Origin: Providencia alcalifaciens
GTDB lineage: Bacteria > Pseudomonadota > Gammaproteobacteria > Enterobacterales > Enterobacteriaceae
Length of the DNA stretch: 64,000 nt
Assembly: GCF_020271745.1 (NCBI RefSeq)
Contig: NZ_CP084296.1
Span: forward strand, 682,001-746,000
Reading direction: 5' to 3'
The position numbers were made by a program, and so were the translations under genes. Positions 1 to 64,000 of this stretch are shown here, piece by piece (position 1 is the stretch's first letter; every line of letters starts with the position of its first letter). The notes under the pieces are model-generated. The model had not been told where the DNA came from. It saw nothing but the letters and a program-made list of their open reading frames with translations, and ran no database searches.

Positions 1-435
1 TCCAAATGATAAAAATAATGATCCTTAAATAAGGATTAATTCATTATTTTCATTTTTAAAATCCCATGTACTTAACCTTCAAGTTCCATTTTGAAAGTCA
101 GCACAACCCTCTCGCTTCATGAAAGCGAGAAATAATCAAATAAAAAACTGGGGCATAGTCTAACAGATTTTGTACAGCTTAGGGGGCTAACCTAGAGAAA
201 ATCATCGGTTAATTTTATTAGAGAGGAATAACTTTATCAAAATCAGTTGTTTTAACCTTAATTTTAAGATAATAAAAAATTAAAACCTTGAAGTTAACTC
301 CATTGCTGGCGGGTTATATTTTTACTGCATTTGAGATATGGCGCAAAAAGAGAGTGGAATAATAAAATAATGCCTTCCGCCCGCCTTTATTTTAATTAAA
401 TTATGATTACTCAATATTTGATTTATTTTAGGCAA
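1..435. other. AT-rich intergenic region downstream of rpsI
   Basis: No convincing coding frame is seen in this stretch. It is AT-rich with many short A/T runs and carries one perfect 8-bp inverted repeat (110-117 with 123-130, loop of 5). In E. coli the gene following rpsI is sspA, so this may be the sspA promoter region with the gene lying outside the window; that is inference from synteny only. Confidence 0.5.
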
Positions 436-466
436 TAAAAAACCCGTCATAAAGACGGGCTTTTTC
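436..466 (-). terminator. Rho-independent terminator of the rplM-rpsI operon
   Basis: Read on the minus strand, the arms AGCCCGTC and GACGGGTT pair across a short loop and are followed by a run of Ts. It lies just past the rpsI stop codon, so it should end the L13/S9 transcript. Confidence 0.85.
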
Positions 467-494
467 ATCAATTTTATGCCCAGAAGGCAATAAA

Positions 495-1645
<1,151 letters not shown>

Positions 1646-2776
1646 CTATGATAAATGCGGGATTTTCAAATATTCTTCACTTTGCATTTCTTGCAAGCGA
1701 GAAAGACAGCGCTGATATTCAAACGCCAAAAGTTGCCCTTGATAAAGTGAATCCATCGGCACCTGCGCATTGATCATCAATTTTACCTTACGTTCATAGA
1801 ATTCATCAATAAGCGCGAGAAAACGTCTGGCAGGATTTTCATCTTTCAGCCCCAAAACAGGAACATCATAGAGCAATACCGTATGATAACAATTTGAGAG
1901 GTAGATATAGTCGTTTTGGCTGCGAGGCTCTTCACACAATACTTTGAAGCTAATCGCTAAAACACCTTCAGCGGAGCGAATTGCCTGCATTTTCCGATGA
2001 TTCACTTCCAATACTGGATTTTGCATCCCTTCCTTACCTGCCAGTTTTACAAACACTTCATCTAAATGATGGCGATTTTGTTCATTAATTGGCGATAAAA
2101 AAAGATGGGCTTGAGTCAGCGTACGCAAGCGATAGTCAATCCCCGCATCCACATTCATTACGTCACAATATTTTTTTATCTGTTCGATAGCAGGTAAAAA
2201 GCGAGCGCGTTGCAAACCGTTACGATAAAGGTTGTCAGGGATGATGTTAGATGTTGCAACTAACGTGATACCCCGTGCAAAGAGCCCTTCTAATAAGGTT
2301 CCTAGAATCATCGCGTCGGTAATATCTGAAACAAAAAATTCATCGAAACACAGAACATCCGTCTGTTTTTTAAATTCATCAGCGATAATATCAAGCGGGT
2401 TTTCCTGCCCTTGCAGCGCCATTAAGTCTTCCTGCACTTTCTTCATAAAGCGATGAAAGTGTAAACGCAATTTGCGTTCTCCCGGTAAACTGTCGTAGAA
2501 CATGTCCATCAACCACGTTTTACCTCGACCTACGCCCCCCCACATATATAGCCCCTGAACTGGCTCGCAGGTTTTTGTGGATGACTTCCCTAACAAGCGC
2601 CCAAAGCGCTGTTTTAGACCGTTTGGTTTTTCATTTGGGAAGCAAGTCGTAGCGCTGCAAAGTTGCTGATAAATCTTATCTAATCGCTCTACGGCTTGTT
2701 TTTGTACGTCATCCGGCTGGTAATTGCCTTGCTCAAGAGCTTGTTGGTAACGCATGGTAGGGGTCATCGGTGACAT
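1646..2776 (-). CDS. zapE: Cell division protein ZapE (AFG1-like ATPase)
   Basis: ATPase of the AFG1/LACE1 family that associates with the FtsZ ring and is needed for division under stress in E. coli. The protein of 376 residues has a Walker A motif GGVGRGKTW around residue 83, a Walker B-like CFDEFFV around residue 145 and the family C-terminus CLSRLQEMQSEEYLK. The ATG at 2776 was chosen. A TTG one codon upstream sits at a better distance from the AAGGA ribosome-binding site, so either could be used. It is divergent from zapG, as in E. coli, where both are linked to division and envelope functions. Confidence 0.93.
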   Translation of the reverse strand: MSPMTPTMRYQQALEQGNYQPDDVQKQAVERLDKIYQQLCSATTCFPNEKPNGLKQRFGRLLGKSSTKTCEPVQGLYMWGGVGRGKTWLMDMFYDSLPGERKLRLHFHRFMKKVQEDLMALQGQENPLDIIADEFKKQTDVLCFDEFFVSDITDAMILGTLLEGLFARGITLVATSNIIPDNLYRNGLQRARFLPAIEQIKKYCDVMNVDAGIDYRLRTLTQAHLFLSPINEQNRHHLDEVFVKLAGKEGMQNPVLEVNHRKMQAIRSAEGVLAISFKVLCEEPRSQNDYIYLSNCYHTVLLYDVPVLGLKDENPARRFLALIDEFYERKVKLMINAQVPMDSLYQGQLLAFEYQRCLSRLQEMQSEEYLKIPHLS

Positions 2777-3025
2777 CAACTCAGTGATCCTTAAAATTTT
2801 CGGTTTTTTTTACCGTTATATGATATACACTGCCTTTATTATAACCAGATTCTGTTAGCATTTAACTTTCGATTAACTATTCGGCATAGAGTAAGGAATT
2901 TCGCTTTATTATTCCACTCTTTAGCATTAACAGATTTGCTTTTAGCAGGTATAGTTAGGGTAATCGAGCTAAATTTTGGCGACCATTTTCTGTGAATTTT
3001 GATTGAAGTAAACGAAGGAGTTAGC

Positions 3026-3424
3026 ATGACTTGGGAGTATGCACTAATAGGATTAGTTGTTGGCTTTATCATCGGCGCATTGGTTGTGCGTTATGGCAAT
3101 CCAAAACTTCGTCAACAAAAAACAGCCCAGGCTGAATTAGACAAAAAAAGCACTGAGCTGGAAGAGTATCGTAAAGAACTTGTTAGCCATTTTGCTCGCA
3201 GCGCAGAGTTATTGGATAAAATGGCACGCGACTATCGCCAACTGTATCAGCACATGGCGCAAAGCTCTTCCGAGTTAATGCCGGATATGCAAGATAACCC
3301 ATTCCATTATCGTTTGACTGAATCTGAAGCTGATAATGACCAAGCACCGGTTAAAATGCCACCGAGAGATTACTCCGAAGGTGCTTCAGGGCTGTTCCGC
3401 CCTCTCGAAGAAAAAGAGAAGTAA
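3026..3424 (+). CDS. zapG: Inner-membrane division protein ZapG (YhcB, DUF1043)
   Basis: Small bitopic inner-membrane protein of the DUF1043 family. In E. coli YhcB/ZapG links cell division with envelope growth. The 132-residue length equals that of E. coli. One N-terminal transmembrane helix (residues about 4-22) is followed by a charged, coiled-coil-like cytoplasmic region (about 30-85) and a polar tail. The ATG at 3026 follows an AAGGAG site at 3014-3019, so the longer in-frame extension is rejected. Divergent from zapE. Confidence 0.93.
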   Translation: MTWEYALIGLVVGFIIGALVVRYGNPKLRQQKTAQAELDKKSTELEEYRKELVSHFARSAELLDKMARDYRQLYQHMAQSSSELMPDMQDNPFHYRLTESEADNDQAPVKMPPRDYSEGASGLFRPLEEKEK

Positions 3425-3436
3425 TTGCTTGATTAT

Positions 3437-3464
3437 GCCACCAGTAGCGCCCGTTACTGGTGGT
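3437..3464 (+). terminator. Hairpin after zapG
   Basis: The arms CCACCAGTA and TACTGGTGG form a perfect 9-bp stem 12 bases after the zapG stop codon. The following sequence (TGTTATTT) is only moderately T-rich, so it is a probable but not strong intrinsic terminator. Confidence 0.65.
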
Positions 3465-3597
3465 GTTATTTCCCCATGGTACCATTCCAATTCCGAATAA
3501 AATCTTATAGTTAGTTTAGCTACTGTATAGAAGTTAGCGTTTCACCTAAACATCATGTAAATGGATGTAAAATTGTGGATAAGTACTATCCGTATAG

Positions 3598-3626
3598 GGA
3601 ACTTTTCCGCATAATCCACGGTCATA
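3598..3626 (+). promoter_or_regulatory. Putative sigma-E promoter of degQ
   Basis: A perfect GGAACTT (3598-3604) is followed after 17 bases by TCATA (3622-3626). This resembles the RpoE (sigma-E) consensus of GGAACTT and TCAAA/TCTGA at 16-17 base spacing. The start would be near 3632, about 110 bases before degQ. No other gene occupies 3425-3742. The match is visible; its use by sigma-E is inferred. Confidence 0.55.
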
Positions 3627-3742
3627 GTCATCAGTAAAATATTATTTGAGTCCCCAAAATACCTCCGCTTATATGACCTTAATGTACCGTTTATAGGTGC
3701 CATGCATATGAGCTGATATTTTCTATTGAGAGAATCTACGGA

Positions 3743-5140
3743 ATGATGAAAAGAAAAAATTTCTTTCTGACAGCAGTCGCAATGAGTTTAGGTTTAACCC
3801 TGTCCACAATCCCTGCAATCAGTAGTGCCGCATTACCGGCCTCATTACCTGCGACCGCACAAAGCCAAAATATGCCAAGCTTAGCGCCAATGCTGGAAAA
3901 AGTTCTGCCTGCCGTCGTGAACATCCATGTTTCAGGCACCCGTGTACAAAATCAACAAATTCCAGAAGAACTGAAATTCTTCTTTGGACCAAATGTACCT
4001 TCACAACAACAAAGCGTGCGCCCATTTGAAGGTTTAGGTTCTGGTGTCATCATCGATGCGACACAAGGTTATGTTTTAACCAACAATCACGTTATTGATG
4101 GTGCTGATAAAATCCAAATTCAGCTCAATGATGGTCGTGAAATTGACGTTAAACTGATTGGTAAAGATCCACAAACTGACATTGCCCTGTTAAAAATCAG
4201 CAACGCAAAAGATATCAAAAACCTCACCGCAGTTTCTATTGCGGACTCTGACAAACTGCGTGTTGGTGATTTTGCCGTCGCCGTTGGTAACCCATTTGGT
4301 TTAGGGCAAACCGCCACATCTGGGATTATCTCTGCGTTAGGTCGTAGTGGATTAAATCTGGAAGGCTTAGAAAACTTTATCCAGACCGATGCCTCAATCA
4401 ACCGGGGTAACTCTGGCGGCGCACTGGTTAACTTAAACGGTGAGCTGATTGGGATTAACACAGCAATTTTAGCGCCGGGTGGCGGAAATATTGGTATCGG
4501 CTTTGCTATCCCAAGCAATATGGCCAAAAGCCTGAGCGAGCAACTGATTAAACACGGTGAAGTTAAACGTGGAATTTTAGGTATTAAAGGTACAGAGATG
4601 AACTCTGATATCGCTAAAGCCTTTAATATCGATGCACAACGTGGTGCCTTCGTCAGTGAAGTCATTCCAAAATCATCAGCGGCAAAAGCAGGCATCAAAT
4701 CGGGTGACGTTTTAGTGTCTGTTGATGGTAAACGTATTAATAGCTTTGCTGAATTAAGAGCAAAAATTGGTACCAGCCAGTTAGGCAAAGAAATCACCCT
4801 TGGTCTGATCCGTTCAGGCAAACCAATGGAAGTGAAAGTGGTGCTAGAAAGCGATGAAGGTTCTGCAACCAACGCAGAAAAACTGAGCGAATCCTTATTA
4901 GGCGCTACCATTTCCAATGCAGTTGTCAGCAATACCAAAGGGGTACAAGTTGACAATGTGGCACCTAAATCTCCGGCAGCTGCGGTTGGTTTAGCGAAAG
5001 GCGACCTGATCTTTGGCGTGAATGACACTCGCGTAGAAAGTATCGACCAATTCCGCAAAATCATCGACAGCAAACCACCAGTATTAGCGATGAAAGTGCT
5101 GCGTGGCGGTGAAACGCTCTACTTATTAATGAAAAACTAA
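3743..5140 (+). CDS. degQ: Periplasmic serine endoprotease/chaperone DegQ
   Basis: HtrA-family protease that degrades or refolds damaged proteins in the periplasm. A signal peptide (residues 1 to about 30) is followed by the trypsin-like domain with catalytic triad H116 (TNNHVI), D146 (DPQTDIALL) and S224 (GNSGG). Two PDZ domains follow (about 260-350 and 375-465). The LA loop between residues 78 and 97 is short, as in DegQ and unlike the long cysteine-containing loop of DegP. It precedes degS as in E. coli. An upstream sigma-E-like promoter suggests it may take over the stress role of DegP. A double ATG makes the start uncertain by one codon. Confidence 0.93.
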   Translation: MMKRKNFFLTAVAMSLGLTLSTIPAISSAALPASLPATAQSQNMPSLAPMLEKVLPAVVNIHVSGTRVQNQQIPEELKFFFGPNVPSQQQSVRPFEGLGSGVIIDATQGYVLTNNHVIDGADKIQIQLNDGREIDVKLIGKDPQTDIALLKISNAKDIKNLTAVSIADSDKLRVGDFAVAVGNPFGLGQTATSGIISALGRSGLNLEGLENFIQTDASINRGNSGGALVNLNGELIGINTAILAPGGGNIGIGFAIPSNMAKSLSEQLIKHGEVKRGILGIKGTEMNSDIAKAFNIDAQRGAFVSEVIPKSSAAKAGIKSGDVLVSVDGKRINSFAELRAKIGTSQLGKEITLGLIRSGKPMEVKVVLESDEGSATNAEKLSESLLGATISNAVVSNTKGVQVDNVAPKSPAAAVGLAKGDLIFGVNDTRVESIDQFRKIIDSKPPVLAMKVLRGGETLYLLMKN

Positions 5141-5168
5141 TTCATTAAGTTACCACACATAAATCAAT

Positions 5169-5207
5169 AAAACGGGTCCAGTATCACTCTGCTGTACCCG
5201 TTTTTTT
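5169..5207 (+). terminator. Rho-independent terminator between degQ and degS
   Basis: AAACGGGT pairs with ACCCGTTT and the stem ends in an uninterrupted run of seven or more Ts. It separates the degQ transcript from degS, so degS needs its own promoter in the short gap that follows. Confidence 0.88.
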
Positions 5208-5271
5208 ATGTTATGCTCAAAGCATCTCTCTGTCTGTCATTTCCATCATAGCGAACTTGGTAACCTTTAAT

Positions 5272-6336
5272 ATGGTCAAAAAGCTGCTTGTGTCTGTCCT
5301 GCTTGGATTGGTCACAGCCTTAATCATTATTGTGGCTGTCCCCTCATTGCGCCCACAGGGACTGGCTGATTTACTGTATGGAAAAACCAATAGCGAGCCC
5401 GTGAGCTATAACAAAGCCGTACGCCGTGCTGCACCTGCGGTGGTGTATGTCTATAGCAGTTCTAAGGGGAGTTTTTCCCAATCTGGTCGGGAATTACAAT
5501 CTCTTGGATCTGGGGTGATATTAAGCGAAAATGGCTACATAGTGACCAACAAACATGTCGTGGATAACCCTGACCAAATCCTTGTCGCTCTACAAGATGG
5601 TGCAATTTTCGATGCGCTTTTAGTCGGCTCAGACCCCCTCACCGACCTCGCCGTCTTAAAAATCGACGCTGAAAATCTCCCCGTTATTCCAATTAATACT
5701 AAGCGCATCACCCATGTTGGGGATGTGGTTTTAGCCATTGGGAACCCTTATAACCTTGGCCAAACAGTCACCCAAGGGATTATTAGCGCGACAGGACGCG
5801 TAGGGTTAAGCTCCACACGTCGCCAAAATTTCCTACAAACCGATGCCTCGATTAACTCTGGTAACTCCGGTGGCGCCCTCATCAACACTGAAGGCGAATT
5901 GGTTGGTATAAACACCCTTTCATTCAGTGCAGGGCAAGGAGTCAGTTCCGAAGGATTGAGTTTTGCTATCCCAACCGCTCTCGCAACCAAAATTATGGAA
6001 AAATTGATCCGTGATGGTCGTGTCGTTCGAGGTTATATCGGCATTACAGCGCGTGAATTACCGCAAATTCGCACAAATACAAATAATATCAATCAAATTC
6101 AAGGTCTAAGGATTTTCCAAGTCTCAGCCAACGGACCCGCTGCAAAATCAGGCATTGAGCAAGGGGATATTATTTTATCCTTAGATGGAAAACCTGCTGT
6201 TTCTGCCGCAGAAACGATGGATTATGTCGCCGAAATTCGCCCCGGTACAAAAATCCCCGTTCAAATTTTACGTGATGGTAATGTGCAAAACATCAATATC
6301 GTGATTGAAGAACTTCCTGAAGGGCAAGCGAACTAA
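5272..6336 (+). CDS. degS: Site-1 protease DegS, sensor of the sigma-E response
   Basis: Membrane-anchored HtrA protease that cuts the anti-sigma factor RseA when its PDZ domain binds misfolded porin C-termini, starting the sigma-E envelope stress response. The 354 residues match the E. coli length. One N-terminal transmembrane anchor (about 4-24) precedes the protease domain with H95, D125 and S199 (NSGNSGG), followed by a single PDZ domain (about 245-350). The ATG at 5272 aligns with the E. coli start; a TTG at 5257 would add five residues and is less likely. Confidence 0.95.
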   Translation: MVKKLLVSVLLGLVTALIIIVAVPSLRPQGLADLLYGKTNSEPVSYNKAVRRAAPAVVYVYSSSKGSFSQSGRELQSLGSGVILSENGYIVTNKHVVDNPDQILVALQDGAIFDALLVGSDPLTDLAVLKIDAENLPVIPINTKRITHVGDVVLAIGNPYNLGQTVTQGIISATGRVGLSSTRRQNFLQTDASINSGNSGGALINTEGELVGINTLSFSAGQGVSSEGLSFAIPTALATKIMEKLIRDGRVVRGYIGITARELPQIRTNTNNINQIQGLRIFQVSANGPAAKSGIEQGDIILSLDGKPAVSAAETMDYVAEIRPGTKIPVQILRDGNVQNINIVIEELPEGQAN

Positions 6337-6381
6337 ATCCTCAATTCCGCCCAGTCAAATCTTCCACTCAAAATAAGCCCG

Positions 6382-6424
6382 AAAAAAAAGGTTGTTCCGA
6401 TGAAGAACAACCTGTCTGTTTTTT
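6382..6424. terminator. Bidirectional terminator between degS and murA
   Basis: AGGTTGTTC (6389-6397) pairs with GAACAACCT (6405-6413). A-run on the left and T-run on the right give a U-tract in both directions, so the hairpin can end both the convergent degS and murA transcripts. Confidence 0.82.
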
Positions 6425-6463
6425 GAAATCTTGCTTTTGCGATGATATCAACGCAATCTGGAA

Positions 6464-7774
<1,311 letters not shown>

Positions 7775-7780
7775 TCAAAC

Positions 7781-8035
7781 TTATAGGCCACTCAGCTTAC
7801 GATCTCTCTCCCACTGCGCTGGGGTATAGGTTTTGATTGAAAGCGCATGAATTCGGTTGTCCGCAATATATTCCATTAACGGCGCATAGACTGCTTGCTG
7901 CTGCTTAACACGGCTCATGCCGTCAAAAAGGCTGCCAACAGCGATAACTTGAAAATGACTGCCATCGCCATTCACTATCACTTCATCCAGTGACAGCTTT
8001 TCCATTAAGACTTGTTTGATTTCGTTGGTATCCAT
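7781..8035 (-). CDS. ibaG: BolA-family protein IbaG
   Basis: Small BolA-family protein (84 residues, the same as E. coli YrbA/IbaG). BolA proteins partner with monothiol glutaredoxins in iron-sulfur handling, and IbaG is linked to acid stress. The class II KH-like fold is suggested by [19 protein letters not shown] around residues 22-40, with the conserved histidine in GSHFQV, and by the C-terminal [13 protein letters not shown]. It sits between mlaB and murA. Confidence 0.93.
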
Positions 8036-8116
8036 AATGACTCAATTTTGTAATTAATTATGATAATAAATATAGCCATCTATCCTAAAGGATTCAGCTT
8101 AACACTTAAACTAAAG

Positions 8117-8161
8117 AAAACGCTTCTGGCGTATAAAAACACGCAGAAGCGCTATTTTTTA
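8117..8161. terminator. Hairpin between mlaB and ibaG
   Basis: CGCTTCTGGCGT (8121-8132) pairs with ACGCAGAAGCG (8141-8151) with one mismatch. T-rich stretches follow on both strands. On the minus strand it could reduce read-through from the mla operon into ibaG-murA. Strength is uncertain. Confidence 0.55.
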
Positions 8162-8172
8162 CATAACTTGAC

Positions 8173-8463
8173 TTAATCCATCAGTAGGGGTTTTACCCCG
8201 TACAGTTCCATCAAGGTATTCAAATTATCGCTTACACCAACAATGCTAAAACCACGCTGCTGGGATTGATACTCACCTTTTAAGCGTACTAGCATTGCCA
8301 ATCCGGTAGAATCCACATGGGTTAAAGCAGAAACATCAATTTGCTCAACTTGAGTCAATAGTGCTTGGCGCTTATCCCAAAATTCAACCAGAGAATCGCG
8401 ATTTAAAATACCGGAAAAAGCCAATGTTTTGTTATTTTTCGTCCAAGATAACAGACTACTCAT
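8173..8463 (-). CDS. mlaB: Phospholipid ABC transporter STAS-domain subunit MlaB
   Basis: Cytoplasmic STAS-domain protein that binds MlaF and is needed for stability and activity of the MlaFEDB phospholipid transporter. It has 96 residues (E. coli 97). The STAS motif DVSALTHVDSTGLAMLVRL-like segment sits near residues 43-62, including the conserved serine/threonine pair in VDSTGLA. It is the last mla gene, one base after mlaC, consistent with coupled translation. Confidence 0.93.
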   Translation of the reverse strand: MSSLLSWTKNNKTLAFSGILNRDSLVEFWDKRQALLTQVEQIDVSALTHVDSTGLAMLVRLKGEYQSQQRGFSIVGVSDNLNTLMELYGVKPLLMD

Positions 8464-8464
8464 C

Positions 8465-9094
8465 TTAATGGCTCTCTTCTAACGTAATCGGCACCTGAGC
8501 ACTACGTTGTAATTGAGCTGTCAATCCATCAATACCTTGTTTACGCAGAATATCACCCCACTCATTTTGCTTGGTGGTGATCATACTCACGCCTTCTGCA
8601 ATCATGTCATACGCCTGCCAGTAACCTGTTTTACTGTTTTTACGCCATTGGAAATCCAAACGTACTGGAGGGCGACCATTAGTGTCATTGATGGTCACAC
8701 GGATAGCGACAATGTTTTTGTCGCCAATCGGCTGTTCAGGGGCGATGGTGTACGTTTGACCGTGATACATTGCCAGCGCTTGACCGTAAACTTGCTCAAG
8801 ATAAGACTCAAATGCTTTAAAATACGCATCACGCTGCGCTGGGGTAGCATTTTTATAATAAGTCCCTAATACCAACGCGCCCGCATATTTAATTTGCACA
8901 TATGGCAGTAACTCTTCACGCACGATAGTACGTAAGTAATCTGGGTTTTGTTTGATTTGAGGCTGCTGTGCTTTTAAGCGATCGAAGGTTTTCGCTGCGG
9001 CTTCTTCCATAAGCTTATACGGGTTAGTTTGGTCAATCGCCATCGCAAATGGTGCAACCACTAACATAGCTATCATTATTAAACGTTTAAACAT
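8465..9094 (-). CDS. mlaC: Periplasmic phospholipid-binding protein MlaC
   Basis: Soluble periplasmic shuttle that carries phospholipids between the outer-membrane MlaA-OmpC complex and the inner-membrane MlaFEDB transporter. The 209 residues (E. coli 211) begin with a signal peptide (about 1-19, cleavage after FAMA). The family segments [14 protein letters not shown]-like near residue 45 and [25 protein letters not shown] near residue 150 are present. Lies between mlaD and mlaB. Confidence 0.95.
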
Positions 9095-9129
9095 AATTCA
9101 TTCCTTTTAAGTTCACAGGGAATTACAAC

Positions 9130-9657
9130 TTAGTGAGCAACAGGCTCTAATGGAGCTGCAACATGTTGTGCAGGCGCAGCCCCTTGGCTATCACCACTCT
9201 TATACAAGAATTGACCAATTAAATCTTCCAGCACCATAGCGGGTTTGGTATCTTCTAAGCGACTGCCATCTTTTAACATCGCAATCCCCATATCTTCATC
9301 ATAAGGACCGATATTCATCGCTATATACTGTTCACCAAGTAGGCCTGAGGTACGAATTGATAGTGAACTAGAATCAGGAATGTTGTCGTATTCACTGAGT
9401 AAATCGATTTGAACATCAGGAATATAGTTCTTTTTATCTAAAGAAATATTCGCGACCCGTCCCACAACAACGCCACCAACTTTGATTGGAGAGCCAACTT
9501 TTAAGCCACCCACGTTTTCAAAAGAGGCGGAAACTCGGTAAGTTGACTGACTACCAATTGATTGTAAATCCGCCACTTTTAAGCAGAGAAACACAATTGC
9601 GGCGATCGCCAGCAACATAAAACAACCCACCCATATTTCACTTTTTTTACTTTGCAT
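9130..9657 (-). CDS. mlaD: Phospholipid transporter MCE-domain subunit MlaD
   Basis: Inner-membrane MCE protein whose hexameric ring in the periplasm forms a lipid channel on top of MlaE. The 175 residues contain one N-terminal transmembrane helix (about 8-27) and an MCE domain (about 37-117) with VGGLKVGSPIKVGGVVVGRV and LSIRTSGLLGEQYIAMN. The C-terminal tail is rich in alanine, proline and valine. Lies three bases after mlaE. Confidence 0.95.
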   Translation of the reverse strand: MQSKKSEIWVGCFMLLAIAAIVFLCLKVADLQSIGSQSTYRVSASFENVGGLKVGSPIKVGGVVVGRVANISLDKKNYIPDVQIDLLSEYDNIPDSSSLSIRTSGLLGEQYIAMNIGPYDEDMGIAMLKDGSRLEDTKPAMVLEDLIGQFLYKSGDSQGAAPAQHVAAPLEPVAH

Positions 9658-9660
9658 GAC

Positions 9661-10449
9661 TTAGTTCCCAAACATCAGTGCTGTCAGTACGAAATCTAAC
9701 CCTAGAACCGATAATGATGCATGCACAACCGTTTTAGTCGTTGCACGGCTAATTCCTTCCGAGGTTGGAATCGCATCATAACCATTAAATAGTGCAATCC
9801 ACGTTACCGTGATTGCAAAGACTAAACTCTTGATAAAACAGTTCACTAAATCCAGTCGCCACTCGACAGAAGACTGCATGGATGACCAGAAGAAACCCGG
9901 GTCAATCCCTTTCCAATCCACACCGACAATGGCCCCACCAATAATACCGACGGCGACAAAGATCAGTGATAACAGCGGCATGCTAATGAACCCAGCCCAA
10001 AATCTTGGGGCGATAACACGGCGCAGAGGATCCACCGCCATCATCTCTAAACTCGAAATTTGCTCAGTGGCTTTCATCAAACCAATTTCTGCGGTTAATG
10101 CCGAGCCCGCTCGTCCCGCAAACAACAGCGCCGTGACCACAGGCCCCAGTTCGCGTAATAATGAAAGCGCCACCATCATGCCAAGGCTGGCTTCTGCACT
10201 GAACGTCGTCAGTACCAAATAACCTTGTAAGCCGAGCACCATGCCGATAAACAGGCCAGACACTGCTACAATGAGTAGAGACTGAACCCCTACCGAATAA
10301 AGCTGTTTAACTAACAACGGCCACTGCTTGCCAAACTCAGGTTTGCCAAATAGTGCGCCAAATAATAGATAGCCTGCTCGACCAAAAGCCGCAAATGTTT
10401 CAATCCATCGACGTCCGAAGGCAGCAATCGCCTTAATTATCATGTTCAT
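9661..10449 (-). CDS. mlaE: Phospholipid ABC transporter permease MlaE
   Basis: Integral inner-membrane permease of the MlaFEDB phospholipid transporter. The 262 residues (E. coli 260) contain about five to six hydrophobic segments and the MlaE family motif [22 protein letters not shown] (residues about 94-115). The gene starts on the base directly next to the mlaF stop codon. Confidence 0.96.
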
Positions 10450-11253
10450 TTACCCTAATAAATCAGCCGAATAGTCATTGGCAGGAAAGCGGAATGGCAC
10501 TGGGCCATCAGCAATACCATCCATAAACTGTCTGACGCGCGGATCTTGGTTTTCGCGCAACTCTTCCCCGGTTCCTTTCGCAATAACATGTTGCTGCGCC
10601 ACAATATAAGCTTTATCGGCAATACTTAGTACTTCAGGAACGTCATGGGAAACCACCACGCAGGTTACCCCTAACGCTTGGTTGAGTTCATCAATCAGTT
10701 TGACCAAAACCCCCATCGTGATTGGGTCTTGCCCCACAAACGGCTCATCAAACATAATCAAGTCAGGATCCAGAGCAATCGCTCTTGCCAGCGCCGCACG
10801 GCGTGCCATTCCCCCTGACAGTTCTGATGGCATTAATTTTGCAGCTCCGCGTAACCCCACCGCCTCTAATTTCATCATCACCGTCGTATGAATTAATGAT
10901 TCCGGTAAATTTGTGTGCTCACGCAAAGGAAAAGCGACATTATTGAAAACGTCCATATCGGTAAACAAGGCACCTGACTGGAATAACATGCTCATTTTTT
11001 TACGTGATTGGTATAACTTAGAACGAGACAGCGCAGGAATATTATCCCCATCAAACCAAATTTCCCCTTCTTCGGGGCGCAGTTGTCCGCCAATCAGTCT
11101 GAGTAATGTGGTTTTACCAATCCCTGAAGGCCCCATAATCGCAGTAATTTTACCACGAGGCACAGTTAGGTTAATATTTTCGAATATTTTCCTATTTCCC
11201 CGTGTAAATGACATGTTTTTGACTTCGATTAAGTTCTCTGTCTGTGCTTGCAT
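10450..11253 (-). CDS. mlaF: Phospholipid ABC transporter ATPase MlaF
   Basis: ATPase subunit that powers phospholipid movement by MlaFEDB. Walker A is GPSGIGKTT (about residues 42-50), the ABC signature is ELSGGMARR (about 143-151), and Walker B LIMFDEPF follows. The 267 residues match E. coli MlaF. First gene of mlaFEDCB. In E. coli the divergent neighbour is yrbG; here it is kdsD, so yrbG is missing from this place. Confidence 0.96.
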   Translation of the reverse strand: MQAQTENLIEVKNMSFTRGNRKIFENINLTVPRGKITAIMGPSGIGKTTLLRLIGGQLRPEEGEIWFDGDNIPALSRSKLYQSRKKMSMLFQSGALFTDMDVFNNVAFPLREHTNLPESLIHTTVMMKLEAVGLRGAAKLMPSELSGGMARRAALARAIALDPDLIMFDEPFVGQDPITMGVLVKLIDELNQALGVTCVVVSHDVPEVLSIADKAYIVAQQHVIAKGTGEELRENQDPRVRQFMDGIADGPVPFRFPANDYSADLLG

Positions 11254-11636
11254 CGTTTAATAGCTCGTTATAGGTCAAACTATGATTCTGCCTAAATAAA
11301 TTCAGGATTTTACAGAAACATAAACCAAATAGTATTAACTAATATTTTACCTAATTAATAGAAGATAGCTCTTAGAAATTTATATATCCAACCATAAGAG
11401 TAAGAGAATTAAAAAAATTTTTTTTGGGCATCGGTGCGGTTAAACCATAAAAAGCTCTTTTGAGCTCAAATCGCTAATAGAGACTTATAATCATGACATT
11501 CATAAAAGCTGAGAGACAAAATACTTACCGATACTAAGTATTCGTTATACAATCCAATTTCTCTTTTTTGATCTAACCGAAACTTTGGATCCAACCGACA
11601 CTTTTGATTCACCCGAAAACACCCATGGAATTAGAC
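11254..11636. promoter_or_regulatory. Divergent mlaF/kdsD intergenic region
   Basis: This 383-bp AT-rich gap must hold promoters for both directions. No trace of the calcium/sodium antiporter gene yrbG, which sits here in E. coli, is visible. A run of A and T at about 11412-11424 and three degenerate direct repeats next to kdsD are the only clear structures. Confidence 0.5.
11567..11620 (+). repeat. Three degenerate 17-19 bp direct repeats before kdsD
   Basis: Copies at 11567-11583 (TTTGATCTAACCGAAAC), 11584-11601 (TTTGGATCCAACCGACAC) and 11602-11620 (TTTTGATTCACCCGAAAAC) lie head to tail and end 16 bases before the kdsD start. The shared core is TTTGAT..N..ACCGA.AC. Confidence 0.65.
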
Positions 11637-12605
11637 ATGTCAAATATCGATTTTCAGAAAGTAGGTAAAGAAGTTCTCCATATCGAACGCGAAGGTCTGA
11701 AAAACCTAGAACAATATATTAATCATGACTTTGACCTTGCTTGCCAGCAAATCTTTGCTTGTCAGGGGAAAGTGGTCGTTATGGGGATGGGAAAATCAGG
11801 ACATATTGGACGAAAAATTGCGGCGACGCTTGCCAGCACAGGAACGCCTTCATTTTTCGTGCACCCCGGAGAAGCCAGCCATGGCGATTTAGGGATGATC
11901 TCCAATAAAGACGTTGTATTAGCTATTTCGAACTCTGGTGAATCAGGGGAAATTTTAGCTCTACTGCCCGTGTTAAAGCGAATCAAAGTCCCACTGATCT
12001 GCATGACTAATAACCCAGACAGTAACATGGGCAAATATGCAGATATCCACTTATGCATAAAGGTACCGCAAGAAGCCTGCCCGCTAGGTTTGGCGCCAAC
12101 GACAAGTACCACGGCAACATTAGTGATGGGCGATGCGTTAGCCATTGCACTATTAACCGCCCGCGGCTTCACCGCTGATGATTTTGCGCTATCGCATCCC
12201 GGGGGCGCACTTGGGCGCAAACTTTTACTCTTAGTTCGTGATTTAATGAGTACCGGTGACGATGTCCCTCACATTCCGAAAAGTGCCACGTTACGCGAAG
12301 CCCTTGTGGAAATTACCCGTAAAAAGCTGGGTATGACTGTCATTTGTGATGACGACATGAATATTCAAGGGATTTTCACAGATGGGGATTTACGCCGCAT
12401 TTTTGATATGGGCATCGACCTCAACAATGCCAAAATTGCCGATTTAATGACGCCTGGCGGTATTCGAGTCGCGCCGGGCATGCTAGCTGTTGAAGCGCTG
12501 AACCTGATGCAATCTCGCCATGTTACTTCATTATTAGTGGCGGATGGCGACCAATTAGTGGGTGTTCTCCATATGCACGACCTACTGCAAGCGGGTGTGG
12601 TATAA
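11637..12605 (+). CDS. kdsD: D-arabinose 5-phosphate isomerase KdsD
   Basis: Interconverts ribulose 5-phosphate and arabinose 5-phosphate, the first step of KDO synthesis for the LPS core. An N-terminal SIS domain (about 30-180, with VVMGMGKSGHIGRKIAAT and SNSGESGEILALL) is followed by two CBS domains (about 205-260 and 275-320). The ATG at 11637 aligns with the E. coli N-terminus and has GGAA six bases upstream; ATG at 11625 is an alternative. First gene of kdsD-kdsC-lptC-lptA-lptB. Confidence 0.95.
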   Translation: MSNIDFQKVGKEVLHIEREGLKNLEQYINHDFDLACQQIFACQGKVVVMGMGKSGHIGRKIAATLASTGTPSFFVHPGEASHGDLGMISNKDVVLAISNSGESGEILALLPVLKRIKVPLICMTNNPDSNMGKYADIHLCIKVPQEACPLGLAPTTSTTATLVMGDALAIALLTARGFTADDFALSHPGGALGRKLLLLVRDLMSTGDDVPHIPKSATLREALVEITRKKLGMTVICDDDMNIQGIFTDGDLRRIFDMGIDLNNAKIADLMTPGGIRVAPGMLAVEALNLMQSRHVTSLLVADGDQLVGVLHMHDLLQAGVV

Positions 12606-12633
12606 GTCGAAAAGTATACGTAAAGGAAATAGA

Positions 12634-13194
12634 ATGAGCCCTAATTATCAGAATACTTGCTATGGGTCTGTAGCAAATTCTGTGATAGAAAAAGCGACCA
12701 AAATTAAACTACTTATCTGTGATGTCGATGGCGTGATGTCCGACGGTTTAATTTACATGGGGAATAATGGCGAAGAATTAAAAGCCTTTAATGTCCGCGA
12801 TGGATATGGCATTCGCTGCCTATTAACCTCAGGAATTGAAGTTGCTATTATCACCGGACGCAAAGCTAAATTACTGGAAGACAGAGCCCTAACGTTAGGT
12901 ATTACATATCTTTACCAAGGACAAAGCGATAAGCTTTTGGCGTATCGCGAACTGTTAGATAAACTACAACTAACAGAAGAGCAAACGGCTTACATTGGTG
13001 ATGACCTCATTGACTGGCCTGTAATGGCAAAAGTTGGGTTATCTGTTGCGGTTGCTGATGCACACCCATTGTTATTACCTAAAGCAGACTATGTAACGCA
13101 TATTGGTGGCGGAAAAGGTGCAGTACGTGAACTCTGCGACCTGATTCTGTTATCCCAAAATAAACTGGAAGAAGCTAAAGGCTTGTCGATTTAA
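12634..13194 (+). CDS. kdsC: 3-deoxy-D-manno-octulosonate 8-phosphate phosphatase KdsC
   Basis: HAD-type phosphatase that releases KDO from KDO 8-phosphate. The 186 residues (E. coli 188) show HAD motif I CDVDGVMSDG with both catalytic aspartates, motif II IITGRKAKL and motif IV GDDLIDWPVM. The ATG at 12634 follows AAAGGA and matches the E. coli start; a longer in-frame extension overlaps the end of kdsD and is rejected. It is directly downstream of kdsD. Confidence 0.96.
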   Translation: MSPNYQNTCYGSVANSVIEKATKIKLLICDVDGVMSDGLIYMGNNGEELKAFNVRDGYGIRCLLTSGIEVAIITGRKAKLLEDRALTLGITYLYQGQSDKLLAYRELLDKLQLTEEQTAYIGDDLIDWPVMAKVGLSVAVADAHPLLLPKADYVTHIGGGKGAVRELCDLILLSQNKLEEAKGLSI

Positions 13195-13210
13195 AGAACA
13201 GATATCATTC

Positions 13211-13804
13211 ATGAGCAACGCAAAAAAGTGGTTAATCACTGTTTTATCCCTCATTGCACTGGGGCTAATTGGTTGGAACTTTTCGGTTTACGATGACTCC
13301 AAACCATCGGCGGCAGAAATCAATGACGGGAAACCCAATTATCAAACTGATGATTCGGTAACTTTCGTCTATAATCCCGCAGGGGATTTAGCCTATAAAC
13401 TCGCCGCGAGCAAAGTTGATAATTATACCGATGGAAAAATCACGTGGTTTACCAATCCGGTATTAACCACTTATAACGATGCGGGTACACCGACTTGGAC
13501 GGTGAAATCCATTAAAGCAAGATTAACCAAAGAACGCGTGCTCTATCTGTATAGCGATGTTCAAGTTAACAGTTTGACCCCTGAGCCTCAAATTCAGCGT
13601 ATTACTACAGATAATGCGGTGGTCAATCTAGTCACACAAGATGTTTCATCTGACGATAAAGTTACCATTATCGGACACGGGCTAAATTCAACGGGCTTAA
13701 AAATGAAGGGGAACCTTCGTACAAGAACTGCTGAATTAATTGAAGATGTTAAAACTCACTATGAGTTACAACCAAAAGAGCAACACAATGAATCAAGTAA
13801 CTAA
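13211..13804 (+). CDS. lptC: LPS export protein LptC
   Basis: Bitopic inner-membrane protein that receives LPS from LptB2FG and passes it to LptA. The 197 residues start with one transmembrane helix (about 7-24) followed by a periplasmic beta-jellyroll domain; segments such as TWFTNPVLTTYN and RLTKERVLYLYSDVQV fit the family. Its end overlaps the start of lptA by 17 bases, which suggests coupled translation. Confidence 0.95.
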   Translation: MSNAKKWLITVLSLIALGLIGWNFSVYDDSKPSAAEINDGKPNYQTDDSVTFVYNPAGDLAYKLAASKVDNYTDGKITWFTNPVLTTYNDAGTPTWTVKSIKARLTKERVLYLYSDVQVNSLTPEPQIQRITTDNAVVNLVTQDVSSDDKVTIIGHGLNSTGLKMKGNLRTRTAELIEDVKTHYELQPKEQHNESSN

Positions 13805-14345
13805 GAAAAGTTTTATTCAAGGGGCTATTGCAAGTGCAATTTTGGCTCTTAGCCTGCCGGCAATGGCACTGAAAACAGATACCCAACAACCGATGACCAT
13901 TAACTCGGTTAAGCAATCTCTTGATTTAGAAAAAAATATCACCACATTTACTGATGACGTTGTTATCAAGCAAGGTTCCATTGATATTCGTGCCAACAAA
14001 GTTGTTGTGACTCGTCCAAGCAGCGATTCCGATAAAATCGTTATTGAAGCATTTGGTACGCCAGTGACTTTCTTCCAGTTACAAGACGATGGCAAGCCAA
14101 TTAAAGGTCACGCATCCAAAGCGCGTTATGAAGTTGATCAGCAGTTGGTCACATTAACGGGTGATGCCTACCTTGAGCAGCTCGATAGCAATATCAAAGG
14201 CGATAAAATCACTTATGTGGTTCCAACGCAAAAAATGGAAGCGTTCAGCGATAAAGGCAAGCGCGTGACGACTGTCTTATTACCTGCCCAGTTACAAGAG
14301 AAAGGCCCAGCAGCGCAGGGTTCATCAACAAGTAAGAGTAAATAA
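13788..14345 (+). CDS. lptA: LPS transport bridge protein LptA
   Basis: Periplasmic protein that polymerises into the bridge carrying LPS from LptC to LptD. The 185 residues equal the E. coli length. A signal peptide (about 1-26, cleavage after AMA) precedes the OstA/jellyroll domain with [21 protein letters not shown] and [11 protein letters not shown]. The ATG at 13788 lies inside the end of lptC; the upstream in-frame ATG at 13740 is rejected because it would remove the signal peptide from the N-terminus. Confidence 0.95.
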
Positions 14346-14350
14346 TTGTT

Positions 14351-15076
14351 ATGGCAACACTAACCGCAGAGAATCTGGCGAAATCCTATAAAAAACGCAG
14401 CGTAGTCACTGATGTCAGCCTTGAGGTGAAATCAGGGGAAATCGTCGGTCTCTTAGGCCCTAACGGTGCGGGTAAAACGACCACTTTTTATATGGTAGTC
14501 GGCATTGTTCAGCGGGATGCTGGTAAAATTTTAATTGATGGGGAAGATATTAGCTTACTGCCTCTGCACGAGCGCGCTCGTCGTGGTATTGGCTATCTTC
14601 CTCAAGAAGCATCTATTTTCCGCCGCCTCAGTGTGTATGACAACCTGATGGCCGTGTTAGAAATTCGTCCAGACTTAACTTCAGAACAGCGCAAAGAGCG
14701 CGCTGAAGAGCTGATGGAAGAGTTCAGTATTACCCACCTGCGTGATAGCGTTGGTCAATCACTGTCTGGTGGTGAGCGTCGTCGTGTGGAAATTGCACGC
14801 GCCCTCGCTGCTAATCCCAAATTTATCCTGTTAGATGAACCGTTTGCTGGGGTTGACCCGATTTCCGTTTTGGATATCAAAAAAATCATCCAACACTTGC
14901 GCGACTACGGGCTCGGCGTATTAATCACCGACCATAACGTCCGTGAAACTCTCGATGTTTGTGAACGTGCTTACATTGTCAGCCAAGGGCACTTGATTGC
15001 TCACGGTTCGCCAGAGATGATCCTTGAAAATGAGCAAGTGAAACGCGTTTATTTGGGTGAAGGCTTTAGACTGTAG
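14351..15076 (+). CDS. lptB: LPS export ABC transporter ATPase LptB
   Basis: Cytoplasmic ATPase that powers LPS extraction by LptB2FG. The 241 residues match E. coli. Walker [11 protein letters not shown] (about 36-45), Q-loop [10 protein letters not shown], signature [11 protein letters not shown] (about 138-148) and Walker [14 protein letters not shown] are all present. The last two codons and the stop codon lie inside the first copy of a 14-bp tandem repeat, an unusual end for this gene. Confidence 0.97.
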
Positions 15077-15138
15077 TTTGTAGACTGTAGTTTGTAGACT
15101 GTAGTTTGTAGACTGTAGTTTGTAGACTGTAGTTTGTA
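15069..15138 (+). repeat. Five perfect 14-bp tandem repeats at the lptB end
   Basis: The unit GACTGTAGTTTGTA is repeated five times without mismatch (15069, 15083, 15097, 15111 and 15125), followed by a decayed sixth copy (15139-15152). The unit is itself two related 7-mers (TGTAGTT, TGTAGAC). The lptB stop codon TAG (15074-15076) is in the first copy. The array ends about 70 bases before rpoN. Confidence 0.97.
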
Positions 15139-15209
15139 GACCATAGTTTTGCCTTGTTGGTTGTCATGATATTGGTTGTGTAAGTGGTAATGGAGAATAA
15201 AGCACATTC

Positions 15210-16655
15210 ATGAAGCAAAGTTTGCAGCTCAGAATCAGTCAACAACTTGCAATGACACCTCAATTGCAACAGGCCATCCGTCTGTTGCAATTGTCCACAC
15301 TTGAGCTTCAACAAGAAATTCAACTCGCCCTTGAAACCAACCCTCTGCTCGAACAAGAAGAGTCATCCTCTGAGCAAGAAAGTTCAGATAGCCTAAGCAA
15401 CGATACTGACAGCAGCGAAATCGATACCAAAGATGCCCTCGAAAAAACGGATATGCCCGATGAGCTTCCGCTAGATGCTGATTGGGATGAAATCTATACG
15501 GCAGGCACCCCGTCAGGAACGAGCAACGACTACAGCTACGATGAACTTCCTGTTTACCAAGGGGAAACCACCCAAACACTGCAAGACTATCTCGTCTGGC
15601 AAGCGGATCTCACCCCGTTTACCGATACCGATCGCGCGATTGCGACCTCGATTATCGATTCAATTGATGATTCAGGCTATCTCACCAGTTCAATCAGCGA
15701 GATCCACGAAGGGATTGATAACCCCGATATCACCTTAGAAGAAGTGATTGCCGTTTTAAAACGTATTCAGCATTTCGACCCATTAGGGGTGGCGGCTCAG
15801 GATCTCAAAGAGTGTTTACTGATCCAGCTCTCCTTATACCCGAAAGAGACAATTGGCTTGCAAGAGGCTAGACTGATTATTAGTAATCATATTGATTTAC
15901 TTGCAAATCGTGATTTTCGTCAATTGAGCAAACTTACCCGCTTAAAAGAAGATGCGCTGAAAACGGCCATTGACCTGATCCTTACGCTGAATCCCAAGCC
16001 AGGGCAGTCAATCAACACCGGTGAATCGGAATATGTTATTCCCGATGTGCTGGTGAAAAAAGTCGGTGGGCACTGGCAAGTTGAGTTAAATACAGATAGC
16101 ATCCCTAAGTTAAGTATCAATAATCATTATGCTTCAATGGCAAATGATTCAGCCAGCGAAAGTGACACACAATATATTCGCAGTCACTTGCAAGATGCGA
16201 AATGGCTGATTAAAAGTTTAGAGAGCCGCCATGAAACATTACTTAAAGTGGCGACCTGTATTGTTGAGCAGCAACAAGAATTTTTTGAGTTAGGCGAAGA
16301 GTATATGAAACCGATGATTTTGGCAGACATTGCCTATCAGGTGGATATGCATGAATCGACTATCTCCCGTGTGACAACCCAGAAATTCCTGCATAGTCCA
16401 CGAGGTATTTTTGAGTTGAAGTATTTTTTCTCCAGTCATGTGAGTACGGACACCGGAGGAGAGGCCTCCTCCACTGCGATTCGTGCACTGGTGAAGAAGC
16501 TGGTTGCTGCGGAAAACCCAGCAAAACCATTGAGTGACAGTAAATTGACGAGTATGCTGGCAGAGCAAGGTATACAAGTTGCTCGTCGAACTGTTGCTAA
16601 GTATCGTGAGTCATTATCTATTCCGCCATCAAATCAACGTAAACAGTTGGTTTAA
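15210..16655 (+). CDS. rpoN: RNA polymerase sigma-54 factor RpoN
   Basis: Sigma factor for nitrogen and other enhancer-dependent promoters (-24/-12). It has 481 residues (E. coli 477). The glutamine-rich activator-interacting N-terminus (about 1-50), an acidic linker (about 50-110), the core-binding domain and the C-terminal RpoN box [10 protein letters not shown] (about 460-469) are all visible. It sits between lptB and hpf as in E. coli, but the lptB-rpoN gap here contains a tandem repeat array. Confidence 0.97.
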
Positions 16656-16678
16656 CCCAATAATATAAGGAAGATTGT

Positions 16679-16966
16679 ATGGAATTTCAGATTACTGGAC
16701 ACAATATTGAAGTTACACCGGCATTGCGCGAAACGGTTGAGAAAAAACTCAAGAAATTAGAGCAATTGTTTGATCGTATTAACAGTATCCAAGTTGTTCT
16801 GAAAGTGGAAAAAGTTCAGCAAATTGCTGAAGCCACCCTGCAACTCAACGGTGCAGAACTTCACGCATCAGCGGAAGACGACGATATGTACGCGGCACTT
16901 GATTTACTCCTTGATAAGCTGTCACGCCAATTAACCAAACATAAAGAAAAACTGAGACAACACTAA
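16679..16966 (+). CDS. hpf: Ribosome hibernation promoting factor HPF
   Basis: Short-type HPF that binds the 30S decoding site and helps form 100S ribosome dimers in stationary phase. The 95 residues equal the E. coli length, with the N-terminal MEFQITGHNIEVTPALRE and the basic C-terminal helix ending KLSRQLTKHKEKLRQH. It lies 23 bases after rpoN, the standard context. Confidence 0.96.
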   Translation: MEFQITGHNIEVTPALRETVEKKLKKLEQLFDRINSIQVVLKVEKVQQIAEATLQLNGAELHASAEDDDMYAALDLLLDKLSRQLTKHKEKLRQH

Positions 16967-17054
16967 TACATTTAGCCAGTCGTTGACTGATTAATGTTCT
17001 GAACCAGATGGTGGAATACATCATCTGGTTTTGTAGTCCTAAGTGAATAATAAA

Positions 17055-17522
17055 ATGAATAGTGATATAGAAATCCAATTAAGCGATGTTTTATCTGCCA
17101 GTTGCACACGTAATAATTTAGTTTGCACCAGTAAGAAGAGAGCATTAGAAATTATTAGTGAGTTAGCGGCCGCCGAGTTGGGATTACCGGAAAATACGGT
17201 ATTTGAAGCGTTACTAACCAGAGAAAAAGTTGGCACCACAGGTATTGGTGGTGGGATTGCAATCCCTCATGGCAAACTCAGTGAAGGCGAAAGTGCACGC
17301 GCCGCTGGCGTGTTTTTACATTTAGAAGAGCCCATTGCGTTTGATGCGATTGATAACCAACCTGTTGATCTGCTTTTTGCATTACTTGTTCCATCGGATC
17401 AGTGTAAAACTCATTTACATACGTTGTCTCTTATCGCTAAAAAATTAGCGGATAAAACGTTCTGTAAGCGTCTGCGCAGCGCGCAAAGTGACGAAGAGCT
17501 ATACCAGATTATCATTGGGTAA
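17055..17522 (+). CDS. ptsN: Nitrogen-PTS enzyme IIA (PtsN)
   Basis: EIIA-Ntr, end receiver of the PtsP-Npr-PtsN phosphorelay that controls potassium and nitrogen functions. The mannitol/fructose-type EIIA domain has the active-site histidine in GGIAIPHGKL (about residue 73). The ATG at 17055 aligns with the E. coli start and gives 155 residues; a GTG at 17043 without a ribosome-binding site is rejected. It is between hpf and rapZ. Confidence 0.95.
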   Translation: MNSDIEIQLSDVLSASCTRNNLVCTSKKRALEIISELAAAELGLPENTVFEALLTREKVGTTGIGGGIAIPHGKLSEGESARAAGVFLHLEEPIAFDAIDNQPVDLLFALLVPSDQCKTHLHTLSLIAKKLADKTFCKRLRSAQSDEELYQIIIG

Positions 17523-17684
17523 GTAATAACTGATATGTGTTGATGCCAGCCTAATGATATTGTTATGATTTCTTTCATTCGGCATCGTAAAACACCGCAA
17601 AATGCAAAATAATCAGACATGTGTGATCAGTGAGAAATCGATCATTAAGATATAAATCCTTAAGAGACAGAAGGGAGTTAGCTC

Positions 17685-18539
17685 ATGGTGCTGATGATTG
17701 TCAGCGGCCGTTCCGGTTCGGGAAAATCCGTTGCCCTACGCGCGCTGGAAGATATGGGTTTCTATTGTGTGGATAACCTTCCGGTAGTCTTACTGCCGGA
17801 ATTAGCTAATTCACTTGCCGATCGCAATATTTCTGCGGCCGTGAGCATTGATGTGCGTAATATGCCCGACAATCCAGAAGTGTTCGAAGAAGCGATTGAT
17901 AAACTGCCATCAACCTTCTCGCCACAACTGCTGTTTCTGGATGCGGATCGCAACACATTAATTCGTCGTTACAGTGATACCCGTCGATTACACCCGCTTT
18001 CAAGTAAAAACTTATCCTTAGAAAGTGCTATCGATGAAGAAAACGAGCTATTAGAGCCACTACGCTCCCGCGCTGACTTGGTCATTGATACCTCCGAAAT
18101 GTCAGTGCATGAATTAGCGGAAATGCTCAGAACTCGCTTAATGGGCAAACGCGAGCGTGAGCTGACCATGGTGTTTGAGTCCTTCGGTTTCAAACACGGC
18201 ATCCCAATTGATGCCGACTACGTTTTCGACGTACGCTTCTTACCGAACCCGCACTGGGATCCCAAACTGCGACCAATGACCGGTTTAGATCGTCCTGTTG
18301 CGGCCTTCTTGGACAGACACACCGAGGTACATAACTTTATTTATCAAACTCGCAGCTATTTAGAGTTATGGCTACCGATGTTAGAAACCAATAATCGCAG
18401 CTATCTCACCGTCGCCATCGGCTGTACGGGGGGAAAACACCGTTCGGTGTATGTGGCAGAGCAGTTGGCTGATTATTTCCGCTCCCGTGGGAAAAACGTC
18501 CAGTCACGCCACAGAACGTTGGAAAAACGCAAGCAATGA
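17685..18539 (+). CDS. rapZ: RNase adapter protein RapZ
   Basis: RNA-binding adapter that presents the sRNA GlmZ to RNase E and so tunes glucosamine 6-phosphate synthase. The 284 residues equal E. coli RapZ. Walker A GRSGSGKS is at residues 8-15, a Walker B-like LLFLDAD follows near 88, and the C-terminal domain has the [11 protein letters not shown] motif and the basic tail [19 protein letters not shown] used in RNA binding. It overlaps npr by four bases. Confidence 0.96.
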
Positions 18540-18808
18540 CCGTCAAAGCGACGATTACGCTGAAAAACCGTCTTGGTATGCATGCCAGACCAGCAATGCT
18601 TCTCTATGATTTAGTTAAACAATTTAACTCTAGAGTTATTTTAAAAAATGACAGTCAAATTGAGGCCGAGGCGGATAGCGTTATTGCGATGTTGATGTTA
18701 GACTCGGAACAAGGCAGTAAAATTGATATCGAGGTTAGCGGGCCCGATGAACATTTGGCGTTATCCGCAATCATTAAACTGTTTGAAAGTGGATTTGACG
18801 AAGAGTAG
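18536..18808 (+). CDS. ptsO: Phosphocarrier protein NPr
   Basis: HPr-like phosphocarrier (90 residues) that moves phosphate from PtsP to PtsN. The phosphorylated histidine is H16 in [14 protein letters not shown], and the second conserved block [16 protein letters not shown] is present. Start and rapZ stop overlap in the ATGA pattern, so the two are translationally coupled. Also known as npr. Confidence 0.96.
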
Positions 18809-18945
18809 CCCAACTCATTGTGTCTTTACATCTTAGTGAACAGAACGATATACACGGTTTTACACGCATAGGCACCGAGTTCGTGATCCCGATCTCTTCC
18901 TTTTAACGCCTATAGCGCCTAATATTTTACATAATCTATTTTCTA

Positions 18946-18982
18946 GCAAACACCCCCTGCCTTCTGGGTGGGGGGTGTTTGC
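18946..18982 (+). terminator. Terminator hairpin between npr and rnk
   Basis: A perfect 12-bp stem (GCAAACACCCCC at 18946-18957 with GGGGGTGTTTGC at 18971-18982) with a 13-base loop. The tail CTTTGTA is short in Ts, but stem strength and position after the long lpt-rpoN-npr series support termination. Confidence 0.75.
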
Positions 18983-19008
18983 TTTGTACGTCCCTATTGG
19001 AGTGTGGT

Positions 19009-19419
19009 ATGACAAAGCCAACAATTATTATCAATGATTTAGATGCAGAACGCTTAGATGCACTGATGGAGCAAGCCGCTTACGCGGGTACGCCTGTTGC
19101 TGAAGCACTAAACGACGAATTAGACCGCGCAGATATCGTCTCTCCACAAGAGATCCCTGCGGATGTGGTCACCATGAACAGTACTGTTCGTTTCTTAGAT
19201 TTAATCAGTAACGAAGAGCGCACACGCACATTGGTTTATCCTGCCTCTCTCAAAGATAGTGCAGAACAACTGTCCGTGATGGCGCCAATCGGTGCAGCGT
19301 TATTAGGATTACATGTTAACGACGAAATTAGCTGGGCACTGCCAAACGGTGTAGAAACCCGTGTTCGTGTGTTAGAGATTGTTTATCAACCTGAAGCGGC
19401 TGGCGAGTTCCATCGCTAG
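19009..19419 (+). CDS. rnk: Nucleoside diphosphate kinase regulator Rnk
   Basis: GreA/GreB-fold protein that binds RNA polymerase near the secondary channel. The 136 residues equal E. coli Rnk. The N-terminal coiled-coil arm starts with [14 protein letters not shown], and the GreA C-terminal FKBP-like domain holds [13 protein letters not shown]. The ATG at 19009 aligns with the E. coli start, so the longer frame is not used. It is a separate unit bounded by hairpins on both sides. Confidence 0.94.
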
Positions 19420-19440
19420 TTGCGATGCTAAACAAGAGAA

Positions 19441-19525
19441 AGAAGACTAGCCGAAAAAAGTTTCCATCAAGAAACTGCCGTTAGTCTTCAGGCGGTATTC
19501 AGGCACTCAATTGAGTGCCTTTTTG
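19441..19525 (+). terminator. Two-stem structure plus terminator after rnk
   Basis: An outer 8-bp stem (GAAGACTA 19442-19449 with TAGTCTTC 19482-19489) encloses an inner 6-bp stem (AGTTTC with GAAACT). Eleven bases later a clear intrinsic terminator follows: AGGCACTCA/TGAGTGCCT at 19501-19520 with a T5 tail. The terminator is convincing; the upstream double stem could be a 3'-UTR regulatory element. Confidence 0.8.
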
Positions 19526-19536
19526 CTATTTAGCGC

Positions 19537-20877
19537 TTATTGCCCTGCAATACTCATTTCAGGGATCAACACTGAACCGCACTGAATATTGCTGCGCGTT
19601 TCGATATCATCGGCGATAGTCACCATGTTCATCCACATATCCTTTAAATTACCCGCAATAGTAATTTCACTTACCGGATACTGAATCTCACCGTTTTCTA
19701 CCCAAAAACCGGATGCCCCACGGGAATAGTCCCCCGTAATTCCACTCACACCCTGTCCCATCAGCTCAGTGACCACTAAACCTGTACCCATTTGCTTTAA
19801 CAAAGCATCAAACGATAAGCCTTGACCCTCAATGCGCCAGTTATGGATCCCACCCGCATGACCCGTGCTTTGCAGACCCAGTTTACGCGCAGAATAACTG
19901 GTCATTAGCCATGTTTGCAAAATGCCATTTTCCACAATATTGCGCTCAGTGGTACGCACACCTTCACTGTCAAATGGGGATGAGGCTAAACCGCCCATTA
20001 AATGTGGCTGCTCATTGATGGTTAACCAGCTTGGTAAAATTTGTTTGCCAAGGCTATCCATTAAGAATGATGATTTACGATAAATGCTGCTGCCGCTGAT
20101 AGCACCAACTAAATGACCAAATAACCCCGTCGCCACTTCTGAGGCAAAAATCACAGGGGCTTTCATGGTTGGTAATTTACGTGGTGATAAACGCGATAAT
20201 GTACGACGGGCACACTCTTGGCCAACCCACTCAGGGGATTTCAATGCCTGCATACTGCGTGCGATAGTGTACGCATAATCGCGCTCCATCTCGCCATTTT
20301 GCTCGGCGATCACGCAGCTCGACATCGAATAACGGCTAGAGCTGTAGCTCTTTAATAGGCCTAAGGAGTTACCAAAGACACGGATACCATAGTGCCCATT
20401 GAAACTACCGCCTTCCGTATTCACAATGCGTGAATCTGCATTTAAAGCGGTCATTTCCGCAATCGATGCCAGCTTAATGGCTTCCTCGGGGGAAAGCTCC
20501 GTAGCTTGGAACAGGTTTAAATCCGGCGCATCAAATGCCAGTAATGATTTTTCAGCGGGGCCTGCACACGGGTCTTCGGAGGTGTAATTCGCAATATCAA
20601 TCGCGGCTTGAACTGTACGCTCAATCGCTTCGTCGCTTAAATCCGTTGAAGATGCACTGCCTTTGCGCTGTTTATGGTAAACCGTGATACCGAGCGCCCC
20701 ATCACTGTTAAATTCCACATTCTCCACGTCACCTTGGCGAGTGCTTACGCTAATGCCGGTGCTTTTATTGACTGCAACTTCAGCGCCATCACAACGGCTT
20801 TTGGCGAATTCCAATGCGTGGGCGACGGCTTGTTCTAATTGTTTACGTTGTTCGGCAACTTGTTCAGTAACACTCAT
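19537..20877 (-). CDS. pmbA: Metalloprotease PmbA (TldE)
   Basis: Subunit of the TldD/TldE metalloprotease, which matures microcin B17 and degrades the CcdA antitoxin in E. coli. The 446 residues (E. coli 450) contain family segments [23 protein letters not shown] and [12 protein letters not shown] near the C-terminus. TldE lacks the zinc HExxxH site, which TldD provides. Its partner tldD lies about 2.4 kb downstream in this window. Confidence 0.95.
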
Positions 20878-21060
20878 GCATTTTATCCAATAAAGAGGGG
20901 AAAAGTGATTTTCTACCTCGACATATCAATGTCAGGTAGTCATAAGGGGGTTTTCCCAGTTACAATAGAGTTAATCTATAAATGTTAACACTCACAACGC
21001 CGTAAATCATGCTAATTACTCGTAATTACACGGCGGCGTTTAGTAAAAAGGAAAATCCCT

Positions 21061-21606
21061 ATGGCCAAACAGCCTGAAGATTGGCTGGATGATATCCCAG
21101 CGCCCCAAGATGATGAGGACGATGAGATTATTTGGGTCAGCAAAAGCGAAATTAAACGCGATGCAGAGATCCTCAAAAAACTGGGGGCTGAACTTGTTGA
21201 TTTAAGTAAAAGCGAGCTTGAACGCATCCCATTAGACACGCAATTACTTGAGGCTATCGAATTAGCGCAAAAAATTAAGCGTGAAGGCCGTCGTCGTCAA
21301 TTACAGCTTATTGGTAAACTGCTACGTTCCCGTGAAGTTGAACCGATCACTGAAGCCCTCGATAAGCTGAAAAACCGCCATAACCAGCAAGTTGTCATTT
21401 TGCACAAGCTGGAAGATCTACGTAACCGTTTATTAGCCGATGGCGATGAAGTCATTGAAGAAGTCGTTGCGCTGTTCCCACAAACTGATCGCCAGCAACT
21501 GCGTGCATTAGTCCGTAATGCGAAGAAAGAGCGAGATGGGAATAAACCACCAAAAGCATTCCGCCAGATTTTCCAATATCTGAAAGAGCTTTCTGATAGC
21601 AACTGA
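21061..21606 (+). CDS. darP: Ribosome-associated protein DarP (YjgA)
   Basis: DUF615 protein that aids late assembly of the 50S subunit in E. coli. The 181 residues (E. coli 183) are highly charged and helical, with the family stretches [18 protein letters not shown] and [14 protein letters not shown]. It is divergent from pmbA as in E. coli. A good AAAAAGGA ribosome-binding site precedes the ATG. Confidence 0.94.
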
Positions 21607-21625
21607 TTTCCAGGTTTTATTCAAT

Positions 21626-21680
21626 AAAAATCCCCCTATGCGGCAAAACTCGAGTCAGTTCTAACATAGGGGGATTTTTT
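21626..21680. terminator. Bidirectional terminator after darP
   Basis: AAAAATCCCCCTATG pairs with CATAGGGGGATTTTT across a loop of about 25 bases. It has A- and T-runs at both ends, serving the convergent darP and hydrolase genes. The hydrolase stop codon lies within its right arm. Confidence 0.88.
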
Positions 21681-22242
21681 AATACCAAAATCGTAGAAGA
21701 TTGAGTAACGCAGGAAGTCGAGTATAGCCTTCTCTACCAAGGAAATGCCCCGCACTTTCTACCATGGTGACAGAGGTTTTTAATGCCTCGGCTAACTCAA
21801 TTGAAGCGTCTGGATCCACGACCCAATCATTGGAAGAAATAATCGAAGCTCGCTTATCGGTTATGCCAATCAACTTATTATAATCCAATGAAAACTGAGT
21901 ATGTTCAGCCAAATCAGACAATGTATCCAGTGAACGATCAAACCCTGAAACTAGCACATAGCCGCCAATTTTAGCCCCTTCCGGCGCATTATTTTCTAGA
22001 AAACGTAATGCTGTAATGCAGCCTAAACTGTGCCCCACTAAAATAGTATTTTCATCAAACTGAATATTGGCATCGAGTAAACATTGCTGCCATTTTTGCG
22101 GATCAGGAGAGTTTGGTTCTGGTAATGCAGGCACATCAACCGTCGCTCCTAAAGCGTCTAATTCATTTTTTAACCAATTAAACCAATTATCATTCGGTGA
22201 TGCGGTATAACCATGAACAATGACAATTCTTTTACCATTCAC
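21679..22242 (-). CDS. RBBP9/YdeN-family serine hydrolase
   Basis: Small alpha/beta-hydrolase of 187 residues, probably cytoplasmic. It begins with VIVHGYTASPNDNWFNWL, typical of the RBBP9/YdeN family, and has the nucleophile elbow GHSLGC (S72), a likely acidic residue D143 (or D139) in SNDWVVDPDAS and H166 in ESAGHFLG. The substrate is not known for this family. It is the last minus-strand gene of the tldD region and its stop codon sits in a terminator arm. Confidence 0.8.
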   Translation of the reverse strand: MNGKRIVIVHGYTASPNDNWFNWLKNELDALGATVDVPALPEPNSPDPQKWQQCLLDANIQFDENTILVGHSLGCITALRFLENNAPEGAKIGGYVLVSGFDRSLDTLSDLAEHTQFSLDYNKLIGITDKRASIISSNDWVVDPDASIELAEALKTSVTMVESAGHFLGREGYTRLPALLNLLRFWY

Positions 22243-22304
22243 TTAATCGCCCTCAATATTAATCGCCACCAAAACATGGCTAAACGCAGAGTCATTGCGC
22301 AAAT

Positions 22305-22613
22305 TTAGCATGAGGTTTGAGAAGCTTCATTCTCATTATTCGTGATATCTATAAGAAAAATAAACGTTTCATCCAGCTCCTCTTCGGCTTCATTCATCAA
22401 TTCAATCACCGATGAAAATTGCGTACGTTGAGCAGCCTTTAAATGGCTAAAAATCAGCGTAACGGGTAACTCTATTTCCCCTGTAATCACATCCCATAAC
22501 CCATCGAGATTATGACCAAACCATTTAGGAAGCGAGAACTGTTGCTGAAATTGCTGATAAAATGCCTCTAGGCTATTTATTTCACGAAAATCAAAAACGA
22601 CGGTCTTGCTCAT
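22305..22613 (-). CDS. Barstar-family RNase inhibitor
   Basis: Barstar homologue (102 residues from the ATG at 22613), expected to bind and block the barnase-type RNase encoded just upstream. The core LPKWFGHNLDGLWDVITG aligns with barstar, including the two aspartates (D37, D41) equivalent to inhibitory D35 and D39. An in-frame TTG at 22625 would add four residues. The start lies 12 bases after the RNase stop, so both are probably made together. E. coli has a barstar-like gene, yhcO, in this region without a barnase partner. Confidence 0.88.
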   Translation of the reverse strand: MSKTVVFDFREINSLEAFYQQFQQQFSLPKWFGHNLDGLWDVITGEIELPVTLIFSHLKAAQRTQFSSVIELMNEAEEELDETFIFLIDITNNENEASQTSC

Positions 22614-22625
22614 CGCTGCCCCCAA

Positions 22626-23156
22626 TTATTTAACTTGTTGGAACGTTTTATAATGGTCTGTGCTGACAAAAATCATCCCATCAGAAGAATAGAGTAGACG
22701 ATCTGCACCACGATGCCCGCAACGATAATTGATATCGGCTTCAAACCACTGGCGCCCATCAGCAATAGGCAGGCCTTTTTCACGGTTAGAAAAACGGTCG
22801 CCACCGATGGCTCTACCCGGTAAAACTTCACATAAATTCCCTTTTTTAGCATCCCAACCGGCTTCTCTTGCCTGTTTTTTCGTCATGTAAAATGCAGGAA
22901 GTTTTTGGTATTTTTCCATAAAACTGACCACATTGTTCTGAGCGGTCAGTTGATCAATGGTTTTTGGTGTTTCACTCGAGGTTATCGCTTCACGGGAAGG
23001 TGCTGCACTTGGTGTAGTTGGTGTACTTGGTATAGTTTGCGTCGTTGATGGTGTACCAGAAGACGGTTCAGGTGCAACCTGCTCGCCACCTTTAAAATAC
23101 AGGCTAATCGCAATCAAAATTGCCATTAACACTAAGGAAATAATACGTTTATTCAT
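22626..23156 (-). CDS. Barnase-type secreted ribonuclease
   Basis: Guanyl-preferring endoribonuclease of the barnase (N1/T1) family. The 176 residues have an N-terminal signal or anchor helix (about 5-21), a Pro/Ser/Thr-rich linker (about 28-64) and a barnase domain (about 70-176). That domain aligns with Bacillus barnase without gaps over its last 92 residues. Catalytic residues are kept: E139 (EADINY), R149 and R153, and H168 (TDHYKTF). C109 and C146 fall at barnase positions 43 and 80 and could form a disulfide in the periplasm. It is paired with a barstar gene. Confidence 0.9.
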   Translation of the reverse strand: MNKRIISLVLMAILIAISLYFKGGEQVAPEPSSGTPSTTQTIPSTPTTPSAAPSREAITSSETPKTIDQLTAQNNVVSFMEKYQKLPAFYMTKKQAREAGWDAKKGNLCEVLPGRAIGGDRFSNREKGLPIADGRQWFEADINYRCGHRGADRLLYSSDGMIFVSTDHYKTFQQVK

Positions 23157-23249
23157 AACGCCTCAATTATTTTTGCTGTGCGGATAAACAATCGCCCCAG
23201 TCACATTCGTAACTAGGGCGAATAAACAAAAGACTATCTTAACGTGTGA

Positions 23250-24695
23250 TTACGCGGTGCCACCCACGGTCATTTTATCAAGTTTCAGTGTCGGCTGCCC
23301 CACACCTACTGGCACGCTTTGCCCTTCTTTACCGCAAACACCTACGCCTTTATCCAGCGCAAGGTCATTACCTACCATGGAAATTTGCTGCATAGCTTCA
23401 ACACCAGAGCCAATCAAGGTCGCCCCCTTCACTGGCGAGGTAATTTTACCATTTTCAATTAAGTAAGCTTCAGAGGTTGAAAACACAAATTTACCCGATG
23501 TGATATCTACCTGCCCACCCCCGAAATTCGGCGCATACAACCCTTTTTCAACACTGGCAATGATCTCTTCCGGTGTTGATTCACCCGCTAGCATATAGGT
23601 ATTTGTCATACGAGGCATTGGCAAATGAGCGTAAGATTCACGACGTGCATTTCCTGTTGGTGCCACGCCCATTAAACGCGCGTTATGCTTATCTTGAATA
23701 TAGTTACGTAGAATTCCATTCTCAATCAACACATTGTATTGACCCGGAACCCCTTCATCATCAATCGCTAATGAACCGCGACGCCCAGCAATGGTGCCAT
23801 CATCCACCACAGTACATAGGGAAGATGCGACTTGCTCACCCATTTTTCCTGAGAAAACAGAGGTACCACGACGGTTAAAGTCACCTTCCAAACCATGTCC
23901 CACGGCTTCATGAAGCAGAACGCCCGGCCAACCTGCACCTAATACTACAGGCATCATGCCAGCAGGCGCGGCAACTGCCGATAAGTTCACTAACGCCATG
24001 CGTACAGCTTCACGCGCATACTGCTCCGCAAGTACTTGTCCTTGATGGATTTCGAGAAAATATTCATAACCATAACGACCACCGCCACCGCTTGCTCCGC
24101 GTTCACGTTTGCCATCATGTTCCACCAGCACACTCACCGATAAACGCACCAGAGGGCGAATATCCGTCGCTAATGTGCCATCAGTTGCAGCGACTAACAC
24201 TTGCTCATACACGCCAGTTAAGCTGGCATTTACTTCAATCACGCGAGGGTCTTCAGCCCGCGCCACTTGGTCAACACGATGCAGCAATTCAATTTTCTGC
24301 TCGCGCGGTAAGCTACGCAGAGGATCCGCTTCTGAATAGAGTTTTTTGTAGTCTACATTGGTTAAAATCTGTGACTTTCCAGCGCCTTGTTCAGTGACGA
24401 TACTACGGGCTGCCGTTGCGCTTTGAGTTAGCGCTAGCAGTGAAATTTGGTCAGCATAGGCAAAACCCGTTTTTTCCCCCGTAATCGCTCGAACCCCAAC
24501 ACCTTGGTCAATATTGTAGGAGCCATCTTTAATGATTCGGTCTTCTAAAACCCATGATTCATGGTAGCTAGACTGAAAAAAGAGATCCCCATAATCAACA
24601 CGGCGCTCAGATAGCAACCCTAAAATATCATACAGATTATCTTGACCAAGACCGTTGGCAGCCAGCAAATGTTCGCTGACAGAAGCTAAACTCAT
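23250..24695 (-). CDS. tldD: Metalloprotease TldD
   Basis: Catalytic subunit of the TldD/TldE peptidase. The zinc site [12 protein letters not shown] (the HExxxH motif) lies near residue 262, and the C-terminal cysteine segment [22 protein letters not shown] is present. The 481 residues from the ATG at 24695 equal the E. coli length; a GTG at 24704 would add three. It follows the amidase gene. The aaeR/aaeXAB genes next to tldD in E. coli are absent here. Confidence 0.96.
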
Positions 24696-24715
24696 ATTCG
24701 TCACTCTTATTTGGT

Positions 24716-25555
24716 TTATTTTTTAATCAATGATGTTAATTGTGGTCTAAAGCGGTTATGTTTCACCACTCGGATCTGTTCACGCATCACATTCAAGCTG
24801 TCTGGCTGGACATTCACGACCAACGCAGAAACAGCATCCACATTTTTTTTCATCACCTTACCCCAGCCATCTACGGCGAGAGTATGTCCCCATGTACGAC
24901 GTGTACCGTGCACCCCAACTTGTGCTGGCGCTAAAACATAACACTGGTTTTCTATCGCACGGGCTCTTAACAGTGGCTCCCAATGAGCTTGTCCAGTATA
25001 ACGAGTAAACGCCGCAGGGACGGAAATAATCTCTGCACCTTGTTCACGTAATGCTTGGAATAAGCCTGGGAAACGTAAATCATAACAAATGGTCAAACCT
25101 AAGCGACCTACTGGCGTATCAACCACAGTAAGGTGCTCACCACGTTGATAAATAACCGATTCGTTATACTCACCTTGTTCATCTTCGATGTTCACATCGA
25201 ACATATGAATTTTATCGTAACGTGCAGTGATATTCCCTTGTGCATCAAACAGTAAGCTACTGCTGGTAATACGTTCAGGATCTTCACGGCTAATCAATGG
25301 CATTGACCCAATCAGGATCCACACATTGTAACGGATAGCCATCGCACGGATAGCATCTTGTAATGGGCCATTACCTTCTGTTTCAGCCTGTTTACGATAG
25401 GTTGCAGCATCAGCAAATAGCAATGCATTTTCAGGAGTAAGAACTAACTGCACGGTATCAGGCAACTGTTTAATTTGCTGCTCTATCTGTGCCAAGTTGT
25501 ATTTTGTATTCTTACCACTACATAACTGCAAAAGTGCAACATTACCCGTTTTCAT
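24716..25555 (-). CDS. Nitrilase-superfamily amidase (Nit-like)
   Basis: Carbon-nitrogen hydrolase of 279 residues, related to Nit1/Nit2 omega-amidases that act on deaminated glutathione or alpha-ketoglutaramate. The Glu-Lys-Cys triad is visible in [19 protein letters not shown] and [11 protein letters not shown]. It lies between yhdP (one-base TAATG overlap) and tldD. E. coli has no gene at this spot. The exact substrate cannot be told from sequence alone. Confidence 0.85.
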
Positions 25556-28500
25556 TACTCTTGAGTCTCCTTAAGCTGACGTAGTACTTCATCAATTTTA
25601 GGTTCATCCAGACTACCGCTTACGCGATAGCGAATAACCGAAATTTTACTCCACAACGGACCAAGGACTTTCGATGCCGCAAATACTGCCGCGCCCGCAA
25701 ACGGATTAATCACGAATGCGGTGGCTACACCTACTGTAGCAGAAATTTCAGGGGTAATGACCGCTTCTGCATTAATTTGACGCTTAACAAGGTCAATATC
25801 ACCATTCAAGGCAATATCCGCGACTAATCCATCAATATAAAGATCCTTCGAGGTTAGAATACCTTGATTGATGACCGCATTGCCTTTAATCGAATCAAAG
25901 TTAAAGTCATTGCTGAACGTATCCCGGAAATCTAACTGAAGTTTGCGCAATAATGCATCAAAACTAACTAAACGTAGTAACTGCCCAGCCCGGCCGCCTC
26001 CCATATGGGCAATCGCGCCTTTCCCTAATTTCGCTGACATTTTCCCATTCAGCGTGGCGACATCAGGTTCCCAAGGAACATTCGCCCAGTTCAGGTCAAA
26101 TTCAATGGAATATGGGGAGTCAATAATCGGCACCAAAACACCAAAATAAGCAGCAGTTTCATCGAAAGCCTCGCCGGTAAGCGAGCCTGCAATCTCAGTT
26201 TTATTACCATCATTACTGCGCCATAGCGCATCCAGTTTTAACTCACTCGCGCTGTTCTTCAACATACCCGCCGTTAATTTTAAGGTATGCTGCCCCACTG
26301 GCGTGACTTTCGCCGTGATTTCTCCCAGTTTTTGCCCACTCACCCAACACTCTGCGCAATGGATATTCACTTTAGGCCACTGGCTAAAGTCGAATACTTC
26401 CGATGGGGAGGTTTTTTCGCTTGAAGCCATTGCCCCTTCAGGATTGTAATACAGGTACTCAATATTCAATGCCCATGGCTGCTGCTTCCAAATCTGTAGC
26501 TGCCCTTTTAGATTTGCACTTTCTACATTGATTTGCTGTTCATCACGGTATAAATCATAAGAGAAGCGCAAATCTTTCCAACGCTGTCCCGCCAAATAAA
26601 CGGATGGCGCTTTGACCTCAAGCGTATCTGGATAACTAATGAGGCTCACTTGGTCACTGGCAGAAGAAGATAAAAAGCCACTCGCAAATTTTTCCCAATT
26701 TACGTCATCGATAGCGGGTAAATCCACCAAGATGGTAGAGCCGTTTGGTAACGCAGGAACTTGACTATTCCATGGGGCAATATGGGCTTTTTGTAGTTTC
26801 AATGGCGAACTGGTGAGCAACCACTGAGAATTAAAACCAAGGCGTTGACCAATATCACCACCAACCGTTAATTGCTCCGTCGTGCCTTTCGCTTGAACAT
26901 TCATCTTACCAAGCTGTTGCAGCAGTTCGGTATTCAGCGCAGGTAACTGACTTTTTAGCTTATTTAATCCTGCAGTGAGCTCAATCTGTAATCCTGTCGC
27001 TTGTTTGGATGATTCTGGTAACGTGATGTGAATTTGGCTTTTCCAATCACTCACACCAGCGACTTTCTCTTTGATATCACTTGGCAACATAGGAACTTTA
27101 TTCAGCTCCCAATTTCCACCAAGATTAATATCCACTAAATAATCTTTTGGGCGCGTTAACGTTTTGAAATCCAAAGAAACTGGCTGTTCTAACCATTGTC
27201 CCTTGATATTATCGCTGACTAAATCCCCATTGGTAAACTTGAAGCTGCCAGTCAATCCGTGCAATGTGCTATCGATAGGGCGTACAAACACATCATTTTT
27301 ATTAAGATTGACTTGCCCTTTCGCGATAACGTCTTTTCCAGCCGATAATGGAATAGCAAGATTAAGCTTACCGGTTACGATACCATCGATTTGTAGCTCA
27401 TCCAGCGTGTCCCCAAGGGAACGCTTGAGTGGTGTATGGGTAAAATATTGTTGGATCTGTTTGCCCGTTCCACTCACTCCCGCATCGATATATAACATTT
27501 CATCGAAGTAATCATGGATCACGGCGTCGAGATTTTCTGCCGTTGCATCCCCTAATTTCACAGAGTCCGTATGCATCGCTAAACTTGCGCGGCTAAAGTC
27601 TAAATCGAGATTTAAATCCAGTAATGCAGGCCATTGGTCATCGTATTCGAATGTGCCATCACGCAGCGGCACATACACTTGGAACTGCCCGTCATTTTTA
27701 TAGTAAGGATAATGCGCCGGGTCGCCTTTATACACCAGCGTCGCATTGTCTACATGTCCGGCAATAATCGCTTTAGTCAGATAATCAGCGAGCGCCTGCC
27801 CCATCAATTTTTGCGGGAAATAGCGCCAAGCTTCCCCTGCATCATCGGTGCTGATCCCCGCTAGAATGGCCAAATCGGCAATATCATACTGTTTCGCTTT
27901 CGCATAGCTAAAGTCACCGTTGGCTTTGACGGCCTTCGCTTGCAAATTCACACCGGAACTCCACAATTTGAATTCGCTGCTGTTATTGATCCAGTTTAAT
28001 TTGCCACTGGCGCTACTAATTTCAAAAGGTGCTTTAAATTCATCGCGGTAATCCACAATACTATCTTTAAGCGAGAATGAGAGAATGCCTTGTTGAGCAC
28101 CGCCAATAAGCACACCTGAGAAGTGGTTTACAGAAGGAAGTTCTTTCCATTTTTTCCAGCTAACATCCTGCCAATCCATACTGATTTGCGTATGGTCTTC
28201 AGTGTCTTGCGTTAGGTCGAGGGCAAATTCCGAGACTAATCCCGTCGGCTGACGATGCTGCCAATCTTGTACTAATTCTGGCGTAATAAACGAGAATGTC
28301 GGCAAGACTTCACTTAAACGTTCTAGCTCAATATTTTTTGCGCGAATGCGCCAGTGATCTTTATTTTGATATTTTGCCGATGAGGGTAAATACAGAACGG
28401 AGACACTCCCTTGCGGCCAAATGTATTCATTGGTTTTCAGGGTATCTAGCTCAGGAATATTAAACAGCCAGCCGTTGCCTTGGCGCTTCATGCGCACCAG

Positions 28501-29352
28501 TAAATCATTCACTTGAAGATTTTGCGTGAGTGGCTCTTCCCCCCAGTTCGCTTCACCTTGGCGTAGCTGGATCAGACCATTATCTATACGATTATTCTTG
28601 AGGGTGATCCACGATGATAAACTGAAGTTGGCATCCCGTAGCCCCGTGTTATCTCGTAACCACTTGCTGAGCCAAGGCTGCATATCAATGTTATCGGCCT
28701 GTAAATAGAACATGCCGTCACTGAGTACGCCGTTTTTATCCGACACATCCAGCTTCACTTGCAGATAGCTATTTTGCTTATTTAGCGTTTCAAGGCTAAC
28801 GAAACCTTGGGCGCGATGACGGGCATCTTGGTTAAGCCATGAAAGTTCTGGCAACAGTAACGTCATCTTTTGGTCTGATGGCGTCAAAAATGTCACTTGG
28901 CTATCTTTTAAAATAAAATGGTCAAACTGCCGTAAAAACAGGTCATCCACACCATCATAGTTAGTGGCTTCATCTTCCGGTCCATCAAAACTGAGCGGAA
29001 CTTTATAATCCACATTCAGTTGATAAAACGTCAAATCACGAAAACGCCAACGCAAAGATAATAGCGAGTTCCAAATATCTAATTCGATAGTAATTTTGTT
29101 GACTTGTATATCGGTGATTGGGTTTTTGATAGCAACATCGGAAATGATAAGCTCAGGGCCATAATAGCGCCAAGCGCCTTCAATCTGACCAATATCCAGT
29201 GAGATATCACTGTGATTTTCAACATAAGTGATAATTTCTTGACGATAATTATCGATATTGGGTAATAGAAAACGCAAACTGGTGAGTACCAACGCACACA
29301 GCAACAATACAGCAGCGGTTGTCACGAGTACGATACGTGGCAGTCGTTTCAC
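25555..29352 (-). CDS. yhdP: AsmA-like phospholipid transport protein YhdP
   Basis: Very large AsmA/TamB-type protein (1265 residues; E. coli 1266) thought to carry phospholipids to the outer membrane together with TamB and YdbH. An N-terminal transmembrane helix (about 7-27) anchors a long periplasmic beta-rich groove. The C-terminus has the family block FAASKVLGPLWSKISVIRYRVSGSLDEPKI. The GTG at 29352 was chosen: AAGGAG lies six bases upstream and it aligns with the E. coli start; a TTG at 29367 is the alternative. Confidence 0.94.
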   Translation of the reverse strand: MKRLPRIVLVTTAAVLLLCALVLTSLRFLLPNIDNYRQEIITYVENHSDISLDIGQIEGAWRYYGPELIISDVAIKNPITDIQVNKITIELDIWNSLLSLRWRFRDLTFYQLNVDYKVPLSFDGPEDEATNYDGVDDLFLRQFDHFILKDSQVTFLTPSDQKMTLLLPELSWLNQDARHRAQGFVSLETLNKQNSYLQVKLDVSDKNGVLSDGMFYLQADNIDMQPWLSKWLRDNTGLRDANFSLSSWITLKNNRIDNGLIQLRQGEANWGEEPLTQNLQVNDLLVRMKRQGNGWLFNIPELDTLKTNEYIWPQGSVSVLYLPSSAKYQNKDHWRIRAKNIELERLSEVLPTFSFITPELVQDWQHRQPTGLVSEFALDLTQDTEDHTQISMDWQDVSWKKWKELPSVNHFSGVLIGGAQQGILSFSLKDSIVDYRDEFKAPFEISSASGKLNWINNSSEFKLWSSGVNLQAKAVKANGDFSYAKAKQYDIADLAILAGISTDDAGEAWRYFPQKLMGQALADYLTKAIIAGHVDNATLVYKGDPAHYPYYKNDGQFQVYVPLRDGTFEYDDQWPALLDLNLDLDFSRASLAMHTDSVKLGDATAENLDAVIHDYFDEMLYIDAGVSGTGKQIQQYFTHTPLKRSLGDTLDELQIDGIVTGKLNLAIPLSAGKDVIAKGQVNLNKNDVFVRPIDSTLHGLTGSFKFTNGDLVSDNIKGQWLEQPVSLDFKTLTRPKDYLVDINLGGNWELNKVPMLPSDIKEKVAGVSDWKSQIHITLPESSKQATGLQIELTAGLNKLKSQLPALNTELLQQLGKMNVQAKGTTEQLTVGGDIGQRLGFNSQWLLTSSPLKLQKAHIAPWNSQVPALPNGSTILVDLPAIDDVNWEKFASGFLSSSASDQVSLISYPDTLEVKAPSVYLAGQRWKDLRFSYDLYRDEQQINVESANLKGQLQIWKQQPWALNIEYLYYNPEGAMASSEKTSPSEVFDFSQWPKVNIHCAECWVSGQKLGEITAKVTPVGQHTLKLTAGMLKNSASELKLDALWRSNDGNKTEIAGSLTGEAFDETAAYFGVLVPIIDSPYSIEFDLNWANVPWEPDVATLNGKMSAKLGKGAIAHMGGGRAGQLLRLVSFDALLRKLQLDFRDTFSNDFNFDSIKGNAVINQGILTSKDLYIDGLVADIALNGDIDLVKRQINAEAVITPEISATVGVATAFVINPFAGAAVFAASKVLGPLWSKISVIRYRVSGSLDEPKIDEVLRQLKETQE

Positions 29353-29375
29353 CAGTTTCTCCTTCAAGCAGAATG

Positions 29376-30845
29376 CTACATCATGACAACATCAAAGCGT
29401 TCTTGGCTATATAACGGCTCAATCTGCACTTTAACTTGTTTCCCTACAAAGATTTCAACCTCCGCTAATGCGTGAGATTCATCCCCTGTCAGTACATCCA
29501 CCACCGCTTTTGATGCATAAACTAAGAATCTATCAGCATCGATTGTGCGGTGAACTCTCACGATTTCACGCAAAATTTCATAACATACAGTTTCAACCGA
29601 TTTCACCGTACCACGACCTTGGCAAGTTGGGCAGCTATCGCACAATACATGCTCCAAACTTTCACGGGTTCTTTTACGAGTCATCTCAACTAATCCTAGC
29701 TGAGAGAATCCATTGATAGTGGTTTTTACCTTATCTTTACTTAAAGCTTGTTCAAGTGAGGCTAACACACGGCGACGATGCTCTACATCAGACATATCGA
29801 TAAAGTCGATAATAATAATACCACCGAGATTTCTTAATCGTAATTGCCGCGCAATGGCTTGGGTAGCTTCAACGTTGGTATTAAAGATAGTTTCTTCTAA
29901 ATTACGGTGACCAACAAAAGCGCCTGTGTTGATATCGATGGTGGTCATCGCTTCAGTTTGGTCGATGATCAGATACCCGCCCGATTTCAATTCAACCTTT
30001 CTGTCCATCGCGCGTTGAATTTCATTTTCCACATCGAACAAGTCAAAAATAGGTTGATTGCCTTGGTAAAGCTCAAGCTTCGCCGTCATTTCCGGCACAT
30101 ATTCCGCAATAAACTCTTCCAACTGCGTGTAGGTTAAACGAGAATCCACACGAATACGGTCGAGGGATGCACCAGCAAAGTCGCGAATAATACGGTATGC
30201 CAGTGAAAGCTCACCGTAAATTTTAGTGCGTGTGACATTACGTTTTTTACGTTCAATCACTTTCGCCCATAAGCGTTTTAAAAATGCGGCATCTTGTTTG
30301 ACGTCATCTTCAGCCACACCTTCTGCGGCAGTACGAATGATAAACCCACCATTTTCATCGCAATATTGTGCAACGCACTCTTTTAAACGCTCTCTTTCTT
30401 CTTCACTATCAATACGCTGAGACACACCAACATGGGAAGCCCCCGGCATGAAAACCAAGTAACGAGAAGGCAACGTAATGTCTGTGGTGAGCCTTGCGCC
30501 TTTGGTGCCGAGTGGGTCTTTCACCACTTGGACAATTAAATCTTGCCCTTGCTTCACCAGCTCCGCAATATCTCTGACATGAAAGTTTTTCTGCTCGTCA
30601 CCCGCAATGCATTCGGTGTGAGGCATAATATCCGAGGCATGTAAAAAGGCGGCTTTATCCAGGCCAATATCAACAAAGGCCGCCTGCATACCAGGTAAAA
30701 CGCGGCTCACACGACCTTTGTAGATATTCCCTACTAGCCCTCTTTTCGCCTCTCTTTCAACATGTATTTCTTGTAAGATCCCACCATCAATATAAGCTAC
30801 ACGCGTTTCGGATGGTGTTACGTTTACTAATAGTTCCGTAGTCAT
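29376..30845 (-). CDS. rng: Ribonuclease G
   Basis: Endoribonuclease of the RNase E/G family that matures the 5' end of 16S rRNA and decays some mRNAs. The 489 residues equal E. coli. The S1 domain (about 37-125) is followed by the catalytic DNase I-like domain with metal-binding IIIDFIDM (about 345-352) and the zinc-link [11 protein letters not shown] (about 403-413). It begins with an ATGA overlap with maf and is part of the mre-maf-rng series. Confidence 0.97.
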
Positions 30846-31429
30846 GACTTCCCCTTCCCATCACCTAACGCTAAAAATCGTTGTATTAATTCTTCTGTTT
30901 CGACCAATGGTAAGCCCACCACTGCATGATAGCTGCCATTAATGCGTCGAATAAAACGTCCACCGAGGCCTTGGATACCGTAAGCACCAGCTTTATCCAT
31001 TGGCTCGCCAGATTGTATATAATCCTGTATTTCCAGCAAAGATAACTCGCGGAATGTCACATCTGTCGTAATCAATGAGGTTAATGTCTCATGGGAGTTT
31101 GATACGGCAATGGCGGTCATTACCTGATGTGTTTTACCGGAAAGGTCACTGAGGATTTGCTGAGCATGGGCTGCATCTCGCGGTTTTTCTAATATTTTAC
31201 CGTCAAGAACCACAATAGTGTCTGCACCCAAAACAGGATGATCAGCGGGGGCAATTGCCACACCCGCACGGGATTTATCTCGCGCCAAGCGCTGGACATA
31301 CACCTGAGGCGATTCCCCTTCTTGCCATTTTTCTTCCACTTCGGGACGCAAGATTTCAAAGGAATAACCTAGGAGTTGGACTAATTCACGTCGTCTCGGT
31401 GAACCTGATGCAAGATAAATTAAGCTCAT
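30842..31429 (-). CDS. maf: Maf-family nucleotide pyrophosphatase (dTTP/UTP)
   Basis: Housecleaning pyrophosphatase (E. coli YhdE) that hydrolyses dTTP, UTP and modified forms. The 195 residues (E. coli 197) include the phosphate-binding loop [15 protein letters not shown] at the N-terminus, the catalytic [16 protein letters not shown] and the [10 protein letters not shown] block. It lies between mreD and rng, with a four-base overlap with rng. Confidence 0.94.
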
Positions 31430-31465
31430 AAATTGTCATTCCAGTTATCATCAACGGCCACAATC

Positions 31466-31954
31466 TTAACATACTGAAAATTGACGGCGAATTTTTCGTA
31501 ACAGTAAAAATAACCATGGCCACAGAATACCATTTACCAAACTATTCCAGAATACTTGTGGGTGGAATAAGACTTGTGAGGAAAGGAATTCTGCCCAGAA
31601 AACAGTAAGATCTTGCACCACCGTTAATACAACAATAATCAAAGCTTGCTGCCACAGTGCCATGTTACGTAAAAGCTGATGTTTGTATGCCACGAGATAA
31701 CAAATGATGCTGAAGGAGATCGCATGCACACCCAGTGCTGATCCTTGAATAGAATCGACAATAATCCCTAAGATAAAGCTGGTGCCCACACTGACGCGAT
31801 GCGGTAATGCCATTACCCAGTATATTAAAATCAGCAGTAACCATGATGGTCGGTAAAACACCAATTGTTCAGGCCAAGGCATTACCTGCAAAATCAGTGC
31901 AATAAAAAAAGATAACCAGATAATGATGCGCCCATTACCACGATACTCATCCAT
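31466..31954 (-). CDS. mreD: Rod-shape protein MreD
   Basis: Inner-membrane protein of the elongasome that works with MreB, MreC and RodZ to guide side-wall synthesis. The 162 residues equal E. coli, with five or so hydrophobic helices and the conserved segments [21 protein letters not shown]-like and [20 protein letters not shown]. Third gene of mreBCD. Confidence 0.95.
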
Positions 31955-32002
31955 TATGATTTCCTCTCCATCCTTTCATCATACCATTTCCCTCACTCTA
32001 TC

Positions 32003-32980
32003 TTATGACTGAGGTTGAGGCTGTGCAGGTTGCATGGACGGTGGTAATGGTGGTCCTTGAATTTCACTCGGCGTTGGTAACACCTGCGGCAACACTTTCA
32101 TTAAACGCTCATTTGCAGCACGGTAAACATCGGATGGCTGTAATGGGGTTTTAGGGTCACTTTCATTGCCCCATAGTAGGAGTAAATAACGTAGACGTTG
32201 TAACTCAGCGCTTGGTCTTGCAGAGATGATGGTATAGGCGCGTTGAGTATCATGCTTCACCGCTGAAACAACAGCAACAGGATACCCCTCAGGGAAACGC
32301 CCACCTAGCCCCGAAGTCACTAACACATCACCAACACGAATGTCCGTATTTCCAGGAAGTGGTTCTAATTGCAGGTCATCCGCACAACCTGAACCCGCAG
32401 CAATAACACGGATATCATTACGCAACACTTGCACAGGTAATGCATGGGCGGTATCGCAAATTAATAAAACGCGGCTATTAAAATTACTGGTACCAACGAC
32501 CTGACCTACCACGCCTTTGTCACTGATAACTGGCTGACCTTCATAAACACCATCATTACTGCCTTTATCTATCACGACTTGGTCGCGATAAGGTGTGTTC
32601 GCCCCTGAAATGACTTGCGTCACCATCATGTGTTCATCTTGGCGTAATGGGGAGCCTAACAGTTCGCGTAAGCGGGCATTTTCCTGTTTGAGTTGCTCAA
32701 GCAGCAAGTTATCCGCTTTTTTTAATAATAGCTCTTGGCGCAGGGCTTTATTCTCAAACTGGAGTTGATCCCGCGTTGAAAGGGTGTCAGAGATATTATC
32801 GAGGAATTGGCGCGGTCCGTTAGCCAAAAAATAGAATGGGCTAACCGCCGTGTCTAAATAATTACGGATCTTATTGAAAGGTTCAAATCGATGGTCAATC
32901 ACCACCAGCACCAATGCAATTATCACTGCAATAAAAATGCGTAACTGTAGGGAAGGACCTCGCCTAAAAATTGGCTTCAT
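32003..32980 (-). CDS. mreC: Rod-shape protein MreC
   Basis: Bitopic scaffold protein that activates the PBP2-RodA synthase. The 325 residues contain a transmembrane helix (about 12-28), a coiled coil (about 68-110) and a periplasmic beta-barrel domain (about 115-270). The C-terminal tail is rich in proline and glutamine, as in E. coli. It is separated from mreB by 86 bases holding a terminator-like hairpin. Confidence 0.95.
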   Translation of the reverse strand: MKPIFRRGPSLQLRIFIAVIIALVLVVIDHRFEPFNKIRNYLDTAVSPFYFLANGPRQFLDNISDTLSTRDQLQFENKALRQELLLKKADNLLLEQLKQENARLRELLGSPLRQDEHMMVTQVISGANTPYRDQVVIDKGSNDGVYEGQPVISDKGVVGQVVGTSNFNSRVLLICDTAHALPVQVLRNDIRVIAAGSGCADDLQLEPLPGNTDIRVGDVLVTSGLGGRFPEGYPVAVVSAVKHDTQRAYTIISARPSAELQRLRYLLLLWGNESDPKTPLQPSDVYRAANERLMKVLPQVLPTPSEIQGPPLPPSMQPAQPQPQS

Positions 32981-33014
32981 GTATGGCTAAGTTTCGCTAA
33001 TGGTCGGAGAATAA

Positions 33015-33057
33015 AAAAATAGTCAAAGCAACTGGAGTCTAAAACCCCAGTTGCTTA
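33015..33057 (-). terminator. Terminator-like hairpin between mreB and mreC
   Basis: A perfect 10-bp stem (AAGCAACTGG 33026-33035 with CCAGTTGCTT 33047-33056). On the minus strand it is followed by TGACTA and then a run of seven Ts. It may end part of the mreB transcripts so that mreB is made in excess over mreC and mreD. Confidence 0.65.
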
Positions 33058-33066
33058 TGGCGTGAT

Positions 33067-34724
<1,658 letters not shown>

Positions 34725-35705
34725 ATGAAAGCGCTCGTTTTACAACAACAAGATGATAAAATCGTCCCAGAAATCCTCAATATACCTACTGAGTCATTAC
34801 CCGCTGGCGATGTCATCATCGATATTCACTGGTCGACAATTAACTATAAAGATGCGCTAGCTATTAATGGAAAAGCAGGCGTTGTCCGTCAATATCCAAT
34901 GGTACCCGGAATTGACTTCTCAGGCATCGTGCATCATAGCGAAGATCCCCGTTTTCATATTGGCCAACACGTACTATTAACAGGATGGGGAGTTGGAGAA
35001 ACGCATTGGGGTGGACTCGCTACACAAGCGAAAGTCCCCGCAGATTATTTAACCCCTCTTCCTGAAGCATTATCACTGAAGCACGCCATGATCATTGGCA
35101 CCGCTGGATTTACCGCTATGTTGTGCGTAAACGCCCTTGAAGATGCAGGGATCACCCCTGAAAGTGGCGAGATTATTGTGAGTGGTGCCAGTGGCGGTGT
35201 CGGTAGTGTCGCAACCCAATTGCTCTCTTTATTAGGCTATCAAGTTGTGGCGATTTCAGGTCGCGCAGCAAATCACGACTATTTACTGAAAATTGGGGCG
35301 AAAAGCGTGCTACCTCGCAGCGAGTTTACTCATCCGGCCAAACCGCTTGATAAACAGCGCTGGGCTGGTGCTATCGACACTGTTGGTGGTGATGTACTGG
35401 CCAATATATTGGCGCAAGTGAATTATAATGGTGCCGTTGCAGCCTGTGGACTGGCTGGCGGGTTCTCACTACCGACAACCGTCATGCCATTTATTTTGCG
35501 TAATATCCGTCTGCAAGGGATCGATTCCGTATACTACCCTGCGGCAAAACGCCAAAAAGTGTGGGAACGCTTAGCGCAACTCCTACCTGATGCGTTTTAT
35601 GAGCAAGTTAGCTGCGAAATTTCATTAGAAGAGTGTGTCGAGCACGCAAAAAAACTCTTAAAAAACGAAGTCACTGGGCGTACCCTAGTAAATCTTCAAA
35701 ATTAA
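34725..35705 (+). CDS. acuI: Acryloyl-CoA reductase-type quinone oxidoreductase AcuI (YhdH)
   Basis: NADPH-dependent medium-chain reductase that turns toxic acryloyl-CoA into propionyl-CoA. The 326 residues (E. coli YhdH 324) have the YhdH-type N-terminal HWSTINYKDALAINGKAGVVR and the Rossmann motif VSGASGGVGSVATQLL (about residues 150-165). No zinc ligands are expected in this family. Stand-alone gene between mreB and aroQ. Confidence 0.92.
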   Translation: MKALVLQQQDDKIVPEILNIPTESLPAGDVIIDIHWSTINYKDALAINGKAGVVRQYPMVPGIDFSGIVHHSEDPRFHIGQHVLLTGWGVGETHWGGLATQAKVPADYLTPLPEALSLKHAMIIGTAGFTAMLCVNALEDAGITPESGEIIVSGASGGVGSVATQLLSLLGYQVVAISGRAANHDYLLKIGAKSVLPRSEFTHPAKPLDKQRWAGAIDTVGGDVLANILAQVNYNGAVAACGLAGGFSLPTTVMPFILRNIRLQGIDSVYYPAAKRQKVWERLAQLLPDAFYEQVSCEISLEECVEHAKKLLKNEVTGRTLVNLQN

Positions 35706-35939
35706 ATAATCAATACGCGGGATTGTGTTGCCAGAATGTGGATTACGGCACAATTTATAAAATAAATTCGGGTAATTTCTCTGATAAGACCAGTATTTTG
35801 CTGCTATATGCGACGAAATAATTATAATGCTCTTCCTTGTCAGTGGAAAATCTATTTATTTTTATGATAAAAGATGACAAATCGTCGACATCGCGTTATG
35901 TTGTCAGATTATTGACATATCGTCGGAGTTAGCAACACA

Positions 35940-36404
35940 ATGACAGAAGATACTCATATTTTACTCCTTAACGGACCGAACTTAAATATGCTGGGTTCCA
36001 GAGAACCTGAGAAATATGGGGCTCGACCACTTTCTGAAATTGTATCGAACCTGATGCAAGAAGCAGAAAAACTGGGGGTGAAACTGAGCCATTTTCAGTC
36101 AAATGCAGAGCATGAACTTATCGATAGAATTCATGCAGCACAAGGTAATGTTGATTATATCCTAATCAACCCGGCCGCATTCACGCATACAAGTGTTGCT
36201 CTGCGTGATGCGCTATTAGCAGTTTGTATCCCATTTATCGAGATCCATCTGTCTAATATTTATGCAAGAGAACCCTTTCGTCATCATTCATATTTCTCCG
36301 ATATGTCTAATGGCGTTATTTGTGGTCTTGGCCCAGAGGGTTACAGTTTTGCATTACAAGCCGCGGTTAACCGTGTGCGACTAATTAATTCAATCCAAAT
36401 ATAA
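35940..36404 (+). CDS. aroQ: Type II 3-dehydroquinate dehydratase AroQ
   Basis: Catalyses the third shikimate step, 3-dehydroquinate to 3-dehydroshikimate. The 154 residues are the dodecameric type II enzyme, with [19 protein letters not shown] (active-site tyrosine in the flexible loop), [13 protein letters not shown], the [17 protein letters not shown] block (active-site histidine) and [15 protein letters not shown]. coli uses the unrelated type I AroD instead. It precedes accBC and may share its transcript. Confidence 0.96.
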
Positions 36405-36422
36405 GAGTACGGAATCATATCC

Positions 36423-36893
36423 ATGGATATTCGTAAAATTAAAAAGCTGATCGAACTTGTTGAAGAATCTGGCATTTCTGAACTGGAAATTTCTGAAGGT
36501 GAAGAGTCAGTACGTATCAGTCGTGTATCACCAGCATCTCAAATGATGGCTGCACCTCAACAGTTCTACTCGGCACCAGTTGCTCAACAACCTGCATTAG
36601 CTAACGCAGTTGCTCCAGCACAAGAAGCAGCGGCTCCAGCAGCACCTGCGGTAGTTTCTGGTCACCAAGTTCGTTCACCAATGGTTGGTACTTTCTATCG
36701 CTCACCAAGCCCAGAAGCAAAACCATTCGTTGAAGTTGGTCAAACTGTTAACGTTGGCGATCCTCTTTGCATCGTTGAAGCGATGAAAATGATGAACCAA
36801 ATCGAAGCAGATAAAGCTGGTGTTGTTAAAGCTATTTTGTTGCAAAACGGTGATGCAATAGAATTTGACGAGCCATTAGTTGTCATTGAATAA
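36423..36893 (+). CDS. accB: Biotin carboxyl carrier protein of acetyl-CoA carboxylase
   Basis: BCCP subunit that carries biotin between AccC and AccA/AccD in fatty acid synthesis. The 156 residues (E. coli 156) have an N-terminal dimerising helix, an Ala/Pro-rich linker (about 40-78) and a biotinyl domain with the modified lysine K122 in EAMKMM. The thumb region is present ([10 protein letters not shown]). It lies 12 bases before accC. Confidence 0.97.
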
Positions 36894-36905
36894 CGAGGCG
36901 TTTCC

Positions 36906-38252
36906 ATGTTGGAAAAAATTGTTATCGCTAACCGTGGGGAAATTGCACTGCGTATTCTGCGTGCATGTAAAGAACTCGGCATCAAAACTGTTGCGGTTCA
37001 CTCCACGGCAGATAGAGACTTAAAACATGTGTTGCTGGCAGATGAAACTATTTGTATTGGTCCAGCAGCATCAGCAAAAAGCTACTTGAACGTCCCTGCA
37101 ATCATTGCGGCAGCTGAAATTTCAGGCGCACAAGCGATTCACCCAGGATATGGTTTCCTGTCTGAAAACGCTGACTTTGCAGAGCAAGTAGAACAATCAG
37201 GCTTCATTTTTATCGGCCCAAAAGCTGAAACCATCCGCCTAATGGGTGACAAGGTTTCTGCAATTAGCGCGATGAAAAAAGCAGGCGTTCCTTGTGTACC
37301 GGGTTCTGATGGCCCATTAGGCAACGACACTGAAAAGAACAAAGCAATTGCTAAGCGTATCGGCTTCCCTGTTATCATCAAAGCATCTGGTGGTGGTGGT
37401 GGTCGTGGTATGCGTGTCGTGCGTAATGAGAAAGATTTAGAATCTTCCATTAACCTGACCCGCGCAGAAGCAAAAGCCGCATTCAACAACGACATGGTTT
37501 ACATGGAAAAATTCCTTGAAAATCCACGTCATGTTGAAATCCAAGTGATGGCAGATGGTCAAGGTCATGCTGTTTATTTAGCTGAACGTGACTGTTCAAT
37601 GCAGCGCCGCCACCAAAAAGTGGTTGAAGAAGCTCCAGCGCCGGGGATCACCCCAGAAATTCGCCGTAATATCGGTGAACGCTGTGCGAAAGCCTGTATC
37701 GAAATCGGCTATCGTGGCGCTGGTACTTTTGAGTTCTTATTTGAAAACGGCGAATTCTATTTCATCGAAATGAATACCCGTATTCAGGTTGAGCACCCAG
37801 TGACTGAAATGATCACTGGCATTGACTTAATCAAAGAACAGCTGCGTGTAGCATCCGGTTTGCCATTATCGGTGACTCAGGATCAGATTAGTGTTCACGG
37901 TCATGCGATTGAGTGTCGTATCAACGCAGAAGACCCGCACACATTCCTGCCTAGCCCAGGTAAAATCACCCGTTTCCACTCTCCGGGTGGCTTCGGTGTT
38001 CGTTGGGAATCTCATATTTACGCAGGTTACTCTGTTCCTCCGTACTATGACTCAATGATCGGTAAATTAATCACTTACGGTGAAACTCGTGAAATCGCGA
38101 TCGCTCGTATGAAGAACGCGCTGAATGAACTTATCATCGATGGGATCAAAACCAACATCGAATTACAGCAGATGATCATGAATGATGAAAACTTTGCCAA
38201 AGGTGGAAGCAACATCCATTATTTGGAGAAAAAACTCGGTATTCAAGAATAA
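36906..38252 (+). CDS. accC: Biotin carboxylase subunit of acetyl-CoA carboxylase
   Basis: ATP-grasp enzyme that carboxylates the biotin on AccB. The 448 residues (E. coli 449) contain the glycine-rich ATP lid [14 protein letters not shown] (about 159-172), [14 protein letters not shown], the bicarbonate site [14 protein letters not shown] (about 287-300) and the C-terminal biotin carboxylase domain. It is followed by a strong terminator, so accBC ends here. Confidence 0.98.
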
Positions 38253-38286
38253 TTCACTGAATATTCGACATTTTCGTCATTAAAAA

Positions 38287-38320
38287 CAAATACCGGAAAG
38301 TCAATTTCCGGTATTTTTTT
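38287..38320 (+). terminator. Rho-independent terminator of accBC
   Basis: AAATACCGGAAA pairs with TTTCCGGTATTT (4-base loop region) and continues into seven Ts. It separates accBC from yhdT-panF. Confidence 0.9.
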
Positions 38321-38428
38321 GCCGATAAATGGCTGCATTATCGGTTTTATTACGCTATTTTTCACACTCCCCCTTCAGATTGTCGTACAATCGCCGATTA
38401 TTTTTGTCAACATGAGGAGGAAAAACGG

Positions 38429-38671
38429 ATGGACAAACGTTTTCTTCAATCAAACAGGGAAGCTCGCTGGGCGCTATATCTGACTATTGCCTACATGATA
38501 GGTTGGGTACTTTGTGCTTATCTACCCAGTAACACACTCGGTGTTACCGGATTACCGTTATGGTTTGAATGGTCATGTCTGATTCTCCCTATCATCTTTA
38601 TTTTGCTATGCATCATGATGGTTAAACTCGTATTCAAAGATATCTCGTTGGAGGAGAAAGATGCAGACTGA
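38429..38671 (+). CDS. yhdT: YhdT family inner-membrane protein
   Basis: Small two-helix membrane protein (80 residues) always found next to panF in enteric bacteria. Helices lie at about 14-32 and 47-70. A strong GAGGAGG ribosome-binding site precedes the ATG and its end overlaps panF by 11 bases. This pairing resembles the small subunit seen with some sodium/solute symporters, so it may assist PanF; that role is inferred. Confidence 0.9.
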   Translation: MDKRFLQSNREARWALYLTIAYMIGWVLCAYLPSNTLGVTGLPLWFEWSCLILPIIFILLCIMMVKLVFKDISLEEKDAD

Positions 38672-40121
38672 AGTTCTCCTGCCCTTAATCGGCTATCTAC
38701 TCCTCGTTTTTCTCCTTTCGCTTTACGCTTATAAAAAACGCACGAAAGGCGAATTTCTCAACGAGTATTTCCTAGGTAATCGTTCGATGGGCGGCTTTGT
38801 CTTAGCCATGACCATTACCGCAACCTACATCAGCGCCAGCTCTTTTATTGGAGGCCCCGGTGCTGCCTACAAATACGGGTTAGGCTGGGTACTCCTCGCC
38901 ATGATCCAACTGCCTGCTATCTGGCTCTCTCTCGGCGTACTGGGCAAAAAATTTGCCATCTTAGCTCGCCGCTATAATGCCGTAACCCTCAACGATATGC
39001 TGTATGCTCGCTACCAAAGCCGTTTTCTCGTTTGGTTTGCCAGTGTCAGCTTGTTGGTGGCTTTCTTTGGCGCCATGACCGTACAGTTTATTGGTGGTGC
39101 TCGATTACTCGAAACCGCAGCAGGTATTCCTTACACTTATGGGCTCATTATTTTTGGCGTCTCTATTGCGCTGTATACCGCGATTGGAGGCTTCCGAGCC
39201 AGTGTACTTAATGATGCCTTACAAGGGTTGGTTATGTTGCTGGGCACGGTTATTTTACTGGTTGCGATTATCTATCATGCAGGAGGCTTACCTGCGGCAG
39301 TAGAAAAAATGCACGCCATCGACCCGAAACTCGTCTCCCCTGAAGGTGTTGACGATATTCTCAGTGGTCCATTCCTTGCATCATTCTGGGTGTTGGTCTG
39401 TTTTGGGGTGATTGGCTTACCGCATACCGCAGTCCGTTGTATCTCCTATAAAGACAGTAAAGCTGTCCATAAAGGCATTATTCTCGGCACCATTGTGATG
39501 GCTATTTTGATGTTTGGTATGCACTTCGCAGGGGCTTTAGGACGTGCAGTATTACCGGATTTAACCATCCCAGACCAAGTGATCCCGACCTTGATGGTTC
39601 AGGTTCTTCCGCCATTTGCTGCTGGGATTTTCCTAGCAGCACCAATGGCGGCAATTATGTCCACCATTAACGCCCAATTACTGCAATCTTCGGCGACAAT
39701 CGTGAAAGATATCTACCTTAACGCAGCACCTGAGCAAATTAAGAATGAGAAAAAGCTGGCACGAATTTCCAGCTTCTCAACCTTAATTTTAGGGGCTTTA
39801 TTGCTGATTGCCGCATGGAACCCACCACAAATGATTATCTGGTTGAATTTACTAGCATTTGGTGGGTTAGAAGCCGTATTCCTATGGCCGCTGGTTCTCG
39901 GATTATATTGGGAAAAAGCCAACGGTACCGGCGCCCTGAGCGGTATGATCGTGGGTGGCGTTTGCTACGCCATTTTTGCCTCATTCAAGATTGAAATTAT
40001 GGGTTTCCACGCTATTGTGCCATCACTGATACTGAGCCTAATTGCCTTTTTGGTCGGTAATCTTTTTGGCAAAAATCCAGTACAATCGGCACCAAACGAA
40101 CAGGTAACTAGCACTCACTGA
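38661..40121 (+). CDS. panF: Sodium/pantothenate symporter PanF
   Basis: Inner-membrane symporter of the sodium:solute symporter family that imports pantothenate for coenzyme A synthesis. The 486 residues (E. coli 483) give about 13 hydrophobic helices, with the family blocks NEYFLGNRSMGGFVLAMT and GLPHTAVRCISYKDSKAVHKG. Translation is probably coupled to yhdT through the overlap. Confidence 0.95.
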   Translation: MQTEVLLPLIGYLLLVFLLSLYAYKKRTKGEFLNEYFLGNRSMGGFVLAMTITATYISASSFIGGPGAAYKYGLGWVLLAMIQLPAIWLSLGVLGKKFAILARRYNAVTLNDMLYARYQSRFLVWFASVSLLVAFFGAMTVQFIGGARLLETAAGIPYTYGLIIFGVSIALYTAIGGFRASVLNDALQGLVMLLGTVILLVAIIYHAGGLPAAVEKMHAIDPKLVSPEGVDDILSGPFLASFWVLVCFGVIGLPHTAVRCISYKDSKAVHKGIILGTIVMAILMFGMHFAGALGRAVLPDLTIPDQVIPTLMVQVLPPFAAGIFLAAPMAAIMSTINAQLLQSSATIVKDIYLNAAPEQIKNEKKLARISSFSTLILGALLLIAAWNPPQMIIWLNLLAFGGLEAVFLWPLVLGLYWEKANGTGALSGMIVGGVCYAIFASFKIEIMGFHAIVPSLILSLIAFLVGNLFGKNPVQSAPNEQVTSTH

Positions 40122-40195
40122 TTTTGGCTTTACCTAATGTAAATGAACAAATGCAATGCTCTCAATATTGACGTGAAACATAGCAAACCATTTTA

Positions 40196-40320
40196 GTGCT
40201 CTAAATAATTCGCGTCATAGCAAGGCGGCAAACGAGCTAATCCCTAGGAGCATACACAAGTATGTGACTAGGGTTAGCGAGCGCAGCCAACAACGCTATG
40301 GCGTGAAGAATGAAGAGCAT
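40196..40320 (+). repeat. ERIC element in the prmA leader
   Basis: A 125-bp imperfect palindrome. Its centre (CTAATCCCTAGGAGCATAC, then AAGTATGTGACTAGGGTTAG) closely follows the enterobacterial repetitive intergenic consensus recognised by the classic ERIC1R and ERIC2 primers. Outer arms GTGCTCT/AGAGCAT and CGTCATAGC/GCTATGGCG also pair. It ends 18 bases before the prmA ATG, so it would be transcribed as a long hairpin. Confidence 0.9.
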
Positions 40321-40338
40321 CTTAGAAGAGAAACGAAA

Positions 40339-41223
40339 ATGCCTTGGATACAAATCAGACTAAACTCAAACGCAAAAGACGCAGAAGCCCTTGGCGATGA
40401 ACTCATGGAAACAGGCTCCGTGTCCGTCACCTTCCAAGACAGCCATGACACTCCTGTCTTCGAGCCGCTTCCGGGAGAAACTCGCTTGTGGGGCGATACC
40501 GACGTTATTGGTCTGTATGACGCTGAAACCGACATGAAATGGGTGGTCGCTCAATTAGAAAATAGCCCATTACTCGGCGCTGGCTTCGTTCATAAAATCG
40601 AACAAATCGAAGATAAAGACTGGGAGCGCGAATGGATGGATAACTTCCACCCAATGCGTTTCGGTCAACGCTTATGGATCTGCCCTAGCTGGCGTGATGT
40701 GCCAGATCCAACCGCTGTTAACGTGATGTTAGATCCCGGCTTAGCATTCGGTACGGGAACCCACCCGACGACTTCATTATGCCTTGAGTGGCTGGATGGA
40801 TTGGATCTTGAAGGTAAAACCGTTATCGATTTCGGTTGCGGATCAGGGATCTTAGCGATTGCGGCATTAAAGCTCGGCGCAGCGCATGCGATCGGGATCG
40901 ATATCGATCCACAAGCTATCCTCGCGAGCCGCGATAATGCTCAGCGTAACGGCGTCTCTGAGCGCCTGTCGCTCTATTTACCCAAAGACCAACCTCAAGA
41001 CCTTCAAGCAGATGTCGTGGTCGCTAACATCCTTGCAGGCCCCTTACGTGAGCTTGCACCGATGATCAGTGTACTGCCGCGTGCCGGTGGTCATTTAGGT
41101 CTGTCTGGCGTGTTAGCCAGCCAAGCTGAAGGCGTTGCTGATGCTTATCGTGCAGACTTCAATATTGACCCTGTTGCAGAGAAAGATGAGTGGTGCCGTA
41201 TCACTGGTGTCAAGCATTTTTAA
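40339..41223 (+). CDS. prmA: Ribosomal protein L11 methyltransferase PrmA
   Basis: S-adenosylmethionine-dependent enzyme that trimethylates lysines and the N-terminus of ribosomal protein L11. The 294 residues (E. coli 293) have an N-terminal substrate-binding domain (about 1-60) and a methyltransferase domain with [20 protein letters not shown] (about 161-180) and [11 protein letters not shown]. The ATG at 40339 aligns with E. coli; the upstream in-frame extension runs through the ERIC repeat and is rejected. Confidence 0.96.
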
Positions 41224-41470
41224 TGGGTTTACGGTAAAAATCAAAGAATAATTTCTTTGAAATTAATTGCAGAATAGATTATCTTACAGCTCAAATATTG
41301 CTCAATAGCTGATGATAATCTGTTCTGCTCGAGAAGTGAGTCTTGGATATTCAAAGTGATCGTTATTTTTAGCGCCTGTTGTTAAAAAACACCTAACAAC
41401 TTGTTAAATAACACTAATTTTATTATTTTATAAAAAGCAAGATAAAAAAGTTAGTGATAAATAACCGTTT

Positions 41471-41530
41471 GCTCAAAGTTTGTCCTTTCATATCTCGTAA
41501 AAAATGCGTAATATACGCGCCCTTGCAGTC
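41471..41530 (+). promoter_or_regulatory. dusB-fis promoter with Fis site
   Basis: TTTCAT (41486-41491), a 17-base spacer and TAATAT (41509-41514), followed by a GC-rich discriminator (ACGCGCCC) and the start region CTTGCAGTCACAGTATGG, reproduce the E. coli fis promoter almost base for base. Upstream, GCTCAAAGTTTG (41471-41482) matches the main Fis autoregulatory site. Growth-rate and stringent control is therefore expected. The rest of the 41224-41552 gap is AT-rich with nothing else recognised. Confidence 0.85.
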
Positions 41531-41552
41531 ACAGTATGGCCCCCATTTAGTT

Positions 41553-42530
41553 ATGCGAATCGGACAATATCAGTTGAGAAACTGTCTTATTGCTGCCCCC
41601 ATGGCAGGCATCACAGATAAACCGTTTAGGTCCCTGTGTTATGCGATGGGTGCTGGAATGACGGTATCGGAGATGCTTTCTTCTAACCCACAAGTTTGGA
41701 AGACAGATAAATCGAGGCTCAGGATGGTTCACCGCGACGAACTCGGGGTACGTTCCGTTCAAATAGCTGGCAATGATCCCGATGAAATGGCCGCAGCAGC
41801 TCAAATTAACGTTGAGAGCGGCGCTCAAATCATTGATATCAATATGGGCTGCCCAGCTAAGAAGGTGAATCGTAAGCTTGCAGGCTCAGCCTTACTGCGT
41901 TATCCGGAGATTGTAAAATCAATCCTAGAAACCGTTGTAAACGCTGTGGATGTGCCAGTCACACTGAAAATCCGCACAGGCTGGTCACCTGAAGAGCGTA
42001 ACTGCATAGAGATTGCCCAATTGGCCGAAGATTGTGGTATTCAAGCCCTGACCATTCATGGCAGAACCAGAGCCTGTCTGTTCAACGGCGAAGCTGAATA
42101 TGACAACATTCGGGCAGTTAAGCAGACTGTTTCCATTCCGGTTATTGCCAATGGCGACATTACTGACCCGCTAAAAGCCAGGGCTGTTTTAGACTACACA
42201 GGGGCGGATGCCTTGATGGTAGGACGAGCAGCTCAGGGAAGACCTTGGATCTTTCGGGAAATCCAACATTATCTGGACACAGGTGAAATATTGCCACCAA
42301 TGCCTATGGCAGACGTGAAAAGCATTATGTTAGGGCATGTACGGGAACTGCACGACTTTTATGGTCAAGGCAAGGGAGCCCGTATAGCGCGCAAACATGT
42401 TTCTTGGTACTTACAAGAACATGCACCTGATGACCAGTTTCGGCGCTCCTTCAACGCCATTGAGGATGCCAGCGAACAGCTGGAGGTGTTGGAAGCATTT
42501 TTTGAAAATTTTTGCGTAAATAAAAGATAA
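41553..42530 (+). CDS. dusB: tRNA-dihydrouridine synthase B
   Basis: FMN enzyme that reduces U17 of tRNA to dihydrouridine. The 325 residues (E. coli 321) carry the N-terminal [13 protein letters not shown], the catalytic cysteine in [18 protein letters not shown] (about residue 100) and the TIP-barrel blocks LTIHGRTR and [10 protein letters not shown]. The start at 41553 matches E. coli; the promoter lies inside the longer upstream frame. Co-transcribed with fis, 14 bases apart. Confidence 0.96.
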
Positions 42531-42544
42531 GAGCTGACAGAACT

Positions 42545-42841
42545 ATGTTCGAACAACGCGTAAATTCTGACGTACTAACCGTTGCAACTGTAAATTCACA
42601 AGATCAAGTAACTCAAAAACCGTTACGTGACTCAGTTAAGCAAGCACTGAAGAACTATTTTGCTCAATTAAATAATCAAGATGTTAACGATTTATATGAG
42701 CTGGTATTGGCTGAGGTAGAACAGCCTTTGTTGGACATGGTTATGCAATATACCCGTGGAAACCAGACCCGTGCAGCCCTGATGATGGGTATCAACCGCG
42801 GAACTCTGCGTAAGAAACTGAAAAAATACGGCATGAACTAA
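42545..42841 (+). CDS. fis: Nucleoid-associated protein Fis
   Basis: DNA-bending global regulator made in large amounts at the start of growth. The 98 residues match the E. coli length and near-identical sequence, with the N-terminal beta-hairpin arm and C-terminal helix-turn-helix [24 protein letters not shown] (residues about 75-98; only part shown in function). Second gene of dusB-fis, ended by an intrinsic terminator. Confidence 0.98.
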
Positions 42842-42870
42842 TCCTAGTCGGTTAATGCAGTGTTTTTAGA

Positions 42871-42903
42871 AGCCCTTTCTGATTTTAGAAAGGGCTTTTT
42901 TTG
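42871..42903 (+). terminator. Rho-independent terminator of dusB-fis
   Basis: AGCCCTTTCT pairs with AGAAAGGGCT and is followed by eight Ts. It also marks the border between conserved core genes and the accessory cassette that begins at 43130. Confidence 0.92.
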
Positions 42904-43129
42904 TCCCTCACAATCTGAACATGTCTCCTCACCTTTCAATAATCACCCCCCTTTCTAATACGCAAATCATATATTTTATAAATAAATTCATCTTGTTTTA
43001 ATCCTAGCCTTTATTCATGAGCATTATCACAATTAATAAAATTCTCATTTTTATACCTTGCCATTTTCTATCTAGATTTATAAATTCAACAGCCTTCTGC
43101 TCTCATCAATGAAAAATAAAAGGACTTAA

Positions 43130-44164
43130 ATGGTAACGATTGATTTAAGAAGCGATACGCTAACACGGATAAAAAAAGAGGATTTGAATAATATCAATTT
43201 TAATTATATTAGCGATGATTGTTATAATGAAGATATTTACGTCAAAAAATTAGAATCCTATATCTCAGAATTATTTAATAAAGAAGATGCTCTGTTTATG
43301 CCATCAGGCACAATGAGCAATCAGATTGGTTTAAAAGTTTTATCTACTCTAGGTGATGAAGTCATTACTGAAGTCGGATACCATATTTGCTTTTTTGAAT
43401 CATCCCAAACCTCAGCATTAAACGGTTTAATTATTAATAATGTTAAAACACAAAGCGGTATTTTAACTGAACAAGATGTTATTCAAGCCATTAATCATAA
43501 AGCTCGTTGGTCAAATTTATACTCTACCCCCAAAATCATTGCGATAGAAAGTAGTATCAGTACCTATGGTGGAATCGTATTCCCATTAGCAGAAATCAAG
43601 AGACTCAAGCGGCTATGTATTGAAAAAAACATGTCTCTATTTTTAGATGGTGCCCGAGTATTAAATAGCTGCATCTCCCTTAATATTCCTCCTCAGGAAT
43701 ATGTCAAAGATATCGATCTTCTCAACATCTGCCTGTCAAAAGGCATTGGAGCGCCGTTTGGTTCGGTGTTAGTAGGAAGTCAGCATCATATAGAAAACGC
43801 TAAACGATACCGAAAATGGTATGGCGGAGCGCTACATCAATCAGGATTGCTGGCAGCGATTGCCTTAAATAAGCTAGAACATTATGGATCTCAATTACGC
43901 ACTGATCACCAAAATGCAGTTTATCTCGCGTCTATTCTTTCACGCTATTTTCAACTCGCTTATCCAGTCGAAACTAATATCGTTATGATAAAAGTGCCAG
44001 ATGCCGAGCGCGTTGTTCAAAAATTAAAAAGCCATGGGGTATTAGCCACCGCTTGGACAGCTGATATTGTACGTTTTGTTACTAGCAGCAATATTTCAGA
44101 AAAAATGCTCAACCAACTTGAGTCCTTATTAAAAAAAATAGAAAACATTCAATATGATAAATAA
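43130..44164 (+). CDS. Threonine-aldolase-like PLP enzyme
   Basis: Fold-type I PLP enzyme of the beta-eliminating lyase/threonine aldolase family (344 residues). Seen: IDLRSDTLTR at the N-terminus, H85 in EVGYHICFFES at the position of the PLP-stacking histidine, LDGAR (D173, R176) and the PLP lysine K204 in CLSKGIGAPFGSVL. The usual ENTHN motif near residue 140 is replaced by ESSIS, so the second active-site histidine is lost and the natural substrate may differ from threonine. First gene of a three-gene cassette; visibly more AT-rich than fis upstream. AAGGAC precedes the ATG. Confidence 0.8.
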   Translation: MVTIDLRSDTLTRIKKEDLNNINFNYISDDCYNEDIYVKKLESYISELFNKEDALFMPSGTMSNQIGLKVLSTLGDEVITEVGYHICFFESSQTSALNGLIINNVKTQSGILTEQDVIQAINHKARWSNLYSTPKIIAIESSISTYGGIVFPLAEIKRLKRLCIEKNMSLFLDGARVLNSCISLNIPPQEYVKDIDLLNICLSKGIGAPFGSVLVGSQHHIENAKRYRKWYGGALHQSGLLAAIALNKLEHYGSQLRTDHQNAVYLASILSRYFQLAYPVETNIVMIKVPDAERVVQKLKSHGVLATAWTADIVRFVTSSNISEKMLNQLESLLKKIENIQYDK

Positions 44165-45320
44165 AATCATGACCACCCGATTTTTATCGGGTATCTCTTT
44201 TTACAGTTTCCTACCTTTTTTTTCTCTTTATCTTATTCATTATAAAAATATCAATGAAAGTGAAACTGCAATTATTATTTTTATTTTCCTTTTTATTAGC
44301 CGTGCTTTCTCCCTCTTCACTCACTTTATTATTAATTTTCTTAATTATAAAAAAACACTACTTTTGAGTTATCTAATTTCCTCAGCATCTATTATTTCAC
44401 TCTACGTCATTTCAAATTTTTACGCGATTCTATTATTTGCTGCATTGATTGGTGCAGGATTTTCCATTGCAAATGTCAGTACCAGTTTATTTATTGCTGA
44501 AAATAATAATCACTCAGAAAGAGTGAGACATTTTTCAGTCTTAAATGTCATTGTGAATATTTCGTCGGCAGTCGGTGGCGCCGCAGGCGAATGGTTTTAT
44601 CATGATTTTTATTCCGGAGTGATCTTTCTTCCTGCCGCTATTATGTGCATTGCTGCCCTATACTCATTAACTTTAACGAATACAAAACATACTCAACCAA
44701 TACAAAGCCAACAAACAAAAGCCTCTGCCAGTTTTTTAGAATGGGGTATTTTTCTCTGTTATAGTGCCATCCCCTTTTTTATGCTAGGGCTTGTATTTCG
44801 CAATTTGGCTTACTTATTTGAGCTCAATTATCAAGATGCTAGAGATTATGTTACGGTTTCTTATCTATTCGCTTTGAATGCCTTTATGATCATCTTTTTG
44901 CAAATCAAAGTAACCCAATTCATTGATAAACAGAAAAAATCCTATCAATCTATTATCTACAAATTCAGCCTTCTTCTGATTGCGAGCCTGCTTTTGTTTT
45001 TAAACTTCAGCGCATTAATCCCACTCTATTTGCTGATCATCCTATTTACCTTTAGCGAATTAATTTGGAGTCCCTATAACAACAGTTTAGCGATTGAAAA
45101 ATGTCCATTTATCCATAAAAAACTCTCGTTATCTATTTGTATATTCTTTTGGGGATTAGCTGAGTCCCTTGGCGCTTATATTGGCATTATTGCTAACCAC
45201 ACTCAAATGCACACCTATATCCCTATTAGCCTGCTTTTATTCCTCATTGCCCTATTCACCGCTGAATACTTTATCCATTTAAGGAGCACCGATGAAAACT
45301 ATCCTATTTCTCGAATGTAA
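44154..45320 (+). CDS. MFS transporter of the amino-acid-ligase cassette
   Basis: Polytopic inner-membrane protein of 388 residues with about 12 hydrophobic helices, fitting the major facilitator superfamily. Position-specific motifs are weak (a short FIFLFISRAFSLF segment replaces the usual loop 2-3 motif A). It overlaps the PLP gene by 11 bases and the ATP-grasp gene by 29, so the three are translated together. In comparable ligase loci such as bacilysin the MFS member exports the product; export is therefore the likely role, by inference. Very AT-rich. ATG at 44169 is an alternative start. Confidence 0.72.
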   Translation: MINKIMTTRFLSGISFYSFLPFFSLYLIHYKNINESETAIIIFIFLFISRAFSLFTHFIINFLNYKKTLLLSYLISSASIISLYVISNFYAILLFAALIGAGFSIANVSTSLFIAENNNHSERVRHFSVLNVIVNISSAVGGAAGEWFYHDFYSGVIFLPAAIMCIAALYSLTLTNTKHTQPIQSQQTKASASFLEWGIFLCYSAIPFFMLGLVFRNLAYLFELNYQDARDYVTVSYLFALNAFMIIFLQIKVTQFIDKQKKSYQSIIYKFSLLLIASLLLFLNFSALIPLYLLIILFTFSELIWSPYNNSLAIEKCPFIHKKLSLSICIFFWGLAESLGAYIGIIANHTQMHTYIPISLLLFLIALFTAEYFIHLRSTDENYPISRM

Positions 45321-46500
45321 TATCTCAGGTACTGGCGTCAGCGCCATCAAATTGGCAAAAGAGAGAGGTTATCACACGGTTTTATTCACCAAAGAACGCC
45401 ATTACTATGCTCAACTGGCTGATAACCCAATGCTCTATGTTAATGAGGTTGTGGAACTTAATACTGACTCCATGGCAGCAATTTTAAGCCATGCCCTGGA
45501 CTATAACCTGTACGGTATCGTCGCTTTCGATGACTATCGGTTAATTAATGCTGCCGCAGCATCCCACGCCTTCGGTTTACCTTCTCCAAGTTTAATTGCC
45601 CTAACGGCTTGTCGCTACAAGCATCTGACTCGGCAGTATTTACACCAACATAATGCCAATTGTCGCTACAAAGTTGGCAATATCCATGAGAAATTTGACC
45701 TGAACAATATGCAGTTCCCTATCGTGATAAAGCCCTGTGATGATAGTGGCAGCAGCCAAGTCACCATCTGCTATTCTGAGGAAGAAGCGCAGGCTGCCGT
45801 TCATGCACTATCTGAATTTCGGGTTAACCGCCGAGGATATCAGCTCTCTCCTCATTATCTTGTTGAAGAGTTCATTGAAGGGAATGAATACAGCGCAGAA
45901 GCTTACTGGGACTCTAAAGGTAACGAATGGAACATACTCGGTATCACCAAAAAATACACCACATCAGGACAATATGCCGTGGAGGTCGGCCATGATTTTC
46001 CCGATGAATCTCTTGATATCGAAAACATCACGAAAACGATCATTGAGTGGCTCACTCAAATTGGCTTATCCCACACCGTTGCCCACGTTGAATTTAAGCT
46101 TCGTCACAATGACATAAAACTCATTGAAATTAACCCGCGCGTTGCTGGCGGAATGATTGATACCCTTTGTTATCAATCAACAGGATTTGATTTAGTTGAA
46201 TGTTACCTGTCTTTGCATGTCAAAGACATGGTGTACACCCCGATACTCCGCGCCAATAAACAGTATGCGTCGATTCGCTTTTTAACCTCAGAGCAACCGG
46301 GAACAATTACCGGGATTCACGTTAATGCCCAGTTAAGTGCCCCTCTGCTATTTAATTTTGTTCCCACTCCGATAGATGTTACAACCTTGAAAGATAGCTA
46401 TAGCCGACTGGGTTACGTGATAACAACTGCCTTTGAGCAGCAATTAGCGGGGAAGAAAGCCGAGAATTGGCTTAACCATGTAAAACTTCTCTATAAATAA
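45292..46500 (+). CDS. ATP-grasp amino acid ligase-like enzyme
   Basis: 402-residue ATP-grasp protein. A Rossmann-like N-terminal domain (about 1-110) is followed by the ATP-grasp fold with nucleotide lysine K147 in PIVIKPCDDSGSS, hinge E192/E193 in YLVEEFIEG and metal/ATP residues in KLIEINPRVAGGMID (about 276-290). This layout is that of L-amino acid ligases and carnosine synthase-like enzymes, which join a carboxylate to an amine by an acyl phosphate. It overlaps the MFS gene and has AGGAG eight bases before ATG. The substrate is unknown. Confidence 0.8.
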   Translation: MKTILFLECNISGTGVSAIKLAKERGYHTVLFTKERHYYAQLADNPMLYVNEVVELNTDSMAAILSHALDYNLYGIVAFDDYRLINAAAASHAFGLPSPSLIALTACRYKHLTRQYLHQHNANCRYKVGNIHEKFDLNNMQFPIVIKPCDDSGSSQVTICYSEEEAQAAVHALSEFRVNRRGYQLSPHYLVEEFIEGNEYSAEAYWDSKGNEWNILGITKKYTTSGQYAVEVGHDFPDESLDIENITKTIIEWLTQIGLSHTVAHVEFKLRHNDIKLIEINPRVAGGMIDTLCYQSTGFDLVECYLSLHVKDMVYTPILRANKQYASIRFLTSEQPGTITGIHVNAQLSAPLLFNFVPTPIDVTTLKDSYSRLGYVITTAFEQQLAGKKAENWLNHVKLLYK

Positions 46501-46540
46501 AAAACCCAGTACAAACGCAAGTTCATACTGAGTTTTGGTT
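46500..46540. terminator. Hairpin between ATP-grasp gene and chemoreceptor
   Basis: An imperfect stem joins AAAACCCAGTA with TACTGAGTTTT around a central loop. A-run on the left and TTTT on the right allow ending from both sides, fitting its place between convergent genes. Confidence 0.65.
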
Positions 46541-46568
46541 TCTCAAACCTATTCAATGGTTGCCGATA

Positions 46569-48149
46569 TTAGACAGCCGTCGCTTCGGTAAAATTACGCC
46601 CATCATTTGTTAACTGAAATTTACTGACTGATTCCTGCAATTCTTCAGTTTGATGTTCTAATGAGCTTGCTGCTGTTGCCACTTGTTCAACTAAAGACGC
46701 ATTTTGCTGTGTCACACTGTCCATTTGAGTGATGGCAACACCCACCTGTGCGATACCTTTACTTTGCTCCTCCGAAGCTGTCGTGATCTGTTTCATAATC
46801 GCCGTCACCTCATTGATCCCTTGCAAAATATTACTCATTGTCGAGCCCATTTCATGAACCAAATGCGTGCCTTTTTCCACACACGAACTCGATTCCGCAA
46901 TCAGCTTTTCAATTTCCATTGCCGCATCGGCACTGTGACTAGCAAGCTTACGAACTTCGGCGGCAACCACCATAAATCCACGTCCATGAACCCCCGCTCG
47001 CGCCGCTTCAATGGAGGCATTCAATGCCAAAATATTGGTCTGGAAACTGATGTCATTCATCATGCTGATGATGTCAGAGATTTTTTTAGCACTCTGGGAG
47101 ATCTCATCCATCGTGCTCACCACGGACTCAACAATCACATCCCCTTGATTAGCCACCACAAAGGCCTCAGCGGCTAATTGGTTGGCTTGATGGGTATTTT
47201 CCACATTCAACTGCACTGCGGCTGTGATTTGTTCCATGCTCGCTGCGGTTTCTTCCAAAGCTGCGGCTTGCTCTTCCGTTCGTGAGGAAAGGTCACTATT
47301 ACCGTTAGATATTTCTGTCGCACCGCGATAAATACTTTCGCTACCATTACGGATAGTCAGCACCGCATCACGTAAACTGTTCTGCATCTCATCTAGTAGA
47401 GGAAAAAGTTTACCTACACAGTTACGACCAAATAGTTCGATTGGCTGGCTTAAATCCCCTTTCGCAATCTTATCGAAGTATTGGCGGATCAGCTCCAGTG
47501 GTCGTTGCATCATCTTAGCAAGGTAGCGGTCAGTGAAGATCAAAATCAGCAAACCAAAAATGCTCGCGATGATAATCACGACTCGCGTCATATTCATATG
47601 CTCATCAACCGCTTCCCGCGTGTGTTCAATCATCGCATCCGCAGTTTGGTTAAACTGAGTGATAGCCGCACCGAATGTACGGCTCAAGGCTGGGGTCACA
47701 TTATGGGCATGTGCCAAGTAAGCCGCTTTATCATCCCCCATGGAAATGGCTAATTGTGGTTTCACACCGTCATCTAGCAACGCTTGCCAACTATTAATCA
47801 CTTGATCGGAAATGGCTTTATCCATCGGACCTGGGGAAATTGACTTCATCTCCTCAAGATAACGCTCCATATTCACAAGCGCGTCTTTGACCAAGGTGTA
47901 ATCCCCTTCTTTACCCTCATTTTTGGTTTCCATCACGCGGGTTAAGCGAGTGACAAAACGAAAATATTGGTCATTACCCTGACTCAGTACCGTCATCTGT
48001 TTCACCAGTTGTCGGTCAACATGGATACCGTCAGAAATACGCGATAAGGACCAGCCGCTATACAGGCTTATGCCCCCAAGGTTTAGACATAAAATGCCAA
48101 GTAGTACGAGCATCACAGCACGTATTGAATAATTTCGAAGTTTCTGCAT
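46569..48149 (-). CDS. Methyl-accepting chemotaxis protein
   Basis: Class I chemoreceptor of 526 residues. A first transmembrane helix (about 11-31), a periplasmic four-helix bundle (about 32-190), a second helix (about 191-208), a HAMP domain (about 210-265) and a cytoplasmic signalling hairpin follow in order. The hairpin tip IEAARAGVHGRGFMVVAAEVR is conserved, and methylation-type glutamates appear in EEQAAALEETAASMEQ. No NWETF-like pentapeptide ends the protein. The ligand cannot be told; the sensor domain is Tar/Tsr-like. Confidence 0.92.
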   Translation of the reverse strand: MQKLRNYSIRAVMLVLLGILCLNLGGISLYSGWSLSRISDGIHVDRQLVKQMTVLSQGNDQYFRFVTRLTRVMETKNEGKEGDYTLVKDALVNMERYLEEMKSISPGPMDKAISDQVINSWQALLDDGVKPQLAISMGDDKAAYLAHAHNVTPALSRTFGAAITQFNQTADAMIEHTREAVDEHMNMTRVVIIIASIFGLLILIFTDRYLAKMMQRPLELIRQYFDKIAKGDLSQPIELFGRNCVGKLFPLLDEMQNSLRDAVLTIRNGSESIYRGATEISNGNSDLSSRTEEQAAALEETAASMEQITAAVQLNVENTHQANQLAAEAFVVANQGDVIVESVVSTMDEISQSAKKISDIISMMNDISFQTNILALNASIEAARAGVHGRGFMVVAAEVRKLASHSADAAMEIEKLIAESSSCVEKGTHLVHEMGSTMSNILQGINEVTAIMKQITTASEEQSKGIAQVGVAITQMDSVTQQNASLVEQVATAASSLEHQTEELQESVSKFQLTNDGRNFTEATAV

Positions 48150-48598
48150 GGAATTTCTCTTTTGATAAAATAAAATGATCTTTGTTTAATTTATCGGCGG
48201 TAAAAGAGAAAAATTTAATTATTTTCAATTGCTTTGTGACTTTTAGACATCAAAAAAAGATCAAAATAATCCGATTGAAAATTGGCTTAATGATTGATTT
48301 TAGAGAGATAATGCCTGTTTTTCACCCAAGAGCGTTCTATTTTCATACAATCATCCTATCTTTCAGTTTGTGACTAACCTCCCAAAGTATTGCTCTATTT
48401 CTATCAGCAAGCTCCATCATCAGGTTCTGTAAATATAAGCAAAAATCTGTTTTATCTCTTGAGCTTCCCCCTACGGGAAGCTTTATGGTTCAGAGGTTCC
48501 ATAAGAACCCGAATAAGATAAATACAAACCTGCTCAAATTTCGCACCCTTATTTTTTTTATTTACATAACAATGCTTTATTTTTGGAGTAATACTGAT
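48150..48598. other. Intergenic region between chemoreceptor and DUF411 gene
   Basis: 449 AT-rich bases with no believable gene; a 63-codon frame at 48182-48373 has no ribosome-binding site or known pattern. An 8-bp stem (AGCTTCCC 48462-48469 with GGGAAGCT 48475-48482) is present. GGAG lies ten or so bases before the downstream ATG. Confidence 0.5.
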
Positions 48599-49036
48599 AT
48601 GAAAAAATTGTTATTCACTGCGCTATTGGCAGCGTCATTTTCTTCTGTTGCAGCAAGCCAAGTTGTTGACCTGTATAAAGAAGAAAGTTGCGGTTGCTGC
48701 CATCTTTGGGGCGAAGCAGTAAAAGCAGCAGGTTATGACGTAAAAATTCACGATGTCACCTATCAAGAGATTGATAAAATCAATCAAGAAGCCAATTTAC
48801 CTAACTCATTACGCAGCTGCCACACCGCCAAAATTAATGGCAAACTGGTTGTTGGGCACGTTCCTCTCGATAGCTTAGCGAAAATCAATACACTACCTGA
48901 TGACGTTGCGGGCATTGCTGTTGGAGGCATGCCTTCAGGCAGTTTAGGAATGGAACAGCCTAGTGGATTTAGTCAGCCTTATTCTGTGATCAGTTTTAAA
49001 AAAGATGGCAGTCAATCCATACTTAAGCGTTATTAA
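48599..49036 (+). CDS. DUF411 metal-binding periplasmic protein
   Basis: 145-residue exported protein of the DUF411 family, often found with copper-resistance genes. A signal peptide (about 1-19, cleavage after VAA) precedes the cysteine cluster ESCGCCHLWGEAV (C31, C33, C34), and a further cysteine-histidine pair lies in LRSCHTAKING. ATG at 48599 has GGAG upstream; a longer frame would bury the signal peptide. No copper genes are near it, so a metal-handling role is family-based only. Confidence 0.82.
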   Translation: MKKLLFTALLAASFSSVAASQVVDLYKEESCGCCHLWGEAVKAAGYDVKIHDVTYQEIDKINQEANLPNSLRSCHTAKINGKLVVGHVPLDSLAKINTLPDDVAGIAVGGMPSGSLGMEQPSGFSQPYSVISFKKDGSQSILKRY

Positions 49037-49064
49037 TCCCATTTATTCATAAAGTCCATAAGCC

Positions 49065-49099
49065 ATAAAAAAGGTACAGCAAACCCTCGCTGTACCTTT
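49065..49099 (-). terminator. Rho-independent terminator of the tna operon
   Basis: AAGGTACAGC (49071-49080) pairs with GCTGTACCTT (49089-49098). On the minus strand the stem is followed by a T run, fitting termination after tnaB. It may also stop the convergent DUF411 transcript. Confidence 0.82.
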
Positions 49100-49130
49100 G
49101 GCAGTGATTACTACATCTTAATTTGAAAAA

Positions 49131-50378
49131 TTAACGGTATATCGGTAATACATTAAACTGCGCTAACAACTGACAAATAATACCAACAACACCAAAGGCT
49201 ATAACTGCATAGATTAGCCCTTTGCCTCCCCATACTTTAAACGTCGAGTTAGGGAAACGCTCTCTCACTTTTAATGCCATGACTGCCGGACAAATAATTG
49301 CCCAGATACACGCCGCCATCCCCGCATAAGCAATTGCAATTAAGAAACCATTAGGGAATAACATGCATAAAACTAGAGGAGGTATAAAACATAAAAGTGC
49401 CGCTTTCATTCTGCCTGAAGAATTATCATTAAAGTTTAGTGATGCCAGAATGTAGTCGAATAAACCAATCGCAACCCCTAAGAATGAACAAAATACAGCA
49501 CTAATCGAGAACCATAATAAGAATGTCGCAATATGTGGACTACTTAATACCGCATACAGTGACTCAATAAACGCATCGAGATTTCCGCCTTTATTAATTA
49601 TGGTAAGGAATTCTGTTCGAGGTAAATTTCCCATGGTGCCTAATATCCAAAGGAAATAAAGTATTAAAGCCAGTACACACCCAATAATACAACTTTTAAC
49701 CACTTTACGTTCATTTTCATGATATAGCTTATACAAACTACAGACGTTACCATGATAACCAAATGAAGTGATGGCATAAGGAATAATAATAAAGACAAAT
49801 GGCAGTAAAGATAACTGACTACCCCCCACTGGAGATGTTAATAATAAGTCAGTTTTTACAATTAAGAATAACCCTGAAAAAGCAAGAATAAATAAAACAA
49901 TTTTAATAAATAAAAATAATGACGTTAATCGACTTGCAGCAATACCACTCCACCAAATACTTGCACCTAACAGTAAAGTGAAGATAACAAATATCACTCT
50001 TAAATTAACATCAAATCCATATATTGCGGACGCTTCTTTGATAACGGATCCGGCCGCAGAAATATAGGCATATATCAATATATATAAAACAAATATTAAT
50101 GCAGCATTGGCAATATAGCAGGCCCATTTTGGTAATAATTCTTTAGAAATATAAAAGTAGTTAGTGCCAGCTCCATATTTAGATATACATTCTAAAATAT
50201 AGATCCCTGAGTGAAACATAAAGAAACAAACAATCAGTAATATTACAATCGAGTTAATAAACCAAGCTCCAGCCATAATTGTCGGCAAGCTAAACATACC
50301 CGCCCCGATCATGGCTCCGCCTAGCACAAAACCCCCTACCATTATGGAGGGTTCTTTCTTGGCTGCCGAATTGTTCAT
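49131..50378 (-). CDS. tnaB: Tryptophan permease TnaB
   Basis: Inner-membrane aromatic amino acid permease of the HAAAP family. From the ATG at 50378 it has 415 residues, the length of E. coli TnaB, with about 11 hydrophobic helices and the family opening GGFVLGGAMIGAGMFSLP. Position 63 bases after tnaA identifies it as the tryptophan importer of the indole operon, supplying the tryptophanase substrate. Mtr or TyrP are less likely by context. Confidence 0.88.
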   Translation of the reverse strand: MNNSAAKKEPSIMVGGFVLGGAMIGAGMFSLPTIMAGAWFINSIVILLIVCFFMFHSGIYILECISKYGAGTNYFYISKELLPKWACYIANAALIFVLYILIYAYISAAGSVIKEASAIYGFDVNLRVIFVIFTLLLGASIWWSGIAASRLTSLFLFIKIVLFILAFSGLFLIVKTDLLLTSPVGGSQLSLLPFVFIIIPYAITSFGYHGNVCSLYKLYHENERKVVKSCIIGCVLALILYFLWILGTMGNLPRTEFLTIINKGGNLDAFIESLYAVLSSPHIATFLLWFSISAVFCSFLGVAIGLFDYILASLNFNDNSSGRMKAALLCFIPPLVLCMLFPNGFLIAIAYAGMAACIWAIICPAVMALKVRERFPNSTFKVWGGKGLIYAVIAFGVVGIICQLLAQFNVLPIYR

Positions 50379-50441
50379 GTTGGTCACCTTAAAATAAGGG
50401 ATAAGGTTCCCGCATTGCACGGGAACCCGCAGAACTACCTA

Positions 50442-51845
50442 TTATTTGATGGGTTTCAATCTTGCAGTGAAGTGTCTTAATACTGGTGGCTCATATTCGA
50501 AATCTAAACCTTTCAGAGTTGCGAATTTATCTTTCAAGCCAATCAGAGCATCTGCAATGTAATCCATATGGTCGTTGGTATAAACACGTCGAGCGATAGT
50601 CAAACGCATGAATTCCATATCAGCATGTTTTTGTTTACCCGTTTCAGGATCACGACCTAATAGGAATGAACCAATTTCAACAGCACGAACACCCGACTCT
50701 AAATACAGCGCGTTAATCACAGCTTGCGCAGGGAATTGGTCACCTGGGATCTGTGGAACCAGTTTTTTACAGTCCACGAATACAGCGTGTCCGCCAGTAG
50801 GATACTGAATTGGAATACCGCCTTCACGTAAACGGTCACCCAGATATTTCACCTGACCGATACGATAATGCAGGTAATCTTCCCCAGCCCCTTCTTCTAA
50901 GCCTTGTACCATTGCTGCCATATCACGACCCGCTAAACCACCGTAGGTCACGAAGCCTTCCATTGGTACGCAGCGCTGTCTTGCCAATGTAAAGATTTTC
51001 TCGTCATTCTTAATACAGACCAGACCACCAATGTTTAACAGTGGGTCTTTTTTCGCTGACATAGTGAGCGCATCAGCGTATTTGTACATATCCAGAATAA
51101 TTTCTTTAATTGTGGAATTTTTATATTTTGGATCACGCTCTTTGATGAAATACGCGTTTTCACAGAAACGTGCAGAGTCCATTACCACAAAGATATTATG
51201 CTGTTTTGCGATTTCATAAACTTCTTTCAAGTTATCCATCGCAACTGGCTGACCACCCGCACTGTTACAAGTGATGGTAGAAACAATCGCTACCACGTTT
51301 TCAGCACCATGTTTTGCAATATTATCTTTTAATTTTTGAATATCGAAATTGCCTTTCCAATCATCATAAGTTTCTGAGTCATAGGCTTTTTCTGTAACAA
51401 TGTTAATCGCTTTACAGCCATTTAATTCAACGTGGGCAGCGGTAGTATCAAAGTGGAAGTTAGAAATAAATACTGGCTTTTTCGCGCCGCCTTGTTCTTG
51501 TTTCACTTTCAGTAAAACAGGGAATAACATGTTCTCAGCACCACGACCTTGGTGAGCCGGGATCACATAGTCGTAGTCAAACATCTCTTTAACTTTATCT
51601 TTTAAATCATAATAGTTACGAGAACCCGCGTACGCTTCATCACCTGTGATCATCGCTGCCCATTGGTGGTCGCTCATTGCGTTAGTACCGGAGTCAGTTA
51701 ACAGGTCAATATAAACAGCACTACTCGGTAGTAAGAATGGGTTATAACCCGCCTCTTTTAATGCCGCTTCGCGTTCTTCTCTTGATGGAATACGGATATT
51801 TTCTACCATTTTAATACGGAATGGTTCTACGATTCTTTTAGCCAT
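50442..51845 (-). CDS. tnaA: Tryptophanase
   Basis: PLP lyase that cleaves tryptophan to indole, pyruvate and ammonia. The 467 residues resemble the Proteus vulgaris enzyme very closely. The PLP lysine lies in [16 protein letters not shown] (about residue 268), and [13 protein letters not shown] and the C-terminal [10 protein letters not shown] are present. Tyrosine phenol-lyase shares this fold, but the sequence around the substrate loop (FSNFHFDTT-like, [11 protein letters not shown]-like) and the tnaC leader upstream favour tryptophanase. Preceded by AAAGGT. Indole production is expected. Confidence 0.95.
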
Positions 51846-51939
51846 GATAATACCTTTAATTTTTCATTAAATAATAAAAACAGAAATTCGAACTTATAAA
51901 AATAAGCGAATAGATCTTGAGAGAGAGAAAAAAGAAAGG
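51846..51939 (-). promoter_or_regulatory. tnaC-tnaA spacer with pyrimidine-rich Rho entry region
   Basis: The 94 bases between the tnaC stop and tnaA begin, on the transcribed strand, with a C/T-only stretch of about 20 bases (CCTTTCTTTTTTCTCTCTCT). Such unstructured pyrimidine-rich RNA right after tnaC is the usual rut region, where Rho acts unless a tryptophan-stalled ribosome covers it. The mechanism is from E. coli and P. vulgaris; the pattern is seen here. Confidence 0.7.
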
Positions 51940-52041
51940 TTATTTTTGCGGAAAGAAAAAGGCTAAAGAAATATCAATATTGAACCATTTCTTCAAATAG
52001 AAGAAGCGCCTCGACATTAACAACTTACTTAAAAGAAACAT
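51940..52041 (-). CDS. tnaC: Tryptophanase leader peptide TnaC
   Basis: A 33-codon leader reading MFLLSKLLMSRR, FFYLKKWFNIDIS and LAFFFPQK. W19, N21 and D23 sit in KWFNID, and P31 is exactly 12 residues after the tryptophan, as W12 and P24 are in E. coli TnaC. Tryptophan makes the ribosome stall at the end of this peptide, blocking Rho and allowing tnaA transcription. The extra two residues after the proline and the FFF before it match the Proteus vulgaris type. Confidence 0.93.
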   Translation of the reverse strand: MFLLSKLLMSRRFFYLKKWFNIDISLAFFFPQK

Positions 52042-52171
52042 ACTATGACTCCCATTAGCAAGGAATTAGTACAACCTTGAGTATGGTATATAACAATTTT
52101 TAGATAAATATAATAGCAATTGTCTATTATTTGTACCTGCATCACAAAAAGCATTAAATCCTAGCCTACAC

Positions 52172-52187
52172 TATGATTAGAGTCACA
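52172..52187 (-). promoter_or_regulatory. CRP site upstream of tnaCAB
   Basis: Minus-strand TGTGA-CTCTAA-TCATA has the perfect left half of the CRP consensus (TGTGA-N6-TCACA) and a right half with two changes. It is about 130 bases before tnaC, a fitting distance for a catabolite-controlled tna promoter. A -10 box could not be placed with certainty. Confidence 0.65.
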
Positions 52188-52320
52188 ATATTATTTATCT
52201 AAATAGCCATTAAATAAACGTTAATAAATTGAGAGCACTTTAAAATTAAATAACAAATAGTAATTTTAAACTTAATTTTTTAACGTTAAAAAGTCATTTA
52301 AATTTGACTTTATTTTAATT

Positions 52321-52350
52321 AAGTAAAGCCTTATACAACGGCTTTACTTT
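52321..52350 (-). terminator. Hairpin after the YcgJ-like gene
   Basis: AAGTAAAGCC (52321-52330) pairs with GGCTTTACTT (52340-52349), a perfect 10-bp stem 33 bases past the stop codon. The T-tract on the minus strand is weak, so termination is probable but not sure. It separates this gene from the tna promoter region. Confidence 0.6.
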
Positions 52351-52382
52351 TAGGGAGAATTTTAACAATCTAAATATAACTA

Positions 52383-52739
52383 TTATTTTCCAAACAGTTT
52401 TTGAGTGTACTCTTTGGATACTGCGCTTCGTTTACCATCCGCCTCAAAGTAGCGGTCCATATGGCATTTTTGCTCGTTAATATCGCAAAAAATTCCATTG
52501 GTAAACGTCATTGCCGTTTTATCAAAATCGCCATCTTGCTCAATCGCTTTCGCGCGTTTATCACCTAAATATTTTTTCGTTAATGCAACGGAAACGCCCT
52601 CTTTGGCACTAACGCACACATATTTATCACATAACACATTTTTTTCTGGAGATTTTAACGGTGAAGTCGATTTTGCTGATGACAACATCGGTAATGCCGC
52701 AATAGTAATCCCAACAAGACACAGTGCTTTTAAGTTCAT
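52383..52739 (-). CDS. YcgJ-like exported protein
   Basis: 118-residue secreted protein with a signal peptide (about 1-22, cleavage after SSA). Four cysteines in VLCDKYVCVS and GIFCDINEQKC, plus the tail EADGKRSAVSKEYTQKLFG, recall the enteric YcgJ family from memory; the family's role is not known. The ATG at 52739 gives a clean signal peptide, so the 14-residue longer frame is rejected. Stand-alone gene upstream of the tna operon. Confidence 0.7.
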   Translation of the reverse strand: MNLKALCLVGITIAALPMLSSAKSTSPLKSPEKNVLCDKYVCVSAKEGVSVALTKKYLGDKRAKAIEQDGDFDKTAMTFTNGIFCDINEQKCHMDRYFEADGKRSAVSKEYTQKLFGK

Positions 52740-52997
52740 ACAATACCTTTTTATTACGTAACAATTTAATGGCAATTTCACATTAGAGTTTTATTTTGTG
52801 GATAAATTCCCAGCCGTCATCACTATTTTATGTTTACTGCCAATGTTATCCAATTAATGCATAATTTTAACTTTTTGCTAACAATTTCAATTGTTATTTA
52901 TTGCAGAAAAGATGAGTGTATAAGCGGCAATTTAAATAATAAAAATACCTGCAACTCTGCATTCAACCTAACTAAGCACCCCATAAGAGAGTGATGT

Positions 52998-54290
52998 ATG
53001 ACAACAGAGACTGTCGCGATTAAATCTTTTGGCGCCACAAAAACCACCTCGAAAGTGTTATTTATCTGCTGGATGAGCATTCTATTTGAAGGCTATGATG
53101 TTGGCGTGATGGGCGCTGTTCTTCCCACCCTCGCAGAATATAAACAATGGAACCTTACCCCGTTAGAACTTGGCGCCCTCAGCAGCTATGCTTTAGTCGG
53201 CATGTTCTTTGGGGCATTTATTATCGGTACGCTGAGTGAACTCTACGGTCGCCGTCGTATGCTTTTAGCCTGCGTCACGCTCTTTTCATTAACGATGCTT
53301 GCCGCCGCCCTTGCCCCAACACCTTGGATGTTTGGGTTGATGCGTTTTATTGGTGGAATTGGACTCGGGGGGGTTATTCCCGTAGCAGCAGCGTTAACCA
53401 TCGAGTATTCCCCTGCTGAAAAACGTTCTTTTAACTACGGCATTATGTATTCCGGTTACTCACTGGGGATCCTCAGCGCCGCACTGGTCGCCATGTGGTT
53501 GCTAGAACAATTTGGATGGCGCAGTGTGATTGGCTTTGGCGCATTACCACTTTTGTTAATTTGGCCAATGGCACGCATCTTACCTGAATCTCTTGAATTT
53601 CTGACTCACAAAGGGCGCCACACCGAAGCGCAATCTCTAGCACAGAAATTAGACCTTGAATATCAAGCACCTCCAGCACAGCAAAAACAGCAACCTCAAC
53701 GTTTAAAAGAGATAGTCTCCGTGGTTTTTGCGTGGACACATTTACGCGCAACCGCATGTTTCTGGATAGCCCTATTCTGCGGCATGTTGCTGGTGTATGG
53801 CTTAAATACGTGGCTACCGTCGATTATGCGCAAAGAAGGCTATAACTTAGGTTCCAGCCTAACCTTCCTTGTGGTATTTAGCTTAGCATCCGCATTAGGG
53901 GGCTTATTCTTAGGAAAAATCGCGGATAAACGCGGCGTCCGTGGCTCGGTTGCCTTTTTCTTCTTGCTCGGCGCGGTTGGCATTGGCTGTATGGTTTTCA
54001 AGCAAAATATCTATATTAACTATTTACTTGTGGCATTTGCTGGGGTTGGCAGTATTTCCGCAGCGCTGATTTTGACAGGCTATATCGCTAATTACTACCC
54101 ATCAAAAGCCCGCGCTTCAGCGACCGGCTGGGCATTAAGTTTCTCACGAATTGGTGCGATGACAGGCCCTATGTTTGGCGCGTATATCGCCAGTTTGGGG
54201 ATAGCGACCAGTTGGAACTTTATCGCCTTTTCGGTGGTGGCGGTGATAGCGGCAATAGCGGTGATTTTACTACCACGAAAACGCCCATAA
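52998..54290 (+). CDS. AAHS-family MFS transporter for aromatic acids
   Basis: Inner-membrane transporter of 430 residues with about 12 helices, of the aromatic acid:proton symporter type (PcaK, MhpT, BenK). The helix 1 motif FEGYDVGVMGAVLPTL carries the conserved acidic residue of the family, and loop 2-3 has the MFS motif GTLSELYGRRRM. The substrate is probably a benzoate- or phenylpropionate-like acid. No degradation genes lie beside it, so this cannot be narrowed. The only divergent partner is the YcgJ-like gene. Confidence 0.85.
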   Translation: MTTETVAIKSFGATKTTSKVLFICWMSILFEGYDVGVMGAVLPTLAEYKQWNLTPLELGALSSYALVGMFFGAFIIGTLSELYGRRRMLLACVTLFSLTMLAAALAPTPWMFGLMRFIGGIGLGGVIPVAAALTIEYSPAEKRSFNYGIMYSGYSLGILSAALVAMWLLEQFGWRSVIGFGALPLLLIWPMARILPESLEFLTHKGRHTEAQSLAQKLDLEYQAPPAQQKQQPQRLKEIVSVVFAWTHLRATACFWIALFCGMLLVYGLNTWLPSIMRKEGYNLGSSLTFLVVFSLASALGGLFLGKIADKRGVRGSVAFFFLLGAVGIGCMVFKQNIYINYLLVAFAGVGSISAALILTGYIANYYPSKARASATGWALSFSRIGAMTGPMFGAYIASLGIATSWNFIAFSVVAVIAAIAVILLPRKRP

Positions 54291-54307
54291 CTAGCTGGAG
54301 AGTTAGC

Positions 54308-54332
54308 AAATAGGGGCATATCGCCCCTATTC
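54308..54332. terminator. Hairpin between MFS gene and BNR-protein gene
   Basis: ATAGGGGC (54310-54317) pairs perfectly with GCCCCTAT (54323-54330) with a 5-base loop, between convergent genes. Both tails are weak in Ts or As, so it is a moderate terminator candidate. Confidence 0.6.
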
Positions 54333-54356
54333 AATGTTGAAACTAATACGTTGAAA

Positions 54357-55487
54357 TTAATACGCGAGACGGTAATGCACCTTCTCACCTGCGGTTAACG
54401 CTGGTGAATCACTGTAATGACTTGATAACTCAATGAATCCACGTAATTCAGGAATGTATAATTTTTGATACCACTCTAACTCTGAACGGCGGTGCAATTG
54501 ATTGCTAGTAAAATCGAGGATCAAACATTTCTGTCCGCTTCTTGCTGATTCCATCACCAGCAAGCCATCATCCCAGATAACCATATCTTGCAGATGGTTA
54601 TAGCCCGCTTCCTTAATCAGCTTAAATTTTCCACCTTGATACTGATAAAGGGAAAATAATCGGCGAGAAGGCTCCTGAGCTGCCAGATAAATATCCCCTT
54701 TCTGATTCTGAACCGCCTCATTAATACGAATAGGCAACCATCGGTGGCTCACCACGTTTTTCTCGGCGATATTCACCACCACTTCAAGAGACCCCATTTC
54801 GTTACCGTAGCTGTACCACACAATCACATTGCCATCATGAACTGCATAAGAAAATGTTGAATTATCCGCGATTTCTTCAGGATAAAAACGCTTTACAAGT
54901 TCACGCGGATCCATCAAATATTGCCACGTAAGCCCTTTATCCACACTCGTGAAGATCTTTTGGTTGTCGATCAGGACATAAGGCTCCCCCTGACCACTTT
55001 GGTATATTTTCCCGGTAATTGCCGCATAAATGTATTCACCATCCCCCTCTTTCCAAGGTGTCAGCGGTGTAATCGAATTATCGGCTAAATTCACAGTGCG
55101 GTACCCATCACGCACCATTAAAAGGCACTGAGACTCTTCACACACCGCATTATAAAAACTGTCGCTAAATTGCGTGATAAAACGCACGCCATCTTTATTG
55201 GCAAATAACACCTGATAACTATCTTCCTGTGCAAGCGAAAACAAATCTGACCGATTGTAATAGTAGGATGAGCGGCCATTTTTCTGCGTAATAATCAGCG
55301 TGCCGTCTTTCGCAGGGTACGTTTTGGCATAATCATAATCCGCAATATAAGCATTGCTCTCTTGGCTGCTCTCTTTCCACTGCCATGACGTATCATTTCC
55401 ACCAAATACCAGCATCAGTGTTGATCCTAAACACACCAAGAAAACCGCACCTGTCACCAGAAAACGCCAACTTAGAAACGGATTCAT
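54357..55487 (-). CDS. Periplasmic protein with BNR motif, function unknown
   Basis: 376 residues. One N-terminal hydrophobic anchor (about 9-28) is followed by a predicted beta-rich periplasmic domain. An exact Asp-box (BNR) motif S-V-D-K-G-L-T-W lies near residue 182, which is typical of beta-propeller proteins such as sialidases and photosystem-assembly-like proteins. No catalytic set is seen. Start and the upstream stop overlap in TAATG, so it is translationally coupled to the membrane protein upstream. Not recognised further. Confidence 0.6.
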   Translation of the reverse strand: MNPFLSWRFLVTGAVFLVCLGSTLMLVFGGNDTSWQWKESSQESNAYIADYDYAKTYPAKDGTLIITQKNGRSSYYYNRSDLFSLAQEDSYQVLFANKDGVRFITQFSDSFYNAVCEESQCLLMVRDGYRTVNLADNSITPLTPWKEGDGEYIYAAITGKIYQSGQGEPYVLIDNQKIFTSVDKGLTWQYLMDPRELVKRFYPEEIADNSTFSYAVHDGNVIVWYSYGNEMGSLEVVVNIAEKNVVSHRWLPIRINEAVQNQKGDIYLAAQEPSRRLFSLYQYQGGKFKLIKEAGYNHLQDMVIWDDGLLVMESARSGQKCLILDFTSNQLHRRSELEWYQKLYIPELRGFIELSSHYSDSPALTAGEKVHYRLAY

Positions 55488-56740
55488 TAGCGTATCTCCA
55501 TGACATAAGCATCTTTACCTTGTTGGCGTCGTAATGCGCTCAAGACAGCTTGGGTTTGGTAATAGCCATTACCTCGTTTCGAAAACCGATAATACGCCGC
55601 CATACCAAAGGCAATTAAGAAACAGATACCCAGAGTTATCGAGCTGGCAAAACCAATAAATATCAGGTCGTTATCGAGCAAATACAACCAATCCCAATAA
55701 TCCCAGTGATTTCCCCTGTCGACAATATCGCTAATTGCTGTCGCGCCAAAAATCGCCAAGAATAACGCCAAAATAATGCCTGTGATCCCCCATAATGCCA
55801 GATACAGCCCACGTTCTTGCGCCATGCCTCGAGCAGACAGTGTGTAAGCTAAATTATCTTGGTGGTTATACAGGCCAAATACGACGCTCTCGGGAAACCC
55901 ATGTTCAACTTTGGAGTGATAGACTTCGACCTCATCCCCTTGAGCGAGAAAAAAGCTGTGGTTATTAAAGAAAGGTTTTGAGCCATCTAATTTGAGGTTC
56001 AAATGGCTTTTATTCACTTGAAGCTCTACTTCATTGCGGGTATATGTTCCCCCGCGATAATAATATTCAATCGTCTTGATACTCTTAATATTCACTTTGC
56101 CTTTTGTCACCTGTAATGAGGTTTCAGGGATAGGCTTTTGCTTTCGAGAATCTATTTTGAGCAGTTTGGGTTTCGGGTTTTTAATTCCCTCAATCTGAAT
56201 CAGATTTTCGCCAGAAATTATCTGAAACTTGCCCGCTATGACTAAATCTAATGCGCGTAAGATGGTTTTTCGTTTTCGGCTAAAAATAGTGAAGGTTTGT
56301 GAAATACACATAGACAGCAGAACGGCACCCACAAAAGCCGCCATGCCTAATAATGCCCCTAAAACAATTAACCATGTGTTCTCTTCATCATTAAACACGC
56401 AAAAAAATGCGGGGATAAAGAGTGCAGCAAGTCCAAGTGATAGCAGATACTGTTTTACTAACCCTTTGTCAAATTTAAGGTTTCTATCAGGTTCCAAACG
56501 ACCATATTCTGGGTGATACACCCAATTGAGCCAATAGCTCCCATCATTCAGCTGTTCAGCAGAAATAATCAACGTGTCGTCTTTATTCAACCGTTTCAAA
56601 AATATTTGGCTGTTTTCAAAATCTTCAGCGTTGAAAAAAAACACCTTATCCGAGGTCATTAGCCTCACCATGCCCTCAGGTGAAACCTGTTTATAATCGC
56701 ACTGAATTAGCTTAACGTGAAAATATTGAACACCCATCAA
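55487..56740 (-). CDS. Multi-pass membrane protein of unknown function
   Basis: 417 residues with hydrophobic pairs at about 91-112 and 119-142 and again near 308-330 and 350-378. Between them is a soluble region (about 150-300) holding many basic and beta-strand-like segments such as ESLQVTKGKVNIKSIKTIEYYYRGG. It is the first gene of a two-gene unit with the BNR protein. No family was recognised; the two probably act together at the inner membrane. Confidence 0.6.
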   Translation of the reverse strand: MMGVQYFHVKLIQCDYKQVSPEGMVRLMTSDKVFFFNAEDFENSQIFLKRLNKDDTLIISAEQLNDGSYWLNWVYHPEYGRLEPDRNLKFDKGLVKQYLLSLGLAALFIPAFFCVFNDEENTWLIVLGALLGMAAFVGAVLLSMCISQTFTIFSRKRKTILRALDLVIAGKFQIISGENLIQIEGIKNPKPKLLKIDSRKQKPIPETSLQVTKGKVNIKSIKTIEYYYRGGTYTRNEVELQVNKSHLNLKLDGSKPFFNNHSFFLAQGDEVEVYHSKVEHGFPESVVFGLYNHQDNLAYTLSARGMAQERGLYLALWGITGIILALFLAIFGATAISDIVDRGNHWDYWDWLYLLDNDLIFIGFASSITLGICFLIAFGMAAYYRFSKRGNGYYQTQAVLSALRRQQGKDAYVMEIR

Positions 56741-57021
56741 TGATGCCTATTTGTTATAGTTAATTTAACATTATGATAATAAATAAAGGTATATTGCCCT
56801 AGTTAAACTTACCCTATAATAGAACAATTCAGATAATTACAGGCTCAAGGGCATAATCAGTTAAACGCTGATAAATGCCTGTTTTACTCTTAAAATGCAA
56901 CCAGGCTATAGTAAAGGAAATAATTACTGCTAGACTGGCGCAGATGAGTTATTTTGAATAAATTACATCCCAAGAAACAGTTATTTTATTCCTACCATTA
57001 ACAACAATTTGAATAAACGCG

Positions 57022-57735
57022 ATGACATCAAAACCGGCCTACAAGCAAATTCAATCTTACATTCTACGGAGTATTGATTTAGGGATTTTCAAACCCGAAA
57101 CTCAGATCCCCACTGAACTTGAGTTATGTGCCCAGTTTAATGTTAGCCGTATGACGGTAAATAAAGCGATTTCTGAACTCAGTCAGAAAGGCATCTTAAA
57201 TCGAATTGCAGGGAAAGGGACTTTTGTTGCCACTCAGAAGCATGAGCTTCCAGTCACCAAAGCCTTTGATATTTTTGATGAAATTTCAGTTAATGGGAAT
57301 AAATATGCTGGCCACCAGTTACAGCTAAAAATTATCCCTGCCACCGCAGAAATTGCCCTACAACTTGGCGTGACGGAAGGCAGCAATATTGGCTACTGCA
57401 AAATGCTACATTTTGAAAATGACATTCCACTGATGCTAGAAGAACGCTATGTAAATCACGGGATTGCCCCTGAATTTGTTCGGCAACATTTTGGCAATAA
57501 TGAAACGCCAAGTGGCTATTTACAACGCCATTTCCCTGTCAGTGAAATGGAGCACACCATTGAAGCAATTTTAGCCAGTAAACCTATTGCTCAAGCCTTA
57601 TCCATCAAAGAACATGCGCCTTGCTTACAGCTAAGCCGCCGCACATGGACGGGCAGTACGTTGATCAGCTACGTCAATATGATCAGCGCAGGCTCACGCT
57701 ATAAATTGAAATTACATTCCCGCATTGAAAGTTAA
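57022..57735 (+). CDS. GntR/HutC-family regulator
   Basis: 237-residue transcription factor. A winged helix DNA-binding domain (about 5-70, with TELELCAQFNVSRMTVNKAISEL) is joined to a UTRA ligand domain (about 90-232, with EERYVNHGIAPEF and LQLSRRTWTGSTLISYVNM). The C-terminal half resembles the histidine-utilisation repressor HutC. No hut genes are near. Its targets may be the divergent two-gene unit or the ETF and permease genes downstream, but no operator was identified. Confidence 0.85.
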   Translation: MTSKPAYKQIQSYILRSIDLGIFKPETQIPTELELCAQFNVSRMTVNKAISELSQKGILNRIAGKGTFVATQKHELPVTKAFDIFDEISVNGNKYAGHQLQLKIIPATAEIALQLGVTEGSNIGYCKMLHFENDIPLMLEERYVNHGIAPEFVRQHFGNNETPSGYLQRHFPVSEMEHTIEAILASKPIAQALSIKEHAPCLQLSRRTWTGSTLISYVNMISAGSRYKLKLHSRIES

Positions 57736-57764
57736 TCTTCAGCGATAAGAAGTCATAAAATAAC

Positions 57765-57793
57765 CATAAAAAATGGGGCTCTCTGGCCCCAAA
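57765..57793 (-). terminator. Terminator of the etf operon
   Basis: TGGGGC (57774-57779) pairs with GCCCCA (57786-57791) over a short loop. On the minus strand it is followed by six Ts, ending the etfB-etfA-ETF-QO transcript; the other side could serve the convergent regulator gene. Confidence 0.8.
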
Positions 57794-57899
57794 ACGACTG
57801 ATAAACAACTAAAAATACCGTTCGATAATCTCCACATCACAGAAATCACGTCAGGTATCAACACATCAACATCACAACAAACTGTATCGTCACAATAAA

Positions 57900-59582
57900 C
57901 TACATGCCTTGATAAATAGGTCCTTCTCCCCCTTGCGGTGCTGTCCACGTAATATTTTGCAGAGGGTCTTTAATATCACACGCTTTGCAATGCAGGCAGT
58001 TCTGCGCATTTATTTGCAGTTTTTCCTGCATCTGATCACCCACTATTTCGTACACACCCGCTGGGCAATATCGTGTTTCCGGTGACGCATAAGTGGATAA
58101 ATTCACGCGAATAGGAATTTCATTATCTTTTAAACGCAAGTGACAAGGCTGCTCTTCCGCATGGTTTGTATTAGATAAAAACACCGACGAGGGTTTATCA
58201 AATGACAGCTTGCCATCCGGTTTTGGATAGTGGATCGGCTGAAATTCACTAGCAGGTCTAAGCCCTTGATGATCATCCAGTTTGAGCTTCAGCGTCCAAG
58301 GGCTACGCCCCTTTAATAGCCATTGCTCTGCCCCGAACATCAATGACCCCATAACTAACCCTTTTTTCATATACGGCTTGAAATTACGGGTCTGGTAAAG
58401 CTCGTTATACAACCAGCTTTGTTCGAACTTTTGCTGAAATTGGCGGGTAAATTCCGCGTAATCGACACCATCCTCGGCGAACGAATCAAATAAAGCCTCG
58501 GCTGCTAACATGCCGCTTTTCACCGCGCAGTGGCTGCCTTTAATGCGTGCTGCATTCAAAAAGCCCGCATCATCTCCAATTAATGCACCGCCGGGGAAAC
58601 TTAATTCTGGCAATGCGGGTAGCCCTCCAGCCACCATGGTACGCGCCCCATAACTCACTCGTTCCCCCCCTTGCAAAAAAGCACTGAAGGTAGGATGAGT
58701 TTTCAAACGCTGAAATTCATCGAACGGGGATAAATAGGGGTTTTCATAATTTAGCCCTACCACCAGCCCTACTGCCACCAAGTTTTCCCCATAGTGGTAA
58801 GCGAATCCGCCCCCATAGGTTTGGTTATCCAACGGCCAGCCGATTGAATGCACCACCAGCCCTGGTTGATGCTGCTCTTTGGGAATTTGCCAAATTTCTT
58901 TGAGACCCAACCCATAAGTCTGTTTACCACGATTTTCCGCTAAATCGAAATGGGCAATTAACTGTTTACCTAACTGCCCTCGGCATCCTTCCGCGAAAAA
59001 AGTCATTTTGGCTAATAGGTTCATACCCGCTTGATACATGGCAGTCGGGTTGCCTTGTTTGTCTAGCCCCATATCGCCAGTAGTGACGCCAATAACTTGC
59101 CCTGCCCCATCAAAAAGGATTTCGGTAGCCGCAAACCCTGGGAAAATATCTACGCCGAGTTGTTCCGCTTCCGCTGCAAGTGCTGTGCTGACTTGTCCAA
59201 GGCTACCAATCACATTACCGTGATTTTTCAGGCAAGCGGGTAACAAAGATAATGGCAATTTGCTGGCTTTGTTCTCTTTGAGCCATAAAAAACGATCTTC
59301 ACTGACGGCGGTGAGTGAGGCAGAAACAGTTTGCTGCCAGTCAGGTAGTAACTCATTCAGTCCACGGGGATCGATGACTGCACCCGATAAAATATGCGCC
59401 CCGACTTCGGCGCCCTTATCAATTAAGCAGACACTGAGCTCCCGACCAGTTTGCAGCGAAAGCTGTTTAATGCGAATTGCCGCCGATAATCCTGCAGGCC
59501 CACCACCGACAATCAGGACATCAAACTCCATAGATTCTCGCGCTGGAGACTCCGTAATATTCACGCTATTGTCGATAGTCAT
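57900..59582 (-). CDS. Electron transfer flavoprotein-ubiquinone oxidoreductase
   Basis: ETF-QO of 560 residues. It passes electrons from reduced ETF to ubiquinone at the inner membrane. The FAD motif DVLIVGGGPAGLSAA is at about 20-34 and a C-terminal 4Fe-4S domain carries C506, C529, C532 and C535 (CPAGVY and NCLHCKACDI). This is the full mitochondrial-type enzyme, like E. coli FixC joined with FixX. Third gene after etfB and etfA, 11 bases downstream of etfA. Confidence 0.93.
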   Translation of the reverse strand: MTIDNSVNITESPARESMEFDVLIVGGGPAGLSAAIRIKQLSLQTGRELSVCLIDKGAEVGAHILSGAVIDPRGLNELLPDWQQTVSASLTAVSEDRFLWLKENKASKLPLSLLPACLKNHGNVIGSLGQVSTALAAEAEQLGVDIFPGFAATEILFDGAGQVIGVTTGDMGLDKQGNPTAMYQAGMNLLAKMTFFAEGCRGQLGKQLIAHFDLAENRGKQTYGLGLKEIWQIPKEQHQPGLVVHSIGWPLDNQTYGGGFAYHYGENLVAVGLVVGLNYENPYLSPFDEFQRLKTHPTFSAFLQGGERVSYGARTMVAGGLPALPELSFPGGALIGDDAGFLNAARIKGSHCAVKSGMLAAEALFDSFAEDGVDYAEFTRQFQQKFEQSWLYNELYQTRNFKPYMKKGLVMGSLMFGAEQWLLKGRSPWTLKLKLDDHQGLRPASEFQPIHYPKPDGKLSFDKPSSVFLSNTNHAEEQPCHLRLKDNEIPIRVNLSTYASPETRYCPAGVYEIVGDQMQEKLQINAQNCLHCKACDIKDPLQNITWTAPQGGEGPIYQGM

Positions 59583-59593
59583 TTTGCTCTCTC

Positions 59594-60544
59594 CTACGCC
59601 AGCGCTTTATCGAATTCAGGTAAGATCTCAAACAGATCCCCCACAATGCCGTAGTCTGCCACTTGGAAAATTGGCGCTTCCGGATCGCTGTTAATCGCCA
59701 CGATCACTTTGCTCTCTTTCATGCCAGCGATATGTTGAATGGCGCCAGAGATCCCAACTGCAATATACAGATCTGGCGCGACGATCTTGCCCGTTTGTCC
59801 TACTTGATAATCATTTGGCACATACCCCGCATCCACTGCCGCACGGGATGCCCCCACCGCAGCCCCTAATTTGTCGGCGATGGTTTCCAGTAAAGCAAAA
59901 TTCTCACCAGAACTTAAACCACGTCCCCCTGAAATCACCACTTTGGCAGAGCTTAATTCCGCACGGCTCATCTGGGTTAATGACTGGCTAGTCAGTTCCG
60001 AAAGTTGAGTTAACTGCGCAACTGATACAGGTTCGATTCCTGCAGGGGACTGGGTAACAACGGCCCCTGAAAATGCAGAGCTGCGTACAGTGATCACCAC
60101 TTGATTTCCATTGTTTTGTACCGTTGCCAGCGCATTTCCGGCATAAATTGGGCGGACAAACGTTTGTGCATCCACCACTTGGGTAATATCGGAAATCTGA
60201 GAAACACCCAGTGTGGCAGCAACGCGAGGGGCAATATTTTTACCAAATGTGGTCGCGGGAAAAATAATGTGGCTATAGCCTTGCGCCACGGCAACCACAG
60301 CGCTTGTCATGGATTCCGCCAGCGCATTTTTGAGCGGCTCGGCATCGACTGTGATCACCTTTTCGACGCCGAGAATGGATGCCGCGGATTGTGCCACCGC
60401 AGCCACTTGGCTTCCCGCCACCAGCACATGCAGGCTTCCGCCCTGTGCAATGATTTCGCGTGCAGCCGTTATGCTGTTATAGGTTGAAGATTTAATGGTT
60501 TGGTTATCGTGCTCAACAACAACTAAAACGGATAATTGGCTCAT
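59594..60544 (-). CDS. etfA: Electron transfer flavoprotein alpha subunit
   Basis: FAD-carrying subunit of ETF, which collects electrons from acyl-CoA and related dehydrogenases. The 316 residues have the N-terminal VVVEHDNQTIKSSTYN and a C-terminal FAD domain with ISGGRGLSSGENF, YVPNDYQVGQTGKIVAPDLY and GAIQHIAGMKESKVIVAIN, the ETF alpha signature. It is the second gene of etfB-etfA-ETF-QO, 14 bases after etfB. Confidence 0.95.
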   Translation of the reverse strand: MSQLSVLVVVEHDNQTIKSSTYNSITAAREIIAQGGSLHVLVAGSQVAAVAQSAASILGVEKVITVDAEPLKNALAESMTSAVVAVAQGYSHIIFPATTFGKNIAPRVAATLGVSQISDITQVVDAQTFVRPIYAGNALATVQNNGNQVVITVRSSAFSGAVVTQSPAGIEPVSVAQLTQLSELTSQSLTQMSRAELSSAKVVISGGRGLSSGENFALLETIADKLGAAVGASRAAVDAGYVPNDYQVGQTGKIVAPDLYIAVGISGAIQHIAGMKESKVIVAINSDPEAPIFQVADYGIVGDLFEILPEFDKALA

Positions 60545-60558
60545 GTTCAGGCTCCCTG

Positions 60559-61314
60559 TTAAATCACTTCTTTGGCTTGCAGTTCAGTCACTAACGTGGC
60601 GGCATCATTCAACATGGTGCACTGTCCAGAACGCTTTTTCGGTTCAGTCACGCTTACAGTTTTTACTTGCCCTAACGGACTAAAATTCAGTGTAGTAATA
60701 TCAATGATGTCTAATGGTTTCTTCTTTGCCTTCATAATGTTAGGCAATGTGGCATAGCGAGGTTCATTTAAACGCAAGTCCGTGGTCACAATCGCAGGTA
60801 GCCCCATGGATAAGGTTTCTAAGCCGCCATCGATTTCGCGAGTAACTTGCAGCTTTTCGCCCTCAACCTTAATTTGCGAGGCAAATGTGGCTTGCGCACA
60901 ACCCAGTAGCGCCGAAAGCATTTGCCCTGTTTGGTTGCAATCATCATCAATGGCTTGCTTGCCGAGTAAAATTAAATCCGGTTGCTCCTGACTCACCACT
61001 TGCTGCAAAAGACGGGCAATATCGAGTGGCTCTAGCGCCATCTCGGCGGGTTTTTGAATCAAAACAGCTCGGTCAGCCCCAATCGCCATCGCACTGCGCA
61101 ATGTATCTTGTGCCGTGGCTTCGCCGATGGAGACCGCCACCACTTCGGTGGCTTTTCCTGCTTCTTTTAAACGTACCGCCTCTTCTACCGCAATCTCATC
61201 AAACGGGTTCATCGCCATTTTGACATTGGCAAGCTCCACCCCTGAGCCATCGGCTTTAACCCGCACTTTGACGTTATGGTCAATGACCCGTTTTACTGCG
61301 ACTAAAATTTTCAT
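60559..61314 (-). CDS. etfB: Electron transfer flavoprotein beta subunit
   Basis: AMP-binding subunit of ETF; 251 residues from the ATG at 61314, which follows an AGGAGT site; a GTG at 61320 is the alternative. The N-terminus [20 protein letters not shown] and the [14 protein letters not shown] block are typical. First gene of the operon. Its partner dehydrogenase may be the acyl-CoA dehydrogenase at the end of the window, although the NCS1 permease lies between. Confidence 0.95.
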
Positions 61315-61366
61315 AACCACTCCTATCGCGCACTTTATTACCGCTATTTTGAGTTGAGAGAGCCCA

Positions 61367-61390
61367 TAGCAGTGAATGAGTTCACTGCTA
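61367..61390. promoter_or_regulatory. Perfect 24-bp palindrome before etfB
   Basis: TAGCAGTGAA (61367-61376) is exactly complementary to TTCACTGCTA (61381-61390) with a 4-base spacer. There is no T-tract, so it is either a permease-end stem without a tail or an operator for a dimeric regulator in the etfB promoter region. Confidence 0.5.
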
Positions 61391-61451
61391 GGACGCCATC
61401 ACTGACTATTTTTATCGTTAGAAAATTAAGATGTTATCTAAGAAATAAACC

Positions 61452-62891
61452 TTATTTGGTTTCTGGCAATATCAGGCTTGGCGCCACTGACATTGGCCAA
61501 ATTTTTACGGCGACATAATAGATAATACTGGTGGCAACTAAACCGACGATCCACGAAATATCCACGCCGCCTAGACTATCAACCAACGGACCTGTATAGA
61601 AACCAGTGGCAATAAATGGCATTTGGATCAATACGCCGACCACATAGGTGATGATCCCTACTTTGTTCCAGCGACCATAACGACCATTCGGGTTAGATAA
61701 TTGCGGGACATCGTAGCGGCCTTTCGTCACCCAGTAGTAATCCACTAAGTTAATCGCACTCCATGGCGTAAAGAACGCTAATAAGAACAGCAAGAAAGCC
61801 GAGAACAGTTTTAAGAATGAGTGCTGCCCAGCAAGGCCTAAAATCGTCGAAAAGCTCACCATGAGGATAATAAATAACAGACGCTGACTACGGGAAATCT
61901 GGTGCTTACCACGGAAACCACACCAGATTGCCGCCATCGACATAAAGCTGCCGTAAGCATTCAGAGCCGTAATCGTCACTTTGCCAAAGAAAATACTGAT
62001 ATACAGCAGTGCTGCAATTAAGCCCGTGCTGCCTAAGCCAACAATGTAGGAAACTTCATGCCCCGCAAATTGATTACCTGCAAGCGCTGCTGCAAATACC
62101 CCCAGAATCATCGAGGCTTGAGTCCCGATCACCGTGCCTGAACCCACCGCTAAAAACGCTTTAATGGTTGGGGTTTTGGTCGGCAAATAGCGGGAGTAAT
62201 CCGCGACATAAGGGCCAAAAGCAATCTGCCAAGAAGCCGATAGCGACATAGCTAATAGGAAATTTGTCCAATCAAAATGACGATTTGCCAATAACACAGA
62301 TACATCATTCATATAGAACAGGCGGAAGAATAGATAGAAGAATGCGATAACGCCGACGACACTCGCTACTTTACCGAGAATGTGGATGATGCGGTAACCG
62401 CAGATAGTGATACCAATGATAACAATCCCAAAAATCACGATCCCCATCCAATCACTGACGTTCAGTAATTGCCCCACTGCCTGCCCCGCCAATACGGTTC
62501 CACTGGCAGAAAACCCGACGTACATCATACAGACCAATAAAATCGGAATGACGGCACCATAAACCCCAAACTGAACACGGCTGGAGATCATTTGAGGTAG
62601 ACCCAGCTTCGGGCCTTGCACAGCATGAAGTGCCATCACTGCGCCCCCCAGTAATTGACCGATAAACAAGCCAATCAACGACCAAAATACATCGCCCCCC
62701 AGTACAACAGCTAGTGCGCCCGTAACGATCGCGGTGATTTGTAAGTTAGCCCCAAACCACAGTGTGAATTGGCTCGACAAAGTACCGTGTCGTTCAGATT
62801 CAGGAATATAGTCAATGGAACGTGCTTCGATAAGCGGAACATTATCTTGGCGAGACTGCTTTTGCCCTATGATATCGTTAGAAACTGTCAT
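61452..62891 (-). CDS. NCS1-family purine/cytosine permease
   Basis: Inner-membrane transporter of 479 residues with about 12 helices, of the nucleobase:cation symporter-1 family. The N-terminal IPESERHGTLSSQFTLWFGANLQI block, with its conserved tryptophan-phenylalanine-asparagine/glutamine pattern, is diagnostic. Substrates in this family range from cytosine and allantoin to thiamine precursors, and the sequence does not settle which. It has its own promoter region (62892-63127), as a terminator closes the upstream acyl-CoA dehydrogenase gene. Confidence 0.85.
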   Translation of the reverse strand: MTVSNDIIGQKQSRQDNVPLIEARSIDYIPESERHGTLSSQFTLWFGANLQITAIVTGALAVVLGGDVFWSLIGLFIGQLLGGAVMALHAVQGPKLGLPQMISSRVQFGVYGAVIPILLVCMMYVGFSASGTVLAGQAVGQLLNVSDWMGIVIFGIVIIGITICGYRIIHILGKVASVVGVIAFFYLFFRLFYMNDVSVLLANRHFDWTNFLLAMSLSASWQIAFGPYVADYSRYLPTKTPTIKAFLAVGSGTVIGTQASMILGVFAAALAGNQFAGHEVSYIVGLGSTGLIAALLYISIFFGKVTITALNAYGSFMSMAAIWCGFRGKHQISRSQRLLFIILMVSFSTILGLAGQHSFLKLFSAFLLFLLAFFTPWSAINLVDYYWVTKGRYDVPQLSNPNGRYGRWNKVGIITYVVGVLIQMPFIATGFYTGPLVDSLGGVDISWIVGLVATSIIYYVAVKIWPMSVAPSLILPETK

Positions 62892-63125
62892 GGTAATTCC
62901 TCTTTAAGCAAGGCTGGCTTAAAGAATGGACCAATTAGTCGTCAGCAATGAATTCTCTATGTTATGAGCACAGATATTTGACGTGATACAGGTATATTAT
63001 TGTTTTATCTACCCATCATTAATAATTGAAATACATTCTTAAACCTGATTGTTGTTGTGTTTTTAAGTCCATGATCCTGTTGTCAGGGTAGTGCTCCTGT
63101 TATTGCTTAGAAACTAACTATCTGG

Positions 63126-63160
63126 AAAAACCCCGATAAGTCCTGTCTTACCTATCGGGT
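63126..63160 (-). terminator. Rho-independent terminator of the acyl-CoA dehydrogenase gene
   Basis: CCCCGATAAG (63131-63140) pairs with CCTATCGGG (63151-63159) with one mismatch. On the minus strand it ends in GGGGTTTTTCC. It stands 15 bases past the stop codon. Confidence 0.82.
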
Positions 63161-63174
63161 CGAACACATCAAAA

Positions 63175-64000
63175 TTAAGCGTCGAGAACGGCGCGCGAAA
63201 TAATGATTTTTTGAATTTCTGACGTCCCTTCAAAGATACGCAAAATACGGGCATCTCGTACATAGCGTTCTAGGGGTAGATCGCGAATATAACCATACCC
63301 CCCATGTAGTTGCAGCGCTGCATCCGTCACAAAACCGGCGCACTCCGCTGCAAACAATTTTGCAGTTGCTGATTGCAAACTAAAACGCTGTCCAGAGTCG
63401 CGCAGCTCAGCTGCATTCCATGTCAGCATACGCGCCGCCTCCAGTTGCGTGTGCATATCGGCAAGTTTCCATTGCGTCCCTTGATAGGCCGCCAGCGGCT
63501 TCTTACCAATTTGACGCTCTTTCACCCAGCCTAATGTGCTTTCCATGGCTGCACGGGCGATCCCCAATGAGGTTGCGGCCACTTCCACACGACCTTTATC
63601 CAACACTTCCATCGCCGTATGGAAACCTTTGCCCTCTTCTCCCAGTAATGCCGATTCAGGTAACCAGCAGTTGAGTGCTAATTCATAGATGGTACTACCA
63701 CGCAGCCCCATGGTTTTTTCTGGTTGAGAAAACGCGACGCCTTCCGTTCCTTTAGGGATCATAAACGCGCTAATGCCACGAGATCCGGCTTCAACATCCG
63801 TTTTGGCATACAGCACAATAAAATCCGCTTCTTTGGCATTAGTAATATAGTGTTTGTTACCACGAATACGCCAACCACCATTTTCACGGGTTGCTGTCGT
63901 GCGCATATCCGCGGGGTTTGAACCTGCGGCTGGCTCTGTTAATCCAAACGCACCCAGTAATTCACCGCTTGCTGCTTTAGGTAACCAATAATTTTTTTGC
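63175..64000 (-). CDS. Acyl-CoA dehydrogenase, cut by the window end
   Basis: FAD enzyme that oxidises an acyl-CoA to its 2,3-enoyl form and gives electrons to ETF. The frame stays open to the last base of the window, so the N-terminus lies outside; about 275 residues are seen. The family signature LTEPAAGSNPAD is at the visible start, followed by the middle beta-domain, and the C-terminal helices carry QLHGGYGYIRDLPLERYVRD and IFEGTSEIQ, whose glutamate is the catalytic base of short- and medium-chain enzymes. Chain-length preference cannot be told. Confidence 0.9.
   Translation of the reverse strand, partial: QKNYWLPKAASGELLGAFGLTEPAAGSNPADMRTTATRENGGWRIRGNKHYITNAKEADFIVLYAKTDVEAGSRGISAFMIPKGTEGVAFSQPEKTMGLRGSTIYELALNCWLPESALLGEEGKGFHTAMEVLDKGRVEVAATSLGIARAAMESTLGWVKERQIGKKPLAAYQGTQWKLADMHTQLEAARMLTWNAAELRDSGQRFSLQSATAKLFAAECAGFVTDAALQLHGGYGYIRDLPLERYVRDARILRIFEGTSEIQKIIISRAVLDA

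Follow-up and report, generated by a model that had tools for sequence, protein, structure and literature searches.

The locus considered here lies within a 64,000 nt stretch of the Providencia alcalifaciens genome (hereafter the window) and comprises three genes on the forward strand. The first (43130..44164) encodes a PLP enzyme of the threonine-aldolase fold (344 aa, Beta_elim_lyase), the second (44154..45320) an MFS transporter (388 aa, MFS_1), and the third (45292..46500) an ATP-grasp ligase (402 aa, ATP-grasp_4) related to L-amino acid ligases. The open reading frames overlap by 11 bases between the PLP and MFS genes and by 29 bases between the MFS and ligase genes, and the latter overlap is 29 bases in six of the seven loci compared and 23 bases in the seventh. 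These coordinates and the Pfam matches agree with a preliminary description of this DNA, which named the same three families in overlapping genes. As it also stated, the first two genes are AT-rich, with a G+C content of 0.354 and 0.338 versus 0.434 for the window; that of the ligase gene is 0.436.

The upstream border is formed by a hairpin and T-run on the forward strand (42870..42902), presumably the fis terminator, which was recognized by eye and is absent from the hairpin scan output; the block lies directly behind this element, as first described. The sequence AAGGA (43120..43124, forward strand) is the presumed ribosome binding site of the PLP gene. Between the ligase gene and a convergent chemoreceptor-like gene, the scan reports a hairpin with a 16-pair stem, scored on the minus strand (46501..46536), which is a possible shared terminator that would also serve the forward-strand operon. 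The stated lack of a non-ribosomal peptide synthetase (NRPS) is consistent with the ORF sizes: among the closed ORFs of the window, which exclude those running off the ends, the largest has 1270 aa, and no NRPS-sized gene was found nearby.

The PLP enzyme matches Pfam Beta_elim_lyase with 210.3 bits (cut-off 27) and narrowly passes the NCBIfam GntG-family model NF041359 (234.1 bits, cut-off 230). All 10 cassette PLP proteins match this model at E 0.001, and three of them score 234.1, 245.8 and 348.8. The window protein stays below the model for the low-specificity L-threonine aldolase LtaE (NF007825; 192.7 bits, cut-off 312). K204, D173 and R176, which we take to be the fold's PLP lysine, Asp and Arg, do not vary among the 10 cassette proteins. 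By family assignment, the protein is a GntG-type aldolase relative whose activity is predicted. GntG of the guanitoxin pathway is reported to act in the retro-aldol direction (PMC10367076). The surroundings of the window gene differ from those of GntG.

The motif RKWYGGxLHQSG, whose His is residue 236 of the window protein, is present in all 10 cassette PLP proteins, whereas this position is Arg in 9 of 10 comparators, a set to which GntG itself does not belong. The single comparator with His comes from Streptomyces BHT-5-2, where ORFs and Pfam matches revealed no related ligase or MFS gene within about 8 kb on either side. Loss of the ENTH-motif His was rejected as a mark of the cassette, as the Ile that replaces it in all 10 cassette proteins is shared by 3 of 10 comparators; His 236 is the better mark.

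The ligase matches Pfam ATP-grasp_4 with 92.4 bits (cut-off 27), and its LAL_C2 C-terminal domain remains below the Pfam cut-off (24.0 bits versus 29.4). K147, E267, E279, N281 and R283, presumably the catalytic residues of the ATP-grasp domain, are invariant in all nine aligned homologues. The best solved sequence relative is 4dim, labelled phosphoribosylglycinamide synthetase, which aligns with the ligase profile over positions 20-400 (91.4 bits); however, the single sequence gives just 59.2 bits, and the neighbours in the window are not purine-synthesis genes. L-amino acid ligase BL00235 (PDB 3vot) follows with 51.1 bits for the single sequence and 87.4 for the profile. Among the relatives with an amino acid ligase label it ranks first, but it is remote and its specificity cannot be transferred to the window protein. 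BacD is also among the profile matches (40.0 bits, E 2.3e-9), although the NCBIfam BacD model is absent from the 16 families listed for the window ligase at E 0.001. A relation to L-amino acid ligases, as originally suggested, is thus upheld by BL00235 and BacD, even though 4dim is the top match.

None of the cut-offs of characterized NCBIfam subfamilies is passed by the ligase. Dapdiamide A synthase, DdaF, shares the broad ligase superfamily, but the 33.3 bits obtained with its model (NF041595) are far under the cut-off of 840, and the ligase-lyase fusion model PRK02186 gives 195.4 bits (cut-off 625) with coverage of only positions 3-393 of 890. PnaB and PnaC, which are described as phosphonoalamide ATP-grasp ligases making short peptides (PMC11867202), can be set beside the window ligase by description, but belong to a phosphonate pathway.

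The MFS protein matches Pfam MFS_1 with 91.7 bits (cut-off 33.4). It falls far under the YdeE efflux model NF007472 (27.2 bits, cut-off 582), and drug-exporter models match it weakly, all under their cut-offs.

We examined the distribution of the trio in 24 Providencia genomes. The genes are contiguous in eight, unbroken in six of these, and fragments occur in a further four, leaving 12 genomes without any trace; in one genome (G007) the trio is located elsewhere than at the usual site. On a midpoint-rooted tree of prmA and dusB from the 24 genomes, the 12 trace-bearing genomes are divided between the two halves of the deepest drawn split, and trace versus none requires six changes, of which well supported branches force four. 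Because 48 of 500 shuffles match this score, presence follows the tree only weakly. The cassette is under purifying selection, with dN/dS of 0.075-0.107 (eight pairs with dS under 1.5); values for dusB, prmA and the chemoreceptor-like gene are lower, at 0.011-0.074 (every pair scored). Between the window and P. rustigianii, dS is 0.95 for the PLP gene, 1.45 for the MFS gene and saturated for the ligase gene, and the neighbours give 0.21 (dusB), 1.55 (prmA) and 2.84 (chemoreceptor-like gene). The preliminary description had suggested that the block was acquired. Recent horizontal gain is not supported, because cassettes from either half of the deepest split drawn for the genus share the site behind fis, relics occur, and synonymous divergence falls among the values of the neighbours. 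The cassette instead looks old in Providencia and often lost, and repeated loss and exchange between species can only partly be told apart.

Beyond the genus, a Rubrobacteraceae metagenome contig from another phylum (L099) carries the same PLP-MFS-ligase order, with 42, 24 and 34% identity. Its MFS protein is specifically close to that of the window (E 3e-29), and four other ligase-linked MFS proteins give E 0.013, E 3.3 and, in two cases, no match. In an Oxalobacteraceae genome (L100), the PLP enzyme adjoins the ligase (54 and 42%), followed by an EamA transporter. Congeners keep the block, and it recurs in a single case in another phylum, so its arrangement is more than chance, and L099 together with the EamA version in L100 supports one functional unit. 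The linkage first proposed for the three genes stands for 8 of 24 Providencia genomes, L099 and the L100 variant. In other taxa, homologues of the ligase and of the PLP enzyme are also found separately.

A non-random set of 11 remote ligase loci (L099, L100, L101, L107, L108, L109, L110, L112, L113, L114 and L123), including 3 of the 249 plasmid records that match the ligase, was inspected. An MFS or EamA gene lies within two genes of the ligase in eight (not L101, L112 or L114), and a PLP enzyme is present in the stretch in eight (L099, L100, L107, L109, L112, L113, L114 and L123). The ligase of L112 sits among NRPS genes. In related cassettes, other PLP enzymes stand beside related ligases and exporters.

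The 249 plasmid records that match the ligase and the 84 that match the PLP enzyme are all under 60% identity; three of the latter were viewed with their neighbouring genes for context. No match was found in 20,395 E. coli records, and none of 353 stretches of viral contigs that fit the peptide pattern is a relative. With short exact peptide patterns, which undercount, a single-protein scan of genome contigs found nothing and an alignment scan found seven loci, four of them from Providencia. Whole-genome surveys used the ligase profile only, on overlapping genome draws. At E 1e-40 the class draw (369 genomes) and the phylum draw (398) each gave one match, which was the genome of the window itself, and the family draw (295) gave six, among them that genome and P. 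rustigianii. At E 1e-50 the order draw (384) gave three, again counting the genome of the window. A role in anti-phage defence was rejected, as PADLOC matched none of the three proteins.

The operon probably, though by no means certainly, encodes a minimal NRPS-free pathway for producing and secreting a dipeptide or amide that includes a beta-hydroxy-alpha-amino acid. The gene order, its conservation, purifying selection, the families and the company of related ligases are observed, and we infer all reactions, their substrates and the export step. The PLP enzyme would condense glycine with an aldehyde to the beta-hydroxy-alpha-amino acid or, less likely, cleave such an acid, the ligase would activate one carboxylate as an acyl phosphate and couple this to the amine of a second amino acid, and the MFS protein would carry the product out of the cell. 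The bacilysin pathway likewise combines a free-standing ATP-grasp ligase (BacD), an MFS exporter (BacE) and a PLP enzyme. However, the bacilysin PLP enzyme is of the aminotransferase type rather than the aldolase fold, and the anticapsin genes are absent from the trio. Several observations count against the pathway: the 4dim label, the unmet ligase cut-offs, the distance of the MFS protein from YdeE, the 12 traceless congeners, the retro-aldol direction of GntG, cassette dN/dS above that of the neighbours, and the exporterless L101, L112 and L114. Counting L112 and L114 lowered our confidence in the pathway slightly.

Threonine aldolases favour cleavage, and the PLP enzyme might therefore act in breakdown, releasing glycine and an aldehyde while the ligase and transporter handle one product or another compound. 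The name-giving GntG is reported to perform such a retro-aldol step (PMC10367076), but the trio includes no aldehyde-handling enzyme and the ligase requires a carboxylate and an amine; we regard breakdown as unlikely. Slightly less credible to us is detoxification, in which the ligase would cap an imported toxic amino-acid analogue, the MFS protein expel it and the PLP enzyme destroy it. Two enzymes and an exporter in an order fixed across phyla look biosynthetic, as do genes accompanying related ligases, although patchy presence, repeated losses and the weak drug-exporter matches would suit such a role.

Metallophores are known from small exporter-linked cassettes, and at L107 a saccharopine-dehydrogenase-like gene (below cut-off) stands beside two related ligases; the secreted compound might hence be metal-binding or opine-like instead of of dipeptide type. 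We think this improbable, given that the trio has no dehydrogenase and that, with neighbours judged by eye, no TonB-type receptor or ABC importer adjoins it. That chance placed a standard threonine aldolase beside a drug exporter and an unrelated (e.g. purine-type) ATP-grasp ligase is very improbable. Each family is common alone, homologues occur apart and the top solved relative of the ligase, 4dim, is labelled phosphoribosylglycinamide synthetase, but the overlapping reading frames and the failed LtaE cut-off speak against it, and the recurrence of the gene order in 8 of 24 Providencia genomes and in another phylum contradicts it.

The dipeptide or amide pathway would, if correct, be among the smallest possible metabolite pathways, consisting of a C-C-bond enzyme, a ligase and an exporter, and the trio would be easily transferred to a laboratory host for testing. 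A full-text literature search found no paper describing the PLP/MFS/ATP-grasp trio, in keeping with the initial remark that no known product could be named. The trio is a good lead and not yet surprising, as all its components belong to known kinds and the product is not in hand. More tentatively, an undescribed class of two-enzyme secreted product may be sparsely distributed in Providencia, Oxalobacteraceae and Rubrobacteraceae, with a GntG-type aldolase building an unusual beta-hydroxy-alpha-amino acid and a ligase coupling it, and perhaps serving as an interbacterial antimetabolite. If the proposed pathway is correct, it would, together with the company kept by related ligases, point to this ligase family as a marker of small pathways that searches for NRPSs or carrier proteins would miss.

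The three genes lie on the forward strand behind a terminator-shaped hairpin that closes fis (42870-42902, read by eye). They encode a PLP enzyme of the threonine-aldolase fold (43130-44164), an MFS transporter (44154-45320) and an ATP-grasp protein, here called the ligase (45292-46500). The preliminary description was right in these family assignments and in the overlaps of 11 bases between the PLP and MFS genes and 29 bases between the MFS and ligase genes. The sequence AAGGA, also read by eye, is located five bases ahead of the first ATG of the cassette, and promoter-like matches are not enriched (13 observed versus a mean of 15.3 in shuffles).

To define the distribution of the cassette in the genus, we examined 24 Providencia genomes, all of which carry dusB; the dusB protein encoded in the window shares 99.7% identity with its P. 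alcalifaciens counterpart. In all 24 stretches taken, window included, fis follows dusB. By tblastn (E 1e-4), PLP enzyme, MFS protein and ligase are found together in eight genomes (G000, G001, G002, G004, G007, G015, G017 and G018), and the trio is located behind fis in seven of these. In Providencia sp. R33 (G007) it resides elsewhere in the genome and the fis site is empty, and in Providencia sp. UBA10704 (G018) a chemoreceptor-like gene sits between fis and the trio. The ligase gene of G015 is broken into two pieces that lie in different frames, and the draft genome of P. alcalifaciens DSM 30120 (G017) has a split MFS gene, so only 6 of the 24 carry an unbroken trio. Four further genomes carry cassette fragments in the fis region, namely ligase ends (G003, G022 and G006) or an MFS start (G009). 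The remaining 12 have no cassette trace in this region at the same threshold, nor, when these two proteins were searched genome-wide, a close copy of the PLP enzyme or ligase. The position of the chemoreceptor-like gene that adjoins the cassette in the window (46569-48149, named by eye) differs between species: it is found behind fis, behind the trio, or not at all in the stretch. The interval is therefore a variable spot.

The cassette proteins are 52-95% identical to those of the window (52-85% if the near strain G015 is set aside), compared with 93-100% for dusB. Their dN/dS values are 0.075-0.107 in the eight pairs with dS under 1.5, the other pairs having been left out because dS was higher or saturated, and the three proteins are therefore maintained. 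Constraint on them is less strict than on dusB, prmA and the chemoreceptor-like gene, for which the pairs scored gave 0.011-0.074. Of the seven MFS/ligase junctions checked, six overlap by 29 bases and one by 23; at the PLP/MFS junction the spacing varies between an 11-base overlap and a gap of 4 bases.

It had been proposed that the cassette was acquired, in part because its first two genes are AT-rich. The composition is as described, with G+C of 0.354 for the PLP gene and 0.338 for the MFS gene; the ligase gene, at 0.436, is not AT-rich relative to the window (0.434). Acquisition itself is not supported, as genomes with a cassette trace fall on both sides of the deepest split drawn in a prmA plus dusB tree, and each of the seven genomes in the alcalifaciens-rustigianii group carries the cassette in some form, be it the trio, a broken copy or a relic. 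The simplest reading is that the cassette was present at the fis site early in the genus and has been lost many times since, which counts against recent acquisition. Exchange of the cassette between Providencia species is also possible.

The PLP enzyme narrowly passes the NCBIfam GntG-family model (234.1, cut-off 230) and, scoring 192.7, falls short of the 312 required by the LtaE model. Among solved structures, those nearest to it carry the label L-allo-threonine aldolase. Residues K204, D173 and R176 are invariant in all ten cassette PLP proteins, which share the motif RKWYGGxLHQSG. In nine of ten comparators Arg replaces the motif His, the exception being Streptomyces BHT-5-2. Phylogenetically, the Providencia and Oxalobacteraceae CAVE-383 proteins form one fully supported group, and these together with the Rubrobacteraceae and Streptomyces BHT-5-2 proteins are split from the other nine comparators at 100/99. 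The sole other match to the PLP enzyme in the host genome is a 26% identical protein. The ligase matches ATP-grasp_4, with a LAL_C2 match below cut-off; it also matches 16 NCBIfam families, each below the family's cut-off. A profile search of solved structures returned 4dim (labelled phosphoribosylglycinamide synthetase), BL00235, carbamoyl-phosphate synthetase and BacD among the matches.

The cassette is rare in genome surveys. An alignment-based scan covering 84,980 species gave seven loci, four of them in Providencia. A Rubrobacteraceae metagenome contig (L099) carries the three genes in the same order (PLP 42%, MFS 24% and ligase 34% identity). Its MFS protein is specifically near the Providencia transporter, which it matches at E 3e-29; of four MFS proteins encoded next to other related ligases, two gave E 0.013 and E 3.3 and two had no match. 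A second ATP-grasp gene follows this trio (L099:5249-6490), and its product is a weak match to the BacD model (50.7 bits against a cut-off of 850). In CAVE-383 (L100), PLP and ligase genes (54% and 42% identity) are followed by an EamA transporter gene. In a Brevibacillus bin (L101), a SpoVR gene is followed by a ligase ORF of 300 aa, and no MFS or EamA gene was recognised in that stretch.

The gene company of more distant ligases is similar, not uniform. An MFS or EamA gene lies within two genes of the ligase in 8 of the 11 remote loci examined, and a PLP enzyme is present in 8 of 11; this tally leaves out the loosest matches (e.g. L047-L050), where the ligase alone matched at best. The locus on plasmid pR33-1 of Providencia sp. 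R33 (L113:1161-6042) consists of radical SAM (by annotation), ligase (29% identity), MFS and MalY/PatB-type PLP genes. It is a second, different cassette in a strain that also has the trio, with IS elements a few kb off. A five-gene block in another genus of the same family (L107:5699-11898, genome G491) encodes a protein resembling saccharopine dehydrogenase (match below cut-off), a class I/II aminotransferase, two ATP-grasp ligases and an MFS exporter. Elsewhere the arrangement is DegT aminotransferase, MFS and ligase (L109, G470), a thymidylate-synthase-like gene, MFS and two ATP-grasp genes (L110:900-5700, G660), or a ligase that has an MFS gene to one side and, to the other, a divergent GHMP kinase and PALP enzyme (L123, G1288). 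The ligase of L108 (G550) is followed by EamA; by eye, two EPSP-synthase-like proteins and one asparagine-synthetase-like protein are also encoded nearby (L108:3280-10495), EamA alone being profile-checked. Two loci run counter to this pattern. In Kitasatospora NBC_00039 (L112), the gene that includes the ligase is annotated PLP-dependent enzyme and sits among NRPS genes, and the annotation of the stretch shows no transporter. Between IS elements on a Sinorhizobium meliloti plasmid (L114), a ligase-lyase fusion follows a cysteine-synthase-family gene; this stretch, too, has no transporter.

Literature searches found no description of this PLP/MFS/ATP-grasp combination. The functional reading offered in the preliminary description is the best available working hypothesis. 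Most likely, the PLP aldolase would make a β-hydroxy-α-amino acid, the ligase would couple it to another acid via an acyl phosphate, and the coupled product would leave the cell through the MFS protein. Because GntG itself is reported to work in the retro-aldol direction (PMC10367076), the aldol step could run either way. As an orphan cassette, the trio belongs to a general type that is already known.
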